The position numbers were made by a program, and so were the translations under genes. 64,000 bases of DNA. Origin: Desulfurococcus sp. Lineage in GTDB: Archaea > Thermoproteota > Thermoprotei_A > Sulfolobales > Desulfurococcaceae. Positions 1 through 64,000 of this stretch are shown here, piece by piece. The first letter of the stretch is position 1. Every line of letters starts with the position of its first letter. The stretch spans positions 248,001-312,000 of the forward strand of contig JAPNUX010000003.1 of NCBI GenBank assembly GCA_026626905.1. The letters are read 5' to 3'. The notes beneath the pieces are model-generated. The model was not told the DNA's origin. It saw only the letters and a list, made by a program, of their open reading frames with translations, and did not search any database.

Positions 1-234
1 ATACCATATCAGCTTGAAGTAATCTCAGGAGGTACAACTGATGCATCTATAATAGCATTGAATAAAGAGGGGGTTGCTGCAAGCACGATCTCTATTCCAG
101 CCAGATACATTCATAGTCCAGTCGAAGTAGTAGACTTAAAAGACCTGTACAATGCATCCCAGCTTGCAAAAGCATTCATAGAGGAGGTTACACCAGAATG
201 GATTAAGAGTGTTAAAGGAGTAGTAATAAAGTAG
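1..234 (+). CDS. M42 family aminopeptidase, C-terminal part (5' end outside window)
   Basis: Only the last 77 codons are present, reading in frame from base 1 to a TAG. The segment contains a GGTTDA motif followed by RYIHSP. These match the C-terminal catalytic core of the M42 (TET-type, dinuclear metal) aminopeptidase family, where the glycine-rich segment lies near the active site and the His is a metal ligand. These enzymes form large cytosolic tetrahedral complexes that trim peptides. Substrate preference cannot be read from this fragment. It is convergent with the amylase gene, whose stop lies only 7 bases away. The family call rests on a short but characteristic segment. Confidence 0.85.
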   Translation: MPYQLEVISGGTTDASIIALNKEGVAASTISIPARYIHSPVEVVDLKDLYNASQLAKAFIEEVTPEWIKSVKGVVIK

Positions 235-241
235 TAAGGGA

Positions 242-2395
242 TTAACCGCTATCTCTACCCAGCAGCAGAAAACCATATCTTCCCAGCTCTACATTCAACT
301 CATCCTCTACATCTATAGTTTCACCTGTGAGCAGATTAGTGAAGCGGCCTTTCACCCCTTCAATTCTCACAGTCTTCTTTTCCTCCGAGAGATTAGCGAT
401 CAAGTATACTTCCTCATTCTTAAACCACCTCCTAACGAGGATGACATCATCATTGATTACTAGAGCCTTGTAGAAACCATGCCTTAGCGGCTTCCACGCT
501 TTATAAATTGCGATCATTCTTCTAACGAAGCTGTATACTTCTATCACCCATTTATCTCTAGCCCATTCCATGGGTCTCCTGTTATCCGGGTCTCTACCCC
601 CCTCCATCCCTATCTCGTCACCATAGTAGACTGCAGGAGAACCAGGAAGCGTGAAGAGTAGAGCGTAGAGTAATTTAATCTTTCCTATATCACCTTTTAC
701 GTAGCTCATTATCCTTGGCGTGTCATGTGTTCCAAGGGTGTGATAGAGCGATATGGATTTATAGTGTGGTAGCTCTCCATACTCTACGGCGAGAGCCTCC
801 AGCATTTTAGTGGTAGGTAGGTTTTCATCTATGATTTTCTCTAGGAGTATTTTCCTCCAGTAGTAATCCATGGAGGAGTCAAAGTATTCAGCGTAGTAGA
901 CTGGGTAGTCGTTTAACTCGCCGAGTAGCAGGAATTCTCTGTAGATGCTTTTAATTTTCTCGTAGTATAGTTTAAGCCATGCATGGTATATCCCCATTGC
1001 AACATCAATACGGAATCCATCGACTCCTCTCTCAACCCAGAATCGTGTTATATTAGTGAAGTATTCGAGTACCTCAGGGTTCTCGTGGTTTAACTTAGGC
1101 ATATGCCATAAGTTGAAGAAGGACTCGTAGAAGGGGCTTGAATACTTCTCTCTCAGTTCCCTCAGCAGCTCCCCGAGGACACGGTAATCCATGGTTCTAC
1201 AGGCCTCCTTCAATAGCCTTGATACTCGGTGGAGATCCTCTCTTGAAGGTGTATCCCTGAAGAGATACCATGACCATGAAGCTGAACCCGGCCCTTCTTC
1301 TAGTGCTTTAATGAACATAGGGAAGCATACTCCAGTGTGGTGTAGTGTTATATCCAGGACAACCTTAATGTTCCTCTCGTGGAGTCTTCTAACAAGTTCA
1401 TCGAAGTCGTTGATTGTGCCGAGATATCTATCTATACTAGTGAAGTCGCTGATATCGTAGCGGTGGTACGAGCCTGCCTGGAAGATGGGTGTTAAATATA
1501 AGGCTTCTACGCCCAGGTCAGCTATATGATCTACTCTACGGATTATACCTTGGAGATCCCCTCCATAGTAGCCATGCTCTCTTGGAGCTGTACGCGTGAT
1601 CCTCGTAGGTGGATCGTTCCCGGGATCCCCGTTGTCGAAGCTATCGGGGAATATCTGATAGTATACTGTCCCCATGTACCACTCTAAACGGTCTGCTCCC
1701 GGTATACTTCTTGAGTGAACTATGATGGGGCTTGTATTATAGCCTACTCCCTCATCACCATAATAGTATTCTTCGCCGTGAAATCTCACGAGAAATCTAT
1801 AACTGTATACATTATTCTCGATGAATGGTAGATGATACTCGTATATAATGGTATCCTCGAAAGCATAGCTCGTAGCAGCTTTAAACTCCTCGCCTCTCCA
1901 AGCTACGAGCCTGGGCTCCTCGATCAATCTAGGTGTTCTAATTCTAACTACGAGTGTATCAAGGAATCTATGTAGAAATGCTTCATCCCCCTCATCGTGG
2001 ACTACTTCCTCGAGAGGATTATCTGATGGCTTAACAATAGATTTAGAGAGCTTGAATACCCCATGCCAGTCGTAGAAGGGTCTTACTTCGATGATCTCGT
2101 TGTTCTCCGGGTCAGGGATTATATCCCTTCCCTCAATGGAGTAGCCGTAAGGGTATACACCGGGCCATAGCTTTAAGATTATTCTACCACGAGAGCCTTC
2201 TCTGCTTAACCTTAAGTGTCCTGGAAACCATCCAGAGAATACTCCGATAAGGTATACTCTTCTGGCTTCACGTGGCCACGGTAGGCTGTACTCGACGAGA
2301 TACTTGCCTAAGCGGCCTCTACCTATGGTACTACGCCCTAGTATCTTGTACAATTCATCTACACCTGTAAACCCAGGTATAAGCCTAACTACCAT
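242..2395 (-). CDS. GH13 maltogenic amylase / cyclomaltodextrinase-type glycoside hydrolase
   Basis: 717-residue alpha-glucan hydrolase with all four GH13 signature regions. These are VVLDITLHH near 345-353, GFRIDVAMG near 461-468 (nucleophile D464), LLGELND near 490-496 (acid/base E493) and LGTHDTP near 554-560 (D558). Residues 1-110 form an extra beta-sandwich-like N-terminal segment, and 130-230 resemble the CBM34/CBM48-type module of neopullulanase-subfamily enzymes. No signal peptide is visible, so it probably acts in the cytosol on imported maltodextrins or cyclodextrins. Staphylothermus marinus has a maltogenic amylase of similar size with an additional N-terminal domain, which is the best comparison I know. 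It is the only carbohydrate-degrading enzyme in its neighbourhood. The ATG start directly follows a tandem TATA-containing repeat, consistent with a leaderless message. The exact product pattern is uncertain. Confidence 0.9.
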   Translation of the reverse strand: MVVRLIPGFTGVDELYKILGRSTIGRGRLGKYLVEYSLPWPREARRVYLIGVFSGWFPGHLRLSREGSRGRIILKLWPGVYPYGYSIEGRDIIPDPENNEIIEVRPFYDWHGVFKLSKSIVKPSDNPLEEVVHDEGDEAFLHRFLDTLVVRIRTPRLIEEPRLVAWRGEEFKAATSYAFEDTIIYEYHLPFIENNVYSYRFLVRFHGEEYYYGDEGVGYNTSPIIVHSRSIPGADRLEWYMGTVYYQIFPDSFDNGDPGNDPPTRITRTAPREHGYYGGDLQGIIRRVDHIADLGVEALYLTPIFQAGSYHRYDISDFTSIDRYLGTINDFDELVRRLHERNIKVVLDITLHHTGVCFPMFIKALEEGPGSASWSWYLFRDTPSREDLHRVSRLLKEACRTMDYRVLGELLRELREKYSSPFYESFFNLWHMPKLNHENPEVLEYFTNITRFWVERGVDGFRIDVAMGIYHAWLKLYYEKIKSIYREFLLLGELNDYPVYYAEYFDSSMDYYWRKILLEKIIDENLPTTKMLEALAVEYGELPHYKSISLYHTLGTHDTPRIMSYVKGDIGKIKLLYALLFTLPGSPAVYYGDEIGMEGGRDPDNRRPMEWARDKWVIEVYSFVRRMIAIYKAWKPLRHGFYKALVINDDVILVRRWFKNEEVYLIANLSEEKKTVRIEGVKGRFTNLLTGETIDVEDELNVELGRYGFLLLGRDSG

Positions 2396-2435
2396 AACTA
2401 TTTAAGCTTCACTTAAACTATTTAAGCTTCACTTA
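2396..2435 (-). promoter_or_regulatory. Tandem 20-bp duplication carrying two TATA boxes upstream of the amylase gene
   Basis: The 20-bp unit at 2396-2415 is repeated perfectly and without gap at 2416-2435. Read on the minus strand, each unit contains a GCTTAAATA TATA-like element. The distal box is centred about 27 bases upstream of the ATG, the right distance for a leaderless transcript. The proximal box lies only about 8 bases from the ATG and could not drive a start there. The distal copy is therefore the likely working promoter, and the proximal one fills the initiation region. Confidence 0.7.
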
Positions 2436-2490
2436 CCGCGCGTAGAAATAGTATTAGAGTTCTCCATGGAGAAGGATTTCATCAGGCTCT

Positions 2491-2769
2491 TCAACTACCT
2501 CCTGCTGCTGGAGGAAATATAGCTATAGTATCCCCGTCGTTTAGCTTAAGATCTTTAATGAATTGTATATGTCTTCCGTTAACTAGGATCAACCTGTCGC
2601 TTCGATAGCTATCGCCTGAAAAGACTTCGCTGAGAAAGTCTCTACCGAGAATCATGCTAGCTTTATGGATTGCCTCCTTGAAATCCCCTTTCTCTAATTC
2701 TACTTCAAGTTGGCTTACACCATACTTCTCTCTTAGCGTCGCAAACAACAATATTTTAACTTTAATCAA
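2491..2769 (-). CDS. moaD: MoaD/ThiS-family ubiquitin-like sulfur carrier
   Basis: 92-residue beta-grasp protein of the MoaD/ThiS family, expected to carry thiocarboxylate sulfur for pterin (Mo/W) cofactor synthesis. It starts KVKILLFATLREKYG, a typical MoaD first strand, and ends FPPAAGGS. The family normally ends exactly at the double glycine; here a Ser codon (AGT) sits between Gly-Gly and the stop. The gene lies 42 bases downstream of the aldehyde ferredoxin oxidoreductase gene on the same strand, the usual archaeal pairing, which points to a role in supplying the tungstopterin of that enzyme. A ThiS or tRNA-thiolation role is possible but less likely from context. Confidence 0.85.
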   Translation of the reverse strand: MIKVKILLFATLREKYGVSQLEVELEKGDFKEAIHKASMILGRDFLSEVFSGDSYRSDRLILVNGRHIQFIKDLKLNDGDTIAIFPPAAGGS

Positions 2770-2811
2770 GGACCTCCCCTGGTTGAGAATGACTTATAAA
2801 AAGATTTAAGT

Positions 2812-4674
2812 TTAAAGTTCTATGCCCAGCTCTCTCAGCTTCTCTTTTGTTGGAACCCCGTTTACCCAGCCTCTCAGCTCATAGTACTCTTTTAGCATAA
2901 CGTCTAGTTCAACCACGTGGCCTTTAGCAGGGCCTTCAGGCATGGGTTCTCTTAGCAGCCTGGGGGGTAGTATATCATCCTTAGCTGAGAAGCCATAAAG
3001 CGACATGATGTATCTCTCCAGGTTGTATATTCTCTCACCAATTGTTAAGACATCCTTCGATGTGAAGTTGAATCCAGCTATAGTGTTGAAGAGTCTAGCG
3101 TAGTCTTCAGCGTTAATCTCAAATGTCGTGAAGAGGCAGTTGACAGCCGAGTTAACAACAGCTGTGAGATCCTGGAATAACTTAGCTAGCCTAGCTTTCC
3201 CTGCAGGTGTAAGCGGGTCAGTTTTCTCCGGTATCCCGAGGACCTCTGATGACACAGTGTAACCTGTGACGTGGCATCCACCTCTATTCGCTGTAGCATA
3301 GGTTAATCCAATGCCCTTAATCGCTCTTGGATCGTATGCTGGCATCTCTAATCCTTTAACGCTCATGCTTAACTCTGGTGCACCGTACATTTCGGCAAGC
3401 CTCTTGCTACCTAGTGCTAGCTTGGCTCCAAAACCACTCTTATAGGCTGTTCTCCACACGGCTTCTACTAGTGCTGCTGGGTTGCCGAATCTTAGATCCA
3501 TGCCTTCCAAGTCTTCTTCAGGTATCAGCCCCTTCTCGTAGAGCTCCATGGCGGTTGCAATCGTAGAACCCATGCTTATAGTATCTAAGCCTAGTTCATC
3601 GCAGAGGTGGTTGGCTTTAATAATAGCCTCTAAGTCTACTACTCCTGTATCATTCCCTAGAGCCCATATCGATTCGTATTCAGGTCCCTCAGTGTAGAGT
3701 ATCTGGTAAGGCCCGAATTTAACACTGGAGACTCTCCCACAACCTATCTGGCACCCCCAGCACGGCCTACGCTTTATAAGATACTTGGCAGCCAGTGTTT
3801 CACCACTAATCTTATCGGCTTCAGGATTATAGCCGCTCTGCCAGTTCTTGAATGGTAACCCGCCAACCTGGTTTATTATATTAACTAAGACAGCGGTACC
3901 ATACTTGGGTAGGGCTTCACCTGTCACAGGATTCTTCCGCAGCCTCTCGATTAGCTCAATAGAGAGCTTCTTGTACTCCTCTGGTTCAGCTACAGCTGGC
4001 TGCTGGCTTCCCGCTACTACAATCGCTTTAAGCTTCTTAGATCCCATTACAGCTCCAAGACCTGTTCTTCCAGCTGCTCTATGCTCGTCGTTAATTATTG
4101 ATGCTATAAGAACCTGGTTCTCTCCAGCGGGACCTATACACGCAACACTGGTATTCTTGTGGCCTATTCTCCTTGTGAGTATGCGTGTTGTATCAAACGT
4201 ATTTAACCCCCATAGGTCGCCGGCATTCTTGATGTCTACATGTCCTTCCACTATCTCAATGTAAACGGGTCTCTCAGCCTGCCCCTCAATAAAGATCATA
4301 TCATATCCAGCAAACTTCAGGTAGGGGCCGAACTCACCACCGCTGTTAGCACTGCCCACCGAGCCTGTGAGAGGGCTTCTTAACGCCATAACATGGTATC
4401 TCCCAGGTGCTGGAGCCCCCGCAATGCCTGTTATAGGCCCAGTTGTAAAGGCTAATACGTTTTCAGGGCCCAGGGGGTCAATATCGCGTGGTGCAATACC
4501 TTTACTCATATACTCCTTCAGGTACTTCTTGTAGAATACGTGTAGCGCGTAGCCTTTTCCTCCAATATACTTCCTAGCTGCTTCCTCATCAATAGATTCC
4601 ACGCGTATCCTCTCATCAGTTAAATTAACGTAGAGGATTCTACCAGTATATCCTCCCTTCAAGAGGCACACCAC
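2812..4674 (-). CDS. aor: Aldehyde:ferredoxin oxidoreductase (tungsten enzyme)
   Basis: 620-residue cytosolic enzyme that oxidises aldehydes to carboxylic acids and reduces ferredoxin, with bis-tungstopterin and one [4Fe-4S] cluster. The N-terminal half has the AOR hallmark around GRYHVMALRSPLTGSVGSAN (about 91-110) and the second domain GPAGEN and INDEHRAAGRTGLGAVMGSKK. Cluster ligands are C305, C308 and C312 in CWGCQIGC, plus C513 in the AVNCLF segment. The length matches the AOR subfamily (about 600). The start is a GTG. A TTTATATA box on the minus strand at 4701-4708 is centred 30 bases upstream, so the mRNA is probably leaderless. An internal TTG five codons later is an alternative start. 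The partner ferredoxin may be the one encoded at 37.5 kb. Confidence 0.95.
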   Translation of the reverse strand: MVCLLKGGYTGRILYVNLTDERIRVESIDEEAARKYIGGKGYALHVFYKKYLKEYMSKGIAPRDIDPLGPENVLAFTTGPITGIAGAPAPGRYHVMALRSPLTGSVGSANSGGEFGPYLKFAGYDMIFIEGQAERPVYIEIVEGHVDIKNAGDLWGLNTFDTTRILTRRIGHKNTSVACIGPAGENQVLIASIINDEHRAAGRTGLGAVMGSKKLKAIVVAGSQQPAVAEPEEYKKLSIELIERLRKNPVTGEALPKYGTAVLVNIINQVGGLPFKNWQSGYNPEADKISGETLAAKYLIKRRPCWGCQIGCGRVSSVKFGPYQILYTEGPEYESIWALGNDTGVVDLEAIIKANHLCDELGLDTISMGSTIATAMELYEKGLIPEEDLEGMDLRFGNPAALVEAVWRTAYKSGFGAKLALGSKRLAEMYGAPELSMSVKGLEMPAYDPRAIKGIGLTYATANRGGCHVTGYTVSSEVLGIPEKTDPLTPAGKARLAKLFQDLTAVVNSAVNCLFTTFEINAEDYARLFNTIAGFNFTSKDVLTIGERIYNLERYIMSLYGFSAKDDILPPRLLREPMPEGPAKGHVVELDVMLKEYYELRGWVNGVPTKEKLRELGIEL

Positions 4675-4700
4675 TTCAATGTGATCGGTAGTTAATCATG

Positions 4701-4708
4701 TATATAAA
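4701..4708 (-). promoter_or_regulatory. TATA box for the aor-moaD operon
   Basis: TTTATATA on the minus strand, about 30 bases upstream of the GTG start of the oxidoreductase. This is the spacing of a leaderless archaeal promoter. Confidence 0.6.
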
Positions 4709-4878
4709 TCTTCTATTTACATGTACATTTAATATTGTGAAGAATGAATCATATAGAGTCATCTTGAAGTTTTAAATAATCGTCTTAATAGCCCTACAAG
4801 CCTGCTGAGAGCGCATTAGCCATAAAGCTAATTAAGCTGTAATCACTATAATTACTGCCAGCATAGAGGATGAATTAA

Positions 4879-5814
4879 ATGACATTCTATGATACTGTGA
4901 GAAAGATTCTTATTGATGGAGAACTTTTAATTGAAAGAGAGAAGGAGTTAAAGATAATCATCGCGTCAATGCTTGCAAGAGGACACATCGTGCTAGAGGG
5001 TGTTCCAGGTGTTGCGAAAACCTATACTGCTAAAGCGGTTTCAAAGCTACTCGGATTAGAGTTTAAGCGTGTTCAAATGACCCCTGACCTCCTTCCATCC
5101 GATATTATAGGCTACGTTGTCTTCGACCAGAGAACCGGTGGCTTCACAGTTAGAAAAGGCCCGATCTTCACGAATATACTCCTAGTTGACGAGGTGAACA
5201 GGGCTTCTCCTAGAACTCAGTCAGCTCTGCTTGAAGCTATGCAGGAGAGGCAGGTGACAATTGAAGGCGAGACCTTTAGGCTTCCAGAGCCTTTCATGGT
5301 GCTGGCAACCATGAACCCTATTGAAATGGAGGGAGTTTTCCCGCTGCCTGAAGCCCAGCTTGACAGATTTCTAGCTAAGATCACGGTAGGCTATACATCC
5401 CACGAGGGTCTTGTAAAGATAATCAAGCGGGCTGATGAAATAGAGAGAATTATAGGAGAGTTAAAGCCTGTGCTTACACGCGATGAACTACTCGATGAAA
5501 TCAAGAGGGCAGGGGAGGTTAGAGTCGACGACTCCATATACGACTATATAGCGTTAATCGTAGAGGAGACCCGAAGGCATGCTGCTGTAAGACTCGGGGC
5601 TTCACCTAGAGCCGGCATAGCTCTTCTTAAAATAGCGAGGTCGATAGCCTACATTAATGGTAGAAGCTACGTGATCCCTGATGACGTGCGAGAGGCCTGT
5701 AAGCCAGTGCTATCTCACAGACTGGTACTCAAGCCTGAGTACGAGATCCAAGGACTCCCCGTGGAGAAAGTAATAGATGATGTCTTATCTAGAGTAAAGG
5801 TGCCGGCACCGTGA
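4879..5814 (+). CDS. moxR: MoxR-type AAA+ ATPase
   Basis: 311-residue AAA+ ATPase of the MoxR family. Walker A is GVPGVAKT at 41-48, and Walker B is [10 protein letters not shown] near 101-110 with D104/E105. Sensor-like ATMNP follows, then an AAA lid containing [16 protein letters not shown]. MoxR proteins act as chaperone-like ATPases that mature or remodel protein complexes, usually with a DUF58/von-Willebrand-like partner. It heads a six-gene same-strand cluster ending with a DUF58 protein, and its stop overlaps the next start by four bases. A GAGG site lies 8 bases before the ATG. The client complex is unknown; the flanking membrane proteins suggest a membrane-associated substrate. Confidence 0.93.
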
Positions 5815-6923
5815 GAAGACTTCCAGCAATCCTTGTTTTCACTCTCATGCTCGTTCTTTCAGCCCCAGTAGCACTCTCGGAGGAAAGACATACACCCGGG
5901 TTCCCACTTCAAACCCAGCCTCCTCAAAGCCTAGATGAAATAGCACGTGAATCACTCAACGTGACGGATATTAAAATAAGCTCTCTCAACGAGACTGTGA
6001 TTAGAGAGCTCCTTGGGAATCTTACAGCAAGTGGACTGCTTAATGAATCGTATAGTAGCATGGTTAATAGGACTCTTGAGAGTAACACCACCACTCTTCT
6101 CGCTAACATTAACAATACCAGTCTTCAAGCAATGCTTAGAAGCCTCCTCGAGAAGAACGAGGTTTCACCTGAAAATATAGCATCAATACTAGAGTACATT
6201 GATACATTAAAGGCTAGAGGTGAATTAAGCTCCAGCGATGAGCTAGCTGTATACCGTATACTAGCAGACCTAGCCTCTAAGAAGGGGGATTCACTACTAG
6301 CATCAATGCTTATGAGTAGAATGCTCACGGCGATCATGGAGGCAGCGGGACATCAATCCCTATATCAGGAGAGTATTCCAGCAGGCGTCTCAACACCTAT
6401 ACTAGGATTAAAGGCTCCGGGAGCATTCACACCCCAGGGCTTCAAGATACCGATGCCAGTACTACCTGGTTTAACCGGGTTCCTCAGCCTCCAGCTAGCT
6501 ACTCCACTTCTTGTATTCACAGCTATATTCGCCTTAGTACTCTTAACAACTTCGCAGAGAGCTAGAATAACCGGTATTCTCGGAAGAGTGTACTCCGAGA
6601 TCCACTTAAAGCTAGCTAGGAGTAGCGCCGTGAAAACTACTGCACCAGGCGACTGCATATCAGCTTACTGGGCTAGTATATCCTTCATCAAACAGAGGTA
6701 CGGTTACTCCAAGATGCCAAGTGAAACGCACAGAGAGTACCTAAGGAGAGTTTCAGGCAAGCTCCCCTCAAGGGAAGCCGCGTTGCTCGAGGAGATAACA
6801 ATGCTCTACGAGGAGTGCAGGTTCAACCCGCTGCTAGCAAATAGAAGAGAAGTAGATGAAAAAACCGTTAGAAAGTATATTGAGCTGGTGAGCCTAGTTG
6901 AAGAAGGGAAGGTTCGTTCTTGA
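5811..6923 (+). CDS. Membrane protein with signal peptide and C-terminal DUF4129 domain
   Basis: 370 residues. Residues 1-23 look like a secretion signal. Residues 25-225 are a predicted external region rich in Asn-Xaa-Ser/Thr sequons and in helix-forming segments. A single membrane helix lies near 228-247. The cytoplasmic C-terminus (about 280-365) has the DUF4129 pattern [13 protein letters not shown] followed by [12 protein letters not shown]4129 is commonly encoded with MoxR and DUF58, sometimes in transglutaminase proteins; no transglutaminase core is present here. The start overlaps moxR in a GTGA arrangement, indicating translational coupling. Exact function unknown; the gene order supports a role in a MoxR-dependent envelope complex. 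Confidence 0.7.
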
Positions 6924-8034
6924 AGCTGGTAGAAGGATCACAGCACTTCTACTAGTCTACGATGCCCTAGTCCTTCTAAACGTGTATCACGGTAAGCCCT
7001 TTGATGCCGTGTTTGCTGGAGGCTATAGTGCTGCAGGCATCATAGTAATGGTTCTCGCAGGCTTAACGTTTGTAGCTGGGAGTTTAACCTTATACATGCT
7101 ATCGCTCTCAGTTCTCGTCCTGCTTTCAGCTGTAGAAGGCTTGATCCCCTTGTACTCGATAGCAGGGTTGTTAGTGATGCTGGTGCTGGACACGCTCTTA
7201 CAAGTGTATAGGGGTGGTGAGGTATCATGGATTGGACTAGACTACCGTGGTGTGCTTAAATCACTAGCTTCAGTGACTGCTGTGTGCACGCCGATACTGC
7301 TACTTATAGCTTTAACAATATTCCTCACCATGCAGGTATTCAAGAGCATTTTAGGAGCTGCGAGCAGGGTAGTAGCGTTGAATCCCCTGCTCTCACCTAT
7401 ACTAAATTCAAGGTTTTTCACTATAGTTTTAACAGTAGCACTCCTAGTATACTTATACAGCATCTTTAAGCTTGTAATCGATATTGCTTTAACAGTCATG
7501 ATCCCCTCTAGAAGCAGCGTGCTCGAGGAGCTCCTCGATGAATCATCAATAAATAAGGTGTTTGCAATCCCCTTCACCTGGATCCTGAGGCTTCCAGTAG
7601 TATTCCTAGTATACCCTGCCATCTACGCTATACTCCACGGTGTTTACCTACCCGTTGTACTGGATAATCTACCGGCTACTGCTATCACTAGTTCACAGTA
7701 CTTCCAGATAGCCGTGGATTACGCTATCGGTCTAGTAGCCTTTACACTCTCAGCGATGACAGTCAAATGGCTTATGGACTGGGTTAGCCTGCTAGGGGAA
7801 CTTAATGAAGGTGTTAAACCCCCAGGTCTCACCGGTATTCTAGCTCCACCCTTACTCATCTATGTTTCAGCAGTGATTCTCTCGTTGGAGAAGGGGGTCT
7901 CCCTGCTAGCAGCAGTGTTTAACCCTGATGTAGCTGGATTATCTAGTCTAATAGCCTCTGGGTATAGTGATATGGGAGCTCTTATAATATCCTTAGTAAG
8001 CGATTTATTGAGGATGCTTGGTGCTCTGCCATGA
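6898..8034 (+). CDS. Polytopic membrane protein of the MoxR-DUF58 operon
   Basis: 378 residues, very hydrophobic, with about nine or ten predicted membrane helices separated by short loops. I do not recognise a named family. The start is a TTG preceded by GGTGAG and lies 26 bases inside the previous gene. The end overlaps the following small membrane protein by four bases. Such tight coupling implies that it is made with the MoxR/DUF4129/DUF58 set and is probably the integral membrane component of that system. No catalytic motif is apparent. Confidence 0.7.
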   Translation: MKKGRFVLEAGRRITALLLVYDALVLLNVYHGKPFDAVFAGGYSAAGIIVMVLAGLTFVAGSLTLYMLSLSVLVLLSAVEGLIPLYSIAGLLVMLVLDTLLQVYRGGEVSWIGLDYRGVLKSLASVTAVCTPILLLIALTIFLTMQVFKSILGAASRVVALNPLLSPILNSRFFTIVLTVALLVYLYSIFKLVIDIALTVMIPSRSSVLEELLDESSINKVFAIPFTWILRLPVVFLVYPAIYAILHGVYLPVVLDNLPATAITSSQYFQIAVDYAIGLVAFTLSAMTVKWLMDWVSLLGELNEGVKPPGLTGILAPPLLIYVSAVILSLEKGVSLLAAVFNPDVAGLSSLIASGYSDMGALIISLVSDLLRMLGALP

Positions 8035-8270
8035 GCAAGATACTTAAATCGAGGGAAGCAGGCTTCCCTATACTATTATCCCTTGGTGTAGCTGTAATGG
8101 CTCTCTCAATATGGATGCTCCTCTTATCAGTAAGCTACATGGAGTCAGCATTAATTGGAGTATCCTTGCTCTCCGCTCTCATAGGCTTCTCCCTGCTCTC
8201 TGCATCCCTCTATATTCTGAGGCTGGCTGTATATGTCTACGCGTCGAGTAAAAGCAGGAGTGAAACCTAG
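8031..8270 (+). CDS. Small two-helix membrane protein
   Basis: 79 residues with two hydrophobic helices (about 12-33 and 40-68) and a basic, Ser-rich tail. The ATG overlaps the preceding stop in an ATGA arrangement, and the 3' end overlaps the next gene by 38 bases. The position between two operon members and the codon use like its neighbours support a real gene. Function unknown. It may be an accessory subunit of the same membrane complex. Confidence 0.65.
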   Translation: MSKILKSREAGFPILLSLGVAVMALSIWMLLLSVSYMESALIGVSLLSALIGFSLLSASLYILRLAVYVYASSKSRSET

Positions 8271-9771
8271 GTGGAGTAGGGGTAGTCTAGTAGCTCTCAC
8301 AGTACTGGCAGCATTAGTGTTCATAGGCTTAGTTGCAATGGTGGAGAAAGGGCCGGTGGTTGCAGGTATTCCACAGGGGGCATCTCCTCTTAACCCGCTA
8401 TCATACGGTACACTCAAGCTGGTTAATGCCTTAGAGCTAGAGTATTCTGTGAGAGTTATAAGCTCTCTCAACGACCTGGAGAATGCTGGCGGGGAGAAAT
8501 GTGTTTACGCGACTATATCACCTGAAGTACCCTTTACGCTCGAGGAGGCTGAGCACACTATAGGGATACTTAAATCCAAGTGTGGAAGCCTAACCGTACT
8601 GGTAGCAGACGAGTCTACATACTCGAATCCACTACTGATAGCCTTGAATACTAGTTTAAGGGTAGCAGGGGATAGAGTGTACGTTGAGCACTGTGTGGAT
8701 GGCAGGTGCGGCTACACGCCATATCCTCAGGCTACGATTGCTGTGGGCGAACAGTACTTTAATCTAACTCTAGACTTAGCGTCTAGTGTCACTGGAAGAG
8801 GCTTGGTGAGAGGATGCGTGAACTATCCATACGCTATTGCTATACCAGGCTACGGGGTTATCGCTTCAAACACTAGTGAATGCGCTATAAGCGATAAGCC
8901 TACCACGGTGGTTACAGGGGATCCTGTTGTCGCAATGGAGGATTCAAGCACTGGAATCCATGTATACGTGATTGGCGATGGATCAATATTCCTCAACCAG
9001 GTTTTAAGCTCTGAGAACGCTACAGTTTACAGGGAGTTCTCGCTAGAGCTCTTCAGATACCTCTGCGGCAGCAGTCCCCGCTGCTTGATACTCCTGGACA
9101 ACACCCACTACAAGATGGTGAATGCTCTAGACCTACTAGCCGATCCAGGCAGGCTAGCCTCGCTTGGAGCTAGCTTAGCAGACATGCTCTACGCTACCCT
9201 GCTTATTCTCTCAGTTCTACTACATCCAGCGTTCTGGATGCCCTTGCTCTTCAGCTACGCAGATGATGCTCTCAGATACATCCTCTTAAATCCACTCCTG
9301 GCTATTCCTATTTCAGTACTAGCAGCACTCATCATTGATAGGCTTCTAGTTAAAGATACAAGGTTCCTAAGACGTGATGAGAGAATTGAAGAGCAGGTTG
9401 AAAGAGATATAACAGTATTCGAGTCAACTAGAGCCAAGATAGCTGAAGGCAGGGAAAAGCTTAGTAAAGCAGACTTTCTAAACGTGTACTGGCTTGCAGA
9501 CCAGGTCTCAGCTAGCTTACTAGGCGTTCAACTCTCTAATCCAGTATTCATTGAGAAAGCATCAGAGTATATTGGGAGGAGTGAGGCTGAATCCTACTGG
9601 AGCTACATGAATAAGCTGTATAGAAAGGCTACTGGGTCTTCACGGAGACCCATACTTGTTAGATGGCACTCTGAGACAATAAAAGCATATGAGAAGACAA
9701 GCTGGTTGATCAGGGAGCTTGCATCTAGGCTGCAAATTGAGGACTACAGGAGACTCATAGCAGGTGGCTGA
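8233..9771 (+). CDS. DUF4350-type membrane protein of the MoxR-DUF58 operon
   Basis: 512 residues. A membrane helix near 20-42 is followed by an external domain (about 50-290). In MoxR operons this position is usually taken by a DUF4350 protein with a class-I-glutamine-amidotransferase-like fold, and the alternating strand/helix pattern here (SVRVISSLNDL, LTVLVADEST) fits. Two or more helices near 310-375 are followed by a charged cytoplasmic tail of about 135 residues. The external part has several Cys residues, unusual in this window, that could form disulfides. I assign DUF4350 from position and topology more than from residue motifs. The start lies inside the previous gene. Confidence 0.6.
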   Translation: MSTRRVKAGVKPRWSRGSLVALTVLAALVFIGLVAMVEKGPVVAGIPQGASPLNPLSYGTLKLVNALELEYSVRVISSLNDLENAGGEKCVYATISPEVPFTLEEAEHTIGILKSKCGSLTVLVADESTYSNPLLIALNTSLRVAGDRVYVEHCVDGRCGYTPYPQATIAVGEQYFNLTLDLASSVTGRGLVRGCVNYPYAIAIPGYGVIASNTSECAISDKPTTVVTGDPVVAMEDSSTGIHVYVIGDGSIFLNQVLSSENATVYREFSLELFRYLCGSSPRCLILLDNTHYKMVNALDLLADPGRLASLGASLADMLYATLLILSVLLHPAFWMPLLFSYADDALRYILLNPLLAIPISVLAALIIDRLLVKDTRFLRRDERIEEQVERDITVFESTRAKIAEGREKLSKADFLNVYWLADQVSASLLGVQLSNPVFIEKASEYIGRSEAESYWSYMNKLYRKATGSSRRPILVRWHSETIKAYEKTSWLIRELASRLQIEDYRRLIAGG

Positions 9772-9775
9772 AGCC

Positions 9776-11086
9776 GTGGAAGCAACCCACAGATTGAGGG
9801 AGTACATGGCTCTATTATCAATAATAGTGGCAGTATCAGTTCTAATCACTCCAGAACTAGTGATCTACACTATCGTACTACTCGCTGTACCCCTCCTCTC
9901 ACGCGTCATCATGGAGGTAAACTTGTATGCAGTAGAGAAGCTTAAAGTTTACTCAGATGTCTCTGTGGAGCGGGATGACAGGATCTCTGTCACATACACC
10001 GTGGAAAACCCCTTATGGATGCCGGTATTCCATCTTGAATACAGTATTCGCTACAGCGAGCTGCTAAGACTGGTGGAGGGAGTTAAATCAGGGCTACTTG
10101 TAATCCCGCCTAAGTCGACGCTTAAACTACGCTTCGTATTCAAGGAGAGGCTCGGCGAGCATATTGTAGGCCCGCTTAAAATAATCGCTAGAGATCCATT
10201 CGGCTTCTACAGGTCAAATGAGATAGAGCTGGGAAGAGCTGTAATACTCCGTATTCCACCGAAGCCGGAGGAAGTTATAGTGAGAAAGCTTTACAGCTAT
10301 GCTAGGAGCACCGGCCTCGTTAAATCTAGAACACCTGGAGATGGTGTTGAGTTCTATGATGTAAGAGACTACTCCCCCGGTGATGAAGCCAGAAGGATTG
10401 TCTGGCGTATTTACGCGTCTAGGAGAAGGCTTGCAGTATGGGAGTCCGAGAGGGAGGTCCACCAGCCTGTAATATTTATTCTCGATGCTTCAAGGGAAAT
10501 GTGGAGCGGGCCCTTCGGGCAATCCATGGTTGAGCATTCAGCTAGGATCATAGCATCAGTAGTCTACTATCTGGTTAGAAGAGGCTATTCGATCTCAACA
10601 GTAGTATTCAACGAGTCCATGGTTGACTCTAGTGGTAGACCTATACATGGTCACCGAGGATACCTAGAGGCTATTAGAATACTATCTAAGGCTAAATTTA
10701 CCGGCGTGGATGCACCTCGTAGTAGCATGCTGGTGGGGGCTTTATCCTACACATATAAGAATATTCTCCCGAGAGACAGGAGCGTGGTATTCTTATTCAC
10801 GCATATCACGAGGAGCATGCTACGCGTTCTAATCGAATGGAACAGTCTTCTCAGGAGTAGAGGCCACGTTCTCTACATTATAAACCCTCTCATCACAAGC
10901 TATGAGAGCAGAGGTGATCTACCGGATTGGGCAGCTAGAATCTATGAAGTAAAGTTAATGAAGACTCTCAGAGAGGATGTAGATGCACTAACTGAAGCGA
11001 GGCTGAACGGCCTACTAGTAATAGCTGTCACTCCATCCATGATCCCCCAGAGAGTTATTGATGCAGTTGAAAGATACAGCATGTAG
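9776..11086 (+). CDS. DUF58 domain protein, membrane anchored
   Basis: About 436 residues from GTG 9776, which has AGGTGG 8 bases upstream; a GTG at 9764 is an upstream alternative without a good site. Two N-terminal membrane helices are followed by a beta-rich extracellular-like segment. The DUF58 signature is RTPGDGVEFYDVRDYSPGDE with the IVWRIYASRR continuation, followed by a von-Willebrand-A-like domain beginning VIFILDASREMW. The metal-adhesion motif reads DASRE instead of the classical DxSxS, so metal binding may be weak. DUF58 proteins pair with MoxR ATPases. This is the last gene of the cluster; a TATA box for the next gene follows at once. Confidence 0.88.
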   Translation: MEATHRLREYMALLSIIVAVSVLITPELVIYTIVLLAVPLLSRVIMEVNLYAVEKLKVYSDVSVERDDRISVTYTVENPLWMPVFHLEYSIRYSELLRLVEGVKSGLLVIPPKSTLKLRFVFKERLGEHIVGPLKIIARDPFGFYRSNEIELGRAVILRIPPKPEEVIVRKLYSYARSTGLVKSRTPGDGVEFYDVRDYSPGDEARRIVWRIYASRRRLAVWESEREVHQPVIFILDASREMWSGPFGQSMVEHSARIIASVVYYLVRRGYSISTVVFNESMVDSSGRPIHGHRGYLEAIRILSKAKFTGVDAPRSSMLVGALSYTYKNILPRDRSVVFLFTHITRSMLRVLIEWNSLLRSRGHVLYIINPLITSYESRGDLPDWAARIYEVKLMKTLREDVDALTEARLNGLLVIAVTPSMIPQRVIDAVERYSM

Positions 11087-11101
11087 GCCCGGCAGCAAAG
11101 A

Positions 11102-11109
11102 TTTATATG
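11102..11109 (+). promoter_or_regulatory. TATA box of the encapsulin gene
   Basis: TTTATATG about 40 bases before the ATG, with GGTG at 11132-11135 between it and the start. This points to a short-leader message separate from the DUF58 operon. Confidence 0.5.
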
Positions 11110-11144
11110 TGTTAATAGCCTAGTATAGTTTGGTGTAATATGTA

Positions 11145-12221
11145 ATGTTATCTAAGCATCCTCTCGACCTACCGAGAGATCGAAAGCTTAGCGCTGAGGA
11201 GGCCGCTGACGCCCTAAGACTCGCAATAATAGCTGAGCTCGATGCCATAAACCTCTACCTTCAGCTCGCCAGGGCTATAGAGGATGAGAAAATACGCAGG
11301 GTTTTCGAGGATATAGCAAACGAGGAGAAAACCCATGTAGGAGAATTCCTCTCTCTACTGGAAGTCATTGATCCACGACAAGTAGAAGAGTTGAAGAAGG
11401 GAGCAATCGAGGTTAAAGAACTCACAGGCCTCAGCGTACCTTTACTTAGAAATAATGGGAATACCTCAGAAACCAGTGGGCCAGTGGACCCTCCTGATAG
11501 TAATAGTGTTCTAGAGCTTGTTAAAAAAGCATTTATCAGCGTATTAAACGAGAACAGGACTCTACGAAAGTACATTCAGGTAGTCGACTTAGGTAGAGGT
11601 GTTGAAAGCACTGTAATCGAAAAAGCTGGCGGGGAAATACAACGCACTATAATCCCGTTGAAAGAACTCTCAGTAAGCTTCAGGGTTACTCAGAGAGACC
11701 TTGACTACGCTTCGAGGAGTAAGACCAGCCCATTAATGCCTGAATTGTATCAGGCTGCATTAAAGCTAGCATTAATGGAGGACTCCTTGATCCTCGAGTC
11801 AATAATATCCTCAACTGAGGTTCAGCGAGCCAGAATGGGAGACTGGGATCTCGATGGAACACCTGTTACAGATGTAGCTAGTGCTGTCAGCAAGCTGTAC
11901 TCTGCAGGAGCTGGAAGACCATTTATTCTAGTTGTGAGCCCCTCCAACTACGCTAGAACAGCTAAAGTATCCGAGAAAAGAGGGCTTCTAGAGCTCGAGA
12001 GAATCACCCATCTAGTGGACAGCATAGTTGTATCTCCCGTGATAGACGATAACAGAGTTGTAGTTGCATCTACGAAACCCTTTGTCCTCGACTTAGTTAC
12101 AGGTGGGGATGTCTCAGTAGACTACATTGGACCCGAGAAAGACCTACACTTATTCAGAGCATGGGAGCTGATAGCCCTTAGGGTAAAACATGCTGGTGGA
12201 ATCATAGTATTAGAGAGGTAA
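11145..12221 (+). CDS. Encapsulin shell protein fused to an N-terminal ferritin-like domain
   Basis: 358 residues in two parts. Residues 15-95 are a ferritin-like/rubrerythrin-type helical segment with the metal ligand set E31 and E61-x-x-H64 (EEKTH). Residues about 118-358 are an HK97-fold encapsulin, recognisable from the N-arm, the ISSTEVQRARMGDWD segment (encapsulins typically have about 265 residues), and the end FRAWELIALRVKHAGGI. Pyrococcus furiosus makes a virus-like particle of the same fused design, in which the shell carries its own iron-oxidising cargo on the inside. A linker rich in Gly, Asn, Ser and Pro joins the parts (about 101-119). Expected role: compartmental iron oxidation and storage. 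Downstream, convergent, lie the flavodiiron and peroxiredoxin genes, which supports an oxidative-stress role. Confidence 0.93.
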   Translation: MLSKHPLDLPRDRKLSAEEAADALRLAIIAELDAINLYLQLARAIEDEKIRRVFEDIANEEKTHVGEFLSLLEVIDPRQVEELKKGAIEVKELTGLSVPLLRNNGNTSETSGPVDPPDSNSVLELVKKAFISVLNENRTLRKYIQVVDLGRGVESTVIEKAGGEIQRTIIPLKELSVSFRVTQRDLDYASRSKTSPLMPELYQAALKLALMEDSLILESIISSTEVQRARMGDWDLDGTPVTDVASAVSKLYSAGAGRPFILVVSPSNYARTAKVSEKRGLLELERITHLVDSIVVSPVIDDNRVVVASTKPFVLDLVTGGDVSVDYIGPEKDLHLFRAWELIALRVKHAGGIIVLER

Positions 12222-12333
12222 TATAATATCAAGTGGCAAGATCAATACAGAAGGACTCCTCAGGGTACTCGAGGCTTAAGGAAAAGCAAGCGGCATGGAA
12301 TGCTTGAAGTGTTAAGATGAGATGAAATCGAGT

Positions 12334-13545
12334 TTAAAAAGATAGTAGTTTTTCTACCAGGCTTTTAATCTTCTCCATACTCTTCTCTTCCTCACCAGCC
12401 TTAAACTCAAGAGTCTCCACGATACTAAAACCTGCCGGCCCTAGGATCTCGCTGAGAATCCTGCCGGCTTTAGCACCCCACCCGTAGAGGGCTATCACAG
12501 CGATCCTCTTGTTCCTCGGGATCTTACTAGTCATTAGAAATGCTACATATCGCATCAGTGGAAATAAATCAGCTTCATATGTTGATGTAATGAAAAGAAT
12601 GCGCTCTGCGTCATACGCTTCGCCAATAATATCGCTTACGTAAGCTCTACTCTCATCGTTGAAGCCTAGTGTTTTCACCTGGACGCCTTTTTCAGCTAGA
12701 TACTTCTCAACTAATTCAACTGTTTTCTGCGCGAAACCATACATCGAAGAGTACACTATAATAGTTTTACCGTGCTCTGAATCCCCTCTCCCCCAGCTAG
12801 CGTATTTCTGTAGAACCTGACCCGTGTATTCTCCTCTAATTAGGAGGCCATGGGATGGTAGTATCCACTCCACTCCACCTGGTATCTGGGTGAGCTTCTC
12901 AAGGTTCTTTAGAATCCACTCGCGGTAAGTGCCTATCACGTTAGCAAGGTACTTCTTCATGAGCCACCAGTACTTGCCGAGCGCTTCCCCGCTTAACTCA
13001 TCAATCCACACCTCTCTATTGAAGACGCCGTAAGCCCCGAAGATATCACATGATAAGAGGGCTCTACTGCCAGCTATATAGGATACTATGGTTTCAGGCC
13101 AGTGGAGCCAAGGTGTCTGGTAGAAGACTATTTTCTCCTCGTTAATACTCAGGCTCCCGCCATCTACTACAGGCTTAAATCTCACTTGGACCCCGTAGAA
13201 TGATTCAACCAAGTTTTTAGCTAGAGGATGCCCGAGCACTAGTGGATTGGATTTCTCGACGAGCAGCTTAAGTGCCCCTGAGTGATCAGGTTCAGCGTGG
13301 TGGACGACTACGTATTTAACATCCCTTGGATCCACTATATCTTTTAAGGCATCCACGTACTCGCTAGCCATGCTGTTTTTCCAGGTATCGAATACTACAG
13401 TACCCTCACTACCAGTGAGAACATAGGAATTATACATTATTCCCTCAGGTATCTCCCATAATCCTTCAAAGAACCTGGTTGAATAATCAAATGCACGCAG
13501 AAGGTAGAAGTTCTCGGCTAGCTTGTATACCCTGTAGTCTACCAT
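12334..13545 (-). CDS. fprA: Flavodiiron protein (A-type flavoprotein)
   Basis: 403-residue cytosolic protein that reduces O2 to water or NO to N2O. The N-terminal beta-lactamase-like domain has the diiron ligands H83-x-E85-x-D87-H88 in HHAEPDHSG, H148 in WLHWPET, D167 in SCDIFGAYG and H232 in LPSHGLLIR. The C-terminal flavodoxin domain starts about 255, with the FMN loop YSSMYGFAQKT. There is no fused rubredoxin domain, so an external donor is needed; no rubredoxin gene lies nearby. It is followed, convergently, by the encapsulin gene and preceded on the same strand by a peroxiredoxin, forming an oxygen-defence block. Confidence 0.95.
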   Translation of the reverse strand: MVDYRVYKLAENFYLLRAFDYSTRFFEGLWEIPEGIMYNSYVLTGSEGTVVFDTWKNSMASEYVDALKDIVDPRDVKYVVVHHAEPDHSGALKLLVEKSNPLVLGHPLAKNLVESFYGVQVRFKPVVDGGSLSINEEKIVFYQTPWLHWPETIVSYIAGSRALLSCDIFGAYGVFNREVWIDELSGEALGKYWWLMKKYLANVIGTYREWILKNLEKLTQIPGGVEWILPSHGLLIRGEYTGQVLQKYASWGRGDSEHGKTIIVYSSMYGFAQKTVELVEKYLAEKGVQVKTLGFNDESRAYVSDIIGEAYDAERILFITSTYEADLFPLMRYVAFLMTSKIPRNKRIAVIALYGWGAKAGRILSEILGPAGFSIVETLEFKAGEEEKSMEKIKSLVEKLLSF

Positions 13546-13629
13546 GATGACACCTATAGGAGGTTATCCATCCAAGACTAATATATGCTGTAGGCGAGAT
13601 GAGAATAGTGTAGAAGAGAAAAAGAGTTT

Positions 13630-14337
13630 TTACTTGGAGGGTTTAGCAGCCCTCTCAAGCCAGGACCTGGTTTCTAAGACTTCCTCTTTCGGCACTTTTT
13701 CTTCCTCGTAGCAGAACCACCAGTCGAAGCACTTATACTTCTTTACATTCTCCTCCGCTTCTTTCACTGTTGATGCCGGCGGGACTATCAGCGAGTCTCC
13801 AATTAACTCGTTGTTGGGCCATCCTGCCGGCACAGCCCTCTTATACTTATCGTTTAACTGGAGGACTTTCACTAATCTCAAGATTTCATCTATGTTTCTA
13901 CCGGCTTCCTGGGGATAGTATAGGATCGCTCTCACGATACCCTTATCGTCTACTATTATAACAGCTCTTACAGTGTGAGTTGCGCTCTGCGCGTGGAGGA
14001 ATCCAAGCTTTCTTGAAACTTCGCCGCCGGGGTCAGCTATTATTGGGAAAGGTATCTCCACATTGAATTTCTCTTTAATCCACTCAATCCACTTGATGTG
14101 CGAGTATGTGCTGTCAACGCTTAACCCTAGTAGCTCAGTATTTAGCTTCTTGAAGTCTTCGTATCTCTTGGTAAAGGCTACGAACTCTGTTGTACAGACT
14201 GGCGTGAAATCGGCTGGATGACTGAATATCACTAGATATCTGCCCTTGTAGTCATCTGGTAGCTTCTTCTTGCCGTGGGATGTCACTACCTCCATTTGAG
14301 GGAGTGGTTCACCAATTAATGGTATCTCTCCAGGCAT
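13630..14337 (-). CDS. Archaeal Prx6-type thioredoxin peroxidase (peroxiredoxin)
   Basis: 235-residue peroxiredoxin that reduces H2O2 and organic peroxides. The peroxidatic Cys is C48 in [13 protein letters not shown], with the conserved T45 two positions before P46. Two more Cys, C203 and C209 in [10 protein letters not shown], match the extra C-terminal pair of Aeropyrum pernix thioredoxin peroxidase (about 250 residues), which forms decameric rings. The spacing of Cys agrees with that enzyme, so I call it a close relative. ATG start, preceded by GGTGGTG and by a TTTATAAA box around 14371-14379 on the minus strand. It lies 84 bases upstream of the flavodiiron gene; the two may be co-transcribed. 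Confidence 0.95.
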
Positions 14338-14370
14338 TTACACCACCAGTTTCGAATTATAGTTTAATGG

Positions 14371-14379
14371 GTTTATAAA
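14371..14379 (-). promoter_or_regulatory. TATA box of the peroxiredoxin gene
   Basis: GATTTATAAACC on the minus strand, about 38 bases upstream of the ATG, with a GGTGGTG ribosome site between. Confidence 0.5.
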
Positions 14380-14481
14380 TCTTTCTACAGGTATCAGAAT
14401 TGCTAACCAAAGTGATGGGTTTATTTCACTACTAGTTTAGGTATAATAAGGTAGTAGTGTCAGTATATCCTGGGGAGAGTG

Positions 14482-14688
14482 GTGAGAGTATTAAAGTGTC
14501 CTAGATGTGGCTTTACTGGGAGAGCCGAGGAATTCATCTTCATCCAGGAGGTAACACTACAGTATACTAGTAAAGGTATACAGTTAGAGGAGAGGGAGAG
14601 GCCTCTAACAGTAGTCTGTCCTAGATGTGGAGAGGGATTTCCACTCGAACCACCTTACGCTAAGCTCCTCGAGAAGATAAACCGGTAG
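14482..14688 (+). CDS. Small zinc-ribbon protein
   Basis: 68 residues from GTG 14482 (GTG 14479 is one codon upstream; GGGGAGA lies just before). Two CPRCG knuckles, at the N-terminus and near residue 56, form a classic four-Cys zinc ribbon with about 45 residues between the pairs. There is no other recognisable domain. Small ribbons of this kind in archaea are often nucleic-acid or protein-interaction modules, but nothing here decides its role. It is followed by the HD phosphohydrolase gene after about 90 bases. Confidence 0.7.
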   Translation: MRVLKCPRCGFTGRAEEFIFIQEVTLQYTSKGIQLEERERPLTVVCPRCGEGFPLEPPYAKLLEKINR

Positions 14689-14781
14689 TATCTAGCCTGA
14701 AGTAGACCGGAGTTTCCTGCATCACTTATATGGATATATTAGTACTATTATAATAGAGTGCAGTAAGGGGTGCGCGAATCT

Positions 14782-16398
14782 TTGAGCACGGCGAGTAGTA
14801 GTCAAGTAGGATTCGAGCCGGCTGGTTTCATACCTTTCAACGCCCAGGTACGTGACCCGGTATACGGGTACATTGACTACGTGAAGGGGTTTGAAGATGT
14901 AGTCATGGATTCATGGGTTCTTCAGAGGCTTAGATACATATACCAGCTTCAAGCAGCACACTTAATATATCCTGGAGCCACTCATACAAGATTCTCTCAC
15001 TCCCTGGGAGTACTGTTCTCCTCTTACAAGTACATGTCGTACCTAGTTAGGTCCGCGGGTATATCTAATATCCCCGATGATCGTAGGAGGGAGCTTATAG
15101 CTCATCAAAGAGAGCTTATCCATGCTTCAAGACTACTAGGACTGCTTCACGATATAGGTCACGGGCCATTCAGCCATGCATTTGATAAATACGTTTATCG
15201 ATCCAGTGGGTTCCTCGGCTTCAGAGTTGGAAACCACGAGATCATAGGATACCTGCTCTACCGCATGGTTTTAAGAGATTTAATCGAGAAAACTCTTTCA
15301 AGAGAGAAGGAGAACCTGCACGTAGACCCTGAGCTGCTTCTCTACCTGCTAGATGAGGGGATGAAGCCTCCTCAAGGAATGAGGGAATACACTGATCTAC
15401 ATGGCAAAGGCTTGCTTGGAGCAGGAGACTTCTACGACCCGCTAGGGGCTCACGGATTAGAGAACATTGTTAGGCTTGTGGTAAGAGACTACGTTTACAC
15501 GAGCGATATCATGGACTACCTGAGAAGAGATAGCTATTATACAGGCGTGCCTGTAGGCGAGATCAATGATGAATGGATTATACGGAACTCGTATGTAATC
15601 GAGAAAAGCAATAGGCTTGTACCGGCTGTAGCTAGGAAGGCTCTAGACGAGATCGCCCGGCTCTTCGATGCGAGAAAAATCATGTATAAAAACGTCTATC
15701 TCCACCAGGTTAATCAGGCTTTCATAGAAACGATAGGCTTCCTACTTCAATGTATAAGAGATGAGGTATCAAGACTGCTTAGCAGCTTTCTCGAGGAGGG
15801 TAAGCCATTCACATACCTGGTTCTCACGGATCAATACATTTACTCGCTCTTCAAGAGAATGCTAGTGGATGATCTTAAAGGTGCTGTCTGTGAGGATAAA
15901 GAGCTGGCTAGAAGCGCATTGGAAAGCCTTTTCGTGAGGAGGAAGCCACTTTGGAAGACCTTGAAGAGGATTACAGTGAACTTGCGTGAAGCAAGACACC
16001 TCTACGGGAGGTACGGTGAAATACTCCAGAAGCGTATAGAGGAGGAGGTTTACACGGAGGTCTCGAACGCCCTTCACGGGAGAGATATAGAGCCCGGGGA
16101 TGTTAGAGTAGTCTTCGATAAGATAGATATATATCCTTCAGCGGGAGCAGAGATACTTAGCACTATTGAAGTAGTAGAGTTAAAGGACGGGAGGATCGTG
16201 GAGTTAACATCTATGTCTCTCGAGGAGTTCGCTAAGGAGGCTGGATTAATACCCGAAGCTCTAATAACAGTATACCTTAACAGAGCCAAGTATCGGGAGC
16301 TAACTGGCGAAGAACTAGTTAAAGTTAGCGAGAGGATTTCGAGCATAATACATGATGCTGTGAGAGGGCATCGCAGAGAGGCTCCTGAAACCTCATAG
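14782..16398 (+). CDS. HD-domain phosphohydrolase (dGTPase/SAMHD1-like, COG1078)
   Basis: About 538 residues from TTG 14782, chosen because GGGGTG ends about 9 bases before it; the in-frame GTG at 14770 overlaps that ribosome site. The HD metal centre is clear: H in RFSHSLG (about 73), then HDIGHGPFSH (about 123-132), and a later conserved D in YTSDIMDYLRRD. The family hydrolyses dNTPs or other nucleotides; an archaeal member may keep the nucleotide pool clean. The C-terminal third is a helical region of unknown role. It is followed 20 bases later by a GT2 gene on the same strand, so the two are probably co-transcribed although functionally unrelated. Confidence 0.88.
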   Translation: MSTASSSQVGFEPAGFIPFNAQVRDPVYGYIDYVKGFEDVVMDSWVLQRLRYIYQLQAAHLIYPGATHTRFSHSLGVLFSSYKYMSYLVRSAGISNIPDDRRRELIAHQRELIHASRLLGLLHDIGHGPFSHAFDKYVYRSSGFLGFRVGNHEIIGYLLYRMVLRDLIEKTLSREKENLHVDPELLLYLLDEGMKPPQGMREYTDLHGKGLLGAGDFYDPLGAHGLENIVRLVVRDYVYTSDIMDYLRRDSYYTGVPVGEINDEWIIRNSYVIEKSNRLVPAVARKALDEIARLFDARKIMYKNVYLHQVNQAFIETIGFLLQCIRDEVSRLLSSFLEEGKPFTYLVLTDQYIYSLFKRMLVDDLKGAVCEDKELARSALESLFVRRKPLWKTLKRITVNLREARHLYGRYGEILQKRIEEEVYTEVSNALHGRDIEPGDVRVVFDKIDIYPSAGAEILSTIEVVELKDGRIVELTSMSLEEFAKEAGLIPEALITVYLNRAKYRELTGEELVKVSERISSIIHDAVRGHRREAPETS

Positions 16399-16417
16399 CT
16401 CTAACAGGCGGGGTTTA

Positions 16418-17170
16418 ATGAAGGTCTCCATTATTCTACCTACATTCAACGAGAGGGAGAATATACGTGTCTTAATCCCCTCTATAGGGGAAGTTATGCG
16501 TAAAGCAGGCCTGGAGTACGAGATAGTTGTGGTAGATGATAACAGCCCAGATGGCACAGCTGAGGAGGCAGTAAAGCTCTCCAATATATACCCGGTTCGA
16601 GTTGTAAGGAGACCCGGCAAAATGGGGTTATCTTCAGCGGTATATGAAGGGGTAAAGCACTCTACTGGTGATGTAATTGTAGTCATGGATGCTGATCTCC
16701 AGCATCCTCCAGAATATATCCCGGTCCTCGTGAAGAGAATCCAGGAGGGATGCGATATTACTGTTGCATCAAGATACGTGAAGGGTGGTAGAGTAGAAGG
16801 CTTCCCTGTTATAAGGCAGCTGGTTTCAAAGGCTTCAATATTCCTAGCGCACATGCTTGTACGAGGTTCTCGAAGAGTAAGAGATGCTGTAAGCGGCTTC
16901 TTTGCAGCCAGAAAAAGTATACTGCAGTACTGGAGGCTTGTTGAGCCCAGAGGCTATAAGGTCCTCGTGGAGATACTAGCCGAGGTTGAAGATGCAAGGG
17001 TCTGTGAAGAGCCTTTTACATTCAAGGGGCGTGCAAGCGGCTCCTCCAAGCTCTCTAGTAGAGTTATACTCTCATATGTTAGAATGCTCTACAAGCTGAA
17101 TGCACGTTTATTCCTGCTCTACCTCACAGTAGTCCTACTAGCATTACTACTTCTACTTCTAGCACTCTGA
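16418..17170 (+). CDS. Dolichyl-phosphate mannose synthase-like glycosyltransferase (GT2)
   Basis: 250 residues. The N-terminus KVSIILPTFNERENI and VVVDDNSPDGTAEEA, followed by VMDADLQHPPEY (the DxD-type metal site), are the hallmark of DPM1-like GT2 enzymes, which load a sugar from a nucleotide sugar onto a polyprenyl phosphate. VSGFFAARKS and FKGRASGSSKL agree with the family. A single very hydrophobic C-terminal helix (about 227-250) would anchor it to the membrane. The likely role is making the lipid-linked sugar donor for N-glycosylation or surface polysaccharide. The heavily sequon-rich surface proteins at 45-55 kb would be consumers of such glycosylation. Confidence 0.9.
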   Translation: MKVSIILPTFNERENIRVLIPSIGEVMRKAGLEYEIVVVDDNSPDGTAEEAVKLSNIYPVRVVRRPGKMGLSSAVYEGVKHSTGDVIVVMDADLQHPPEYIPVLVKRIQEGCDITVASRYVKGGRVEGFPVIRQLVSKASIFLAHMLVRGSRRVRDAVSGFFAARKSILQYWRLVEPRGYKVLVEILAEVEDARVCEEPFTFKGRASGSSKLSSRVILSYVRMLYKLNARLFLLYLTVVLLALLLLLLAL

Positions 17171-17255
17171 AGCATTAGGTTTAACAGCTACAATACTTAT
17201 TACTTCTACTCCAGCTATAATGGTAGGCAGCTAGTAGGTTAAGAGGCTGTTGCAG

Positions 17256-20200
17256 ATGAGCAGCGAGTGGAGTTTACAAGGTGCCTACAAGCCCCGGGAT
17301 GTAGAGGAGGCTGTATTAAAGTACTGGGATTCCGTAAACGTGTATAACCTTGTTAAGGAGAGAAACAGGTCCGGGAGGAGAAAGTTCAATTTTATAGATG
17401 GGCCACCCTACCCTTCTGGAGACGTACCTCATATTGGCACAGCATGGAATAAAGTATTGAAGGACGCTGTTCTAAGATACAGGAGGATGAAGGGGTACAG
17501 GGTCTTCGATAAGCCAGGCTACGATTGCCACGGGCTCCCCATAGAGGTAAAAGTAGAGCAGCGTCTCGGCATTAAGGTTAAGAAGGAGATAGAAGAGAGG
17601 CTCGGGGTTGAAGGATTCATAGAGAAGTGCAAGAAGCTGGCTTTAACGAATGCTGAAGCAATGACGAGGTGGTTTAAGGAACTCGGTGTATTCATGGATT
17701 GGGATAACCCCTACCTCACCCTTAAAGACGAATACATTGAATACGTATGGTGGCTGATCAAGAAGGCGCACGAGAGGGGATTGCTCGACGAGGAATACCG
17801 TGTTGTGCACTGGTGCCCCCGGTGCTCTACAACACTAGCTGAATACGAGCTTGAATACCATGAGCTGGAGGATCCAAGTATATACGTGAAGTTCCAGGTT
17901 GATGGAAAGCCAGGTGAGTACCTTTTAATCTGGACGACTACCCCGTGGACACTGCCAGCTAATACATTCATCATGGCACACCCGGATGAAGACTACGTGA
18001 AGATCGAGGTTAATGGTGAGAAGTGGATTTTAGCCAAGAAAAGGCTTGAAGCAGTAGCAGGCGAGTTAGGTGTTAGAGACTACAAGGTTGTCGAGGAATT
18101 CAAGGGCTCCAGGATAATTGGAGTAAAATATGTTCACCCTCTAGCCGATATAGTGCCTCTTCAAAAAGAGCTTGAGAAGTATCATGTAGTGTATCCTGCA
18201 CCAGAATTCGTATCAATGCATGAAGGTACAGGGCTAGTGCATGGTGCACCAGGCCACGGTTTCGAGGACTACGTGGTTGCCAGGAGAAATGGAGTAGACG
18301 TGATTGCAAGTCCCATCGACGATGAGGGAAGATTCACGCAGGAAGCAGGCAAGTATGCTGGCTTATACGTTAAGGATGCTAACACAGCTATAATACAGGA
18401 CTTAGAGTCGCGGGGAGCGCTTCTTAAAGCTTCAACCGTTATCCACAAGTACCCTGTATGCTGGAGGTGTAAGACACCTGTTGTAATGAGGGCTACGAGA
18501 CAGTGGGTTATCAAGGTATCAAAGCTTAAGGATAAGCTTCGAAGAGAACTCGATAATGTAAAGTGGATCCCTGAATGGGCCCGTGAGAGAATAGGCTTCA
18601 TGGTTGAGAACGTTGAAGACTGGCTTATCTCAAGACAGAGGTACTGGGGGACTCCTCTACCCATATGGAGATGTAGCAATGGACACCGAGTAGTCGTAGG
18701 GAGCATAAGCGAGCTGGAGAAGCTTGCCGGCGTAAAGCCCAAGGAGCTTCACAGGCCTTGGATAGATGAAGTTGTCTTCAAGTGCCCGGTCTGCGGGCTT
18801 GAAATGCGTAGGGTCCCCGATGTCGCTGATGTATGGCTTGACAGTAGTGTTGCATTTTACGCTGCAAAAGATCACCCGGATAGGTTGAGCCCCGAGGATG
18901 TTACCGTTGACTTCATAGTTGAAGTCCATGATCAAACAAGAGGATTGTTCTTCTCAATGCTGCGAGCCGGGGTCGTGGGCTTCGATAGAGTACCCTATAA
19001 AACGGTGCTAGTCCACGGCTTCATGCTCGATGAAAAAGGTAGGGAGATGCATAAAAGCCTAGGTAACTACGTGGGCACGGATGAAGTCATAGCGAGAATC
19101 GGCAGGGATCCACTTAGAGTATGGCTTGCAGGTAACACGACATGGGAGGATGCAAAGTTCTCGTGGAAGGCTGTTGAGGATTCAATGAGGGATCTCGCAG
19201 TATTATGGAATATAGCTGTCTTAGCCTACACGTACATGAAGCTCGACAATTATGATCCAAGTAGCCACGCGCTAAGAGATTACATGGAACACTTAAAAAC
19301 AGAGGATAAGTGGATTCTCAGCAGAGTGAACACTCTCATTAAGCGTGTTTCAGAACTCATGGATTCATATGAGATCCACTCAGCTGTAAAACTCCTTAGA
19401 GACTTCTACATCGAGGACCTCAGCCACTGGTACATTAGGCTTATAAGACCGCGTGTATGGGTTGAAGAGAACACTAGTGATAAGCTGGCAGCCTACACAG
19501 TACTCTACTACGTGCTGGATAGACTTGCAAGATTAATGGCACCGTTCACTCCATTCATAGCTGAATACATATACCAGGCCCTAATGAAGCCTGTCTACAA
19601 TGAGCCCTCCATACACCTCCTACAATACCCTGAACCAGAGGAGGAGCTAATCGATGAGACGCTTGAAGCTGAAATGGAGATTATTAGAGAGGTGTACGAA
19701 GCGGCTGCAGAAGCTAGAATGAAGCACGGCTTAAAGATGCGTCAACCAATCAGGAGACTGGTAGTGTATGCTGATGATGAAAGAGTCGCTAGTGTTATAA
19801 GTAGAAACATGGATTTAGTGAGAGTTATCGCGAATGCCAAGGATGTCGATGTAGAACCACTAAGACTCCTCAGCGAGATAGTTAGATATAAGGTTGAACT
19901 AGTCTATAAGAACGTGGGCCCTAAGTACAAGTCCCTAGTAAGACCTCTAGCAGAATACGTTGAAGCCAATCAGGATAAAATAGCATCCGATATTCTCAGT
20001 AAAGGTGTTCACGAAACACTAGTGAATAATTCAATGGTAGTCTTAACGAGAGAGGATGTAAAGATAACACCCCACTACATAGAGGGATATAGCGTCGGGG
20101 AAGCTGGATGGGGTAGCATCGCTATAGATGTAAGGCTCAGCGAGGAGGAGATAGCTGAAGGACTAGCAAGAGATATAGTTAGAAGGATCCAGGTTATGAG

Positions 20201-20426
20201 GAAGATGATGAACCTGGATCTAAATGCATGGATTAAAACAACAATACTGGCACCACGGGATAAGGTAGCCTTAATAGAGAAGATGAGGAAGTACATCATG
20301 AATGAAACTAGAAGCGTTGAGCTAACCGTTAAACAAAACGACGACAAGCTGGAAGAGCTTAAAGGATTCAAGCAGGTATGGGAGATAGGCGACGAAGAAT
20401 ACATCATAGGAGTTGAGAAGGCATGA
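17256..20426 (+). CDS. ileS: Isoleucyl-tRNA synthetase
   Basis: About 1056 residues from ATG 17256 (AAGAGG lies 9 bases upstream; a TTG at 17250 is less likely). Class Ia synthetase charging tRNA-Ile. The HIGH motif appears as PHIGTAWN near 60, followed by PGYDCHGLPIEVKVE, typical of IleRS. The editing (CP1) domain has WTTTPWTLPANT and GTGLVHGAPGHG. The KMSKS loop reads EMHKSLGN near 597-604, keeping the catalytic second Lys. Two Cys pairs (CPRC and CWRC-KTP) suggest zinc sites. The C-terminal anticodon-binding domain is full length. The cytidine deaminase start overlaps its stop (ATGA). Confidence 0.97.
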   Translation: MSSEWSLQGAYKPRDVEEAVLKYWDSVNVYNLVKERNRSGRRKFNFIDGPPYPSGDVPHIGTAWNKVLKDAVLRYRRMKGYRVFDKPGYDCHGLPIEVKVEQRLGIKVKKEIEERLGVEGFIEKCKKLALTNAEAMTRWFKELGVFMDWDNPYLTLKDEYIEYVWWLIKKAHERGLLDEEYRVVHWCPRCSTTLAEYELEYHELEDPSIYVKFQVDGKPGEYLLIWTTTPWTLPANTFIMAHPDEDYVKIEVNGEKWILAKKRLEAVAGELGVRDYKVVEEFKGSRIIGVKYVHPLADIVPLQKELEKYHVVYPAPEFVSMHEGTGLVHGAPGHGFEDYVVARRNGVDVIASPIDDEGRFTQEAGKYAGLYVKDANTAIIQDLESRGALLKASTVIHKYPVCWRCKTPVVMRATRQWVIKVSKLKDKLRRELDNVKWIPEWARERIGFMVENVEDWLISRQRYWGTPLPIWRCSNGHRVVVGSISELEKLAGVKPKELHRPWIDEVVFKCPVCGLEMRRVPDVADVWLDSSVAFYAAKDHPDRLSPEDVTVDFIVEVHDQTRGLFFSMLRAGVVGFDRVPYKTVLVHGFMLDEKGREMHKSLGNYVGTDEVIARIGRDPLRVWLAGNTTWEDAKFSWKAVEDSMRDLAVLWNIAVLAYTYMKLDNYDPSSHALRDYMEHLKTEDKWILSRVNTLIKRVSELMDSYEIHSAVKLLRDFYIEDLSHWYIRLIRPRVWVEENTSDKLAAYTVLYYVLDRLARLMAPFTPFIAEYIYQALMKPVYNEPSIHLLQYPEPEEELIDETLEAEMEIIREVYEAAAEARMKHGLKMRQPIRRLVVYADDERVASVISRNMDLVRVIANAKDVDVEPLRLLSEIVRYKVELVYKNVGPKYKSLVRPLAEYVEANQDKIASDILSKGVHETLVNNSMVVLTREDVKITPHYIEGYSVGEAGWGSIAIDVRLSEEEIAEGLARDIVRRIQVMRKMMNLDLNAWIKTTILAPRDKVALIEKMRKYIMNETRSVELTVKQNDDKLEELKGFKQVWEIGDEEYIIGVEKA

Positions 20427-20848
20427 AGATAGATGAGAAAATGCTCATAGAGAAAGCTAGAGAAGTCCTCGGGAATAGTTATGCCCCATACAGCAATATC
20501 CATGTGGCCGCAGCAGTACTAACAAGCAAGGGGAACGTGTATACAGGAGTGAACGTCGAGAACTCTAGCTATGGTTTAACAATATGTGCTGAACGCTCCG
20601 CTATAGCCGCAATGGTGTCAGCCGGCGAGAGAAAGCCTGTAGCTGTAGCCGTGGTAACAGATATGGAGGAGCCGATACCCCCCTGCGGGGCGTGCAGGCA
20701 AGTGATATCAGAATTTAATGCGGATGCATTAATCATAATGCACAGCGTGAAATCCGGGAAAACTATTGTAATGAGCCTTAGAGAGCTATTCCCATCACCC
20801 TTTAAGCTCTCAGCATCTTCCAAGGAGAGCATCGAGAATATCACTTAA
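20423..20848 (+). CDS. cdd: Cytidine deaminase
   Basis: 141-residue zinc enzyme deaminating cytidine/deoxycytidine in pyrimidine salvage. The active site is C55-A-E57 in ICAERSAI and P-C88-G-A-C91 in PPCGACRQV, the typical Cys/Cys/Cys ligand set of the tetrameric class with the catalytic Glu. The start overlaps the ileS stop by four bases. The last 8 bases overlap the 3' end of rad50 on the opposite strand. Nothing unusual in length. Confidence 0.95.
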   Translation: MKIDEKMLIEKAREVLGNSYAPYSNIHVAAAVLTSKGNVYTGVNVENSSYGLTICAERSAIAAMVSAGERKPVAVAVVTDMEEPIPPCGACRQVISEFNADALIIMHSVKSGKTIVMSLRELFPSPFKLSASSKESIENIT

Positions 20849-23309
20849 AATAGTCTAAGATGCTTCTTCCGCCTCTAACACTCTGGAGCTCATCATTTAC
20901 ACCTAGTCTTACAGTAGGCTTAAATCCAGGCTCGTTGCTCCCAGTAGGAGTTGCAGGATTTCTCTCTGCACGGTACCGGCCTTCAAGAATCCCCTCCACG
21001 ATACTCTTATATACATCGAAGTCTTCGGCTCCTACGCATTCATAGCTTCCCACTCTGGATTCATGGTTGATCTGGTCTCTCTCAAGCATTATCCTGCAGT
21101 CTCCTATGTTCTTTAAGAGTTCATCATGGGTTACAACTATAACTTGACCCTCAATCTCCCCGATACTACGCAGGACTTCCCCTAGCCTTCTAACAAGCTC
21201 CTGGCTGAAGCCTGTTGTCGGCTCATCGAGTATCAGAGTAGTCCTCCTAAGGAATGATGAATACTTTCTTGCAGTGACATTGAGTGCGAGCCTGTACGCT
21301 AAGCTTACAGCAATGCTTTGACCACCGCTCAGTGATGATATAGTATATGATTTACCACCGATTCTCACCTTGGATTCCAGGGTAAAATCGTCTCTTACGT
21401 ATACTTCAACAGGCTGATCCTGTGTTAACATCTCGAGTACCTCGTAGAAGATCCTCCTGAAATCCCTAATCATCTCTAGAGAAATTCTCTTCTCGATTTC
21501 CTCGGCGATAACGTCAAGGCTCTTCAGTAACTCTAGTATCCATTCATGAAGCTTTTTCTCGTTCTCCAGTTTTCTCAGGCTTTCTTCATCTCTCTCTATA
21601 TCCATAACTACCTGCTCTATGAACCCTACGCGCCCTTTAATCTCAGCTATGATCGAGTTTAGCTTCTTCTCCTCTGCTTCCAGGCTTTTCTCCTGGCGCT
21701 TGTACTCATCCAGCTGGTTCTCGACTTCTGTAAGCTTTCTCCTAGCTGCTTCTAGTAGTTTCTTGATGTCCCTGCTTTCTTCTAGTTTTCTTTCTAGTTC
21801 TTCAATTCTTTTGACGAGCCCGTTTACCTTCTCTACTATTATATCTAGTCTTCTTATTTCCTCTCTGAGATCATTCAGCTCCTTCTTCACTTGGTTTCTT
21901 CTGTTTCTCTTCTCGCTTATAGCCTCATCGATTCTCTTGATGCTCTCGATAATTCCTTTTTCTTCTTCCTCCAGCTTTAGTTTCCTGGATTCCAGCTCCT
22001 CGATCTCCTTATTTAAGGCTTCAATTCTGCTTGAGATCTCAGCAATGAGTCTACGGCCGTGCTCGTGGGGGATTGGCTGACGGCAGAGGGGGCATACACC
22101 TTTATTAACGAGCTCTAGGTACTGATTGTACTGTTCTCTAAGCTCCTCTCTTTCTCTGCTCTTATACTTGATATCAGCTTCTACACGTTTTATTTCTCCT
22201 CTATAACTTGCGAGATTCTCCTCACTGAGTTTTTTACGGGTTTCCTGAAGGACTTCTAAGCTCTGTTCAAGCTCCTCTTCCTCCATGCTTTTTGCTTTAA
22301 GCTGCTCCTCTAGTTTCCTCCTCTCCACCTCTAATTTCTCTATGAGTTGCCTAACATCTACCGGTGTCTTCAAGCTGTAAGCTGATGTTATGCTATCCAG
22401 CTCCCTCCGTGTTCTCTCCAGCTCCTCTTTTAACTGGATAGCATGCTTTATCTTCCCCTCTAGCTCTCCTATTTCTCGTCGAATCTCTCCGAGTTCTCTG
22501 TGAACGCTGTCGATTCTACTTCTCAAATCCCTTAAAGTATTCTCCAGCTGCCTTCTCTTCTCTTCAAGGTTTTTCAACTGCTCCTCTAGTTCCGCTTTCT
22601 CTCTAAGCAGGTTTTCCTTGCTTTTATACTGGAGTCTAGCCTTAACGTCGCGTATGCGCTGGGTTAACTCCTCTATCTTGCTTCTAACTAACCTCTTAAC
22701 CTCCTCACTATTCCTTCTGTACTCCTTGTATCTTGTTAATCCAAGCGATCTCTCCACGACTTCCCTTCTTCTCTCCTCGCTGAGGCTGAGGACCTCGTGA
22801 ATATTGAATTGAGGAGCGTAGAGCACGCTTGTGAATAGTAGTGGCTGCTCTCTAGCTTTCTCCTTAATTCCTAGTATCCTCTTAATTCTCTTGTTAAGCT
22901 CTGTCGGGGATAGGATCCAGCTACCCGTGTTAACTATACGCCCAGTGTTGGTATCTATAGTGTACTCCTCGAGCCTTCCATGCTGCGCGCTGACAACTCT
23001 ATAACCCTCTCTTCTAAACCTGCGCTCTACTAGGTATAATTTACCTTCATGCTCGAATAGTAGTCTCACGGACCCCTCAGAGGCGTTTGCTCTAAGCAGG
23101 TCTCTACCGGTTGGGTAGGCGAATGCTCTAAAGGGGTCTCCGCTTTCACCTTGAGCTAGACCGAATAATGCTGCACTTACAGCCATTAGTATGCTTGTCT
23201 TCCCACTCCCTGTTTCACCGTGAATAACTGTGACACCCTTCTTCGGGAATACTATGCGCCCCCTCTTAAAACTCCTAATATTCTCTAATACCAGCCCGTA
23301 TATCCTCAT
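20841..23309 (-). CDS. rad50: Rad50 ABC-type DNA repair ATPase
   Basis: 822-residue SMC-like ATPase of the Mre11-Rad50 complex. Walker A is GETGSGKTS near 32-40. Long coiled coils flank a zinc hook C406-P-L-C409 in VCPLCRQPIPHEH. The C-terminal lobe has the signature SLSGGQSIAVSLAYR and Walker B LILDEPTTGFS. Last gene of the mre11-nurA-herA-rad50 run; its ATG lies 13 bases after the herA stop. The extreme C-terminus ends SILDYFK, resembling the hydrophobic part of a PCNA-interacting peptide (I-x-x-Y-F) without the leading Gln. The last 8 bases overlap the convergent cdd gene. Confidence 0.97.
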   Translation of the reverse strand: MRIYGLVLENIRSFKRGRIVFPKKGVTVIHGETGSGKTSILMAVSAALFGLAQGESGDPFRAFAYPTGRDLLRANASEGSVRLLFEHEGKLYLVERRFRREGYRVVSAQHGRLEEYTIDTNTGRIVNTGSWILSPTELNKRIKRILGIKEKAREQPLLFTSVLYAPQFNIHEVLSLSEERRREVVERSLGLTRYKEYRRNSEEVKRLVRSKIEELTQRIRDVKARLQYKSKENLLREKAELEEQLKNLEEKRRQLENTLRDLRSRIDSVHRELGEIRREIGELEGKIKHAIQLKEELERTRRELDSITSAYSLKTPVDVRQLIEKLEVERRKLEEQLKAKSMEEEELEQSLEVLQETRKKLSEENLASYRGEIKRVEADIKYKSREREELREQYNQYLELVNKGVCPLCRQPIPHEHGRRLIAEISSRIEALNKEIEELESRKLKLEEEEKGIIESIKRIDEAISEKRNRRNQVKKELNDLREEIRRLDIIVEKVNGLVKRIEELERKLEESRDIKKLLEAARRKLTEVENQLDEYKRQEKSLEAEEKKLNSIIAEIKGRVGFIEQVVMDIERDEESLRKLENEKKLHEWILELLKSLDVIAEEIEKRISLEMIRDFRRIFYEVLEMLTQDQPVEVYVRDDFTLESKVRIGGKSYTISSLSGGQSIAVSLAYRLALNVTARKYSSFLRRTTLILDEPTTGFSQELVRRLGEVLRSIGEIEGQVIVVTHDELLKNIGDCRIMLERDQINHESRVGSYECVGAEDFDVYKSIVEGILEGRYRAERNPATPTGSNEPGFKPTVRLGVNDELQSVRGGRSILDYFK

Positions 23310-23321
23310 CGCCGACCACTA

Positions 23322-25313
23322 CTAGAGGAGTATGTCACCGGGTCTCTCCTTGAACTCCTCTAGCTTTCTTAAGCCTTCTCTTACAGCTTCAATGTCTTTT
23401 TTATGCTCGTACCATGCTGGCATGTACACTGGTATAGGCTCTTTAATAGGGAGGTCCGGTGAGTATAGGTAGCCTTCTCTATCACTGAGAAATGGGAGGG
23501 TCTCTGAGGGAATACCTATATCTGATAGCAGCTCGATATCACTCCTACTCTTACTGCGTAAAGCTATTATAGTGTTGAAGTTTCCAAGTATCTGCTTCTC
23601 GATAATGCTTGCAAGCTGGGATACAGCTATAAGCCCTATCTTAAACTTCCGCCCCTCTCTAGCTATCCTGGCGAAAGAGTTGAAGGGGCTTCTAACTTTC
23701 TCAGGGCTCAGGTACAGTGGTGCCTCTTCAGATACTAGTACGACAACAGGCTTACCCTCAACTCCTAGAACACCCTCACTGAACCGCTTCTCGAATAAGC
23801 GTCTAGCAACCGTTAAGGCTACTAGGTCAGCCTGCTCCCTGCTCAGCAAGGATACATCGAGGATTACAATACCTCCTTCATCAGCTTCCTCGATCACTCT
23901 ATCAAAGCTTACACTACCCTCCTCACTGAAATCTAGTTCAGTGCTTATGCCAATGTTTTTCCAGGGGTAGTTAGCTCCCTGCACGTTCTCAGCTTCGTGA
24001 AGAAACTTCTCGATTAATCTTAATACTACTATAAGAGACTCAGGCTTCTTCAGTAATGAGTTCACCTTTATAACACTCCTGGAGTCGTCGAGTACATTTA
24101 AGGTAGTGTACTTCACTGTAGATGCAGGTTGAGTCTTACCTGACGAGATATGCATAGGCTTGCTTACCCACCTCATTATGCTTAGAATATACCTCCTAAT
24201 GATCCTTATGTGGTTGGTGTATATGCCTTTATCAACTAGAATCTTTAAGAGGCCAGACTTCTCTCGCCTCCCAACGCCTTCATACCTAATCATGTTATCG
24301 TAGAGTAATGGGAGGAGTGCTAGCAGGTTTCCATTAGGCTCCAGCTCGCTTTCATTCGAGAAGAATACGCTGGCAACCTTTTTCTCTAGCTCACCTCCTT
24401 GTAGTCTCATCACGTGGAGTATATTAGCGACTATCTGAACCATCTCCTCCAGCATATCCGTGTACTCTGGTCCTGGTGCAACATCTTCTAGTAATGCCTT
24501 GAAGTCGTTGATGCCTACACTACTGGCAGTAAAGGGTGATTCAATAAGCTCGAAGTAGCCGTGGCTGAAGGGTTCCCCCTGCCTGCTAGCCAGCTTGTAC
24601 GCTTTAACTCTTACATCCCTTAGCTTATCATTTGAGTAGAGTGAATCCAGAAGAAACCCGGTGAAATTACCTGGATTATACTTCTCAGCGTACTCGCCGT
24701 GTCTATCTACTATCAACCAGCCAATTTTCTCCTTTGATTCAAGAGCATACCTGACAATTAATCCCTTTAAACCCGTGGTTTTCCCGGAGCCTGTTTGACC
24801 GGCTAGGAGTACATGCTTACTGAGCATCTCAGAGAGCCTTACTTTAATTCTAGCCCGCCTAGGATATCTATGTTCACCCTCATACTGGTAGGAACCACTT
24901 CTCAGGAACGCTAGGGTTACCCCTTCGGAACCCTTACTGGTGAGTGCACTGATTCTATCTAGTACCTCTCCTGCTTCATCATCAACAGGATTCAACAAGT
25001 AGACGGGTCGTAGTGGTTGAGGCGGTCTAACAGGCTTCCAGAGATGCTTACCTCCCGCGATCTCAAGGAAGAGTGAGGCTCTAACTACGGCTCCCTTAAT
25101 CACGTCGGATGGGATCTCCCCGGAGACGTAGAGGGATAGAGGCTTGATGTCCATGGAGCCTTTAAAGCCTACAACTTGTAGTATCAGTTCTCTTCCATCA
25201 TCAACAACGTATAAGAGGTCTCCTAAGCCTGGCAGGTACTCTGAGAGGTCGCTTACAGCTACTTCAACCTCGCTTCCATCCCACCCGTACACTAATCCTA
25301 CCTGCTTAAGCAT
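23322..25313 (-). CDS. herA: HerA hexameric DNA translocase/helicase
   Basis: 663-residue FtsK/HerA-family ATPase. An N-terminal HAS-barrel-like domain (1-100) precedes the RecA core with Walker A GQTGSGKT at 172-179, Walker B-like GIVILDVSLL, and the late motif RSKSRSDIELLSDIG carrying the probable Arg finger. HerA rings bind NurA and drive resection of DNA ends with Mre11-Rad50. The ATG has AGGTG about 7 bases upstream that overlaps the nurA stop, so translation is coupled. It is longer than many HerAs (about 500) because of an insertion between the Walker motifs (about 230-440). That insertion has no motif I recognise. Confidence 0.95.
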   Translation of the reverse strand: MLKQVGLVYGWDGSEVEVAVSDLSEYLPGLGDLLYVVDDGRELILQVVGFKGSMDIKPLSLYVSGEIPSDVIKGAVVRASLFLEIAGGKHLWKPVRPPQPLRPVYLLNPVDDEAGEVLDRISALTSKGSEGVTLAFLRSGSYQYEGEHRYPRRARIKVRLSEMLSKHVLLAGQTGSGKTTGLKGLIVRYALESKEKIGWLIVDRHGEYAEKYNPGNFTGFLLDSLYSNDKLRDVRVKAYKLASRQGEPFSHGYFELIESPFTASSVGINDFKALLEDVAPGPEYTDMLEEMVQIVANILHVMRLQGGELEKKVASVFFSNESELEPNGNLLALLPLLYDNMIRYEGVGRREKSGLLKILVDKGIYTNHIRIIRRYILSIMRWVSKPMHISSGKTQPASTVKYTTLNVLDDSRSVIKVNSLLKKPESLIVVLRLIEKFLHEAENVQGANYPWKNIGISTELDFSEEGSVSFDRVIEEADEGGIVILDVSLLSREQADLVALTVARRLFEKRFSEGVLGVEGKPVVVLVSEEAPLYLSPEKVRSPFNSFARIAREGRKFKIGLIAVSQLASIIEKQILGNFNTIIALRSKSRSDIELLSDIGIPSETLPFLSDREGYLYSPDLPIKEPIPVYMPAWYEHKKDIEAVREGLRKLEEFKERPGDILL

Positions 25314-25319
25314 GAATAT

Positions 25320-26678
25320 TCACCTGTACCCGTACCTCATTCTCAGGGATGCTTCGAAAGCCTGTATCAAAGGGTGGTTTCCTCTTCCAACAGCCCTTCT
25401 TAATGCTAGTATTAATACTTCATGGTATACCCTCGACTTATCTCTATCGAGCCTAACCATTCTATCCACTTCCATCAACCCGTAAGGGGGAGTACCAGAG
25501 ATTCCACTCACCTTGGAGAAAACCTGGTTCACAGTATAGTGTGCTTTCTCGCCGAGCTTCCCGGCTAGATCCTCGTTTACCTTAACTCCGCTAGATGATA
25601 CAGTTATAATAGGTTTATCAATATAGTATTCCGCGTGGAATATCCGCTGGAAGCCTTCTGATGCTACAGGCACCCGGAACCTCCATAGCTCTACTTCATC
25701 CCTCTTCTGGAATACTATCCTATTGAAGACTGCTGCAGCCTCTCTACCTAGATCAACCCCCATCTTCTCTACTATCTCCTTCAGGACGGTTGCAGCGTTC
25801 CCCGCAGACTCGCTATCAACGTAGCCGTAAGCCCCACTCTTAGATACAATACTGTTTCCCATGAAAAGACTGTAAGCACTAGCTAAGCTTGTAAGGCTTG
25901 AAGTCTTTGTTAGACCAGTCACTTTATCGATGAGAATTTCCTTGAGTTTGCTCTTACCTACCCCGGAGAGTACTGATAGAATGCTGAAGCCGTCTACGGG
26001 GGGCATACCAGCATATTTAACGCCAAACCATCTTTGAAGAGAGCCGTCTACTACTCCAATACCATCACTAATGAACTCTAGGATCCTGGCTAGGTATGCT
26101 ACTTCAAGCATGCTGATTATATATTTGTGTATATTCATTAGATACCTAGCTACTTTCCTCGGGGATTGACCAGGCTTCTTAATCTCAAAGCTCTCCTTAA
26201 TGCCTCTATTGATGATCCATGAAACCTCCCGTGATACTCTGTCAGTGTCACCTTCATTGAAGAGTAGTGAATGCTCATCCACTGGTTCTATGGAGAATTT
26301 GAAGACAGGTATTAAGCCATCCCAGCCTATATTCGAGTATACTATTAGAGTTTCAATGCTTTTAGCAGAAGGCTTCCCTGAGTAGTGGGCTAGAGTGACT
26401 AGCCTCCCATTTTCCTCTCTCACTATGGCTCCAAGCCTCATTAACGTGAGCGAGGAGACATTAGTGCTCTCTGTAAATATCCCGCTGTCAACAAATACAA
26501 CCGGCTTCTCCTGCTTAACTACTCTTATTGGTGCAACCTTGTAAAATCTACTGTAAAGAATGCTTCTTATTGAGACTACTAGGCTTTCATGGGCTTTCAC
26601 GTAGTCTTCGTGGAGTAGCCTCGCGTACTTCTCGATAAGCCAGCTCATTCTATTTTCCAACGTTCTCAGCCTTACCAT
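25320..26678 (-). CDS. nurA: NurA 5'-3' nuclease
   Basis: 452-residue Mn-dependent nuclease partner of HerA. The catalytic carboxylates are visible as VVFVDSGIF (D64) and GVVDGSLQR (second Asp near 214), with a late basic/aromatic segment before the C-terminus, as in the RNase-H-like NurA fold. It would degrade the 5' strand during double-strand break resection. The start at ATG 26678 overlaps mre11 by 29 bases; an alternative ATG at 26648, one base after the mre11 stop, would remove ten residues and gives MSWLIEKYA. I cannot decide between them. It is followed 6 bases later by herA. Confidence 0.92.
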   Translation of the reverse strand: MVRLRTLENRMSWLIEKYARLLHEDYVKAHESLVVSIRSILYSRFYKVAPIRVVKQEKPVVFVDSGIFTESTNVSSLTLMRLGAIVREENGRLVTLAHYSGKPSAKSIETLIVYSNIGWDGLIPVFKFSIEPVDEHSLLFNEGDTDRVSREVSWIINRGIKESFEIKKPGQSPRKVARYLMNIHKYIISMLEVAYLARILEFISDGIGVVDGSLQRWFGVKYAGMPPVDGFSILSVLSGVGKSKLKEILIDKVTGLTKTSSLTSLASAYSLFMGNSIVSKSGAYGYVDSESAGNAATVLKEIVEKMGVDLGREAAAVFNRIVFQKRDEVELWRFRVPVASEGFQRIFHAEYYIDKPIITVSSSGVKVNEDLAGKLGEKAHYTVNQVFSKVSGISGTPPYGLMEVDRMVRLDRDKSRVYHEVLILALRRAVGRGNHPLIQAFEASLRMRYGYR

Positions 26679-27942
26679 ATATTTCTCTTAAAGCTTCTTT
26701 AATCTTATCGTAGAGGGACCGGTAGAATGATTCACCTTTCTCCTCGCGCTCCTCGTACATTAATCTAAGTATTTCATGCACTTTCTCGAAGGGTATTCTC
26801 AAGCCCTGTTTCTCCACGTACTCCTTGAGGATTTCAGCTTCAAGCTCGTCTACTGAGAGCTCCCCTGTAACCTCTATGGATGGATTAAAGCCCACTAGAA
26901 TGGATTTCACGCTCTCTTCTCCAGTTAGCTTTAAGTGAATAAGCTTGCTATGCTTGCGTTGAAGCTCCTGCACGATCCTGCTTAGCTCGCCACTACTCTC
27001 GATTCTTAATCCCTCTACATCAATGATGAAGCTATGGTAGTCCGTGTAGTCTCTTATAGTCTTCTCCAAGTGCTTTTTCAGCTCATCTAGATTACTTGTG
27101 TATACTTTCTCATGGATTACTCTCGGGGTATTCTGCAGTTCGAAGGCTTTAACTAGTGGTGTATCGCTACTGATATCCACGAGGAGTATTCTACGCTTCA
27201 CGCCTGCTTTCTCGAGTCTAGCTGAATCCCGGAGATCCATTGCATTCATGCCTATAGGTGCTCCAGGGTAGGCTATATTCGACTTGAATACTCGCTCAGA
27301 TGGAATAGGTAAGTGTATGTGGCCTAACGCTACATAACGTGTCTCAGGCGGGAGAACCCCTGTGAATTCATCTCTCAATACATCCATCCTCCCGTACATG
27401 TAGCTGTAGCTGCTTGGCTTAAAGCCAGCGAACTCGATGCTCACGTGGGCGAGAATAATTAAGCTGTTCTTTCTCGCTTCATCTAGACCCTTGAATACTA
27501 CCCTCTTCTCCTTAATGTATCTGGATTCAGCTTGATTCCTGAAGCCTGGGATACCGTAGAAGACCTGGTCTCCGATTCTCAGCGGGTAGAGTACCAGCCA
27601 GCCCTCCTTCTCCTCATACCTAGTGAGCTTTAACAGTCCTGATGCATCATAGAAGTCTAGTACCCCGTGCCTGCTCCTCGCGTTATCATGGTTCCCTTGT
27701 ACAGCGATTACACTAATACCACTATCACGCAGGCGTCTTAGACTCTCAGCCACCTTCGTCATGAGCGTGTAGTTATCAGGGTTATATGAATCAAAGAAGT
27801 CGCCGGCTACTAGTACGGGTGCTTTCTCCGAGATAGCTTTATCCGCGATCTCCTCCAGGATTTTCAAGTAGAATTCAGCGAGAGGACCTCTCTCGGAGAG
27901 GGTGCATCCAAGATGCAGGTCTCCTGTGTGAATATAGATCAT
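26650..27942 (-). CDS. mre11: Mre11 nuclease
   Basis: 430 residues from ATG 27942. The calcineurin-like phosphoesterase motifs are all present: TGDLHLG, VAGDFFDSY, VQGNHDNA, LAHVS and GHIHLP. Mre11 is the dimeric Mn nuclease of the Mre11-Rad50 complex. I chose ATG 27942 because GGAGTG lies about 6 bases upstream and a TTAAATA box at 27986-27993 (minus strand) would place the transcript start downstream of the in-frame TTG at 27978. The C-terminal third (340-430) carries a helix-rich Rad50-binding segment. First gene of the resection cluster. The gene order mre11-nurA-herA-rad50 separates Mre11 from Rad50. Confidence 0.96.
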   Translation of the reverse strand: MIYIHTGDLHLGCTLSERGPLAEFYLKILEEIADKAISEKAPVLVAGDFFDSYNPDNYTLMTKVAESLRRLRDSGISVIAVQGNHDNARSRHGVLDFYDASGLLKLTRYEEKEGWLVLYPLRIGDQVFYGIPGFRNQAESRYIKEKRVVFKGLDEARKNSLIILAHVSIEFAGFKPSSYSYMYGRMDVLRDEFTGVLPPETRYVALGHIHLPIPSERVFKSNIAYPGAPIGMNAMDLRDSARLEKAGVKRRILLVDISSDTPLVKAFELQNTPRVIHEKVYTSNLDELKKHLEKTIRDYTDYHSFIIDVEGLRIESSGELSRIVQELQRKHSKLIHLKLTGEESVKSILVGFNPSIEVTGELSVDELEAEILKEYVEKQGLRIPFEKVHEILRLMYEEREEKGESFYRSLYDKIKEALREIYGKAENVGK

Positions 27943-28012
27943 TGATGGCACTCCCAGTCTAGATGATAGTAGTGTCAAGCAGCTCTATTTAACCCTCATC
28001 ATACCAGGGGGG

Positions 28013-28513
28013 TTAAAGCATGAATATCTTCTTCAATGCCTCGATACCTAGATACGTGGCTGCTAAGACTATTAGTGAGGCCATCAGAACCCCGGCATCT
28101 ATCGCTATAATAGACTTCTTCTTATCTAGGCCGAGCACGTATGCTACAAGGCTACCTGTCCAAGCACCTGTCGCGGGAAGAGGGACTCCAACAAATACTG
28201 CTAGCGCTATATACGAGCCCTTTTTAACTCCAAGAGCCTTCTTCTCACCCCACTTCCTCATCCATGCATAGAGGCGTTTAATACCTGATGGAACCCACGG
28301 CTTCGCTATAACCAGGTCTATAAGAGAGAGAAGAGGGATTACTATGAGGGGGACGCTCATATTTGAGAGTACTGAGAGCACTATTCCCTGTAGAAGTAGC
28401 TGAGTATTGCCTCCAGCCTTCAAGAACAAGTATGGTATTGCACCACGGATCTCGCTGACCGGGGCGAAAGCTAGTATAACAGCCCAGAGAAGCGTGTTAA
28501 GCCCTGGATCCAT
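28013..28513 (-). CDS. Putative small multidrug export family protein (COG2426)
   Basis: 166 residues from ATG 28513 with AGGGTGG upstream (a GTG at 28525 would add four residues). Four or five membrane helices. The motif VSEIRGAIPYLF at the start and GVPLPATGAWTGSLVAYVLGL in the second half are the family markers of the 'small multidrug export' proteins (Sm_multidrug_ex). Transport function in this family is predicted rather than proven. It is placed directly after lysS on the same strand, within a few bases, and is presumably co-transcribed with it. Confidence 0.82.
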   Translation of the reverse strand: MDPGLNTLLWAVILAFAPVSEIRGAIPYLFLKAGGNTQLLLQGIVLSVLSNMSVPLIVIPLLSLIDLVIAKPWVPSGIKRLYAWMRKWGEKKALGVKKGSYIALAVFVGVPLPATGAWTGSLVAYVLGLDKKKSIIAIDAGVLMASLIVLAATYLGIEALKKIFML

Positions 28514-28526
28514 GGCTACAGCCACC

Positions 28527-30161
28527 CTAGAGGTGTTTAAATACCTCCAGGTATCTTAAAGCCTGCTCCCGGCCCATTAAAGCTAGAAGTGGAGCCGCCC
28601 GTGGCCCGCTCTCCCTGCCAACGTAGAGCATGTAGAAGTACTTGTAGAACTCGCTGATGACATCTCTCCTCATGCTACCTGTAATATTAATCATGGAGTT
28701 CTTGATTGATTCTTCGCTCCACTCCTCTAGGCTTGAGAGACTCTCGTAGAGAGCGTTGAAGAACTCTCTGTACTCGCCAGGCATCTTCTCAGCTATCCTG
28801 GCAGCATTCTCCACAGTGTTTAACGTGAAAGCATACGCCTCCCCACCGTATCTTAAAGCCCATGTGTGAGCCTTCGGCAGGATCTCTAGTATCCTCCGGG
28901 CACCGTACTCGCTGGGCTTCTCTGGGAGTAGCCTAATGCTCATCAACCTCTTTAACCCCTCACTACTCCACTTGTCTTCAGGGACTACCTGTGATAGAAT
29001 AGCTAGATGCGTGTAGGATACCTGTTCAGGTGGCTCTCTTGGAGGATACCCTTTAGGGTAGCTGAGCTCGTAGCTTCTCTTTAATAGTACTTCCTCTTCT
29101 TCATCAGCCTTCTCGAGGCCATAGTATATTCTCTCAGCCCTATAGTACTGGCTGTAGTACTGGGGTACCTCGTGTAGGCCCACAGCATACTTCTTCATAG
29201 GCGGAGTCTTCAACACTATGAACCTGTACACGTGTGGGTGGGCGACTTCAAGCCATTCTCTCGGCGTGAAACCAAGGAAGTCACTACTCCCCATGTCTGC
29301 TAGTGTTCCATCAGGCTTCTTCCATTCAACCCACTCGTACGCTAATCCCTCAGGGGGTTTAAACCCGTAGACGTTTACAGCTAAGTCGACACAGCTGTCT
29401 CTGCTGCCTCCAGGCATAGCGTGATCCTTTCCGTAGGGCTCGAAGTCTACTCCTAGAACCCACCAGATGCCAGTCCACTCGATCCTCCACATCAGTTTAC
29501 TGTTACCTATATCTGTAATCCCCCTGTATCCGCAGTGAGTGCACTCGTATTCTACTCTATCATCGCTGAGGATTCTCACCGTCCTAGTTGAATCTATCCT
29601 CCCGCATCTCTCACATATGGGTTCAATAGGGATCCAGTCCTCTGGGTAGGGTTTTCTACCTCTATACTTGTTGACTACTCTTCTAACCTCCTCGCGTTTC
29701 TCTAGAGTTAGCTTAATGAACTCTTTGAATGCACTCTTATACATATCGCTTGTGGTGACAACCTCTATGTTTCCATCTGTGAACTCGCCTATGAAGGGGC
29801 CGAAGTCACTCCAGTAGTGTTCAACCCAGTTAGCATGACACCCCTTGGGGTCTGGTACTCTTATAAGAGGGTTCCCAGCATACCTGCCAGCCTCAACCGG
29901 GTCACTAAACTGCTTCAACTGAGCCTCCTTACCCTTCCACGGATCCTGCGTGTATAGAGTGAGATACTGCTTAATCCTCAAACCTCTCTCGCTAAGTATC
30001 CTCCTCAAGGTTTCAGCGATAATTATCTCCCCCCTCAACCTGCCTACATGCTGTAGCCCTGAAACTGATAACCCACCATTGAAGACGTACACCTCTTTAC
30101 CTCTACTCTTCAAGGCCTCATACAGCTTATCTGCCAGCTCATCAATCCAATGCTTCACCAT
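28527..30161 (-). CDS. lysS: Class I lysyl-tRNA synthetase
   Basis: About 544 residues from ATG 30161 (GGTG lies 7 bases upstream; GTG 30176 is an alternative adding five residues). It charges tRNA-Lys using the class I fold found in most archaea. The HIGH-like segment is GLSVSGLQHVGRLRG, and two Cys pairs (CERCG and CTHCG) near 190-220 form a zinc ribbon. The KMSKS-type loop is ADMGSSDF, which is as degenerate as is usual for class I LysRS. The helical anticodon-binding C-terminus is complete. It lies divergently from the GT87 gene across the repeat-bearing gap. Confidence 0.95.
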   Translation of the reverse strand: MVKHWIDELADKLYEALKSRGKEVYVFNGGLSVSGLQHVGRLRGEIIIAETLRRILSERGLRIKQYLTLYTQDPWKGKEAQLKQFSDPVEAGRYAGNPLIRVPDPKGCHANWVEHYWSDFGPFIGEFTDGNIEVVTTSDMYKSAFKEFIKLTLEKREEVRRVVNKYRGRKPYPEDWIPIEPICERCGRIDSTRTVRILSDDRVEYECTHCGYRGITDIGNSKLMWRIEWTGIWWVLGVDFEPYGKDHAMPGGSRDSCVDLAVNVYGFKPPEGLAYEWVEWKKPDGTLADMGSSDFLGFTPREWLEVAHPHVYRFIVLKTPPMKKYAVGLHEVPQYYSQYYRAERIYYGLEKADEEEEVLLKRSYELSYPKGYPPREPPEQVSYTHLAILSQVVPEDKWSSEGLKRLMSIRLLPEKPSEYGARRILEILPKAHTWALRYGGEAYAFTLNTVENAARIAEKMPGEYREFFNALYESLSSLEEWSEESIKNSMINITGSMRRDVISEFYKYFYMLYVGRESGPRAAPLLALMGREQALRYLEVFKHL

Positions 30162-30207
30162 ACCACTACACCACACAACACCATTATACTAGCCACTAAT
30201 ACTATAA

Positions 30208-30272
30208 CTCTTAGCTTGCTTGCTTCAAGTCAAAAAATATTATCCAGCAAGCAATACTCTTAGTCTCGCTTG
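30208..30272. repeat. Two degenerate inverted-orientation copies of the repeat
   Basis: CTCTTAGCTTGCTTG at 30208-30222 and CTCTTAGTCTCGCTTG at 30257-30272 resemble the reverse complement of the 24-nt direct repeat further right (CTCTTAGTTTTGCTTG). The first needs a one-base gap and one substitution, and the second differs at two positions. Their starts are 49 bases apart. Confidence 0.5.
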
Positions 30273-30355
30273 ATAAAGATGAGTTTATAAGCTTTTCGGC
30301 TAGCATTCAACGGGAGGGTTTTCCGCTGGCTCATGGAATGCTAACAACACTCTCA

Positions 30356-30440
30356 GTTCAAAACAAGCAAAACTAAGAGAGATAACCATGCACATACCGT
30401 TTCCACTGCATATAGTGTTAAAAACAAGCAAAACTAAGAG
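30356..30440 (+). repeat. Pair of 24-nt direct repeats separated by 37 nt (CRISPR-like remnant or operator pair)
   Basis: 30356-30379 and 30417-30440 are identical at 23 of 24 bases (core ACAAGCAAAACTAAGAG). The period is 61. Repeat and spacer lengths are those of crenarchaeal CRISPR units, but only two good copies exist and no cas gene is in the window. A pair of regulator sites upstream of the GT87 gene explains them equally well. Confidence 0.55.
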
Positions 30441-30462
30441 TACTAGTGAGTGGTGCAAGCTA

Positions 30463-31755
30463 ATGGTGTATAAGGGAGCGAGGGGTGGTTCTTCGTGGAT
30501 GGTTATAGTGCTACTGGCTCTCTCTTTTACTACCTGGTTTATCTCGTTTCAGCTTCATAGTCCGAGCCCGCTGGAGCCTTTTACTAGAGTTGAGAGTGCT
30601 TTGGGCTGGGGGGTCCGGTACAGTGATATAGTCTATGGGGTTTTCTACAGTGTTTTTCAGAGTGGTGAGAGATGGTTTAACAGTACCGTGTTCTACGAGT
30701 TTACTAGTGGCTCACTGAAGTACCCGCTGCCCTACGTGCACTACCGCTTTGAGTATCCTCCTGTGGTGGGCGGGTTCTGGGCTCTCTCCACGAACATAGC
30801 TTTAGCTGCTACTAGTAGTATCGGTGAGGCTGGATACGTGCACTACGTTATAACATCAATTATCCTACTAGCGTTCACGATTACATCATCGCTATGCCTC
30901 CGCGACTTCTTGAAAGAGGCTGGAGGAGAGGGGTACGCGCTCCTATATCCACTTCTACCCTCAATGATATTCTACTTAGTCTACAACTGGGATATCATAG
31001 CAGCAGGCTTCGCCCTTCTAGGATTATACTATCTGAGGAGAAACAGGCTTTTCGCAGGCGGTGTACTCCTAGGTTTATCCTTCTCATCTAAGCTGCTGAC
31101 AGCAGGGTTAGCCTTCTACTACCTTGTTAAGCTGTATGCTTCTAGAGCCGGGGTTAGAAGGCTACTCGAGTATACTGCAGGGTTTACTGCAACTGGTCTT
31201 CTACCATTCATGCTGGTAGCTGCGGCTTCACCTGAAGGCCTAGCCTCCTTTATAGCCCACCACTCTGGATGGTACTGTGAGAACTGCATCTACATGGCTT
31301 TTACAAGTGATATACGCTCGCCACTACACAAGCTCCTCTACGTGGCTGCTGGAGGACTACTCTTCCTTACAGTAGGGTACATGCAGTTAAAGCATGGTGC
31401 TCCCAGCGTGAAGGCTGAAATAGAGTACTTCTACCTATACCTAACTATACCCATAGTCTTCAGCTATGTCTTCCCGCCTCAGTTCCTCGTGATGCTGACT
31501 CCAATGGCTCTAATAGTATCCTCGTACTACAAGCGTGTAGGAGCTGCCTACCTGCTGGCTGAAGTCCTTAACGCTGCATTGATCATAGTATTCTTTAAGG
31601 AGCTGGCCGCCGGCGGCAACCCCTGGATACTCCACTACAACTCTAGTGTTTCTCTCACGCAGACTATAGCTATGGCAAGAAATATTATCCTCCTAGTGGT
31701 AACCATCGACGTGCTAGTAATGTTGGCTGGTGAATCCCGTGGATGCTGCAAGTAG
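30463..31755 (+). CDS. Polytopic membrane glycosyltransferase, GT87/DUF2029-like
   Basis: About 430 residues from ATG 30463, chosen because GTGAGTGGTG ends 7 bases before it and because the upstream 75 bases are taken up by a repeat. Roughly ten membrane helices. An early external loop has EYPPVVGGF, and a following YNWDIIAAGFALLGLYYL resembles the polyprenyl-phosphate-mannose-dependent GT87 (DUF2029) mannosyltransferases. Such enzymes add sugars outside the membrane, using lipid donors like the one the DPM1-like gene at 16.4 kb would make. It is followed 6 bases later by an MFS transporter. The family call is from topology and loop motifs and remains tentative. Confidence 0.65.
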   Translation: MVYKGARGGSSWMVIVLLALSFTTWFISFQLHSPSPLEPFTRVESALGWGVRYSDIVYGVFYSVFQSGERWFNSTVFYEFTSGSLKYPLPYVHYRFEYPPVVGGFWALSTNIALAATSSIGEAGYVHYVITSIILLAFTITSSLCLRDFLKEAGGEGYALLYPLLPSMIFYLVYNWDIIAAGFALLGLYYLRRNRLFAGGVLLGLSFSSKLLTAGLAFYYLVKLYASRAGVRRLLEYTAGFTATGLLPFMLVAAASPEGLASFIAHHSGWYCENCIYMAFTSDIRSPLHKLLYVAAGGLLFLTVGYMQLKHGAPSVKAEIEYFYLYLTIPIVFSYVFPPQFLVMLTPMALIVSSYYKRVGAAYLLAEVLNAALIIVFFKELAAGGNPWILHYNSSVSLTQTIAMARNIILLVVTIDVLVMLAGESRGCCK

Positions 31756-31761
31756 ATACGC

Positions 31762-32973
31762 ATGGTCTCCAAGGTGCTCTCCATGAAGGCTCTAAGACTT
31801 AGCCTGCGGGATCAAGGCTCCACTGTGAGAACCACACTGGTTATTCTTGTATCTCTCGGACTGGTCTCGTTCTTCGCTGACATGGCTTACCAGGGCTCAG
31901 TCTCCATACGCGGCAGCTACCTGAGCTCTATTGGCGCGCCACTCATAGTCGCCGGCGTATTAAACATAGGCTGGCTTGTAAACTACTCCTCCAGGTTCCT
32001 CAGTGGATTGATAAGCGACTACTTCAGGAAGCCTGTTCTCTTCTGGATGCTGGTCTTCCTCGGCTACTTCTTTAATGCTGTAGCAATACTGCTATTAGCC
32101 TACGCGCGCAGCTGGGAGATAATAGTACTGTTAATAGTGTTTGAACGCTTCGGGAAGGGGTTAAGGACGCCTATGAGGGATGTCATAATCTCAGAGATTA
32201 GTGAGGGTATAGGGAAAGGACTAGGCTTCGGGATACACGGGGTCCTGGATCAAGCGGGCTCAGTGCTAGGCCCTCTCATTGCATCGTTAATTCTCGCATC
32301 GAGAAGCCAGAGCTACCCGGATGCATTCCTAATGCTAGCGATACCAGGTTTCATAGCAGTCATGCTGGTTGCCGTAGCATGGTTCATGTACCCGAAGCCC
32401 CGGGCTGTAACTGGTGGTAAGCATGGCACCGGCTTCAAGGGGTTGACGAGAGAGTACTACGTGTACATTCTAGGCTTAGCTGTATTCAGCCTCGGCTATG
32501 TTTCATGGGATATCATAGGCTACTACTCGAGGAACCTAGGGTTCCAACCAGACTACATAGCACTCCTCTACACTATAGCGATGCTTGTAGATGGATTACT
32601 ATCTATCCCCCTTGGGGCCCTATACGATAGAGTGGGATTGAGGACTGTGATACTAGTCCCCTTAGCAGCTACATCTGTAGGCTTCCTACTACCTATTCTA
32701 CCAGGTGTCTATGGAAGCCTGCTACTAGCAGTAGTATGGGGGCTTGCGACAAGCCTCTTCGAGACAACATCAAAGGCTGCTGTAGCAGACTTAGTTTCAG
32801 TTGAGAAAAGATCAATCGCGTACGGGTTCTACGGGCTTGTAAACGGGATCCTACTATTCATTGGTGGATTAGTACAGAGCATGCTGCTGGGTGTAAGCTT
32901 GAGTATCCTCATACTGTACATTACAGTAGTAGAGTTAGCCAGTCTCATAATACTGCTTAAAGCGGGAAGGTGA
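31762..32973 (+). CDS. Major facilitator superfamily transporter
   Basis: 403 residues with about twelve membrane helices. The N-terminal half has the loop 2-3 motif SGLISDYFRKP, a variant of the MFS G-x-x-x-D-R/K signature; the second half repeats it as GALYDRVGLRT. The segment ERFGKGLRTPMRDVIISE is characteristic of a prokaryotic MFS subgroup often annotated as permeases of unknown substrate. No binding-site residue reveals the substrate. The gene follows the GT87-like gene by 6 bases, so the two are likely expressed together and could handle a surface sugar or lipid precursor. Confidence 0.85.
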   Translation: MVSKVLSMKALRLSLRDQGSTVRTTLVILVSLGLVSFFADMAYQGSVSIRGSYLSSIGAPLIVAGVLNIGWLVNYSSRFLSGLISDYFRKPVLFWMLVFLGYFFNAVAILLLAYARSWEIIVLLIVFERFGKGLRTPMRDVIISEISEGIGKGLGFGIHGVLDQAGSVLGPLIASLILASRSQSYPDAFLMLAIPGFIAVMLVAVAWFMYPKPRAVTGGKHGTGFKGLTREYYVYILGLAVFSLGYVSWDIIGYYSRNLGFQPDYIALLYTIAMLVDGLLSIPLGALYDRVGLRTVILVPLAATSVGFLLPILPGVYGSLLLAVVWGLATSLFETTSKAAVADLVSVEKRSIAYGFYGLVNGILLFIGGLVQSMLLGVSLSILILYITVVELASLIILLKAGR

Positions 32974-32982
32974 AATTAATAG

Positions 32983-32991
32983 ACTTTTAAA
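32983..32991 (+). promoter_or_regulatory. Putative TATA box of leuS
   Basis: CTTTTAAAG about 60 bases upstream of the TTG start, with GTGGTG at 33031-33036 as the ribosome site. Confidence 0.4.
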
Positions 32992-33044
32992 GCACAGTAA
33001 TCTTTTCTCAGAAATATTGACTAGCTGCAAGTGGTGTACTGCTT

Positions 33045-35801
33045 TTGAGTACGCAGGAATTCCTTGAATGGCTGAGGAGTGTTGAAGCTAAGTGGCAGGC
33101 TAGATGGAGGAGGGATAGAGTCTTCGAAGCTAACCCTGATCCAGCTAAACCTAAATACTTCATTACAGTGCCGTACCCCTACACTAATGCGCCGCTACAT
33201 ATAGGGCATGGGAGAACCTACACGATAGGTGATATAGTAGCCAGGTATAAGAGGCTGAAGGGGTTTAATGTTCTGTACCCGATGGCCTTCCATATAACTG
33301 GGACACCAATAGTAGCTGTCTCAGAGATGATTGCCCGCGGCGAGAAGCCAGTTATAGAGATGTACAAATCGTATATTAGATACTATGTAAGCGATGAATC
33401 AAGAGTCGAGGAGATAGTTAAATCCTTTACTAACCCGCTCAACCTAGCAGAGTTCTTCGCTGATAAAGTTAGCTTGGACTTTGATGCACTAGGATACAGT
33501 ATCGACTGGAGGAGGAGATTCCACACTGGTGAACCAGCATACAATGCTTTCATCACATGGCAGTACAGGAAGCTCATGGAGAAGGGAATGATTGCTAGAG
33601 GCGACCACGTAGTCACCTACTGCCTGCTGCACAAGCAGCCGGAGGGAGAGGATGATATACAGGATGCAGACGTGAACCCAGTGGAGATACTAGAGTATAC
33701 AGCCCTTAAATTCCATGAGGAGGAGGCAGGTAGATACCTTGTAGCTGCAACTCTAAGACCAGAGACCATATACGGTGCTACGAATCTATGGGTTAACCCT
33801 AATGCTAGATACCTTGAATTAGAGTGGAGAGGAGAGAGGATAGTAGTCTCGGAGAAAGCCTATGTAAAGCTTGCACACCAGTATCCAGAGGATGAGATAA
33901 GAGTACTAGGGGAGATACAGGGGAGAGAGCTTGTTGGGAGAACAGTTACTTCTCCAATCGGTGTTAAACTACTCGTGCTACCAGCCCGGTTCGTAGACCC
34001 TGATAATGCAACCGGCATCGTATACAGCGAGCCCAGCGACGCCCCCTACGACTACATTGCATTAGAGGAGCTGAGAAGGAGTAAGGAGACTCTAAGAGAG
34101 TACGGGGTTGAGCCAAGTGTACTTGACTCCATAAAGCCAGTGAAGATCATCAATGTACCCGGCGTAGAAGGCCATCACGCAGCCCTCCTAGTTGAGAAAG
34201 CTGGTATAACAAGCCAGATGGATCCACGGTTAGAAGAGGTGACGGCAAGCATATACAAAGAACAGTACTATAATGGCGTCATGATAGTCGACGACCCCCT
34301 TGTAAAAGGGCTCCCAGTTAGAGAAGCTAGGAGTAAAATCAGGGAGAAACTAATTAGTGAAGGAAAAGCATTCACCTTCTACGAGTTGAATAGAAAAGCG
34401 AAGTGCAGGGCTGGAGGCGAGATAATAGTAGCTAAGATTAAAGGACAGTGGTTCCTAAACTATGGTTTAAAGGATGTTAAGGAGAAAACCAGGAGGTTCA
34501 TTGAGGAGAAGCTCACTATAATACCCGAGAAGTACAAGAAGGCTTTCCTTGATACATTAGAGTGGCTGGATAAAAGACCCTGTGCTAGAAAGAGGGGTAT
34601 AGGGACACCACTACCCTGGGAGCCCGAGTGGATTATTGAGAGTCTAAGCGACTCTACAATATACATGGCATTCTACACTATAATCCACAAGATCCGCGAG
34701 TACAATATCAAGCCTGAACAACTCTCCCCCGAGGTATTCGACTACATCTTCCTGGGTATAGGGGATCCAGCTGAGATCTCAGGGAAGACAGGTATACCCT
34801 TGAAGGCCCTGGAGGAGATGCGCAATGAATTCAGTTACTGGTACCCAGTCGACCAGAGGCATACATCCATACCACACATAAGCAATCATCTCTCATTCTA
34901 CATTATACACCATGTAGTCCTCTTCCCGCCGGATCTCTGGCCTAGAATGATAACGCTCAATGAAGCTGTTATACGTGAAGGAGCGAAGATGTCTAAGAGT
35001 AAGGGGAACGTTATACCATTAAGAGATATTGCGAGACTATACTCAGCAGACCTCTTCCGCCTCTACATATCGTGGGCTGCAGAACTTGATAGTATTCTAG
35101 ACTGGAGGGAGAGAGAAGTTGCTACAGTAGTCGACTCACTAAGAAGGTTTACTGAGCTAGCTAGAAGTGCTGCTACAGCTGAATGCAGTAGCATGCCAGT
35201 AGACGATCCAGCGTCAAGATGGTTTATTGATAAGTTCAACCAGCTGGTTGCTAATGCCACCGAGAGCTTAGAGCGCATGGAGATCAGGAAGTACGTGCAG
35301 GAAGCGTTCTTCAATGCTTTAACAATAGTGGAGAAGTACCGTGACCTAGCCGGCGACCACTATCTCTGCGGAGTAAAAAGTATTCTGAAAGACTGGATCA
35401 CAATTCTCAACCCGGTGATACCTCACGTAACAGAGGAGATCCATGAGATTATGGGTGGTAGCAGGTATCTCTCGCTCAGCTCGTGGCCGCAGCTTAAGCA
35501 GCCAGTTAACATCGAGCTGGATGTAGCTATGGATCACGCTATAGCGCTACTAGAGGATATAAGAGAAGTAGTAAGACTACTCAAGAAGACACCGTCAAAA
35601 ATATACGTTATTGTAGCACCAGCGTGGAAGCGGGAGGTAGCCATTAAAGCTATGGATGGGGTTCCGCTCAAAGAGGTCGTAGACTACGCTAGGAATACTT
35701 ACGGGTTGAAAGGTAGAGAGATTGAGATCGTCGAAGCATACAACCACTTCAAGAAGCAGCCGATAAACGATGTTAGAGTTAAGCAGCCAAGTGGAGTATA
35801 A
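33045..35801 (+). CDS. leuS: Leucyl-tRNA synthetase, main open frame (C-terminus continues in another frame)
   Basis: 918 residues in this frame. Archaeal/eukaryotic-type LeuRS: HIGH at 52-55 in PLHIGHGRT, CP1 editing domain with TLRPETIYGATN, KMSKS at 648-652, then the helical anticodon-binding region. The TTG start has GTGGTG 9 bases upstream. The frame closes with a TAA just after NDVRVKQPSG. A neighbouring frame (35791-35943) then carries a 50-residue continuation ending LPLKPSIYVI, which is how archaeal LeuRS proteins end. That tail touches the long variable arm of tRNA-Leu. The gene is therefore split by a +1 shift, by a real mutation, by programmed shifting, or by an error in the sequence. 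Confidence 0.95.
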   Translation: MSTQEFLEWLRSVEAKWQARWRRDRVFEANPDPAKPKYFITVPYPYTNAPLHIGHGRTYTIGDIVARYKRLKGFNVLYPMAFHITGTPIVAVSEMIARGEKPVIEMYKSYIRYYVSDESRVEEIVKSFTNPLNLAEFFADKVSLDFDALGYSIDWRRRFHTGEPAYNAFITWQYRKLMEKGMIARGDHVVTYCLLHKQPEGEDDIQDADVNPVEILEYTALKFHEEEAGRYLVAATLRPETIYGATNLWVNPNARYLELEWRGERIVVSEKAYVKLAHQYPEDEIRVLGEIQGRELVGRTVTSPIGVKLLVLPARFVDPDNATGIVYSEPSDAPYDYIALEELRRSKETLREYGVEPSVLDSIKPVKIINVPGVEGHHAALLVEKAGITSQMDPRLEEVTASIYKEQYYNGVMIVDDPLVKGLPVREARSKIREKLISEGKAFTFYELNRKAKCRAGGEIIVAKIKGQWFLNYGLKDVKEKTRRFIEEKLTIIPEKYKKAFLDTLEWLDKRPCARKRGIGTPLPWEPEWIIESLSDSTIYMAFYTIIHKIREYNIKPEQLSPEVFDYIFLGIGDPAEISGKTGIPLKALEEMRNEFSYWYPVDQRHTSIPHISNHLSFYIIHHVVLFPPDLWPRMITLNEAVIREGAKMSKSKGNVIPLRDIARLYSADLFRLYISWAAELDSILDWREREVATVVDSLRRFTELARSAATAECSSMPVDDPASRWFIDKFNQLVANATESLERMEIRKYVQEAFFNALTIVEKYRDLAGDHYLCGVKSILKDWITILNPVIPHVTEEIHEIMGGSRYLSLSSWPQLKQPVNIELDVAMDHAIALLEDIREVVRLLKKTPSKIYVIVAPAWKREVAIKAMDGVPLKEVVDYARNTYGLKGREIEIVEAYNHFKKQPINDVRVKQPSGV

Positions 35802-35943
35802 TATCTTCAAGTATATGGCGAAATACTATTCTCACAAGCTGAATGCAAGCGTAGAAGTCTTATGGGGGGATGAAGCAAGGATTAAGGGTATCCCAAGATA
35901 TGAGAGAGCACTGCCGTTAAAGCCGTCAATATATGTTATTTAA
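35791..35943 (+). CDS. leuS: Detached C-terminal segment of leucyl-tRNA synthetase (+1 frame)
   Basis: 50 codons in the +1 frame relative to the main leuS frame, overlapping its last 11 bases. The peptide begins VEYNIFKYMAKYYSHKL, continues EVLWGDEARIKGIPRYE and ends LPLKPSIYVI. It has no separate promoter or ribosome site; the GTG at 35791 is the first possible start. The clear LeuRS-tail character and ordinary codon use mean that it is, or recently was, translated as part of LeuRS. It could be produced by frameshifting, by reinitiation as a separate small subunit, or only exist because of a one-base error in this sequence. Confidence 0.8.
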   Translation: MEYNIFKYMAKYYSHKLNASVEVLWGDEARIKGIPRYERALPLKPSIYVI

Positions 35944-36001
35944 CCGGCTAGTATATTGTGGTGGGCTAGGATGAAGGGCTGGCTGCGTGCCGGCGGTCTC
36001 T

Positions 36002-36619
36002 ATGAGTGAGTACCATGTGGTAATACTACAGTATATAGTTCAATTGATCGCTATAATGAACCCCTTCTCAGCTATACCTACATTCATATCGCTGACAGAG
36101 GGTTTAGAGAAAGCTAGGAGAAGAGAGATAGTTAGGAAAGCCTACTATGCTGGACTAGTAATAGTAGTCTCCTTCACTCTAGTAGGACGCTACATCCTTG
36201 AAGCATTCAATATATCTATTGCAAGCCTCAGAGTTGGAGGAGGGATCATACTAATGGTTATAGCTCTAGACATGCTTGGAGATGAAGTACGAACCAAGAG
36301 GATGCATCCAGGGGATATCGCGGTTGTCCCGATTGCAACACCACTGATAGTCGGCCCGGGTACCATTACAACAATACTCCTCTTGACCTCGGCTGCAAAA
36401 AGCCCCATGGACATCCTAGTGATTCTAGCAGCAGGCTTTATAGCATGCTCTCTTACATTCCTCATTCTAGCTGTAAGCGACGAGTTAACGAAGCTGCTTA
36501 GTATGTCAACTGTGCGGGCGATGGGCCGGTTTATGGCTCTCATAATAGCGGGTGTTGCAGTTGAAATGATTGTTATGGGATTGTACACCTACTACGTTGA
36601 GCTATTTAAGGGCAGCTAG
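36002..36619 (+). CDS. MarC family (UPF0056) integral membrane protein
   Basis: 205 residues from ATG 36002 (GTG 35987 is an alternative with five more). Six predicted membrane helices. IMNPFSAIPTFISLT near the N-terminus and VVPIATPLIVGPGTITTILLL in the middle are the two defining motifs of MarC proteins, in which Asn-Pro and Gly-Pro-Gly repeats form symmetrical re-entrant elements. The family was once linked to multiple antibiotic resistance, but its transport role is not established. The stop overlaps that of the convergent CDF transporter by a few bases. Confidence 0.9.
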   Translation: MSEYHVVILQYIVQLIAIMNPFSAIPTFISLTEGLEKARRREIVRKAYYAGLVIVVSFTLVGRYILEAFNISIASLRVGGGIILMVIALDMLGDEVRTKRMHPGDIAVVPIATPLIVGPGTITTILLLTSAAKSPMDILVILAAGFIACSLTFLILAVSDELTKLLSMSTVRAMGRFMALIIAGVAVEMIVMGLYTYYVELFKGS

Positions 36620-37407
36620 CGTAGAGCATAGGTGTCAATGCATACATCGATTCCTTTAACTGCAAGCTCCTTCTTCAGTTCAGCTAGGCTCCCAGGGGAT
36701 GGTTTCCCCCTGGAGTCTATTACCATGTCTCCATGATACCTGCCTGGTACAATAGTTCTCAGCCTGAGTGATTTAACTGTAAAGCCCTTGGAGCCTGCTA
36801 TCTTAAGCACCTCCTCGTATACACTTAAGGGGGGAGCTACATCAGCCATGAGGGCTACTAATCTAACACCCTCCTCATAGATCTCGTAGAATATGTATGA
36901 TGTTAATAGTACTGCTCCACCATAGTCGATTAGATAACTGTAGAGGGTTCCTCCAAGACTAGCTATAATGCCTACAATACCTTCTAGTAGCTCGCTTGCA
37001 GTGAACACGCCGTACGCTCTCAGAGATGGAGAAGTCTTCCTGGAGTACACGACTGCTATACTGTAGAGGAGAGTGGCAGCAAGCGCTAGGTAGAATGAGC
37101 CAATGCCGACAGTATACTCCCTCACGTAGTATAAGCGTGCAACACCTATGCCGGCTACGAAACCATACGCTATAATTATTGGCAGAATACCCACGTACTC
37201 GAACCGCTCATGCCCGAAATGGTGGTCAGAGTCAGGTGGTATACTAGTAATCCTCCTGAACCATAATACTATGAGAAGCGAGATCATGTTAGCAATACTT
37301 GTTAAGGCGTCAACGAATAAAGTGTTACTACCGTAGAGTAAGCCGCCAGCGATCTTCAAGACTCCTCCTGCAAAACCTGTGACTATGATAAGCCACAGCA
37401 GGTTCAT
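36616..37407 (-). CDS. Cation diffusion facilitator transporter with altered metal site
   Basis: 263 residues, five or six membrane helices and a short C-terminal cytoplasmic domain, typical of CDF metal/proton antiporters. The loop DSDHHFGHERFEY corresponds to the DxxHxFGHxKxE zinc-loop motif. The transport site of zinc members needs D-x-x-x-D in helix 2 and H-x-x-x-D in helix 5. Here helix 2 reads VDALTS (second Asp replaced by Ser) and helix 5 reads FTASELLEG (His replaced by Phe, Asp by Glu). The substrate may therefore differ from zinc, or the protein may be a weak transporter. Alignment was by eye. Convergent with marC. Confidence 0.82.
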   Translation of the reverse strand: MNLLWLIIVTGFAGGVLKIAGGLLYGSNTLFVDALTSIANMISLLIVLWFRRITSIPPDSDHHFGHERFEYVGILPIIIAYGFVAGIGVARLYYVREYTVGIGSFYLALAATLLYSIAVVYSRKTSPSLRAYGVFTASELLEGIVGIIASLGGTLYSYLIDYGGAVLLTSYIFYEIYEEGVRLVALMADVAPPLSVYEEVLKIAGSKGFTVKSLRLRTIVPGRYHGDMVIDSRGKPSPGSLAELKKELAVKGIDVCIDTYALR

Positions 37408-37530
37408 TCCACAGCACCCTAGTTCAAGCCACGAAGTCTACTAGTGCTACAGCCACCTAAAAGCCTATCGTGGCAACCTTACTTTTATTAACCCTGCGAT
37501 CCCCTAGTCATATAACGGTGGTGTAGTGTC

Positions 37531-37764
37531 ATGTATAGAGTGAAGATCGAGCCTAGAGAGAACTGTATAGGAGACATGGTGTGCGTCTCAATATGCCCCG
37601 ACGTATTCGAGATGAATGCAGATGACGGTAAAAGCCAGATCGTAGAGAAGTATAGAGATAAAGGCAACATAGCTGTCGGCATAATACCAGACGACCTAGC
37701 CCAGTGCGCTCAGGATGCAGCTAACGCATGCCCGGTTCAAATAATCCATGTTGAGAAAGTGTAA
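37531..37764 (+). CDS. fdx: [4Fe-4S] ferredoxin, Pyrococcus type with Asp ligand
   Basis: 77 residues. CIGDMVCVSICPDVFEM matches Pyrococcus furiosus ferredoxin, in which one cluster ligand is Asp: C13, D16, C19 here, with the fourth Cys in NACPVQII. C23 and the Cys in QCAQDA would form the extra disulfide known from that protein. It is a small soluble electron carrier, the likely acceptor for the aldehyde:ferredoxin oxidoreductase at 2.8 kb. GGTGGTG precedes the ATG, and a CTTTTATTAA box lies about 45 bases upstream. It stands alone between divergent or unrelated genes. Confidence 0.95.
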   Translation: MYRVKIEPRENCIGDMVCVSICPDVFEMNADDGKSQIVEKYRDKGNIAVGIIPDDLAQCAQDAANACPVQIIHVEKV

Positions 37765-37811
37765 TCTTTATTCCTCTACTACTTTTTATTCCATCTAGTA
37801 GGTGGCTCGTG

Positions 37812-39047
37812 TTGAGTGAATCCTCAATTCTAGAGGTTACTAGAAGGATACTCACAGGTAGTATTGAATACTCTACTGTGCTAGGAGACGCCTACGAGGA
37901 TATCGTTGACTTCTATAGGGAGGTGCTCTCCGAGTATGGTATTCACGTGACAATCCATAGAGTTCCAGAGGAGTACGCTAGGCGTGTTCTCCCAGAGGAC
38001 TTCAAGCCCGAGAAACCCAGGTTTATACTACTAGCGAGAATTGGTAGTGGTGAGAGAGTACTCCAATTCAACGGGCACTATGATGTAGTCTCTCCAGGTG
38101 AAGGCTGGGAGACACCACCGTTTAAACCGGTTGTCAGGTACGACTTAGTGTATGGGCGCGGCTCCACAGACATGAAGGGGGGTATAGCAGCTGTTCTCTC
38201 AGCTATGATAAGGCTCACACAGGGGAGAGAGCCTAATGTAATCGTGGAGGCAGCTATAGTCCCCGATGAGGAAATCGGAGGTAAAACTGGAACAGGCTAC
38301 CTAGTTAACGAGCTGGGGAGTAGACCCGACTACGTTGTGATAGCTGAGCCTTCAGGACTAGATAATATTTACATCGGCCACAGAGGTGTTTTATGGGGTA
38401 TAGTGAAGGTTTACGGTGTTCAAGCTCATGGCTCAACCCCCTGGCTAGGAGATAATGCATTCGAGAAGATGCTGGTGTTCGCAAGAGTGTTCCTTGATAG
38501 GTATAAGGAGGCTATAGCATCCAGGAAGAGTAGTTATACGTACGAGGATGAGAGGGCATCCTATCCAACAATAACGCCAGGCGGTGTTCTCATTGCTCCC
38601 GGCTCAATAAACATAGTGCCTGGGGTAGTAGGCTTCAGTATTGATAGAAGACTCATAGTTGAAGAAAGCATTGAAAGTGTTGCCAGGGAGATCGAGGGGA
38701 TGATCGAGGATGTTGGGAGAGAGCTTGGAGTTAAAGCCTCCTTTACGCTTGTTGAAGCCTCTCCTCCAGCAGTTACCCCGCCTGAACACGAGTATACTCG
38801 TCTTCTCAGCAGGGTTATTGAAGACAGGATTAAAGTAGAGCCTAAGAGGACGGTGTGTGTTGGGGGATTAGACTTAAGATATTATACTGTGAAAGGCATA
38901 CCAGCCGTAGCCTACGGGCCGGGTGAAGTAGGCTTAGCTCACAAGCCTAATGAATACGTAAGGCTAAGCCATGTTGTAAAGGCTAGTGAAGTCTACGAGG
39001 AGTTTGTAAGAGAGTTTGAGAAGACAGCATTGGCTAGAGAGCAGTAA
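37812..39047 (+). CDS. M20 family metallopeptidase (ArgE/DapE/ACY1-like)
   Basis: 411 residues from TTG 37812, 6 bases after GGTGG (GTG 37809 also possible). The metal site is visible as NGHYDVVSPG, GRGSTDMKGG and VPDEEIGG, with the late His in GLAHKPNEY. A central dimerisation domain begins at IGHRGVLWGIVKVYG. M20 enzymes remove acyl or amino-acid groups from amino-acid derivatives or dipeptides. The annotation 'acetylornithine deacetylase' or 'succinyl-diaminopimelate desuccinylase' is common but cannot be supported here, as no biosynthetic neighbours exist. Confidence 0.9.
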   Translation: MSESSILEVTRRILTGSIEYSTVLGDAYEDIVDFYREVLSEYGIHVTIHRVPEEYARRVLPEDFKPEKPRFILLARIGSGERVLQFNGHYDVVSPGEGWETPPFKPVVRYDLVYGRGSTDMKGGIAAVLSAMIRLTQGREPNVIVEAAIVPDEEIGGKTGTGYLVNELGSRPDYVVIAEPSGLDNIYIGHRGVLWGIVKVYGVQAHGSTPWLGDNAFEKMLVFARVFLDRYKEAIASRKSSYTYEDERASYPTITPGGVLIAPGSINIVPGVVGFSIDRRLIVEESIESVAREIEGMIEDVGRELGVKASFTLVEASPPAVTPPEHEYTRLLSRVIEDRIKVEPKRTVCVGGLDLRYYTVKGIPAVAYGPGEVGLAHKPNEYVRLSHVVKASEVYEEFVREFEKTALAREQ

Positions 39048-39146
39048 CATAGTACAGCTAGAGGAGAGTAAGCTCGTAAGCACGTCTTAAATGAGAATCG
39101 TAGTTAAATCCTGCTGTAATCATGGATTTAACCGGGTTGATTTGAG

Positions 39147-40655
39147 GTGTCAAAGAGGATTTTAATAGCTAGTCGAGGCGATATCGCTGTAAGGATAGCT
39201 AGAGTGCTGTTAGAGAAAGGGTATCAGCCGCTGGGAGTTTACACAGAGCATGATAAGGAGAGCCCTCATAGAAGACTTGTTGTCGAGGAGGCTAGAGTAT
39301 CCAGTTACACTGACCCTAAGGAGATAGTAGAGGTAGCTTTAAAGCTGGGTGCTGACGCCGTCCACCCCGGCTATGGTTCTTCAAGCAGGAGCTTAGAGCT
39401 CCAGTTGGAGGTTGCCCGGAAGGGCCTGGTCTTCATAGCACCTCCTGCCAGCATAGTAGAGTTCACCCGGGATAAGCCGGCGGTGAAAATGCTTGCGGAG
39501 AAGATTGGTGTGCCAACGCTACCTTGGACTATGATCAGCGATGAAACTGATCTCAGGGAGTTCGCTAGAGTCTATGGTTACCCATTGATTGTTAAGCCAG
39601 CTAAAGGCAGCTGGGGGAGAGGATTAAGGATTCTATGGAGTGAAAACGATGTAGATGACTTGAAAACAGTAGTGAAGAATGCTGGGAGACTCTTCGGGGA
39701 TACAAGAGTCTACGTGGAGCCCTTTATCGCTAGCGCAAAGCACATAGAGGTACAGTTGATAGGGGATGGGGAGAGAGTCATACACTTGTTTGAGAGGGAA
39801 TGCAGTTTACAAGACGACTACTTGAAGATCCTTGCGGAGGCACCTTCTAAAGCTGTGACAGGTGAGTTGAGAAGTAAGCTAGTGAACTATGCTACAATTC
39901 TAGGTGACGCGCTCAGGTTGAAGGATGTAGTCACCGTTGAATTCCTCTACGATACTAGAAACAGCAACATCTACTTGTTAGAGGTGAATCCAGGCTTAAC
40001 TCCCGAGCACTTGGCAACAGAGATTGCAACAGGCGTGAACATTATCGAGAAGCAGGTAGAGGTAGCTTTATACTCCGCGCTTAAGTTGAAGCAGGAGAAC
40101 GTAGAACTAAAGGAGTGGGTGCTGGAAGCCGTAGTCTTCAATAAAAAGCTCTCCGGGGACGGTGCGAGTGCAGGCTTAATAGAATACTACGAGGAACCCG
40201 GGGGTCCAGGCATATCTGTGGACCCGGGTATAGCCCCCGGCGTGAAGGTGAGCAGCGAGTATACTCTTCTAGCTAAGATAGCTGCATGGGGGAGTGATAG
40301 AGCTACAGCTATGAATAGATTAAGGAGAGCTATTAGTGAGATAAGCGTGGGAGGCGTTGAAACTAACATACCTCTACTCAAAGAGGTACTCAGCCTCAAG
40401 GAGGTTGAAGATGGCGCCTACACCATCAGGTTGCTTGATGAGAAGAAGAATACTATATCATCCAATATAAGGAGTAAAATGCTGCTACACTCCATTGCCG
40501 CAGTAGCACTCGTAGAGTACGGGGATAAAGCTGCTAGGGAAGTCTTCACTAGAAACCAGAAGCACCCAGAGAGTTTAGCTGCAGAGGCTTCCAGGATAAA
40601 GAGGAGCGCGTGGTTCTACTACATTAGGTTAAGGGAGAGGATGAGGAGGCATTAA
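39147..40655 (+). CDS. Biotin-carboxylase-like ATP-grasp protein lacking key active-site residues
   Basis: 502 residues that align over their length with biotin carboxylase (AccC). MSKRILIASRGDIAVRIAR is the N-terminal domain, KPAKGSWGRGLRI the ATP-grasp glycine loop, KHIEVQLIGDGE and VEFLYD/LLEVNPG the Mg-binding acids, and YYEEPGGPGISVDPG the C-terminal domain. By eye against E. coli AccC, the equivalents of K238, E276, E288, N290 and E296 remain, but H236 is Tyr, R292 is Gly (NPGLTPEH) and R338 is Val. HPGYG lacks the following Glu. ATP binding looks intact while bicarbonate/biotin chemistry looks lost. No biotin carrier or carboxyltransferase gene is near. Function unknown. Confidence 0.8.
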   Translation: MSKRILIASRGDIAVRIARVLLEKGYQPLGVYTEHDKESPHRRLVVEEARVSSYTDPKEIVEVALKLGADAVHPGYGSSSRSLELQLEVARKGLVFIAPPASIVEFTRDKPAVKMLAEKIGVPTLPWTMISDETDLREFARVYGYPLIVKPAKGSWGRGLRILWSENDVDDLKTVVKNAGRLFGDTRVYVEPFIASAKHIEVQLIGDGERVIHLFERECSLQDDYLKILAEAPSKAVTGELRSKLVNYATILGDALRLKDVVTVEFLYDTRNSNIYLLEVNPGLTPEHLATEIATGVNIIEKQVEVALYSALKLKQENVELKEWVLEAVVFNKKLSGDGASAGLIEYYEEPGGPGISVDPGIAPGVKVSSEYTLLAKIAAWGSDRATAMNRLRRAISEISVGGVETNIPLLKEVLSLKEVEDGAYTIRLLDEKKNTISSNIRSKMLLHSIAAVALVEYGDKAAREVFTRNQKHPESLAAEASRIKRSAWFYYIRLRERMRRH

Positions 40656-40925
40656 TCTTACTCCACCATTAACACCACGATAGCAGGCGGGAGTGGAATC
40701 TCTCTACAAGCACACCTCAACAGACCTTAAATTTTTCTTCGAGAAGCCCGAGAACATTGCGTGGTTGTTTAAATCCAGAAATTCTACTCTAATGATTTAA
40801 TCTTAGGCTGTAAGTGGGCATGTAGTATCCATGTGATCATAGCTTACTTACCCGCCTATAATAAAGTTTTTTAGGGATTCAACTACATCAAGCTTCCTTG
40901 ACGTAGTATAAAGGTGGTTAGTTGG
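40656..40925. other. 270-bp intergenic region upstream of PEP synthase
   Basis: No ORF of note. It holds several A/T-rich elements (GTTTAAATCC, GATTTAATC and ATAAAGTTTTTTAG) that may be promoter or terminator signals, and AAGGTGG at 40911-40917, the ribosome site of ppsA. The long leader could hold regulation, but I see no recognisable structure. Confidence 0.4.
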
Positions 40926-43418
40926 ATGAGTAAGGAAACCAGGTTCGTTCTATGGCTGGATGAAGTTAGAAAGGAGGATGTACCGTTAGTAGGAGGGAAG
41001 AACGCGAATCTCGGAGAAATGATAAATGCCGGTATACCAGTTCCGCCAGGCTTCGCTGTAACAGCTTATGCATTCAAGTACTTCCTTGAGAAAACAGGTA
41101 TCGGTGAGAAGATATTCAGCATGCTCAGGAATCTTGATGTAAATAATACTAGAGAGTTAGAGGAGACGACTGCCAAGATCAGAGAGATGATATTGAATCA
41201 GCCAATGCCACCCGAGGTTGAAGAGGAAATTAAAGCGTACTACCTGGAGCTGGCTAGAAGGCTAGGGATGGATCCAAGAAACCTTAGAGTTGCAGTTAGA
41301 AGTAGTGCTACAGCAGAGGATATGCCTGAAGCCAGCTTCGCTGGACAGCAGGAAACCTACCTCAACGTGTACGGTGCTGATAACGTAGTGAACTATGTTA
41401 AGAGATGCTGGGCCAGCCTCTACACTGCTAGAGCTACATTCTACCGTGTCGCCCAGGGGATACCCCATGAGAGAACCCTCATGAGTGTTACAGTTCAGAA
41501 GATGGTTAACAGTAAGGCTGCTGGCGTAATGTTCACTCTACACCCGGTTACAGGCGATGAAAGCGTTGTAGTAATAGAAGGTAGCTGGGGTCTAGGCGAA
41601 TCAGTTGTAGGCGGGAAAGTTACACCAGACGAGTTCGTTGTATCCAAGGATACCCTCAGCATAGTTGAGAAGCGTATTAACAAGAAAACATTCATGATAA
41701 CATTCGATCCATCTCTAGGCAGGAACGTGCATCTAACATGGAGCGATGAGAAGGGTACCTGGGTATCGGAGGAGGGCGAGAAAGTCAACCCGCCGCTTGC
41801 TAAGATAGCCAGGCCTGAGGAGCCAGCTCTAACCGAGGAGGAGGTTAGAAAACTAGCTGAACTCTCAATGTTGATCTTCAAGCATTACGGCAGGCACATG
41901 GATATAGAGTGGGCTATAGACTCTGATCTACCATTCCCGCAGAACGTATTCATCGTTCAGGCTAGGCCTGAAACCGTATGGAGTGTTAAGAAGGCCAGGG
42001 AAGTCGAGAAGCCTGTTGAAGTTAAGGGTAGAACTGTTAAGCTGGCTGAAGCTAGAGTACTAGTGAAGGGTCTACCAGCTTCACCAGGAATAGGTGCTGG
42101 TATAGCGAAAGTGATACTAGACCCTAAGAGCAAGGAAGCCATGGAGTTCAAGGAAGGCGAGATACTGATAACCAGGATGACAGACCCTGACTGGGTTCCA
42201 TTAATGAAGAAGGCTAGAGCTATAGTGACAGATGAAGGTGGTATGACAAGCCATGCTGCAATAGTAAGCCGTGAGCTCGGTATACCAGCAGTAGTAGGCA
42301 CTGGTAGTGCTACAAAAACCATTCCATCAGGCATCGAGGTAACCGTGGATGGAGGTAGAGGTGTAGTATACGAGGGCATAGTAGAGGAGCTAGCTAAGCC
42401 TAAGACTGAGGCTCCAGCTACTGGTGTTGTAGCAGCTGTCGGCATAAGCCCCGAGCAATTACTCCCACTATACCCTGTTACAGCCACGAAGATCTATATG
42501 AATCTAGGTGAACCCGACGCCATTGAGAAATACAAGGATCTCCCCTTCGATGGCATAGGGTTAATGAGAATAGAATTCATATTCACCGACTGGGTGCAGT
42601 ATCATCCATTATACCTGATAGAGATAGGAAAACCTGAAATAGTAGTCAACAAGCTCGCTGAAGGCATAGCCAAGGTTGCACAGGCAATCTACCCGAGACC
42701 GGTAGTGGTGAGATTCAGTGACTTCAAGACTAACGAGTACCGTGGCTTGAAGGGAGGCGAGAAGTACGAGCCTGATGAGAGAAACCCAATTATAGGCTGG
42801 AGAGGAGTCAGCAGGTACATTCATCCCAAGTACGAGCCCGGCTTCAGGCTCGAGGTTAGAGCTATAAAGAAAGTTAGAGAGGAGATGGGGTTAACTAACG
42901 TATGGGTAATGTTCCCATTCGTGAGAACCACATGGGAGCTGGAGAGAGCTATAGCGATAATGGAGGAGGAAGGCCTCAAGAGAAGCAAGGACTTCAAGGT
43001 ATGGGCGATGGCTGAAGTTCCAAGCATAGCCTTACTCGCCGACAAGTTCGCTGAGTATGTTGATGGATTCAGCATAGGCAGCAATGATCTAACACAGTTA
43101 GTATTAGGTGCCGATAGAGACAGCAATATACTAGCTGAAATGGGCTACTTTGATGAGAGGGATCCAGCTGTACTGGAAGCAATAAGACTAATAATTGAGA
43201 AAGCCCACAGTAAGGGTGCTACTGTAAGTATCTGTGGGCAAGCTCCCAGCGTCTACCCCGAGATAGTTGAATTCCTTGTAAGACTAGGCATTGACAGCAT
43301 AAGCGTTAACCCTGACGCTGTTGTAGCAACAAGGAGGCTTGTCGCCAGCATAGAGAGAAAGATAATGCTTGAGAGACTAGAGAAAATCATAGATAAACTC
43401 AAGAATCTAGAATACTAG
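40926..43418 (+). CDS. ppsA: Phosphoenolpyruvate synthase (pyruvate, water dikinase)
   Basis: 830 residues from ATG 40926 (AAGGTGG lies 8 bases upstream; GTG 40914 overlaps it). Domains: ATP-grasp nucleotide-binding ([27 protein letters not shown]), the swivelling phosphohistidine domain with [15 protein letters not shown] (His about 443), and the PEP/pyruvate-binding barrel with [15 protein letters not shown] and SICGQ. It makes PEP from pyruvate and ATP for gluconeogenesis; in some hyperthermophilic archaea it may run the reverse way in glycolysis. The gene is monocistronic, with a T-rich stretch right after the stop. Neighbouring cDPG-synthetase-like gene also concerns three-carbon phosphates. 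Confidence 0.97.
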
Positions 43419-43419
43419 C

Positions 43420-43430
43420 TTTTTCCTCCA
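43420..43430 (+). terminator. T-rich stretch after ppsA
   Basis: CTTTTTCC directly after the ppsA stop. T-rich runs are the usual archaeal termination signal; there is no hairpin. Confidence 0.4.
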
Positions 43431-43507
43431 CTACTAATCTCTAATTCTCCTGTTGCAATCCAACCTGTTTATTAACGCTGGCTTCTCATAGTAGTAACGG
43501 TGTCCAC

Positions 43508-44839
43508 ATGCCTAGAAAGATAGTTATTCTAGGTGCTGGTGGAAGAGACTTCCACAACTTCAATGTATTCTACAGAGATAACCCAGATTACAGGGTGGTA
43601 GCATTCCTTCAAACCCAGATACCAGGTATCTCGGGTAGACGTTACCCTCCTTCTCTAGCCGGCTCGCTATACCCTGATGGAATACCCATCCTAAGCTTAG
43701 ATTACCTCGAGGATGCCGCGAGAAGCCGTGGTGTTGAAGAAGCTGTACTAGCCTTCAGCGATCTAACATACGATGAGCTAGGGGGAATTCTCTCACGCGT
43801 GCTATCACTAGGATTAAGCTTCAGGATCCATGGCCCCATGGATACAATGCTCGAGAGCATTAAGCCTGTAATAGCTGTAACAGGTGTTAAAACAGGTGCT
43901 GGCAAGAGCACTGTTTCAAGAGAGATCGCATTAGAGTTAAGGAGGAGAGGGCTTCGAGTCGGTATTGTGAGACACCCAATGTCGTATGGGGACCTGGAGA
44001 AGTCAGCTGTCCAGGGATTCCATAGCTTCGAAGACCTGGATAAATACGAGGCTACAGTAGAGGAGCGGGAGGAGTACGAGCACTACTTGAAGCTAGGGTT
44101 CTCGGTTTACGCTGGAGTCGACTACGGGAGGATACTCAGGCTCGTGGAATCCGAGAATGATGTAATACTATGGGATGGAGGCAACAACGACTTCCCGTTC
44201 TACAAGCCTGACTTCATGATAGTAGTTGCAGACGCTATGAGACCTGGTGTAGAAGTATCATCCTTCCCAGGTGAAGTAAACCTCAGGATGAGTAATGCTG
44301 TAATAATAAACAAGGTTGACCAGGCTAAACCAGGTGCAGTCGCGAAAATCAAGGAGAACATCCGCTCGAGGAATCCAAGCGCAGATGTAAGTCTCGCCGA
44401 GAGCATTGTTGTAGTAGATAATCCTAAACTCATAGAAGGTAAGAAGGTTCTAGTTGTAGAGGACTCGCCCACCATAACGCATGGAGGAGCCCCCTATGCA
44501 GCTGGATATGTCGCGGCACTGAAGTACGGGGCTCAACCAGTTGACCCGAGGAGCTTTGCTACAAGCTTCTTTAAGAACATATACGAGGCCTACCCGCATA
44601 TAGGCCCAGTACTCCCGAGCACAGGGTATCGTCCTGAGCAGTTGAAAGAACTCGAGGAGACTATTAGAAGAGCACCTGTCGATGCAGTCGTCCTAGGGAC
44701 ACCCTCAGATATCACTAGGCTGATAAGAATAGATAAGCCGGTTGTCAGAGTTGGCTTCGAGCTGAGAATAGTAGAGGGGCCATCTATAGGAGACTACATT
44801 GAAATGTTCCTTGAGAAGGCTAGGAGAAAAATATCCTAG
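43508..44839 (+). CDS. COG2403 P-loop protein, cyclic 2,3-diphosphoglycerate synthetase family
   Basis: 443 residues. Residues 1-120 form a Rossmann-like domain (IVILGAGGRDFHNFN). A P-loop GVKTGAGKST follows near 125-135, then LWDGGNNDFPF and VIINKVDQA, which resemble SIMIBI-class GTPase/ATPase motifs. The family includes the methanogen cyclic 2,3-bisphosphoglycerate synthetase, which makes a thermoprotectant solute; many crenarchaeal members are annotated only as predicted GTPases. The adjacent PEP synthase makes a three-carbon role plausible, but the actual product cannot be told from sequence. ATG start; T-rich separation from ppsA suggests its own promoter. Confidence 0.8.
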   Translation: MPRKIVILGAGGRDFHNFNVFYRDNPDYRVVAFLQTQIPGISGRRYPPSLAGSLYPDGIPILSLDYLEDAARSRGVEEAVLAFSDLTYDELGGILSRVLSLGLSFRIHGPMDTMLESIKPVIAVTGVKTGAGKSTVSREIALELRRRGLRVGIVRHPMSYGDLEKSAVQGFHSFEDLDKYEATVEEREEYEHYLKLGFSVYAGVDYGRILRLVESENDVILWDGGNNDFPFYKPDFMIVVADAMRPGVEVSSFPGEVNLRMSNAVIINKVDQAKPGAVAKIKENIRSRNPSADVSLAESIVVVDNPKLIEGKKVLVVEDSPTITHGGAPYAAGYVAALKYGAQPVDPRSFATSFFKNIYEAYPHIGPVLPSTGYRPEQLKELEETIRRAPVDAVVLGTPSDITRLIRIDKPVVRVGFELRIVEGPSIGDYIEMFLEKARRKIS

Positions 44840-44853
44840 ATGAATCCTCTACT

Positions 44854-46410
44854 CTACCTTCTTTTGAAGAGTAGTGCCAGCGCAAACCCTGATATAAGAG
44901 CTGCAATTACTGCAATCACTATTTGAGTGTAGCCTCCTGGACTCATTGTAGTGAGAGTAGTAGTGCTGGTTTCCCTTACAGTCGAGTACTCTGTTCTCGT
45001 AGCCCATGCAGTGCTGGTGTACGTTGTAGTAGCAGTAAGAGTTTGTAGCTCGGGGTAGAATACCGTAGTAGTTTCCTTTAGAGTCGTAGCAGTCGTGTAG
45101 GTTTCTCTCTGCGTTATAGTAGTAGTCTCGGTCAAAGTCCTAGTCTTTGTGAGGAAGGCTATAACCGTGGATGTTAGAGTTTCAGCTTTCACGATCTCAC
45201 CTGGCACTACAACTGTGTACTCCTCGCCTAGCATATACTGGGATAAATCTAATTCTCTACCAGTCCCATTAATAACCACAGTCCCGCCACTCCTCTCCAT
45301 GTACACGTAGTAGTAGAGGTCTTCGGAGAGGCGTAGAATCCCTCTTCTCGAGTCTAGCGTGAACGAGACGCCGGATGAAGCTGGAATCAATGCTACAACA
45401 TAGATGTTAGTGTTGTTTCCCTTGAACTGTAATCTTACAGGGTATTCTACAGGTTTACCGTGGATGTCTAGCTTCGAGTTAACTACCAGATAGGATGTAG
45501 AATTCAATGGTATAACTTTTAAGACGCCGCTCCCCTCACCGAGGAGTATCGGCTTGTATGTGAATGTACCGTTAGGGTAGAGAATTAGCATCATGTAATG
45601 GTAGACGCTTGAACAGCTCGCTTCAGAAGCTTTTACATCGCTGCATGGGTATAGTGGTGCTCCAGCCCCTCCAGTTATAATGAATAATGATCCATTATAC
45701 CTGTATTCAACCCACCCATGCCAGTGTGCTTGGAGAACCAGGCTCGGCCATCCATAGGTATTCATGTACTCTAGTAATATGGAGCTGTAGTTGCCTCCTA
45801 GGTTGTGGCTTACATCAGGGTACAACGGCCTATGGAATCCCAGGATTAGCTTGGAGCCACCTGTGTAATTAAAAGCCTCTAGCAACTGCTGTCTCCACGT
45901 TTCTAAACTTGCCTCCGAATTCACTAACGCAATCCTCCAGCCGGGTATACTATCAGTTATAATTACATCGGGCCCTACATACTGCCTCCAGAAGTCAATG
46001 CCTTTTCCCGCTGTCCCACTGTAGGCTACATCATGGTTTCCCGGTACCATCCAAATATTCTCTAGTCTAGTTTTATTTAGGAGCTCGTATAGCTTCGCGT
46101 ACTGTTCTGGCGTGCCGAAGCCAACGTGATCCCCTAGCCCTATGAATGCTAGTGGAAACGCGTTTTCAGCTTCATTGACCAGCTGGTAGAAGACGCCTGG
46201 AGGGTCTACATCGTTCACGTCATACGGTCTGTTATCACCTATAACTATCACTGGATACCATGGTAGGTTACCAGGAATCTCCTTACGTGTCTTCTCAAAG
46301 AGTGGTATAGTAGTTGAAGCGTTAAGCTCTAGGGGAAGGATGTCTGCCGTCATTAATAATACTGCTACAAGCGCGAGTAGGAGTACTACCGCCGGGATTC
46401 TCGACTGCAT
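44854..46410 (-). CDS. Secreted, membrane-anchored metallophosphoesterase with Thr-rich stalk
   Basis: 518 residues. Signal peptide about 1-28. The calcineurin-like domain has VIGDNRPYD, GLGDHVGFG, VPGNHDVAY, FHRPLY and QAHWHGW, the metal ligands of the fold. A beta-rich domain (about 270-400) follows, then a Thr-rich stalk (about 405-490), one C-terminal helix and the basic stop LFKRR. It would sit on the outer face of the cell, hydrolysing phosphate esters. The physiological substrate is unknown. It is transcribed towards the cDPG-synthetase-like gene (15 bases between stops). Confidence 0.88.
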   Translation of the reverse strand: MQSRIPAVVLLLALVAVLLMTADILPLELNASTTIPLFEKTRKEIPGNLPWYPVIVIGDNRPYDVNDVDPPGVFYQLVNEAENAFPLAFIGLGDHVGFGTPEQYAKLYELLNKTRLENIWMVPGNHDVAYSGTAGKGIDFWRQYVGPDVIITDSIPGWRIALVNSEASLETWRQQLLEAFNYTGGSKLILGFHRPLYPDVSHNLGGNYSSILLEYMNTYGWPSLVLQAHWHGWVEYRYNGSLFIITGGAGAPLYPCSDVKASEASCSSVYHYMMLILYPNGTFTYKPILLGEGSGVLKVIPLNSTSYLVVNSKLDIHGKPVEYPVRLQFKGNNTNIYVVALIPASSGVSFTLDSRRGILRLSEDLYYYVYMERSGGTVVINGTGRELDLSQYMLGEEYTVVVPGEIVKAETLTSTVIAFLTKTRTLTETTTITQRETYTTATTLKETTTVFYPELQTLTATTTYTSTAWATRTEYSTVRETSTTTLTTMSPGGYTQIVIAVIAALISGFALALLFKRR

Positions 46411-46705
46411 GCGCTAACACCATAGTACTTATCTTAGATATCCAGTGGATAATAATATTTAGAGTCTTTAAGAACGTGGAGATGGATGAATAAGGTGAAA
46501 CCCGTTTAACTGCTGAAATTCACCATCGTAGAAGCTTGTATGCCTGTGATACGAGTATTATGCTAGCTTCAAGAACACTGGAGACTAGAGGTGGCTTGCA
46601 TCCAGCTAGGATCTCCTATCCTGGTCTTCATAAGGGTATTTTAGGGTGGTTTAATTGTTAGGTTTACAGGGTGATCAGAGCAGGCTAATTGTAGTGGTGT
46701 AAGCT
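46411..46705. other. 295-bp intergenic region, divergent promoters
   Basis: Separates the metallophosphoesterase from the PINA-like gene. No open frame of useful length. A small hairpin can be drawn at 46608-46622 (AGGAT-ctcct-ATCCT). The closing GGTTTAATTG segment and GTGGTG upstream of the TTG may serve the PINA gene. Nothing else stands out. Confidence 0.4.
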
Positions 46706-48274
46706 TTGAGTCTAAGGATTGCCGGTGAAGTAGTGTACGTGCCTGACTTCACAGCTCTAGTACAAGGGGCTATGTCGAAACTCGTGGAAGAGAAGCGTAT
46801 AGTAGGAAGGATCATAGTTCACAGGGCAGTACTACAGGTATTAGAGCATAGTGCCTCTAAGGATAGAGTTGAAGGATACACTGGCTTAGAGGAGGTGCGG
46901 AGGCTCAGAGAGTACAGTGAGAAGGGTCTCATAAAAGTTGAAATAGCCGGTGAGAGAATCAAGAGCCTTCCCCCTGATGAAATTGAAGCAGTTAATGAAG
47001 TCAATGCTGCTGTAAGAGAGTACGCTTACTCTGTTAACGGCGTTCTGGTCACAGGTAGCGAGCTACAGTACCAGGTGGCGAAGGCCATGGGTGTACAGGT
47101 GTTATTCGTGGGGAATAATAAAACTGGTAAACTAAAGTTTGAAACATACTTCACTGAGGATACCATGAGCGTGCACTTAAAGGAGGGGGTTGAACCAGTA
47201 GCAAAGGTCGGCAGGCCAGGTGAATGGAAGTTTGTCAAGCTGGGAGATAAGCCTCTAACTAGACGAGAAATCGAGGAAATGGCTAACGAGATTATAGAAG
47301 CCACTAGAAGCAGAAGAGATGCATTCATAGAGATTGATAGAGCCGGTTCAACTATAATCCAGCTAGGAGCCTACAGGATAGTTGTGACAAGACCTCCATT
47401 AAGCGATGGATGGGAGATAACAGCTGTCCGCCCCTTAAAGAGGCTCAAGCTCGAAGAGTATAATCTCCCGCCGGAACTCTTGAAGAGGCTTGAAGAAAGA
47501 GCTGAAGGAATACTGATAGCCGGCGCTCCTGGAATGGGTAAGACCACGTTTGCTCAAGCCCTCGCAGAATACTATATGAGGATGAATAAAGTAGTAAAAA
47601 CTATTGAGTCTCCACGAGATATGATACTCCCACCAAATATAACCCAGTACAGCAAGCACTACGCTGTCATCGGCGAGCTACACGATATACTACTACTCTC
47701 GAGACCAGACTACACGGTCTTCGATGAAATGAGGACAGATGAAGACTTCAAGTTATTCGCTGACCTAAGGCTTGCAGGTATAGGCATGATCGGAGTAATC
47801 CATGCTACAACACCAATAGATGCTATTCAGAGATTCATAGGGAGAGTTGAGCTAGGCATGATACCATCAATAGTTGATACAGTAATATTCGTTAGAAATG
47901 GGCAAGTTGACAAAGTATACGAGGTGAGAATGACTGTAAAGCTTCCTACAGGGCTCCGTGAAGCAGAGCTATCAAGACCTGTAATAGAGGTAAGAGACTT
48001 CCTCACAGGCGAGCTAGAATACGAGATATACACGTTCGGCGAGCAAACTGTCGTAGTACCAGTTAAGAAGCTACGGGGCAAGCTCAGCATCCACGAGAAA
48101 CTAGTAGAGGAAATCACGAAGATAATACCGGGTGCAGATGTATTAGTAGAAGATAACACAATAGTAGTAGTTGTATCTAGAGGCAGCTTAAAGGACTACA
48201 ATAAGAGGGTTAGAAAGCTGAGGAGGCTTGAAGAGAAGTATAAGATACCATTGAGGATCAGAGTTAAGGAGTAG
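46706..48274 (+). CDS. pina: PIN-domain/KH-domain AAA ATPase (PINA-like, COG1855)
   Basis: 522 residues. Residues 1-140 are a PIN-like nuclease domain (VYVPDFTALVQGAMS, VLVTGSELQYQVAKA). A VirB11/PilT-type ATPase core follows, with Walker A GAPGMGKTT near 273-281 and the Walker B region YTVFDEMRTDED. The C-terminal KH-like domain begins about 445. The Sulfolobus islandicus homologue forms hexamers, moves Holliday junctions and binds the resolvase Hjc. The Hjc gene lies directly next to it here, on the opposite strand with overlapping 3' ends. The start is TTG. The PIN acids are only partly clear by eye. Confidence 0.9.
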   Translation: MSLRIAGEVVYVPDFTALVQGAMSKLVEEKRIVGRIIVHRAVLQVLEHSASKDRVEGYTGLEEVRRLREYSEKGLIKVEIAGERIKSLPPDEIEAVNEVNAAVREYAYSVNGVLVTGSELQYQVAKAMGVQVLFVGNNKTGKLKFETYFTEDTMSVHLKEGVEPVAKVGRPGEWKFVKLGDKPLTRREIEEMANEIIEATRSRRDAFIEIDRAGSTIIQLGAYRIVVTRPPLSDGWEITAVRPLKRLKLEEYNLPPELLKRLEERAEGILIAGAPGMGKTTFAQALAEYYMRMNKVVKTIESPRDMILPPNITQYSKHYAVIGELHDILLLSRPDYTVFDEMRTDEDFKLFADLRLAGIGMIGVIHATTPIDAIQRFIGRVELGMIPSIVDTVIFVRNGQVDKVYEVRMTVKLPTGLREAELSRPVIEVRDFLTGELEYEIYTFGEQTVVVPVKKLRGKLSIHEKLVEEITKIIPGADVLVEDNTIVVVVSRGSLKDYNKRVRKLRRLEEKYKIPLRIRVKE

Positions 48275-48719
48275 ATTCACCAGTATACTCGAGTAAACTC
48301 TTACCACCTTTAACAAGCGATACCAGTCCCTTAAGCCTGAATCCTTTTCTCACAGCTTCGACCGGGATCTTAAAGCTGTCGCCAGCCTCCACCAACCTGT
48401 CAAGAGGCACGAAAAACCACTCTCCTTCTCCCACGAACTTGACGGCTATGAAAGGTGATGCTCCAGCTCTCTTAGAGAATTCAAGGAGTTTTTCAACCTG
48501 CTCTCTTCTAACATAAATGGCCTTCTCTTCCCCGGCTGTCTTGGCTTCTAAGGCGATAATTCTCCCCTTGTATAAAGCTACTATGTCAGGGTACTTTAAG
48601 ATTCTCGCTCGGCTGCCACTTGCAGGTGCCCTTATGACAGCAAAACCTTCATTCCATAACCTCCTAGCCAGGTCTCTCTCGTGAGAGAAGCCTCTGGATC
48701 TATTGCTCACGCTGCTCAA
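48264..48719 (-). CDS. hjc: Holliday junction resolvase Hjc
   Basis: 151-residue archaeal resolvase of the PD-(D/E)xK superfamily that cuts four-way DNA junctions. Catalytic residues are E14 (HERDLARRLW), D45 (YPDIVAL) and E58-x-K60 (ALEAKT), with the APASGS loop before them. Hjc is usually about 130-150 residues, so the length is normal. It overlaps the last 11 bases of the PINA-like ATPase gene tail to tail. The pairing supports recombination or restart roles for both. Confidence 0.95.
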   Translation of the reverse strand: MSSVSNRSRGFSHERDLARRLWNEGFAVIRAPASGSRARILKYPDIVALYKGRIIALEAKTAGEEKAIYVRREQVEKLLEFSKRAGASPFIAVKFVGEGEWFFVPLDRLVEAGDSFKIPVEAVRKGFRLKGLVSLVKGGKSLLEYTGESTP

Positions 48720-48738
48720 CCCTGACGTAATCTTTTAA

Positions 48739-48747
48739 GCTTATATT
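48739..48747 (+). promoter_or_regulatory. TATA box of the large metallophosphoesterase gene
   Basis: GCTTATATTTG, centred about 31 bases before the GTG start at 48775, consistent with a leaderless mRNA. Confidence 0.45.
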
Positions 48748-48774
48748 TGAAGCCGCGTTATTTATTCTTAACAG

Positions 48775-51099
48775 GTGAGGTATGTGAAGAAGGCTAGTAT
48801 TATAGTCATTCTCGTACTACTCCTACCACTATACTCGTATACAGTGATTCCACAAGCAGCAGATACATCAACTCTTCCATCGATTACTAGCGGGATAGGC
48901 GAGATCATCACAGCTAACATAGGGCCTATAGTTCCAGCAATAGTTGCTCCAGGAGACAGCTACACAATTAAGTTGAGAGAGGAATTCAGCTCGCTGAACA
49001 TTAATTCAGCTTATATGTGGACTGTGAAGCCTGAAGGCGGTAGCCTCACAGTATACAATTATACTCTAAGCATTACTAGCATCGAGCCTGGATTATACTC
49101 TATAGCTATCCCACCTGAAGCTGAAGAAGGCTTATATGATCTAGTACTAGTAGCTGATACAGGAGAACACGTGGTTCCGAGGTCTATATGGGTTGTCAAG
49201 TCATGGCCCAGTACTCTTAGATTCGTTGAGAACACTGATCTACACTTTATTACAGGACAGCCGGATTCATTCACGGGAGATATAAACCGCTTCGCAGCCC
49301 TCACAATAGATAACTTGCTCTCCCCGTTCTTCATACTATGGCTTGGTGATCAAGCTGATAATGCTGCAACCAACGAGTACATGATGGTGTCAGCATACAG
49401 GTACTCGTATACCTACAACATACCAATACTAGGCATAGCCGGCAACCATGATTACACTGCTGGCGGCACACCATATACTAAGTATCTAGGCCCAACTGAA
49501 TGGTATAGAGTGATAGCAGGTAAGCTACTTATCATAGGACTCTGGTCGCTTGAGCAGGGCTATCCACCATGGGAGAGCCTGGTTTTCGCTGAGAAAGTAC
49601 TCCAGGAGTATAAGAGTATACCATACAAGATGATACTAGTTCACCACCCACCCTTCTACTATCAGGGTGAACTGTACACATGGTATAATGACACAGAGGT
49701 ATTGAAACCCTACGTACCGGGAGGACCCTCTACTCCGGTAAGCCGCTACTGGTCTGCTAATATGACTGCACTCAGATACTTCCTGAAGCTCCTGGAAGAC
49801 TATAACGTCACCATGGTTCTATCAGGCCACACGCACAGGGATTTCTTCACTAAGTATGTTAGTACTAGAACAAACACTACAACACTACTCCTCACGTTTA
49901 CCACAAGTGCTCATGGATCAGCATCATACGACGGATTAAGCCTTATGGAGTTCAACCTGGAGACAGGGCAACTAGAGTTCCCGTTAAAGCCTCCAACCTT
50001 CACTGGATTCAAGAACTCTACTAGAGCACTAGCATTAAATAGCATTCCAATAGGCATATACCCAGTAAATAATAACTTAGGGTGGAGTAATCTCACCTTC
50101 ACCTTCATGAATGTTATATACTCAAAGGGCGCATACGTGTTTAGATTCGAGAACAACAATCTCTCCTGGATCAACTTCACAGGACGCCTCCTCTGGAGCC
50201 TCCCGTGGAATGGCAGTACTATAGGCTTCAAGAAGCTCGGTGAATCCAATGGAGCTTCGATTGAAGTATTAGACTACAAGATTATAGCTGGAAGACTCTT
50301 CATACTACTTGACTTAAACCTTCCATTCAAGGGTAGTGTGAGCTTCGCTATATACAGCATGATAGACCAGAACCCCCCTGAGGTAACACTTAGAAAGATT
50401 GTTCCAGAGAAGCCAAAAGTTAACAAGACTACTACAATATACATTGATATACGTGATGACTCGTGGGGCTTGAACCCGTATACCCTGAAAGTGCGGTTAG
50501 GTGACACAGTAATAGCATATAGTACTATGCCCATGGATAACACTTACACTATGACTCCCTCAACCTACACAGAGCAGTTCAATAGCGTGAGCCTAATAGT
50601 ATCTGTTAAGGCTACTTCTAATACAACATCAACCCTCCCACTTATAGTAGAAGTATCCGATAACGCCGGCAACACCGCTAGCTACTCATTCAACATCACG
50701 TTTGAAGCACCAGTAACTCCAACACCGTCTCCTTCTCCATCTCCTACTACGACTCCACTGCCTTCACCAACATTAACTACAACTACAACACCTTCACCAA
50801 CACCTACTCCAACTCCCACTCCAACACCCACAACAACTACACCCTCACCAACAACCACACCCACACCAACCACCACTGAAACAACAACAAGCCCACAGAC
50901 TGTTGAATCTCCAACTCCCTCGCCAACACCCACGCAGACCACTATATCATCTCCCTTCCCATCTCCGACATCCACGCCAGTGGAGTCTAAACCTGAGACT
51001 CCATCACAGGGTATAGGTATCACGCAGGAAATGATAATTGCAGTAGCGCTTCTACTCGCTGTTATAGCAGTAGTTCTAGCCTTGTGGAGGGCTAGGTAG
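48775..51099 (+). CDS. Large cell-surface metallophosphoesterase with Thr/Pro/Ser stalk
   Basis: 774 residues. Signal peptide about 1-29, an Ig-like beta region (about 45-140), and a calcineurin-like phosphoesterase with [31 protein letters not shown] and [10 protein letters not shown] (about 155-380). Further beta domains follow. A stalk of about 100 residues made of Thr, Pro and Ser (about 650-745) leads to a C-terminal helix and the end LWRAR. Many Asn-Xaa-Ser/Thr sequons indicate glycosylation. The DNA of the stalk shares stretches with the stalk of the ABC binding protein at 53.4 kb. Substrate unknown; expected to act outside the membrane. GTG 48775 agrees with the TATA distance; GTG 48784 is possible. 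Confidence 0.88.
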
Positions 51100-51125
51100 A
51101 GTTATATTATAGATGTTGAATACTA

Positions 51126-51138
51126 TTTTTCTTCTTTC
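51126..51138 (+). terminator. T-rich terminator-like stretch
   Basis: TTTTTCTTCTTTC after the phosphoesterase stop, typical of archaeal termination. Confidence 0.4.
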
Positions 51139-51201
51139 GTATTATCCTATGATAGAGTTTATTTTAAACCATAAGGTTTTTAACCGCTCCCCTCTTCAAT
51201 A

Positions 51202-51209
51202 TTTATATA
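51202..51209 (+). promoter_or_regulatory. TATA-like element upstream of the glucodextranase-C-like gene
   Basis: TTTATATA centred 20 bases before the ATG, a little close for a leaderless start. A second AT-rich element at about 51174-51182 may serve instead. Confidence 0.4.
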
Positions 51210-51224
51210 GTATGGGTGTAAACT

Positions 51225-53210
51225 ATGAATAGGTATATCGTAGTACTCCCTATACTACTCCTACTACTTCTACCACTAAGCTCGCTAGTAGCTGCAGCTG
51301 CTGAAAGCCAGCCGCTTGTGAAGGTTACAGTCGCGGTTGACTTAGCTCATGGTGAAAGCGATAAGTACCTGAACTATATTATGGGTAACATTACATTTGT
51401 CAACTGGAAGATTATTAATACCACTATAACTAGCGACATGTTAAGCGGTGTAGACATACTATTAATTGGGCAACCCAGGGTAGCATTCGCACCAGATGAG
51501 CTTGAAGCCATAAGTAGCTGGTTGAACACGGGTAGGAAGGTACTATATATTGCTGGTGACAGTGATTATGGTGGAGGACCTGCAACCATAGATGCAGTTA
51601 ACAAGCTACTAGAGTATATTGGAGCTAAGCTAAGGCTTGAGCAGGCATCAGTATACTCTAGTGAAGACCAGAACTACACTTACAAGGGTGTCACCTACCC
51701 GACTGTCGCAAAAGCATACTACAGGATGCTGGCCTTCGTGGAGCCGGACAACATCCCTGAGCTGTACACCTGGATACTAGATCAAGGCGTCACTAAGCCA
51801 ATATTAATGCATGGGCCTGGAGCAGTTATATGGGTTGACGAGAACGGAGTCTACCATAACCCTGTTAATGAAACCTTCCCAGGATTGATTAGGATAGCAT
51901 GGTTCCATAAAGCCTACATAGGTGATAATAACCCGCCACCACCATACGTGTATAACCCGATCATGTACGGGCAGGGCGCCGGCTTATTCGACTTCATTGG
52001 TTACGCAGCCGAGTACTGGAAGGATAAGAACGTTGTTATAACCGTTGCCTCTGAAAGCCTCTACGGTGACTACGAGCCGGCATGGGCTTCATCATACTAT
52101 GGTGTTGACCTCGATGGGCCTAGATTCGTTGAAAACCTCTTCAAGTGGTGGATTAAACTAGTGCTCCAGCCGAGCTACCTAGCTAGCACGGTATTTGAGG
52201 CACCCGACCCTGTGGGTGATGATAAGGGTAATGGAAACTTAAAGTACCCGACGAACCCAGTGTTCGCGCCTGGTGTATTCGATATAGTAGACTTCAAGGT
52301 CCTGCAGGATGAAGCCTTCATATACCTCCAAGTACAGGTTAGAAATCTCGGCGGTAACCCATGGGGTGGGCCTAACGGCTGGATCCTCCAGCACATTCAG
52401 GTATACATGCTGACGACAGATAAATCTCTCCCGGTTAATACTTCAACAATGGGCTTGTACGTCAGCTTGAATCCAGGCTGGAATTACGTTGCAGTAGCAG
52501 TACCCGGCTGGGGTAACACCCCATTCCCAGATGGCGAGGTTTCAGCACTCTACAGAGCTGATAACGTGCTGGTAGCTGACCAGTACAACAATAAGACTCT
52601 CTTCGATACCTACGCTTATCCTGATCAAAACATAATAGAGTTCAAGATAAGTAAAAGCCTCCTGGCTGACACAGGAAACATTGAGAACTGGGTCTTCTAC
52701 GTGTTCATGGCAAGCTATGATGGATACGGTGAAATGAAGATAAGGGCGGTTCAGGCCGGAGACCCCGGTGAGTGGACTCTAGGAGGCGGAGACCCGGTTG
52801 CTCTGCTAGCAAACGTTCAGCATAAAGTTGTAGATCTGGTTGCACCCACAGCCTCCATCCAGTACAAGATGCTGTCAAGCTATGACGCCTCTGCAGGAAA
52901 GCTAGCTGTAGTCTACGGGTTGAAAGGCGGATTCCTATACGTTCCGCCGGTAACAGTTACTCAGACAGTCACAGAGACGCAGACTCTCACTCAAACAGCT
53001 ACTATGACTGTGGTAAGCACAACCACCAACACGGTTACTCAAACAGCTACTGTCACGAGTACTGTTGAGAAAACGGCTACCGTGCCATCACCGACCACTG
53101 TGCTATCGACAGCAACAGTTACACAGCCTGATCTCACCACTACAGCGATAGCAGCTATTATAGCGTTAGTAGTTGGCTTAGCGGTTGGAATGGTATTCAA
53201 GAAGAAATAA
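51225..53210 (+). CDS. Anchored surface protein with amidotransferase-like N-terminus and glucodextranase-C-like module
   Basis: 661 residues. Signal peptide about 1-26. Residues 30-310 look like a class-I-amidotransferase/DUF4350-type alpha-beta domain (VDILLIGQPRVAFAPDELEAISSWL, VLYIAGDSDYGGG). The middle part, from about 325 to 560 (APDPVGDDKGNGN, FDIVDFKVLQDEAFIYLQVQV), resembles the C-terminal beta-sandwich module of glucodextranases, present in archaeal amylopullulanases and S-layer-like proteins. A Thr-rich stalk, a membrane helix and the end FKKK follow. No catalytic motif seen, so it may bind glycans. It lies between the phosphoesterase and the ABC importer and is probably involved in capture of a polysaccharide or glycoconjugate. 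Confidence 0.75.
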   Translation: MNRYIVVLPILLLLLLPLSSLVAAAAESQPLVKVTVAVDLAHGESDKYLNYIMGNITFVNWKIINTTITSDMLSGVDILLIGQPRVAFAPDELEAISSWLNTGRKVLYIAGDSDYGGGPATIDAVNKLLEYIGAKLRLEQASVYSSEDQNYTYKGVTYPTVAKAYYRMLAFVEPDNIPELYTWILDQGVTKPILMHGPGAVIWVDENGVYHNPVNETFPGLIRIAWFHKAYIGDNNPPPPYVYNPIMYGQGAGLFDFIGYAAEYWKDKNVVITVASESLYGDYEPAWASSYYGVDLDGPRFVENLFKWWIKLVLQPSYLASTVFEAPDPVGDDKGNGNLKYPTNPVFAPGVFDIVDFKVLQDEAFIYLQVQVRNLGGNPWGGPNGWILQHIQVYMLTTDKSLPVNTSTMGLYVSLNPGWNYVAVAVPGWGNTPFPDGEVSALYRADNVLVADQYNNKTLFDTYAYPDQNIIEFKISKSLLADTGNIENWVFYVFMASYDGYGEMKIRAVQAGDPGEWTLGGGDPVALLANVQHKVVDLVAPTASIQYKMLSSYDASAGKLAVVYGLKGGFLYVPPVTVTQTVTETQTLTQTATMTVVSTTTNTVTQTATVTSTVEKTATVPSPTTVLSTATVTQPDLTTTAIAAIIALVVGLAVGMVFKKK

Positions 53211-53235
53211 ACCCAGCAATAAATCTTAAGTAATT

Positions 53236-53243
53236 GTTTTTCT
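53236..53243 (+). terminator. T-rich stretch after the surface-protein gene
   Basis: GTTTTTCT about 25 bases after the stop; archaeal-style T-run without hairpin. Confidence 0.35.
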
Positions 53244-53286
53244 CCTCATCTTCTAATTTACCTGTACTGGTTCCTCGGCAGGGAAC

Positions 53287-53296
53287 ACATATAAAG
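53287..53296 (+). promoter_or_regulatory. TATA box of the ABC importer cluster
   Basis: CACATATAAAG, about 60 bases before ATG 53352, which has GCAGGTG as ribosome site. Confidence 0.45.
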
Positions 53297-53351
53297 CTGT
53301 GTAATTGCAATAAATATTATCCTAAATGTGGTTGGTAGCAGGTGTTATAAA

Positions 53352-55064
53352 ATGAGTAGAATGCTAGCTAAAATAGAGGGATTAACACTACTAGCCCTAA
53401 TATTAGTTGCTGTTGCAGCTGGGATAGCAGTAGTTATTCTCCTAGGAAGACTTTCCCCTGGGATGCAGCCTTCTCCAACATCGTCTCCTTCTCCAACTAC
53501 TACTCCGCCGTCTTCACCGACTACTACTCCTTCACCGTCTCCTTCTCCAACACCAACATTAACTACAACTACAACACCCTCACCAACAACCACTGAAACA
53601 ACAACAAGCCCACAGACAACACCTGCTACGAGTCCAACTACAAGCCAGCCAACATACCCGGAGTTCCCGTGGCTTGATCAATTAAAGTCTATGACGAGTG
53701 AGAGAGGTGTAACGCTGATAGTATTAACTAGGCATGAGCAGTCCATTCAAACCGAGACTCGAAAGCTCTTCCTTGACTCTCCTGTAGCGAAAGAACTGGG
53801 AATCACTAACATTCAGTTCATATATGCTCCAGCTGAAGAATGGGTGAACTACATAATTAACGCTGAGAAAATCGGGAAGCCAATAGATGTAGCATGGGGA
53901 GGAGGCCCCACTCTCTTCAACAACCTTGATGACAGCGGGTTCCTTCTACCAATAGATTCCTCGAAACCAGTGTTCCAGGCGATAATGTACGAGTTAAATA
54001 AGATTCCTGCGAGAATAGGCGGCATGGAGACGTATAAGGTTGACAGAAACGGGATGATTCACTGGATTGGTGCAAGTGTAAGCAGCTTCGGCTTCACAGT
54101 TAATACTCTTAGATTAACACAGTATCAGCTACCAATGCCTGAGAAGTGGGAGGATCTAGCTAGACCAGAATACGCTAGATATCTCCCCGATATACCGTTA
54201 GTTTCCACAGCTGATCCAACAATGAGTACTAGCAACACCAGGATATTCGAGATAATACTGCAAGCTAAGGGTTGGGATGAAGGCTGGAGGATTCTTACAT
54301 TGCTAGCTGCTAACGCGATAATATACCAGAGTAGTAGTGATGCCCGTGATGCAGTTATAAGAGGTGATGTAGCAGTAGGCACAACAATAGACTTCTACGG
54401 GTATATGGCGCAGCAGGTTAATCCTGACTGCAAGTATATAGCCCCGAAGAATGAAACCATAATTAATAGTGACCCGATAGCGATAGTCAACACAACAAGA
54501 CACCTCGTGCACGCTATAGCTTTTGTAGCATGGGTTCTAAACGAGAATGGAGGACAGCAGGTCTGGCTTAACAAGGATATCAATAGGCTTCCAGTCAACC
54601 CCAAGACTTTTGAAACAAAGCAGGGAGCTGAAAGAAGCGACTTAAAGAAGGCTCTCGAGGAAGCTATAGGATTCCAGGGAATAATCTTCAATGAAACTCT
54701 ATCAGCTGAATGGGTTAACGCAATAGTATACTACTTTAAGGCGACACTCGTAAACCCCCACAGGGATCTACAAGCGGTGTGGGCTAAGATAGCTAATGCA
54801 TACCTGGAAAATAAGATAAGTAGAGAATGGTTTGACTACCTAACCAGGTATATCTCGAAGCCTCTTGAATTCACAGACCCAGTCACTAATAGTAAGGTCA
54901 CCTTTACAGTAGAATACGCTATATTCATAAATAACTATTTAAATGATCAAAGGATCTACCAGTCTCTAATGACCCAATGGGAGAACCTAGCTAGAGATAG
55001 ATACCTTAAGGCATTAGACTTGTTGAATAACGCGATCTCTGGGCAACCAGTGCCGTCTAGTTAA
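53352..55064 (+). CDS. ABC transporter substrate-binding protein, N-terminally anchored, Fe(III)-type family
   Basis: 570 residues from ATG 53352 with GCAGGTG 8 bases upstream. An N-terminal helix (about 10-34) is followed by a Thr/Ser/Pro stalk (about 40-100), then the binding domain. IDVAWGGGPTLFNNLDDSGFL and the late PDCKYIAPKNETIINSDPIAIV are typical of the family that includes iron(III), thiamine and polyamine binding proteins. The domain is larger than usual, with an added C-terminal region (about 470-570). The ligand is unknown. The anchor at the N-terminus, not a lipobox, is common in archaea. The stalk is nearly identical at DNA level to part of the metallophosphoesterase stalk. Confidence 0.88.
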   Translation: MSRMLAKIEGLTLLALILVAVAAGIAVVILLGRLSPGMQPSPTSSPSPTTTPPSSPTTTPSPSPSPTPTLTTTTTPSPTTTETTTSPQTTPATSPTTSQPTYPEFPWLDQLKSMTSERGVTLIVLTRHEQSIQTETRKLFLDSPVAKELGITNIQFIYAPAEEWVNYIINAEKIGKPIDVAWGGGPTLFNNLDDSGFLLPIDSSKPVFQAIMYELNKIPARIGGMETYKVDRNGMIHWIGASVSSFGFTVNTLRLTQYQLPMPEKWEDLARPEYARYLPDIPLVSTADPTMSTSNTRIFEIILQAKGWDEGWRILTLLAANAIIYQSSSDARDAVIRGDVAVGTTIDFYGYMAQQVNPDCKYIAPKNETIINSDPIAIVNTTRHLVHAIAFVAWVLNENGGQQVWLNKDINRLPVNPKTFETKQGAERSDLKKALEEAIGFQGIIFNETLSAEWVNAIVYYFKATLVNPHRDLQAVWAKIANAYLENKISREWFDYLTRYISKPLEFTDPVTNSKVTFTVEYAIFINNYLNDQRIYQSLMTQWENLARDRYLKALDLLNNAISGQPVPSS

Positions 55065-55083
55065 AGCACTTGATCCCCCAAGC

Positions 55084-55089
55084 TTTTTT
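55084..55089 (+). terminator. T6 run after the binding-protein gene
   Basis: AGCTTTTTTA about 20 bases after the stop, possibly a partial terminator that lowers expression of the permease relative to the binding protein. Confidence 0.35.
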
Positions 55090-55106
55090 ACGTTCATAGG
55101 CTTAAA

Positions 55107-55115
55107 TTTTATAAA
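55107..55115 (+). promoter_or_regulatory. TATA-like element before the permease gene
   Basis: TTTTATAAAC about 45 bases before ATG 55157, with TTAGGTG as ribosome site, indicating that permease and ATPase may have their own promoter. Confidence 0.45.
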
Positions 55116-55156
55116 CGCTTAAACACTCATAGATTTAAGTCTCTTAGGTGCTTGGC

Positions 55157-57409
55157 ATGCTGAGACAGAATACCTTACTGCTATCAGTTAGTACTCTGCT
55201 TCTAGTTGTATCACTACTAGTAAACAACTTCATGGGGCTTAACGAGTCGGTACTCGCTAATTACATTCTGATCTGTGTAGCGCTGCTTGTAGGAGCCTTA
55301 ATGGTGCTTAGAGGATTCTACGATTACGATGCAGTGAAGTATAGTTTCGGTATGGGTTTTCTCGCAATAATATCCCTGATGTACGTCTTCATAGTATTAT
55401 TGATAAACGCTTATGGATACCTCCTCTCCTTTACTGTTGCGCTATCCCCGTTTCTAGGCATAGTAGTTGCAGGCTACTTCAGGGATCTCTTAAGGAGAGC
55501 TAAGATTGCTAGAAGCTTGCAGAGTGGTGGAGCAATACCGTTTTCGCGTAGATTCAGAAATGTGTTAAGCCAGCTGGATGCAACCATGTGGTTTTTCATG
55601 ATCTTCGGCTTCGCGTATCTCACGGTCTTCATGATCGTGCCTATACTACTGGTTTTAGTGAACTCTTTTGTGCCACCTACAGGTGGCGAATGGTGGAGTA
55701 ACTTCTATAATGTTCTAAGAACGCGTAGCTACGTGAATCTCAACCCGCTTGATTCAAGCTGGTATTCTATTAGAGTGCTTCCAGATGGAACTAGGCTTCT
55801 AATATTGAGGGGTGCTAACTATGGTCCAATAGTTAACAGCATTCTGGTGGCGTCAATTGTAACAGTTCTTGCAACAATTCTCGGGGTTGTAGTAGCCTTT
55901 GTTCTAGCCCGCTACAAGTTTCCAGGGCATTCTCTACTGAGGGTAATGGCGATCATTCCGCTCTTTAACACTCCATTCATAAACGCATATGTTGTTAGAA
56001 TCATCTGGGGTCAGGATGGACCTATATCAAATCTGCTAAACACTATATACGGCTACAAGCTGATCATCGGGGATCTTGTTGGAGTAATCCTTGCTCAAAC
56101 CTTAACGTTCTTCCCGATAGTTTACTTAAACGCCTACAATAGCTTCATCAACGTGGATCCGTCTACCGAGGAGCAAGCTGAGAACCTTGGCGCCAGAGGC
56201 TTTAAGCTTTTCAGAAGCATTACTCTACCTCTAGCACTACCGGGTATAGCAGCCGGCTCAATACTGGTTTTCGTTTTCAGCTTAGAGGATCTCGGTGCCC
56301 CAATAATATTCAACTTTAGAGATCTAATAAGCTACAGGATATATAATAACCTCAGGAGTGGAAGTGCTACAAGCATTATATCACCGGAGACAGCTGCTCT
56401 AGGAGTAGTCCTACTACTGCTAACAATACTCTCATTCCTGGCTATCAGAAATTATGTGAGCATGAGAAGCTATGCTATGATCAGTAGAGGTGGAAGATTT
56501 AATCCGCGAATAAGACGTCCAGGTGTCCTCGGCTTACTTGCCATATACCTGCTAGTCTTCCCGATAGTTGTACTCGCAATGATCCCGCAGCTTGGTGTGA
56601 TACTTATATCCTTGAATATCATGAAGCCTTATCCAACAGCAACTGGCATCGAGTTATCCATGCCTGGAAGCCTCTCCGGCATGTTCGTGTATATAAGTAA
56701 GGTTCTCTCAGACCCCAATATATCCTACTACATCACCAACACGTTAATCTACGCTGGCGTCTCAGTAGTGATAGCTGTATTCCTGGCGACGGCAGTCGGC
56801 TACAGTGTGAGCAGGCTTAAGATCAAGTGGCTTGCGAACACTCTTGATGCTCTTGCAACCTCACCTCTAGCTATACCCGGCCTTGTGTTAGCCATAGGAT
56901 ACTTCTACTTCTTCACAATACTAGCTAACATGCTCTCGAGTATAACGCCATGGGCTAACGTATTAATGCCGGGGCCGGGGTTTGCAACATGGCTACTATT
57001 CATTATAGCTTTCAGCGTGAGAAGACTTCCATACGTGGTTAGGTCGGTTTTCGCAGGCTTCCAGCAGGTACACGAGAATCTTGAGGAGGCAGCCATGAAT
57101 CTCGGTGCATCGAGAATTAGAGTAGTTTTCGGCGTAGTACTCCCATTCATTATAGGATACATACTCAGCGGTGCACTAATAGGCTTCATATACATGGCTA
57201 CAGAGGTTTCAACAAGCGTCACCTACGGTGGAATAAACGACAGGTATGCACCGCTAACATACTACATGGCTAGCACTATCAGCGGTGGAGCAGGGCAGGG
57301 CCCGATGCTTGTTGCAGCAATGGGTACTCTCCTCATAATAATACAGTTGACAGTAGTACTCATAGTTGTCCACGTATTTAAGCAGAGGTATGCCTTCATA
57401 GGAGTGTAA
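55157..57409 (+). CDS. ABC transporter fused double permease (FbpB/ThiP-like)
   Basis: 750 residues from ATG 55157 (TTAGGTG 6 bases upstream; GTG 55148 overlaps it). Two binding-protein-dependent permease domains in one chain. Each carries an EAA loop: EEQAENLGARGFKLFRSITL near 336 and EEAAMNLGASRIRVVFGVVL near 640. About 14-16 helices, including four N-terminal ones before the first transport domain. The fused arrangement matches the iron(III)/thiamine/putrescine-type permeases. It is followed by the ATPase gene with only a few bases between, so the two are co-translated. Confidence 0.92.
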   Translation: MLRQNTLLLSVSTLLLVVSLLVNNFMGLNESVLANYILICVALLVGALMVLRGFYDYDAVKYSFGMGFLAIISLMYVFIVLLINAYGYLLSFTVALSPFLGIVVAGYFRDLLRRAKIARSLQSGGAIPFSRRFRNVLSQLDATMWFFMIFGFAYLTVFMIVPILLVLVNSFVPPTGGEWWSNFYNVLRTRSYVNLNPLDSSWYSIRVLPDGTRLLILRGANYGPIVNSILVASIVTVLATILGVVVAFVLARYKFPGHSLLRVMAIIPLFNTPFINAYVVRIIWGQDGPISNLLNTIYGYKLIIGDLVGVILAQTLTFFPIVYLNAYNSFINVDPSTEEQAENLGARGFKLFRSITLPLALPGIAAGSILVFVFSLEDLGAPIIFNFRDLISYRIYNNLRSGSATSIISPETAALGVVLLLLTILSFLAIRNYVSMRSYAMISRGGRFNPRIRRPGVLGLLAIYLLVFPIVVLAMIPQLGVILISLNIMKPYPTATGIELSMPGSLSGMFVYISKVLSDPNISYYITNTLIYAGVSVVIAVFLATAVGYSVSRLKIKWLANTLDALATSPLAIPGLVLAIGYFYFFTILANMLSSITPWANVLMPGPGFATWLLFIIAFSVRRLPYVVRSVFAGFQQVHENLEEAAMNLGASRIRVVFGVVLPFIIGYILSGALIGFIYMATEVSTSVTYGGINDRYAPLTYYMASTISGGAGQGPMLVAAMGTLLIIIQLTVVLIVVHVFKQRYAFIGV

Positions 57410-57422
57410 GGAGGTGCCCGGG

Positions 57423-58499
57423 TTGACGAGGGTTAGATTAGAAGGAGTTTCCAAATATTACGGTACAGTTGTCGCAGCCGACGACGTTAACATTGATATT
57501 GAAAGCGGCGAGTTCTTCACTATACTGGGTCCCTCAGGCTGCGGTAAAACAACTACTCTAAGAATCATAGCAGGCTTTGAAACCCCTGATAAAGGTAGAG
57601 TATACTTTGACGACGAGGATGTAACCTTCCTGAAACCATATAAGAGGAATACAGCTATGGTATTCCAGAATTACGCTCTATGGCCTCACATGACTGTTTT
57701 CGAGAACGTAGCCTACGGGTTGAAGCTCAGGAAGAAGGAACTAGGCTTAACAGATGAAGATATAAGAAGAATGGTGAAAGAATCCCTAGAATTAGTAAAG
57801 CTCTCCGGGATGGAAAATAGATATCCACTACAGCTTTCAGGCGGGCAGCAGCAGAGAGTAGCCTTAGCTAGAGCACTAGTAGTAAAGCCAAGAGTGCTCC
57901 TGCTGGATGAGCCGTTAAGCAACCTTGACGCCAAGCTGAGAATAGAGATGAGGGAGGAGTTGAAGAGGCTCCAGAGAAGTCTCAAGCTGACAACAATATA
58001 CGTAACACATGATCAGGTGGAGGCCATGAGCCTCAGCGACCGAATGGCTGTGATGAATAAAGGTAGAGTCATGCAGGTGGGCTCGCCTAGGGAACTGTAC
58101 TTCAAGCCTAAAAACCTATTTGTGGCAGACTTCCTCGGTAGAAGCAGCATCTACCCGGGTGAATTAATCTCTCAGGAGAAGGATAGAGTAGAGGCTAGAT
58201 TAGAGGATGCTGATATAATAGTGCGCGGTGTAACACCATTCGAGAAGCTGCCCAGGAAGGTCTCTATAATCATACGCCCAGAGATCATAAGTCTAGGTGG
58301 TAGAGCCCTCCCCGACGATACAACTATTAAAGGTGTAGTAGACTTCGCCATGTTCCTCGGGGATAGAGTTGAAGCTAGAATTAAAGTGGGCAGGCTACCA
58401 TTACTAGCCTACTTCCCCAATACTGCGAACATCGAGGTCGGCATGGAGGTCGAGTTAACTCTACCATGGAGGAATATTATTATTCTTCCAGCTGAGTGA
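57423..58499 (+). CDS. ABC transporter ATPase (FbpC/PotA/MalK-like)
   Basis: 358 residues from TTG 57423, which has a strong AAGGAGGTG about 6 bases upstream (GTG 57414 overlaps that site). Walker A GPSGCGKTT (36-44), Q-loop FQNYALWPHMT, signature LSGGQQQR, Walker B VLLLDEPLSNLDA and switch His in VTHDQVEA are all present. A C-terminal TOBE-like domain occupies about 240-358. It powers the import system formed with the two preceding genes. The last 20 bases overlap the convergent phosphodiesterase gene. Confidence 0.95.
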   Translation: MTRVRLEGVSKYYGTVVAADDVNIDIESGEFFTILGPSGCGKTTTLRIIAGFETPDKGRVYFDDEDVTFLKPYKRNTAMVFQNYALWPHMTVFENVAYGLKLRKKELGLTDEDIRRMVKESLELVKLSGMENRYPLQLSGGQQQRVALARALVVKPRVLLLDEPLSNLDAKLRIEMREELKRLQRSLKLTTIYVTHDQVEAMSLSDRMAVMNKGRVMQVGSPRELYFKPKNLFVADFLGRSSIYPGELISQEKDRVEARLEDADIIVRGVTPFEKLPRKVSIIIRPEIISLGGRALPDDTTIKGVVDFAMFLGDRVEARIKVGRLPLLAYFPNTANIEVGMEVELTLPWRNIIILPAE

Positions 58500-59073
58500 T
58501 ATTCCAGCTATTATTTCTGTTTACAGCCATATACCTCCTAGACTTCACTACATTATCCTCGAGAACGTAGAGCTCTATCATCAACCTTCCGGATTCAACT
58601 GTCAGTATCATGAAGGATGGCTTCATGGAACCCCCTCCACCACCCCATACCCCTGTAAGAGAACCTGGATTCAGAAGCAGTATCTCCCTGCTTGGATCAG
58701 TCTTTATAAACGGGCTGTGGGTGTGTCCTGATGCCAGAATACTCGTGCCGAGTTCACGGGATATTCTAGCTAAGCCTGCAGCATCACCTCTCGGGTAAAC
58801 GCCGTCACCGTGAACAATACCTATCTTTAAATTCTCTATCTCTAGTACCTGTCTTCGAGGCAACGGCAGGTAGTCCATGTTGCCTCTAACAACACGTATC
58901 TCGGAGCCTAGGGTTCTAAGCCATTCTAGAATATCCTTTGATGTTAAGTCGCCAGTAAACAACACGTAGTTGAAGGGTTTCTCGGGCTCAATTCTTCTTA
59001 AAACAACCTCTCTAATCCTATCAGCTCTATCAGGTATATGGGTGTCGCCTGCCAGAAGAATCTTAAAGCTCAT
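58480..59073 (-). CDS. MJ0936/YfcE-type metallophosphodiesterase
   Basis: 197 residues from ATG 59073, which has GGTG 6 bases upstream; ATG 59085 is an alternative adding four residues. Metal motifs: LAGDTHIPD, FTGDLTS, VRGNMDY (Asn-Met-Asp instead of GNHD, as in this family), IVHGDG and ASGHTHSP. Cytosolic, with no signal. The family hydrolyses model phosphodiesters and is related to VPS29; native substrates are unclear. This is the third metallophosphoesterase-fold gene within 15 kb (a fourth, Mre11, is at 27 kb). Its 3' end overlaps the ABC ATPase gene. Confidence 0.9.
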   Translation of the reverse strand: MSFKILLAGDTHIPDRADRIREVVLRRIEPEKPFNYVLFTGDLTSKDILEWLRTLGSEIRVVRGNMDYLPLPRRQVLEIENLKIGIVHGDGVYPRGDAAGLARISRELGTSILASGHTHSPFIKTDPSREILLLNPGSLTGVWGGGGGSMKPSFMILTVESGRLMIELYVLEDNVVKSRRYMAVNRNNSWNITQLEE

Positions 59074-59120
59074 ACTCAACACCATTAATTTACGTAGTGT
59101 GCAGCGTATTTCCCTCCATC

Positions 59121-59855
59121 TTACGTATGCTTCTGGATAGTCTTTAAGGTTTTAAGGAAGAAGAAGTTTAACGGGAAGGGTATTAGGAGGAGGATCTCAG
59201 CTCTATCTTTAAGTATGCCGACTACTTCACATGGGATACTACAGGGGGTTTCAAGGTATCCTTCGATAAAGGACTTTATCTTCCCTGTGTATTCCTCCTC
59301 ATTCAATATGCAGGTACTATAACAGCCAATGCTGAAAGTAGATGCGAATACAGCTATATCCCATGCATAGTGTTCTATTCTATTGGTCTTAATAGCCTGT
59401 TCTGCATCTATCACGTACACTCCGCTACTATTGTATACAAAGTTAGATAGCTTAGTATCACCTAGAGCCCAGCCGGAGCAGTGCAGCATGCCCAGGTTCC
59501 TACCATACTGCTCGTAGACCTCGGCACTCGACTCGTAGCTTATCTTCTCTCCTTCAATGTAATCTCTAATCACTCTAACCCCTATGTAGTCGACGACATG
59601 TATCCTAGGCTTCTTAAAACCCTGAGTGCTGGCTTTAAAGAAGCTGACTTCTCTCTCCATACGGCTAATAGAGCTTAGAGTATATGGATACGGCTTTATG
59701 GGTGTGGAGGAGACATTCACCATAAACCACTTGACTAACCCGACTCTACTATTATACTCTTTTAGAATCAGCTTCTCTGAGCCGGTAATAAGAAGCCTCG
59801 ACTGCCTCGAGAAGCCGTCGAGGAGTTCTATAATATTGGGAGTCAACGCTCTCAC
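59121..59855 (-). CDS. Degenerate protein-kinase-like protein (Rio/Bud32-type fold)
   Basis: 244 residues. GWALGDTKLSNFVYN near 133-147 corresponds to the catalytic loop HGDxxxxN of Bud32/Rio/lipopolysaccharide kinases, with the His replaced by Leu but Asp and Asn kept. VYVIDAEQA is the metal-binding DFG-equivalent (IDxE). A Lys in KLILKEYNS near 28-34 may be the ATP-anchoring residue. The region before the loop (MEREVSFFKA) holds the helix-C Glu. The C-terminal part is hydrophobic and may touch the membrane. The GTG start overlaps the DUF211 stop. It could phosphorylate a small molecule or protein; the target is unknown. Confidence 0.65.
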   Translation of the reverse strand: MRALTPNIIELLDGFSRQSRLLITGSEKLILKEYNSRVGLVKWFMVNVSSTPIKPYPYTLSSISRMEREVSFFKASTQGFKKPRIHVVDYIGVRVIRDYIEGEKISYESSAEVYEQYGRNLGMLHCSGWALGDTKLSNFVYNSSGVYVIDAEQAIKTNRIEHYAWDIAVFASTFSIGCYSTCILNEEEYTGKIKSFIEGYLETPCSIPCEVVGILKDRAEILLLIPFPLNFFFLKTLKTIQKHT

Positions 59856-60145
59856 TCTAATTCAATTAAGCGTCCTAGAGACTTAGAAGCGTGTTTCCCA
59901 GCAACTACTTGATCCACGCTGTGTATAACTCCACCCGACCTCTCTATAGTCTCCTTTACATCATCGAAACCTATATTGTTGCCTTCAACTACAACCAGAA
60001 TGTTCTGTGTGTCTACATCAACCTCCTTAACAGTTATATTAACTACATCAACACCTGGTAGCTCTGTGATAGCTTTAGCTAGCTCTATTATAGAGACCCC
60101 TCTTACAGGATATAATACGTCGAGCACAAGCCTCCTCAACGACAC
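59852..60145 (-). CDS. DUF211 protein (MTH889-like, COG1888)
   Basis: 97 residues with a ferredoxin-like babbab pattern. RLVLDVLYPVRGVSIIELAKAI and the later VVVEGNNIGFDDVKETIERSGGVIHSVDQVVAG are the recognisable family features. Structures of the family exist, but no function has been established as far as I know; an allosteric or metal-binding role has been suggested. It is translationally coupled to the kinase-like gene (GTGA overlap), a partnership that may help to define both. Confidence 0.85.
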   Translation of the reverse strand: MSLRRLVLDVLYPVRGVSIIELAKAITELPGVDVVNITVKEVDVDTQNILVVVEGNNIGFDDVKETIERSGGVIHSVDQVVAGKHASKSLGRLIELE

Positions 60146-60181
60146 TCTTCACAAGCACCCATAATACATAAGCTATCTCAG

Positions 60182-60212
60182 GCTTAAAAACATGCTAATT
60201 ATCCATATTAGC
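60182..60212 (-). promoter_or_regulatory. DUF211 promoter with adjoining palindrome
   Basis: A TTTTTAAGCC box on the minus strand at about 60182-60190 serves DUF211. Immediately upstream lies GCTAAT-n7-ATTAGC (60194-60212), a perfect 6-bp inverted repeat at the place where archaeal activators or repressors bind (BRE side). Confidence 0.4.
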
Positions 60213-60392
60213 CTGGTGGGACTTTAAACATGGATACTTTATTATTTTTTACATAGCTGAATTTGTATATAGTCATACTAATGCTTGTTTCATTTAAATC
60301 TATCCTGAGATTACATCTTAAAATACACAGGATCAGTTTATTAATTCTGGTGACTAAATGATCTCATGTGGCATACAATTTCGGTGCTTGAG

Positions 60393-60695
60393 ATGGTAGT
60401 ATCAAGAATACGCAGCAATGTCAGCGACCCCATGGTAGTTAGCGGTGATGTCATAGAGATACCATTGAAGCCGAGGAAAAAAATGATATCACTTAGAGTT
60501 AACGAGGAGGATTTGGAGGTTATCGAGAAGTTTGTAAGCAAGGAGGGATCTATATCCAGAACCCTGTTACTTACAAGACTTGTAGAAGCGCTTGCAGAAG
60601 GTTTAAGGAGAACTAACGGTGAGGTTTCATCAATAACCCTATCATTTAGGAAGGAATCCATGGAGACTATTTCCATTCAGCTTAACCTTAAGTAG
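60393..60695 (+). CDS. Small ribbon-helix-helix-like DNA-binding protein
   Basis: 100 residues from ATG 60393 (GGTG 6 bases upstream; ATG 60366 is an upstream option adding nine residues). The core MISLRVNEEDLEVIEKFVSKEG followed by TLLLTRLVEALAEGL fits a beta-strand/helix/helix of the CopG/MetJ class, which binds DNA as a dimer. The C-terminus adds two possible strands (ITLSFRKESMETISIQLN). A regulator is likely. Targets unknown; the palindrome 180 bases upstream is a candidate. Convergent with the winged-helix gene (2 bases between stops). Confidence 0.55.
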   Translation: MVVSRIRSNVSDPMVVSGDVIEIPLKPRKKMISLRVNEEDLEVIEKFVSKEGSISRTLLLTRLVEALAEGLRRTNGEVSSITLSFRKESMETISIQLNLK

Positions 60696-60697
60696 AA

Positions 60698-61078
60698 TTA
60701 GATAGCCTTCCTTCTCTCAAGTAAGTTGATTATAAATCTCACAATATCAGCTGGCAGGCTTATCTGGTGTGCTAGTTGCTCTATGATCATGTTTTCCCCG
60801 TACTTCTGTAATGCCTCTTTGACCCCGTAGACCGGTTCCATGTAGTAGACTTTCCTTCCCTCCTTGACTCTTGCAACTATACCTATCTTATTCAATCTTG
60901 AAAGGTACCGTGATTCTATGGTTCTAGCTCTCCCAGTATACTTGGCTACATCATCAGCTGTAGCCTTCTTCAACGCTATTACAGCATTAAGTGTCTTGAG
61001 CAGTGGTGGTGTTAGTGTTATTCCGCGCTTAAACAGGAAGCGTATATCGTAAATGCTATCATACTCCATGTCACTCAA
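60698..61078 (-). CDS. Winged-helix transcription regulator-like protein
   Basis: 126 residues. LLKTLNAVIALKKATADDVAKYTGRARTIESRYLSRLNKIGIVARVKEGRKVYYM contains a helix-turn-helix and a wing (KEGRKVYY), the pattern of archaeal ArsR/TrmB-like repressors. The C-terminal helices (about 90-126) may dimerise. It is convergent with the ribbon-helix-helix gene and divergent from the PhoU/DUF47 gene, so it could regulate that gene. No sensor domain or metal-binding Cys are present. Confidence 0.75.
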   Translation of the reverse strand: MSDMEYDSIYDIRFLFKRGITLTPPLLKTLNAVIALKKATADDVAKYTGRARTIESRYLSRLNKIGIVARVKEGRKVYYMEPVYGVKEALQKYGENMIIEQLAHQISLPADIVRFIINLLERRKAI

Positions 61079-61229
61079 TTACACCACCTTATCAGAGATC
61101 AATTCTTTAAACGATATTATAAACCCTGTGGCTAAATCCTAGGCTAATAGAATTAGCATGGTGTACGCAGGATTTTTATAGGTGTATTTTAAATCTGAAA
61201 TCCCGTTAACTCTAGGAGTGGTGGTTTTA

Positions 61230-61889
61230 GTGAGTCTGCCTCTAGGGAGACATCTCGAGCAGATCCTCACAGATATCAAGGAACTCGCAAGAATAGTTGA
61301 AAGCGGGATTTTAAAACTACACGAGATGATCAAGGAGCTACCATCAGGCTACGATGCCGTCTCGAAACTTTACAGTGAGCTGGATGTAGTAGAGAAGCAT
61401 GGCGATGAACTTAAAAGAAGCGTGATGAGCGAGCTTAAAGCATCCTACCTCCATCCTGGTGATAGAGAGGTAATTTTAGAATTTACACTTTTACTAGATG
61501 ATGCACTCGGTTTCGCTAAAGCTGCAGGTAAGAGGATACTGATAGTCCTAGGATCTGGCGTGAGAATAGACGGAGAGCTCCTAAGGTTAATAGAGGGGAT
61601 AGTATTGAAGAGTATTGAAGCGTCACGCAAACTTATCGACCTGCTAGGCTATTCAACGTATACCGGGGATCCTAGCAGAATACTATCTCTATCGAATGAG
61701 ATAGAACAACTAGAGGAGGAGATAGACGAGCTCAGACTTAAAGCTATTGAGAAGATATATGCATCTTGCGTTAAAACCCTAGGACCCCAGTGCATAATGC
61801 TGCCACCTATAATAGATGACCTCGAGGAAATCAGCGATGTATTCGAGAACCTAGCGGATATCTATAGGATCCTCATAGTATCAAGGTGA
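61230..61889 (+). CDS. PhoU/DUF47 family protein
   Basis: 219 residues from GTG 61230, preceded by GGAGTGGTGG; GTG 61182 would add 16 hydrophobic residues but has no ribosome site. Almost all-helical, with a repeating acidic pattern SELDVVEKHGDELKRSVMSEL and IDDLEEISDVFENLADI, where ExxxD-type sites bind metal clusters in PhoU proteins. DUF47 proteins often accompany PiT phosphate transporters, but none is encoded in the window. It may sense phosphate or metals, perhaps linked to the many phosphoesterases nearby. A TTTTTATAGG box lies about 55 bases upstream. Confidence 0.82.
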   Translation: MSLPLGRHLEQILTDIKELARIVESGILKLHEMIKELPSGYDAVSKLYSELDVVEKHGDELKRSVMSELKASYLHPGDREVILEFTLLLDDALGFAKAAGKRILIVLGSGVRIDGELLRLIEGIVLKSIEASRKLIDLLGYSTYTGDPSRILSLSNEIEQLEEEIDELRLKAIEKIYASCVKTLGPQCIMLPPIIDDLEEISDVFENLADIYRILIVSR

Positions 61890-62038
61890 CGCTGAACACA
61901 TAACTGTCTTTCACACCTGATGTACAGCCCTGCATCTTGCATATACTGATTTTGCTATAGAAGAGAATCATAGAAGCGTTTAATACATGAAGAATTATTC
62001 AGGTATAATCCCGTGGAGAATATCTGAGCACCCTGAGT

Positions 62039-63811
62039 TTAGAGGTAGTCGCCTTTTTTCTCTATGATTTTAACCTCTACTCCTTTACTCGTGGTATCTA
62101 TAACTATCTCTGGTGCACCATATATGAGGTTGTGTTTCATGGCAAGCGGGTCCTGGTAGGCCCCGGTGTCTAGAAAGGCAATGTAGTAGTTCTCGTCTTT
62201 TACTGGTAGATGTAAAGGCACACCTCCAAGCTTCAGTCTTCTACCTGGAACCATGATAAGCCTGGAGTCAACGCGTGTAAACCACTGGCCTGCTTTAATC
62301 GGTGTTTTCACATCGCTTATATACTCGCCTATTTCACCCATGCTGTCACATGTAAGGTCTCCCAGCGTAGCTAGGACATCAGGTCTTTCATCAAGTCTCT
62401 GAAGAGGAACTACTTGGAAGTACTGGTTTACAATGACTGTGTCTGGTATATCCGCGAACACTGAGAAGTTTAATATATACCTCTTAGATGGAGATGTAGC
62501 AAACCTATATATGACTGGATCATTCAAGATCTCCTCTACTAAAGCAGGTTTTTTCTCCACTATCTCCCGTAGCTTGGAGGCTATATCATCGTGTAGTCTG
62601 GTGACAAGCTCCTCAAGCAGTTCTCTCTCCTCGAGTTTACGGGGCTCCGAGAAGCCTCTACGAACATGAGTTCTGATATCTCTAATAAGCTTCTTTAAGT
62701 CGCTAATACTCTCTATGTGAGCAAGCTTTTCATCTAATTGATTAGAGCTGGCATGGTATTGATCACTCGTGTAGGGGCGGATATCAACTACTTTCGAAAC
62801 AACAATCCTGTGAGACGCCACGATATACCTGCCACCTTCATACACTATTACAGGGTGATCCTCGAGCTCGCTGAAGACTTTCACTATATGACCAAGGTAG
62901 TCTCTTAGAGTGTAGTTCGGGGATTCAGGTGTCCCACGCCCTGTATCTATGTATGGGTATGCTAAGCCACCACCTGGATCAACAATCTTTAAGTTGTTGA
63001 AGCCGCTTGAACGTAGCTTCTTGTATATATCGTAGACTTCGTTTAGAAAGGCCTCCATGTCACTCCACTTGTAGATCTGGGAGCCTGGATGCATGTGGAG
63101 AAGGGTAGCTCGCTCCTCAATCCACTTGTATTCATCTCTAAGTTTTGCTAGAGTACTCACCGAGAACCCGAATTTCCCTTCAAGCCCTGCTGAGTGAGCC
63201 CACTTACCGCCGGGTTTTGTGAGAGGTTTTACTCTTAAGCCGATCTCTAGCTCCGGGTACCCTGATACAATATTAAGGTCGTGCTCACCCTCCACGTCAA
63301 CTATAACCTTCCACTTCTTATCCCTGAATTTCAGCAGGATATCAATGACCTGACTCGAGAGAACACCATCATATATTAGCACTCTGCTTGATTCCCCAGC
63401 GTACTTAAGAAGAGTTTTTACTTCTCCAAGCGAGCCGGTATTAAACCCCCACTTATACTTCTCTCCATACCTCCATATAGCTTCAACAACTAGGTCTATG
63501 GGGTTAACTTTCATAGGGTATACTGGCTGGAGTACTCCTTTGAAGCCGTATACCTTGGAGAGCTCCTTGAAGGTTTCATAGACTTTCTCCATGGCTTTCT
63601 CTATCAATGGGAGTATCCTTATGTACGCTACATCGAAGCCTCTCTCTTCAACCAGATCTTTTACTCTTATGGAGTAGCCGTTGAGGTTTATGATAAGGTA
63701 TCCATCACTATCGACTGTTATTACTTCGCCCCTAATCTCGTGGTTTAACCCCCATAGCTCTCTAGCGGTATCTAGACCCCAATCATCATTGTACATTCTT
63801 TCTTCCAGCAC
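62039..63811 (-). CDS. speA: SpeA-type biosynthetic arginine decarboxylase
   Basis: 590 residues of the fold-III (alanine-racemase-like) PLP decarboxylase class. The PLP Lys is K101 in VYPMKVNP. The phosphate-binding glycine region is KIVDPGGGLAYPY, and C488-D489 (TCDSMGE) are the substrate-site residues of the partner subunit. The helical insertion (about 370-430) typical of SpeA is present. It produces agmatine for polyamine synthesis. Crenarchaea better known to me (Sulfolobus) instead use an S-adenosylmethionine-decarboxylase-like arginine decarboxylase, so a SpeA may have been acquired. GTG start with ATG 63796 as alternative. The promoter is TTATAAAT on the minus strand near 63848-63856. 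Confidence 0.92.
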   Translation of the reverse strand: MLEERMYNDDWGLDTARELWGLNHEIRGEVITVDSDGYLIINLNGYSIRVKDLVEERGFDVAYIRILPLIEKAMEKVYETFKELSKVYGFKGVLQPVYPMKVNPIDLVVEAIWRYGEKYKWGFNTGSLGEVKTLLKYAGESSRVLIYDGVLSSQVIDILLKFRDKKWKVIVDVEGEHDLNIVSGYPELEIGLRVKPLTKPGGKWAHSAGLEGKFGFSVSTLAKLRDEYKWIEERATLLHMHPGSQIYKWSDMEAFLNEVYDIYKKLRSSGFNNLKIVDPGGGLAYPYIDTGRGTPESPNYTLRDYLGHIVKVFSELEDHPVIVYEGGRYIVASHRIVVSKVVDIRPYTSDQYHASSNQLDEKLAHIESISDLKKLIRDIRTHVRRGFSEPRKLEERELLEELVTRLHDDIASKLREIVEKKPALVEEILNDPVIYRFATSPSKRYILNFSVFADIPDTVIVNQYFQVVPLQRLDERPDVLATLGDLTCDSMGEIGEYISDVKTPIKAGQWFTRVDSRLIMVPGRRLKLGGVPLHLPVKDENYYIAFLDTGAYQDPLAMKHNLIYGAPEIVIDTTSKGVEVKIIEKKGDYL

Positions 63812-63847
63812 CTCTAGTTATCGGAGTCATGGAATTCCTATTAGGGA

Positions 63848-63862
63848 TTTATAAGCTTATAA
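63848..63862 (-). promoter_or_regulatory. TATA region of speA
   Basis: Two overlapping TATA-like boxes on the minus strand (TTATAAGC and CTTATAAAT) 40-50 bases before the GTG, with AGAGGTG at 63809-63815. Confidence 0.45.
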
Positions 63863-63873
63863 CCTTGAATACC

Positions 63874-63999
63874 CTACGCTGGAGCCTCGCCTGAGCGAGC
63901 TACCTGCCCTCCCGGTATGCTCGCCCACTCTTCTAGTTCCTGGAGGATTGCCTCCTCAATCATTCGAATTATAGATTTCAGTTTATTCTTATCTTCTTC
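63874..63999 (-). CDS. Unrecognised gene, C-terminal end only
   Basis: The last 41 codons of a gene on the minus strand, entering from beyond the window. The peptide has a charged helix (LKSIIRMIEEAILQELEEW) and a flexible tail ending SGEAPA. Too short to name. It lies about 60 bases upstream of speA on the same strand; the speA promoter falls in between. Confidence 0.5.
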   Translation of the reverse strand, partial: EEDKNKLKSIIRMIEEAILQELEEWASIPGGQVARSGEAPA

Positions 64000-64000
64000 G

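Follow-up and report, generated by a model that had tools for sequence, protein, structure and literature searches.

A frame break confined to one Desulfurococcus draft assembly, probably a sequencing or assembly error, puts the C-terminal tail of an archaeal leucyl-tRNA synthetase out of frame

The window analysed here is a 64,000-nucleotide stretch of a Desulfurococcus sp. genome, a draft in 8 contigs (GCA_026626905.1; contig JAPNUX010000003.1, positions 248,001 to 312,000), and carries a leucyl-tRNA synthetase (LeuRS) gene, leuS. Its 0-frame ORF has a TTG start, encodes 918 amino acids ending in KQPSGV, and stops at a TAA codon (35799–35801). In profile searches the product exceeds the curated thresholds of both NF008957 (1124 bits, cut-off 677) and TIGR00395 (872 bits, cut-off 648.5), and by these two families leuS encodes an archaeal LeuRS. 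The NF008957 match covers profile positions 4–882 of 946. The C-terminal end of the profile, to about position 945, does not follow in the same frame; positions 897–945 are instead matched in the +1 frame, which is open from 35767 to 35943 and overlaps the 0 frame by 32 nt. The first-pass annotation had described these two frames, and ORF reading, NF008957 and tblastn all agree with it. The features of the locus are as follows.

33045–35801, plus strand: leuS 0-frame ORF, archaeal LeuRS without its last ~54 residues (NF008957, 1124 bits, profile positions 4–882 of 946)
35764–35801, plus strand: limits of the frame break, from the +1-frame stop to the 0-frame stop, set by the open frames; homology places the break near 35777–35779
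35779–35943, plus strand: C-terminal LeuRS tail (LSSQVEYN...LKPSIYVI) in the +1 frame, stop included (NF008957 positions 897–945 of 946; conserved at the level of congeners; sole copy in the genome)

The +1-frame tail had been recognised as the normal end of an archaeal LeuRS, and this identification holds. When the C-terminal part is joined across the break, it aligns with the LeuRS of Pyrococcus horikoshii as far as residue 966 of 967 (PDB 1WZ2, a LeuRS-tRNA-Leu complex). The catalytic, editing and anticodon-domain architecture is that of the archaeal/eukaryotic-type enzymes (NF008957/TIGR00395; P. horikoshii, 1WZ2), which share the C-terminal tail, but here the final ~54 residues fall outside the reading frame of the rest. 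Contact of this domain with the variable arm of tRNA-Leu, as also claimed in the first pass, agrees with the literature, where the domain is assigned to the variable loop (PMC3834818). The assembly contains one LeuRS copy, leuS itself, and neither a second LeuRS nor a tail encoded elsewhere in the genome was found. A LeuRS search of a wider contig collection, from which the records of the window's own genome were possibly excluded, returned distant matches only.

Searches by tblastn with the LeuRS of two congeners, G001 and G002, each split the match into two neighbouring segments, one in frame 1 and one in frame 2: residues 2–912 and then 914–966 of the G002 query, and residues 11–922 and then 923–975 of the G001 query. 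Homology in frame 0 ends at 35777 or 35780, and the +1 segment begins at 35779. From the TTA codon at 35779, LSSQVEYN aligns with VASQLEYS in G002 and ISSSTEFN in G001, which means that KQPSGV belongs to out-of-frame sequence. The earlier call near KQPSG (CAG-CCA-AGT-GGA) had the +1 frame right, but the shift lies slightly upstream of it, near 35777–35779. The linker at the break measures 28 nt in the window's genome and 30 nt in both congeners, so that a loss of two bases fits as well as a gain of one.

The tail shows congener-level conservation. Its identity to the tails of G002 and G001 is 65% and 63%, respectively, and these two share 63% with each other. Read in the +1 frame, about half of its differences from the congeners fall at third codon positions (12/15/27 and 13/16/26 at first, second and third positions, compared with 10/13/29 for the intact pair G001–G002). 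The tail is thus undecayed and, judging from this substitution pattern, looks like sequence still translated in one frame with the remainder of leuS, which implies that the break is an artefact, is very recent, or is still expressed across.

By the first pass's own standard, unbroken relatives would count against its reading, and the comparison shows both congeners and the other matched relatives to be unbroken. A C-terminal query was matched in 49 of 61 genomes of the order; in 48 of the 49, both congeners among them, the end of leuS is unbroken, and the window's genome is the only one with stops or two frames there. Across 197 surveyed genomes of the order, the LeuRS matches listed (at least ~1125 bits), one short match in G143 apart, reach profile positions 944–946 without stops. 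The G143 match was considered as a second break and rejected, as it runs to the contig end. A search for a second assembly of the same species found none. Since the relatives are unbroken, a conserved recoding or split-gene system loses support, and the balance shifts towards an error or a recent private indel. The list of options drawn up beforehand (error, +1 shift, split enzyme) still stands as a list, but the unbroken relatives remove support for its last two members as conserved systems. Separately, among the matches listed, at least 12 genomes of family f11 (G105, G110, G125, G130, G139, G149, G153, G157, G161, G166, G172 and G175) each have a pair of complete LeuRS-type genes, with scores of ~1125–1155 and ~1230–1323 bits.

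The background rate of frame breaks was surveyed by comparing ~594 kb of the 1272 kb assembly with congener sequence, ~1 Mb from G001 and 200 kb from G002. Among 271 non-overlapping gene-sized stretches matched by G001 ORFs there are two real frame breaks, the survey being blind to those that leave a very short tail: one in leuS, the other in a conserved gene for an MrfA-like DEAD-box helicase with an MrfA Zn-binding domain. The helicase break is also private and lies on the minus strand of contig C1 near 85,031 (~5031 in L146); the C-terminal ~37 residues are in another frame, and a conserved Cys motif is broken. Three further candidates, near 152.3k on contig C3 and near 90.2k and 174.2k on C1, were rejected because the matches are antisense to or between long ORFs. 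G001 has two clear private breaks of its own (C1, ~693,646 and ~784,964; L132 and L136). Named by eye, the genes concerned are a 2-oxoacid:ferredoxin oxidoreductase-like alpha subunit and an amidohydrolase-like gene adjoining leuS, and the break in the latter resembles a short tandem duplication (WRALDEGI...WRALDEGI). Sporadic private breaks are thus background in these assemblies, and the leuS break fits such scattered small indels.

The leuS break probably arose from an error in sequencing or assembly. On this reading, an otherwise ordinary single-copy archaeal leuS is interrupted by a small indel found in this assembly alone, and the organism's real gene would be uninterrupted; the fault likely lies in the sequence and not in the cell. 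This reading draws on the private break, the single-copy gene, the intact tail, the lack of a slip site or structure, the second private break, the draft state of the assembly, and the expectation from a genome-wide GeneTack study of frame transitions, in which sequencing errors, and not genuine indels, were the expected source of BLASTp-validated singletons (PMC3711429). The leuS break resembles such singletons in being private, in a conserved gene and followed by an undecayed downstream piece, with no motif at the break. It differs from others in lying near the 3′ end and lacking a homopolymer, which makes a real indel somewhat likelier. Frame breaks near the 3′ end were enriched for genuine indels in the same study (PMC3711429), and this counts against an error, as does the absence from the frame overlap of any homopolymer run longer than AAA, so that the break does not fit the usual pattern of a homopolymer miscall. 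The assembly is also otherwise good, with only the two real breaks in the ~594 kb sampled. Weighing an error against a very recent mutation is a matter of judgement, as the computed results fit both.

A real, recent and strain-specific indel is the strongest of the alternatives, though an unlikely one. The cell would then live with a LeuRS ~54 residues short, or with a little full-length enzyme made by unprogrammed slippage. The 3′ location of the break argues for it, as do the clear private breaks in G001 and a linker length that fits a single two-base loss. Yet leuS is an essential gene, present here in a single copy; the missing residues are part of the domain in contact with the variable loop of tRNA-Leu (PMC3834818), and none of the relatives examined is without the tail.

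It is improbable that the DNA is right and that this archaeon produces LeuRS through +1 recoding lacking any known signal, or else as two pieces, one of them a tRNA-contacting subunit of ~50 residues; no positive evidence for programmed frameshifting or a functional split was found. LeuRS of Aquifex aeolicus is an alpha-beta enzyme in two pieces, with a fixed split elsewhere in the protein. A functional split in Desulfurococcus would likewise give two pieces, the 918-residue product assembling with a separately started tail. The tail frame has two candidate starts, ATG 35770 (~57 amino acids) and GTG 35791 (50 amino acids). The leuS stop follows the ATG by 29 nt, close enough for translational coupling to be possible, and the undecayed tail also suits this arrangement. 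No Shine-Dalgarno-like motif is visible in the sequence before either start, however; the piece is small, the cut runs through one domain, and none of the relatives examined has a split. A literature search on split LeuRS returned nothing useful. We regard such an enzyme as very improbable.

Programmed +1 ribosomal frameshifting, which would yield full-length LeuRS, is the least credible reading. Conservation of the tail as coding sequence and the 32-nt overlap would suit it, but a conserved frame transition, the criterion for such frameshifting, is absent from the relatives. By inspection, the overlap holds no codon that would re-pair well in the P-site after a +1 slip, and the downstream sequence folds no more stably than shuffled versions (z = +0.26; matched by 119 of 200 shuffles), giving no sign of a stimulatory RNA structure. 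According to a 2021 review, frameshifting has been shown in one cellular archaeal gene, fucA1, where it is −1 at a poly-A site; further cases have been suggested in archaeal viruses and magnesium chelatase genes (PMC8211752). Like leuS, Sulfolobus fucA1 is a crenarchaeal enzyme gene in two overlapping frames, but its poly-A site is slippery and comes with a rare codon and a putative stem-loop, whereas leuS has no slip site or stable stem that we could find and shifts in the +1 direction (PMC8211752).

If the leuS break is a sequencing or assembly error, as seems probable, it serves as a warning: even a draft assembly with a completeness rating of 99.9% can present an essential gene as broken, and most of the question is answered by comparing the locus with congeners. 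Were the deposited DNA correct, leuS would be an essential archaeal gene with a rare frame transition.
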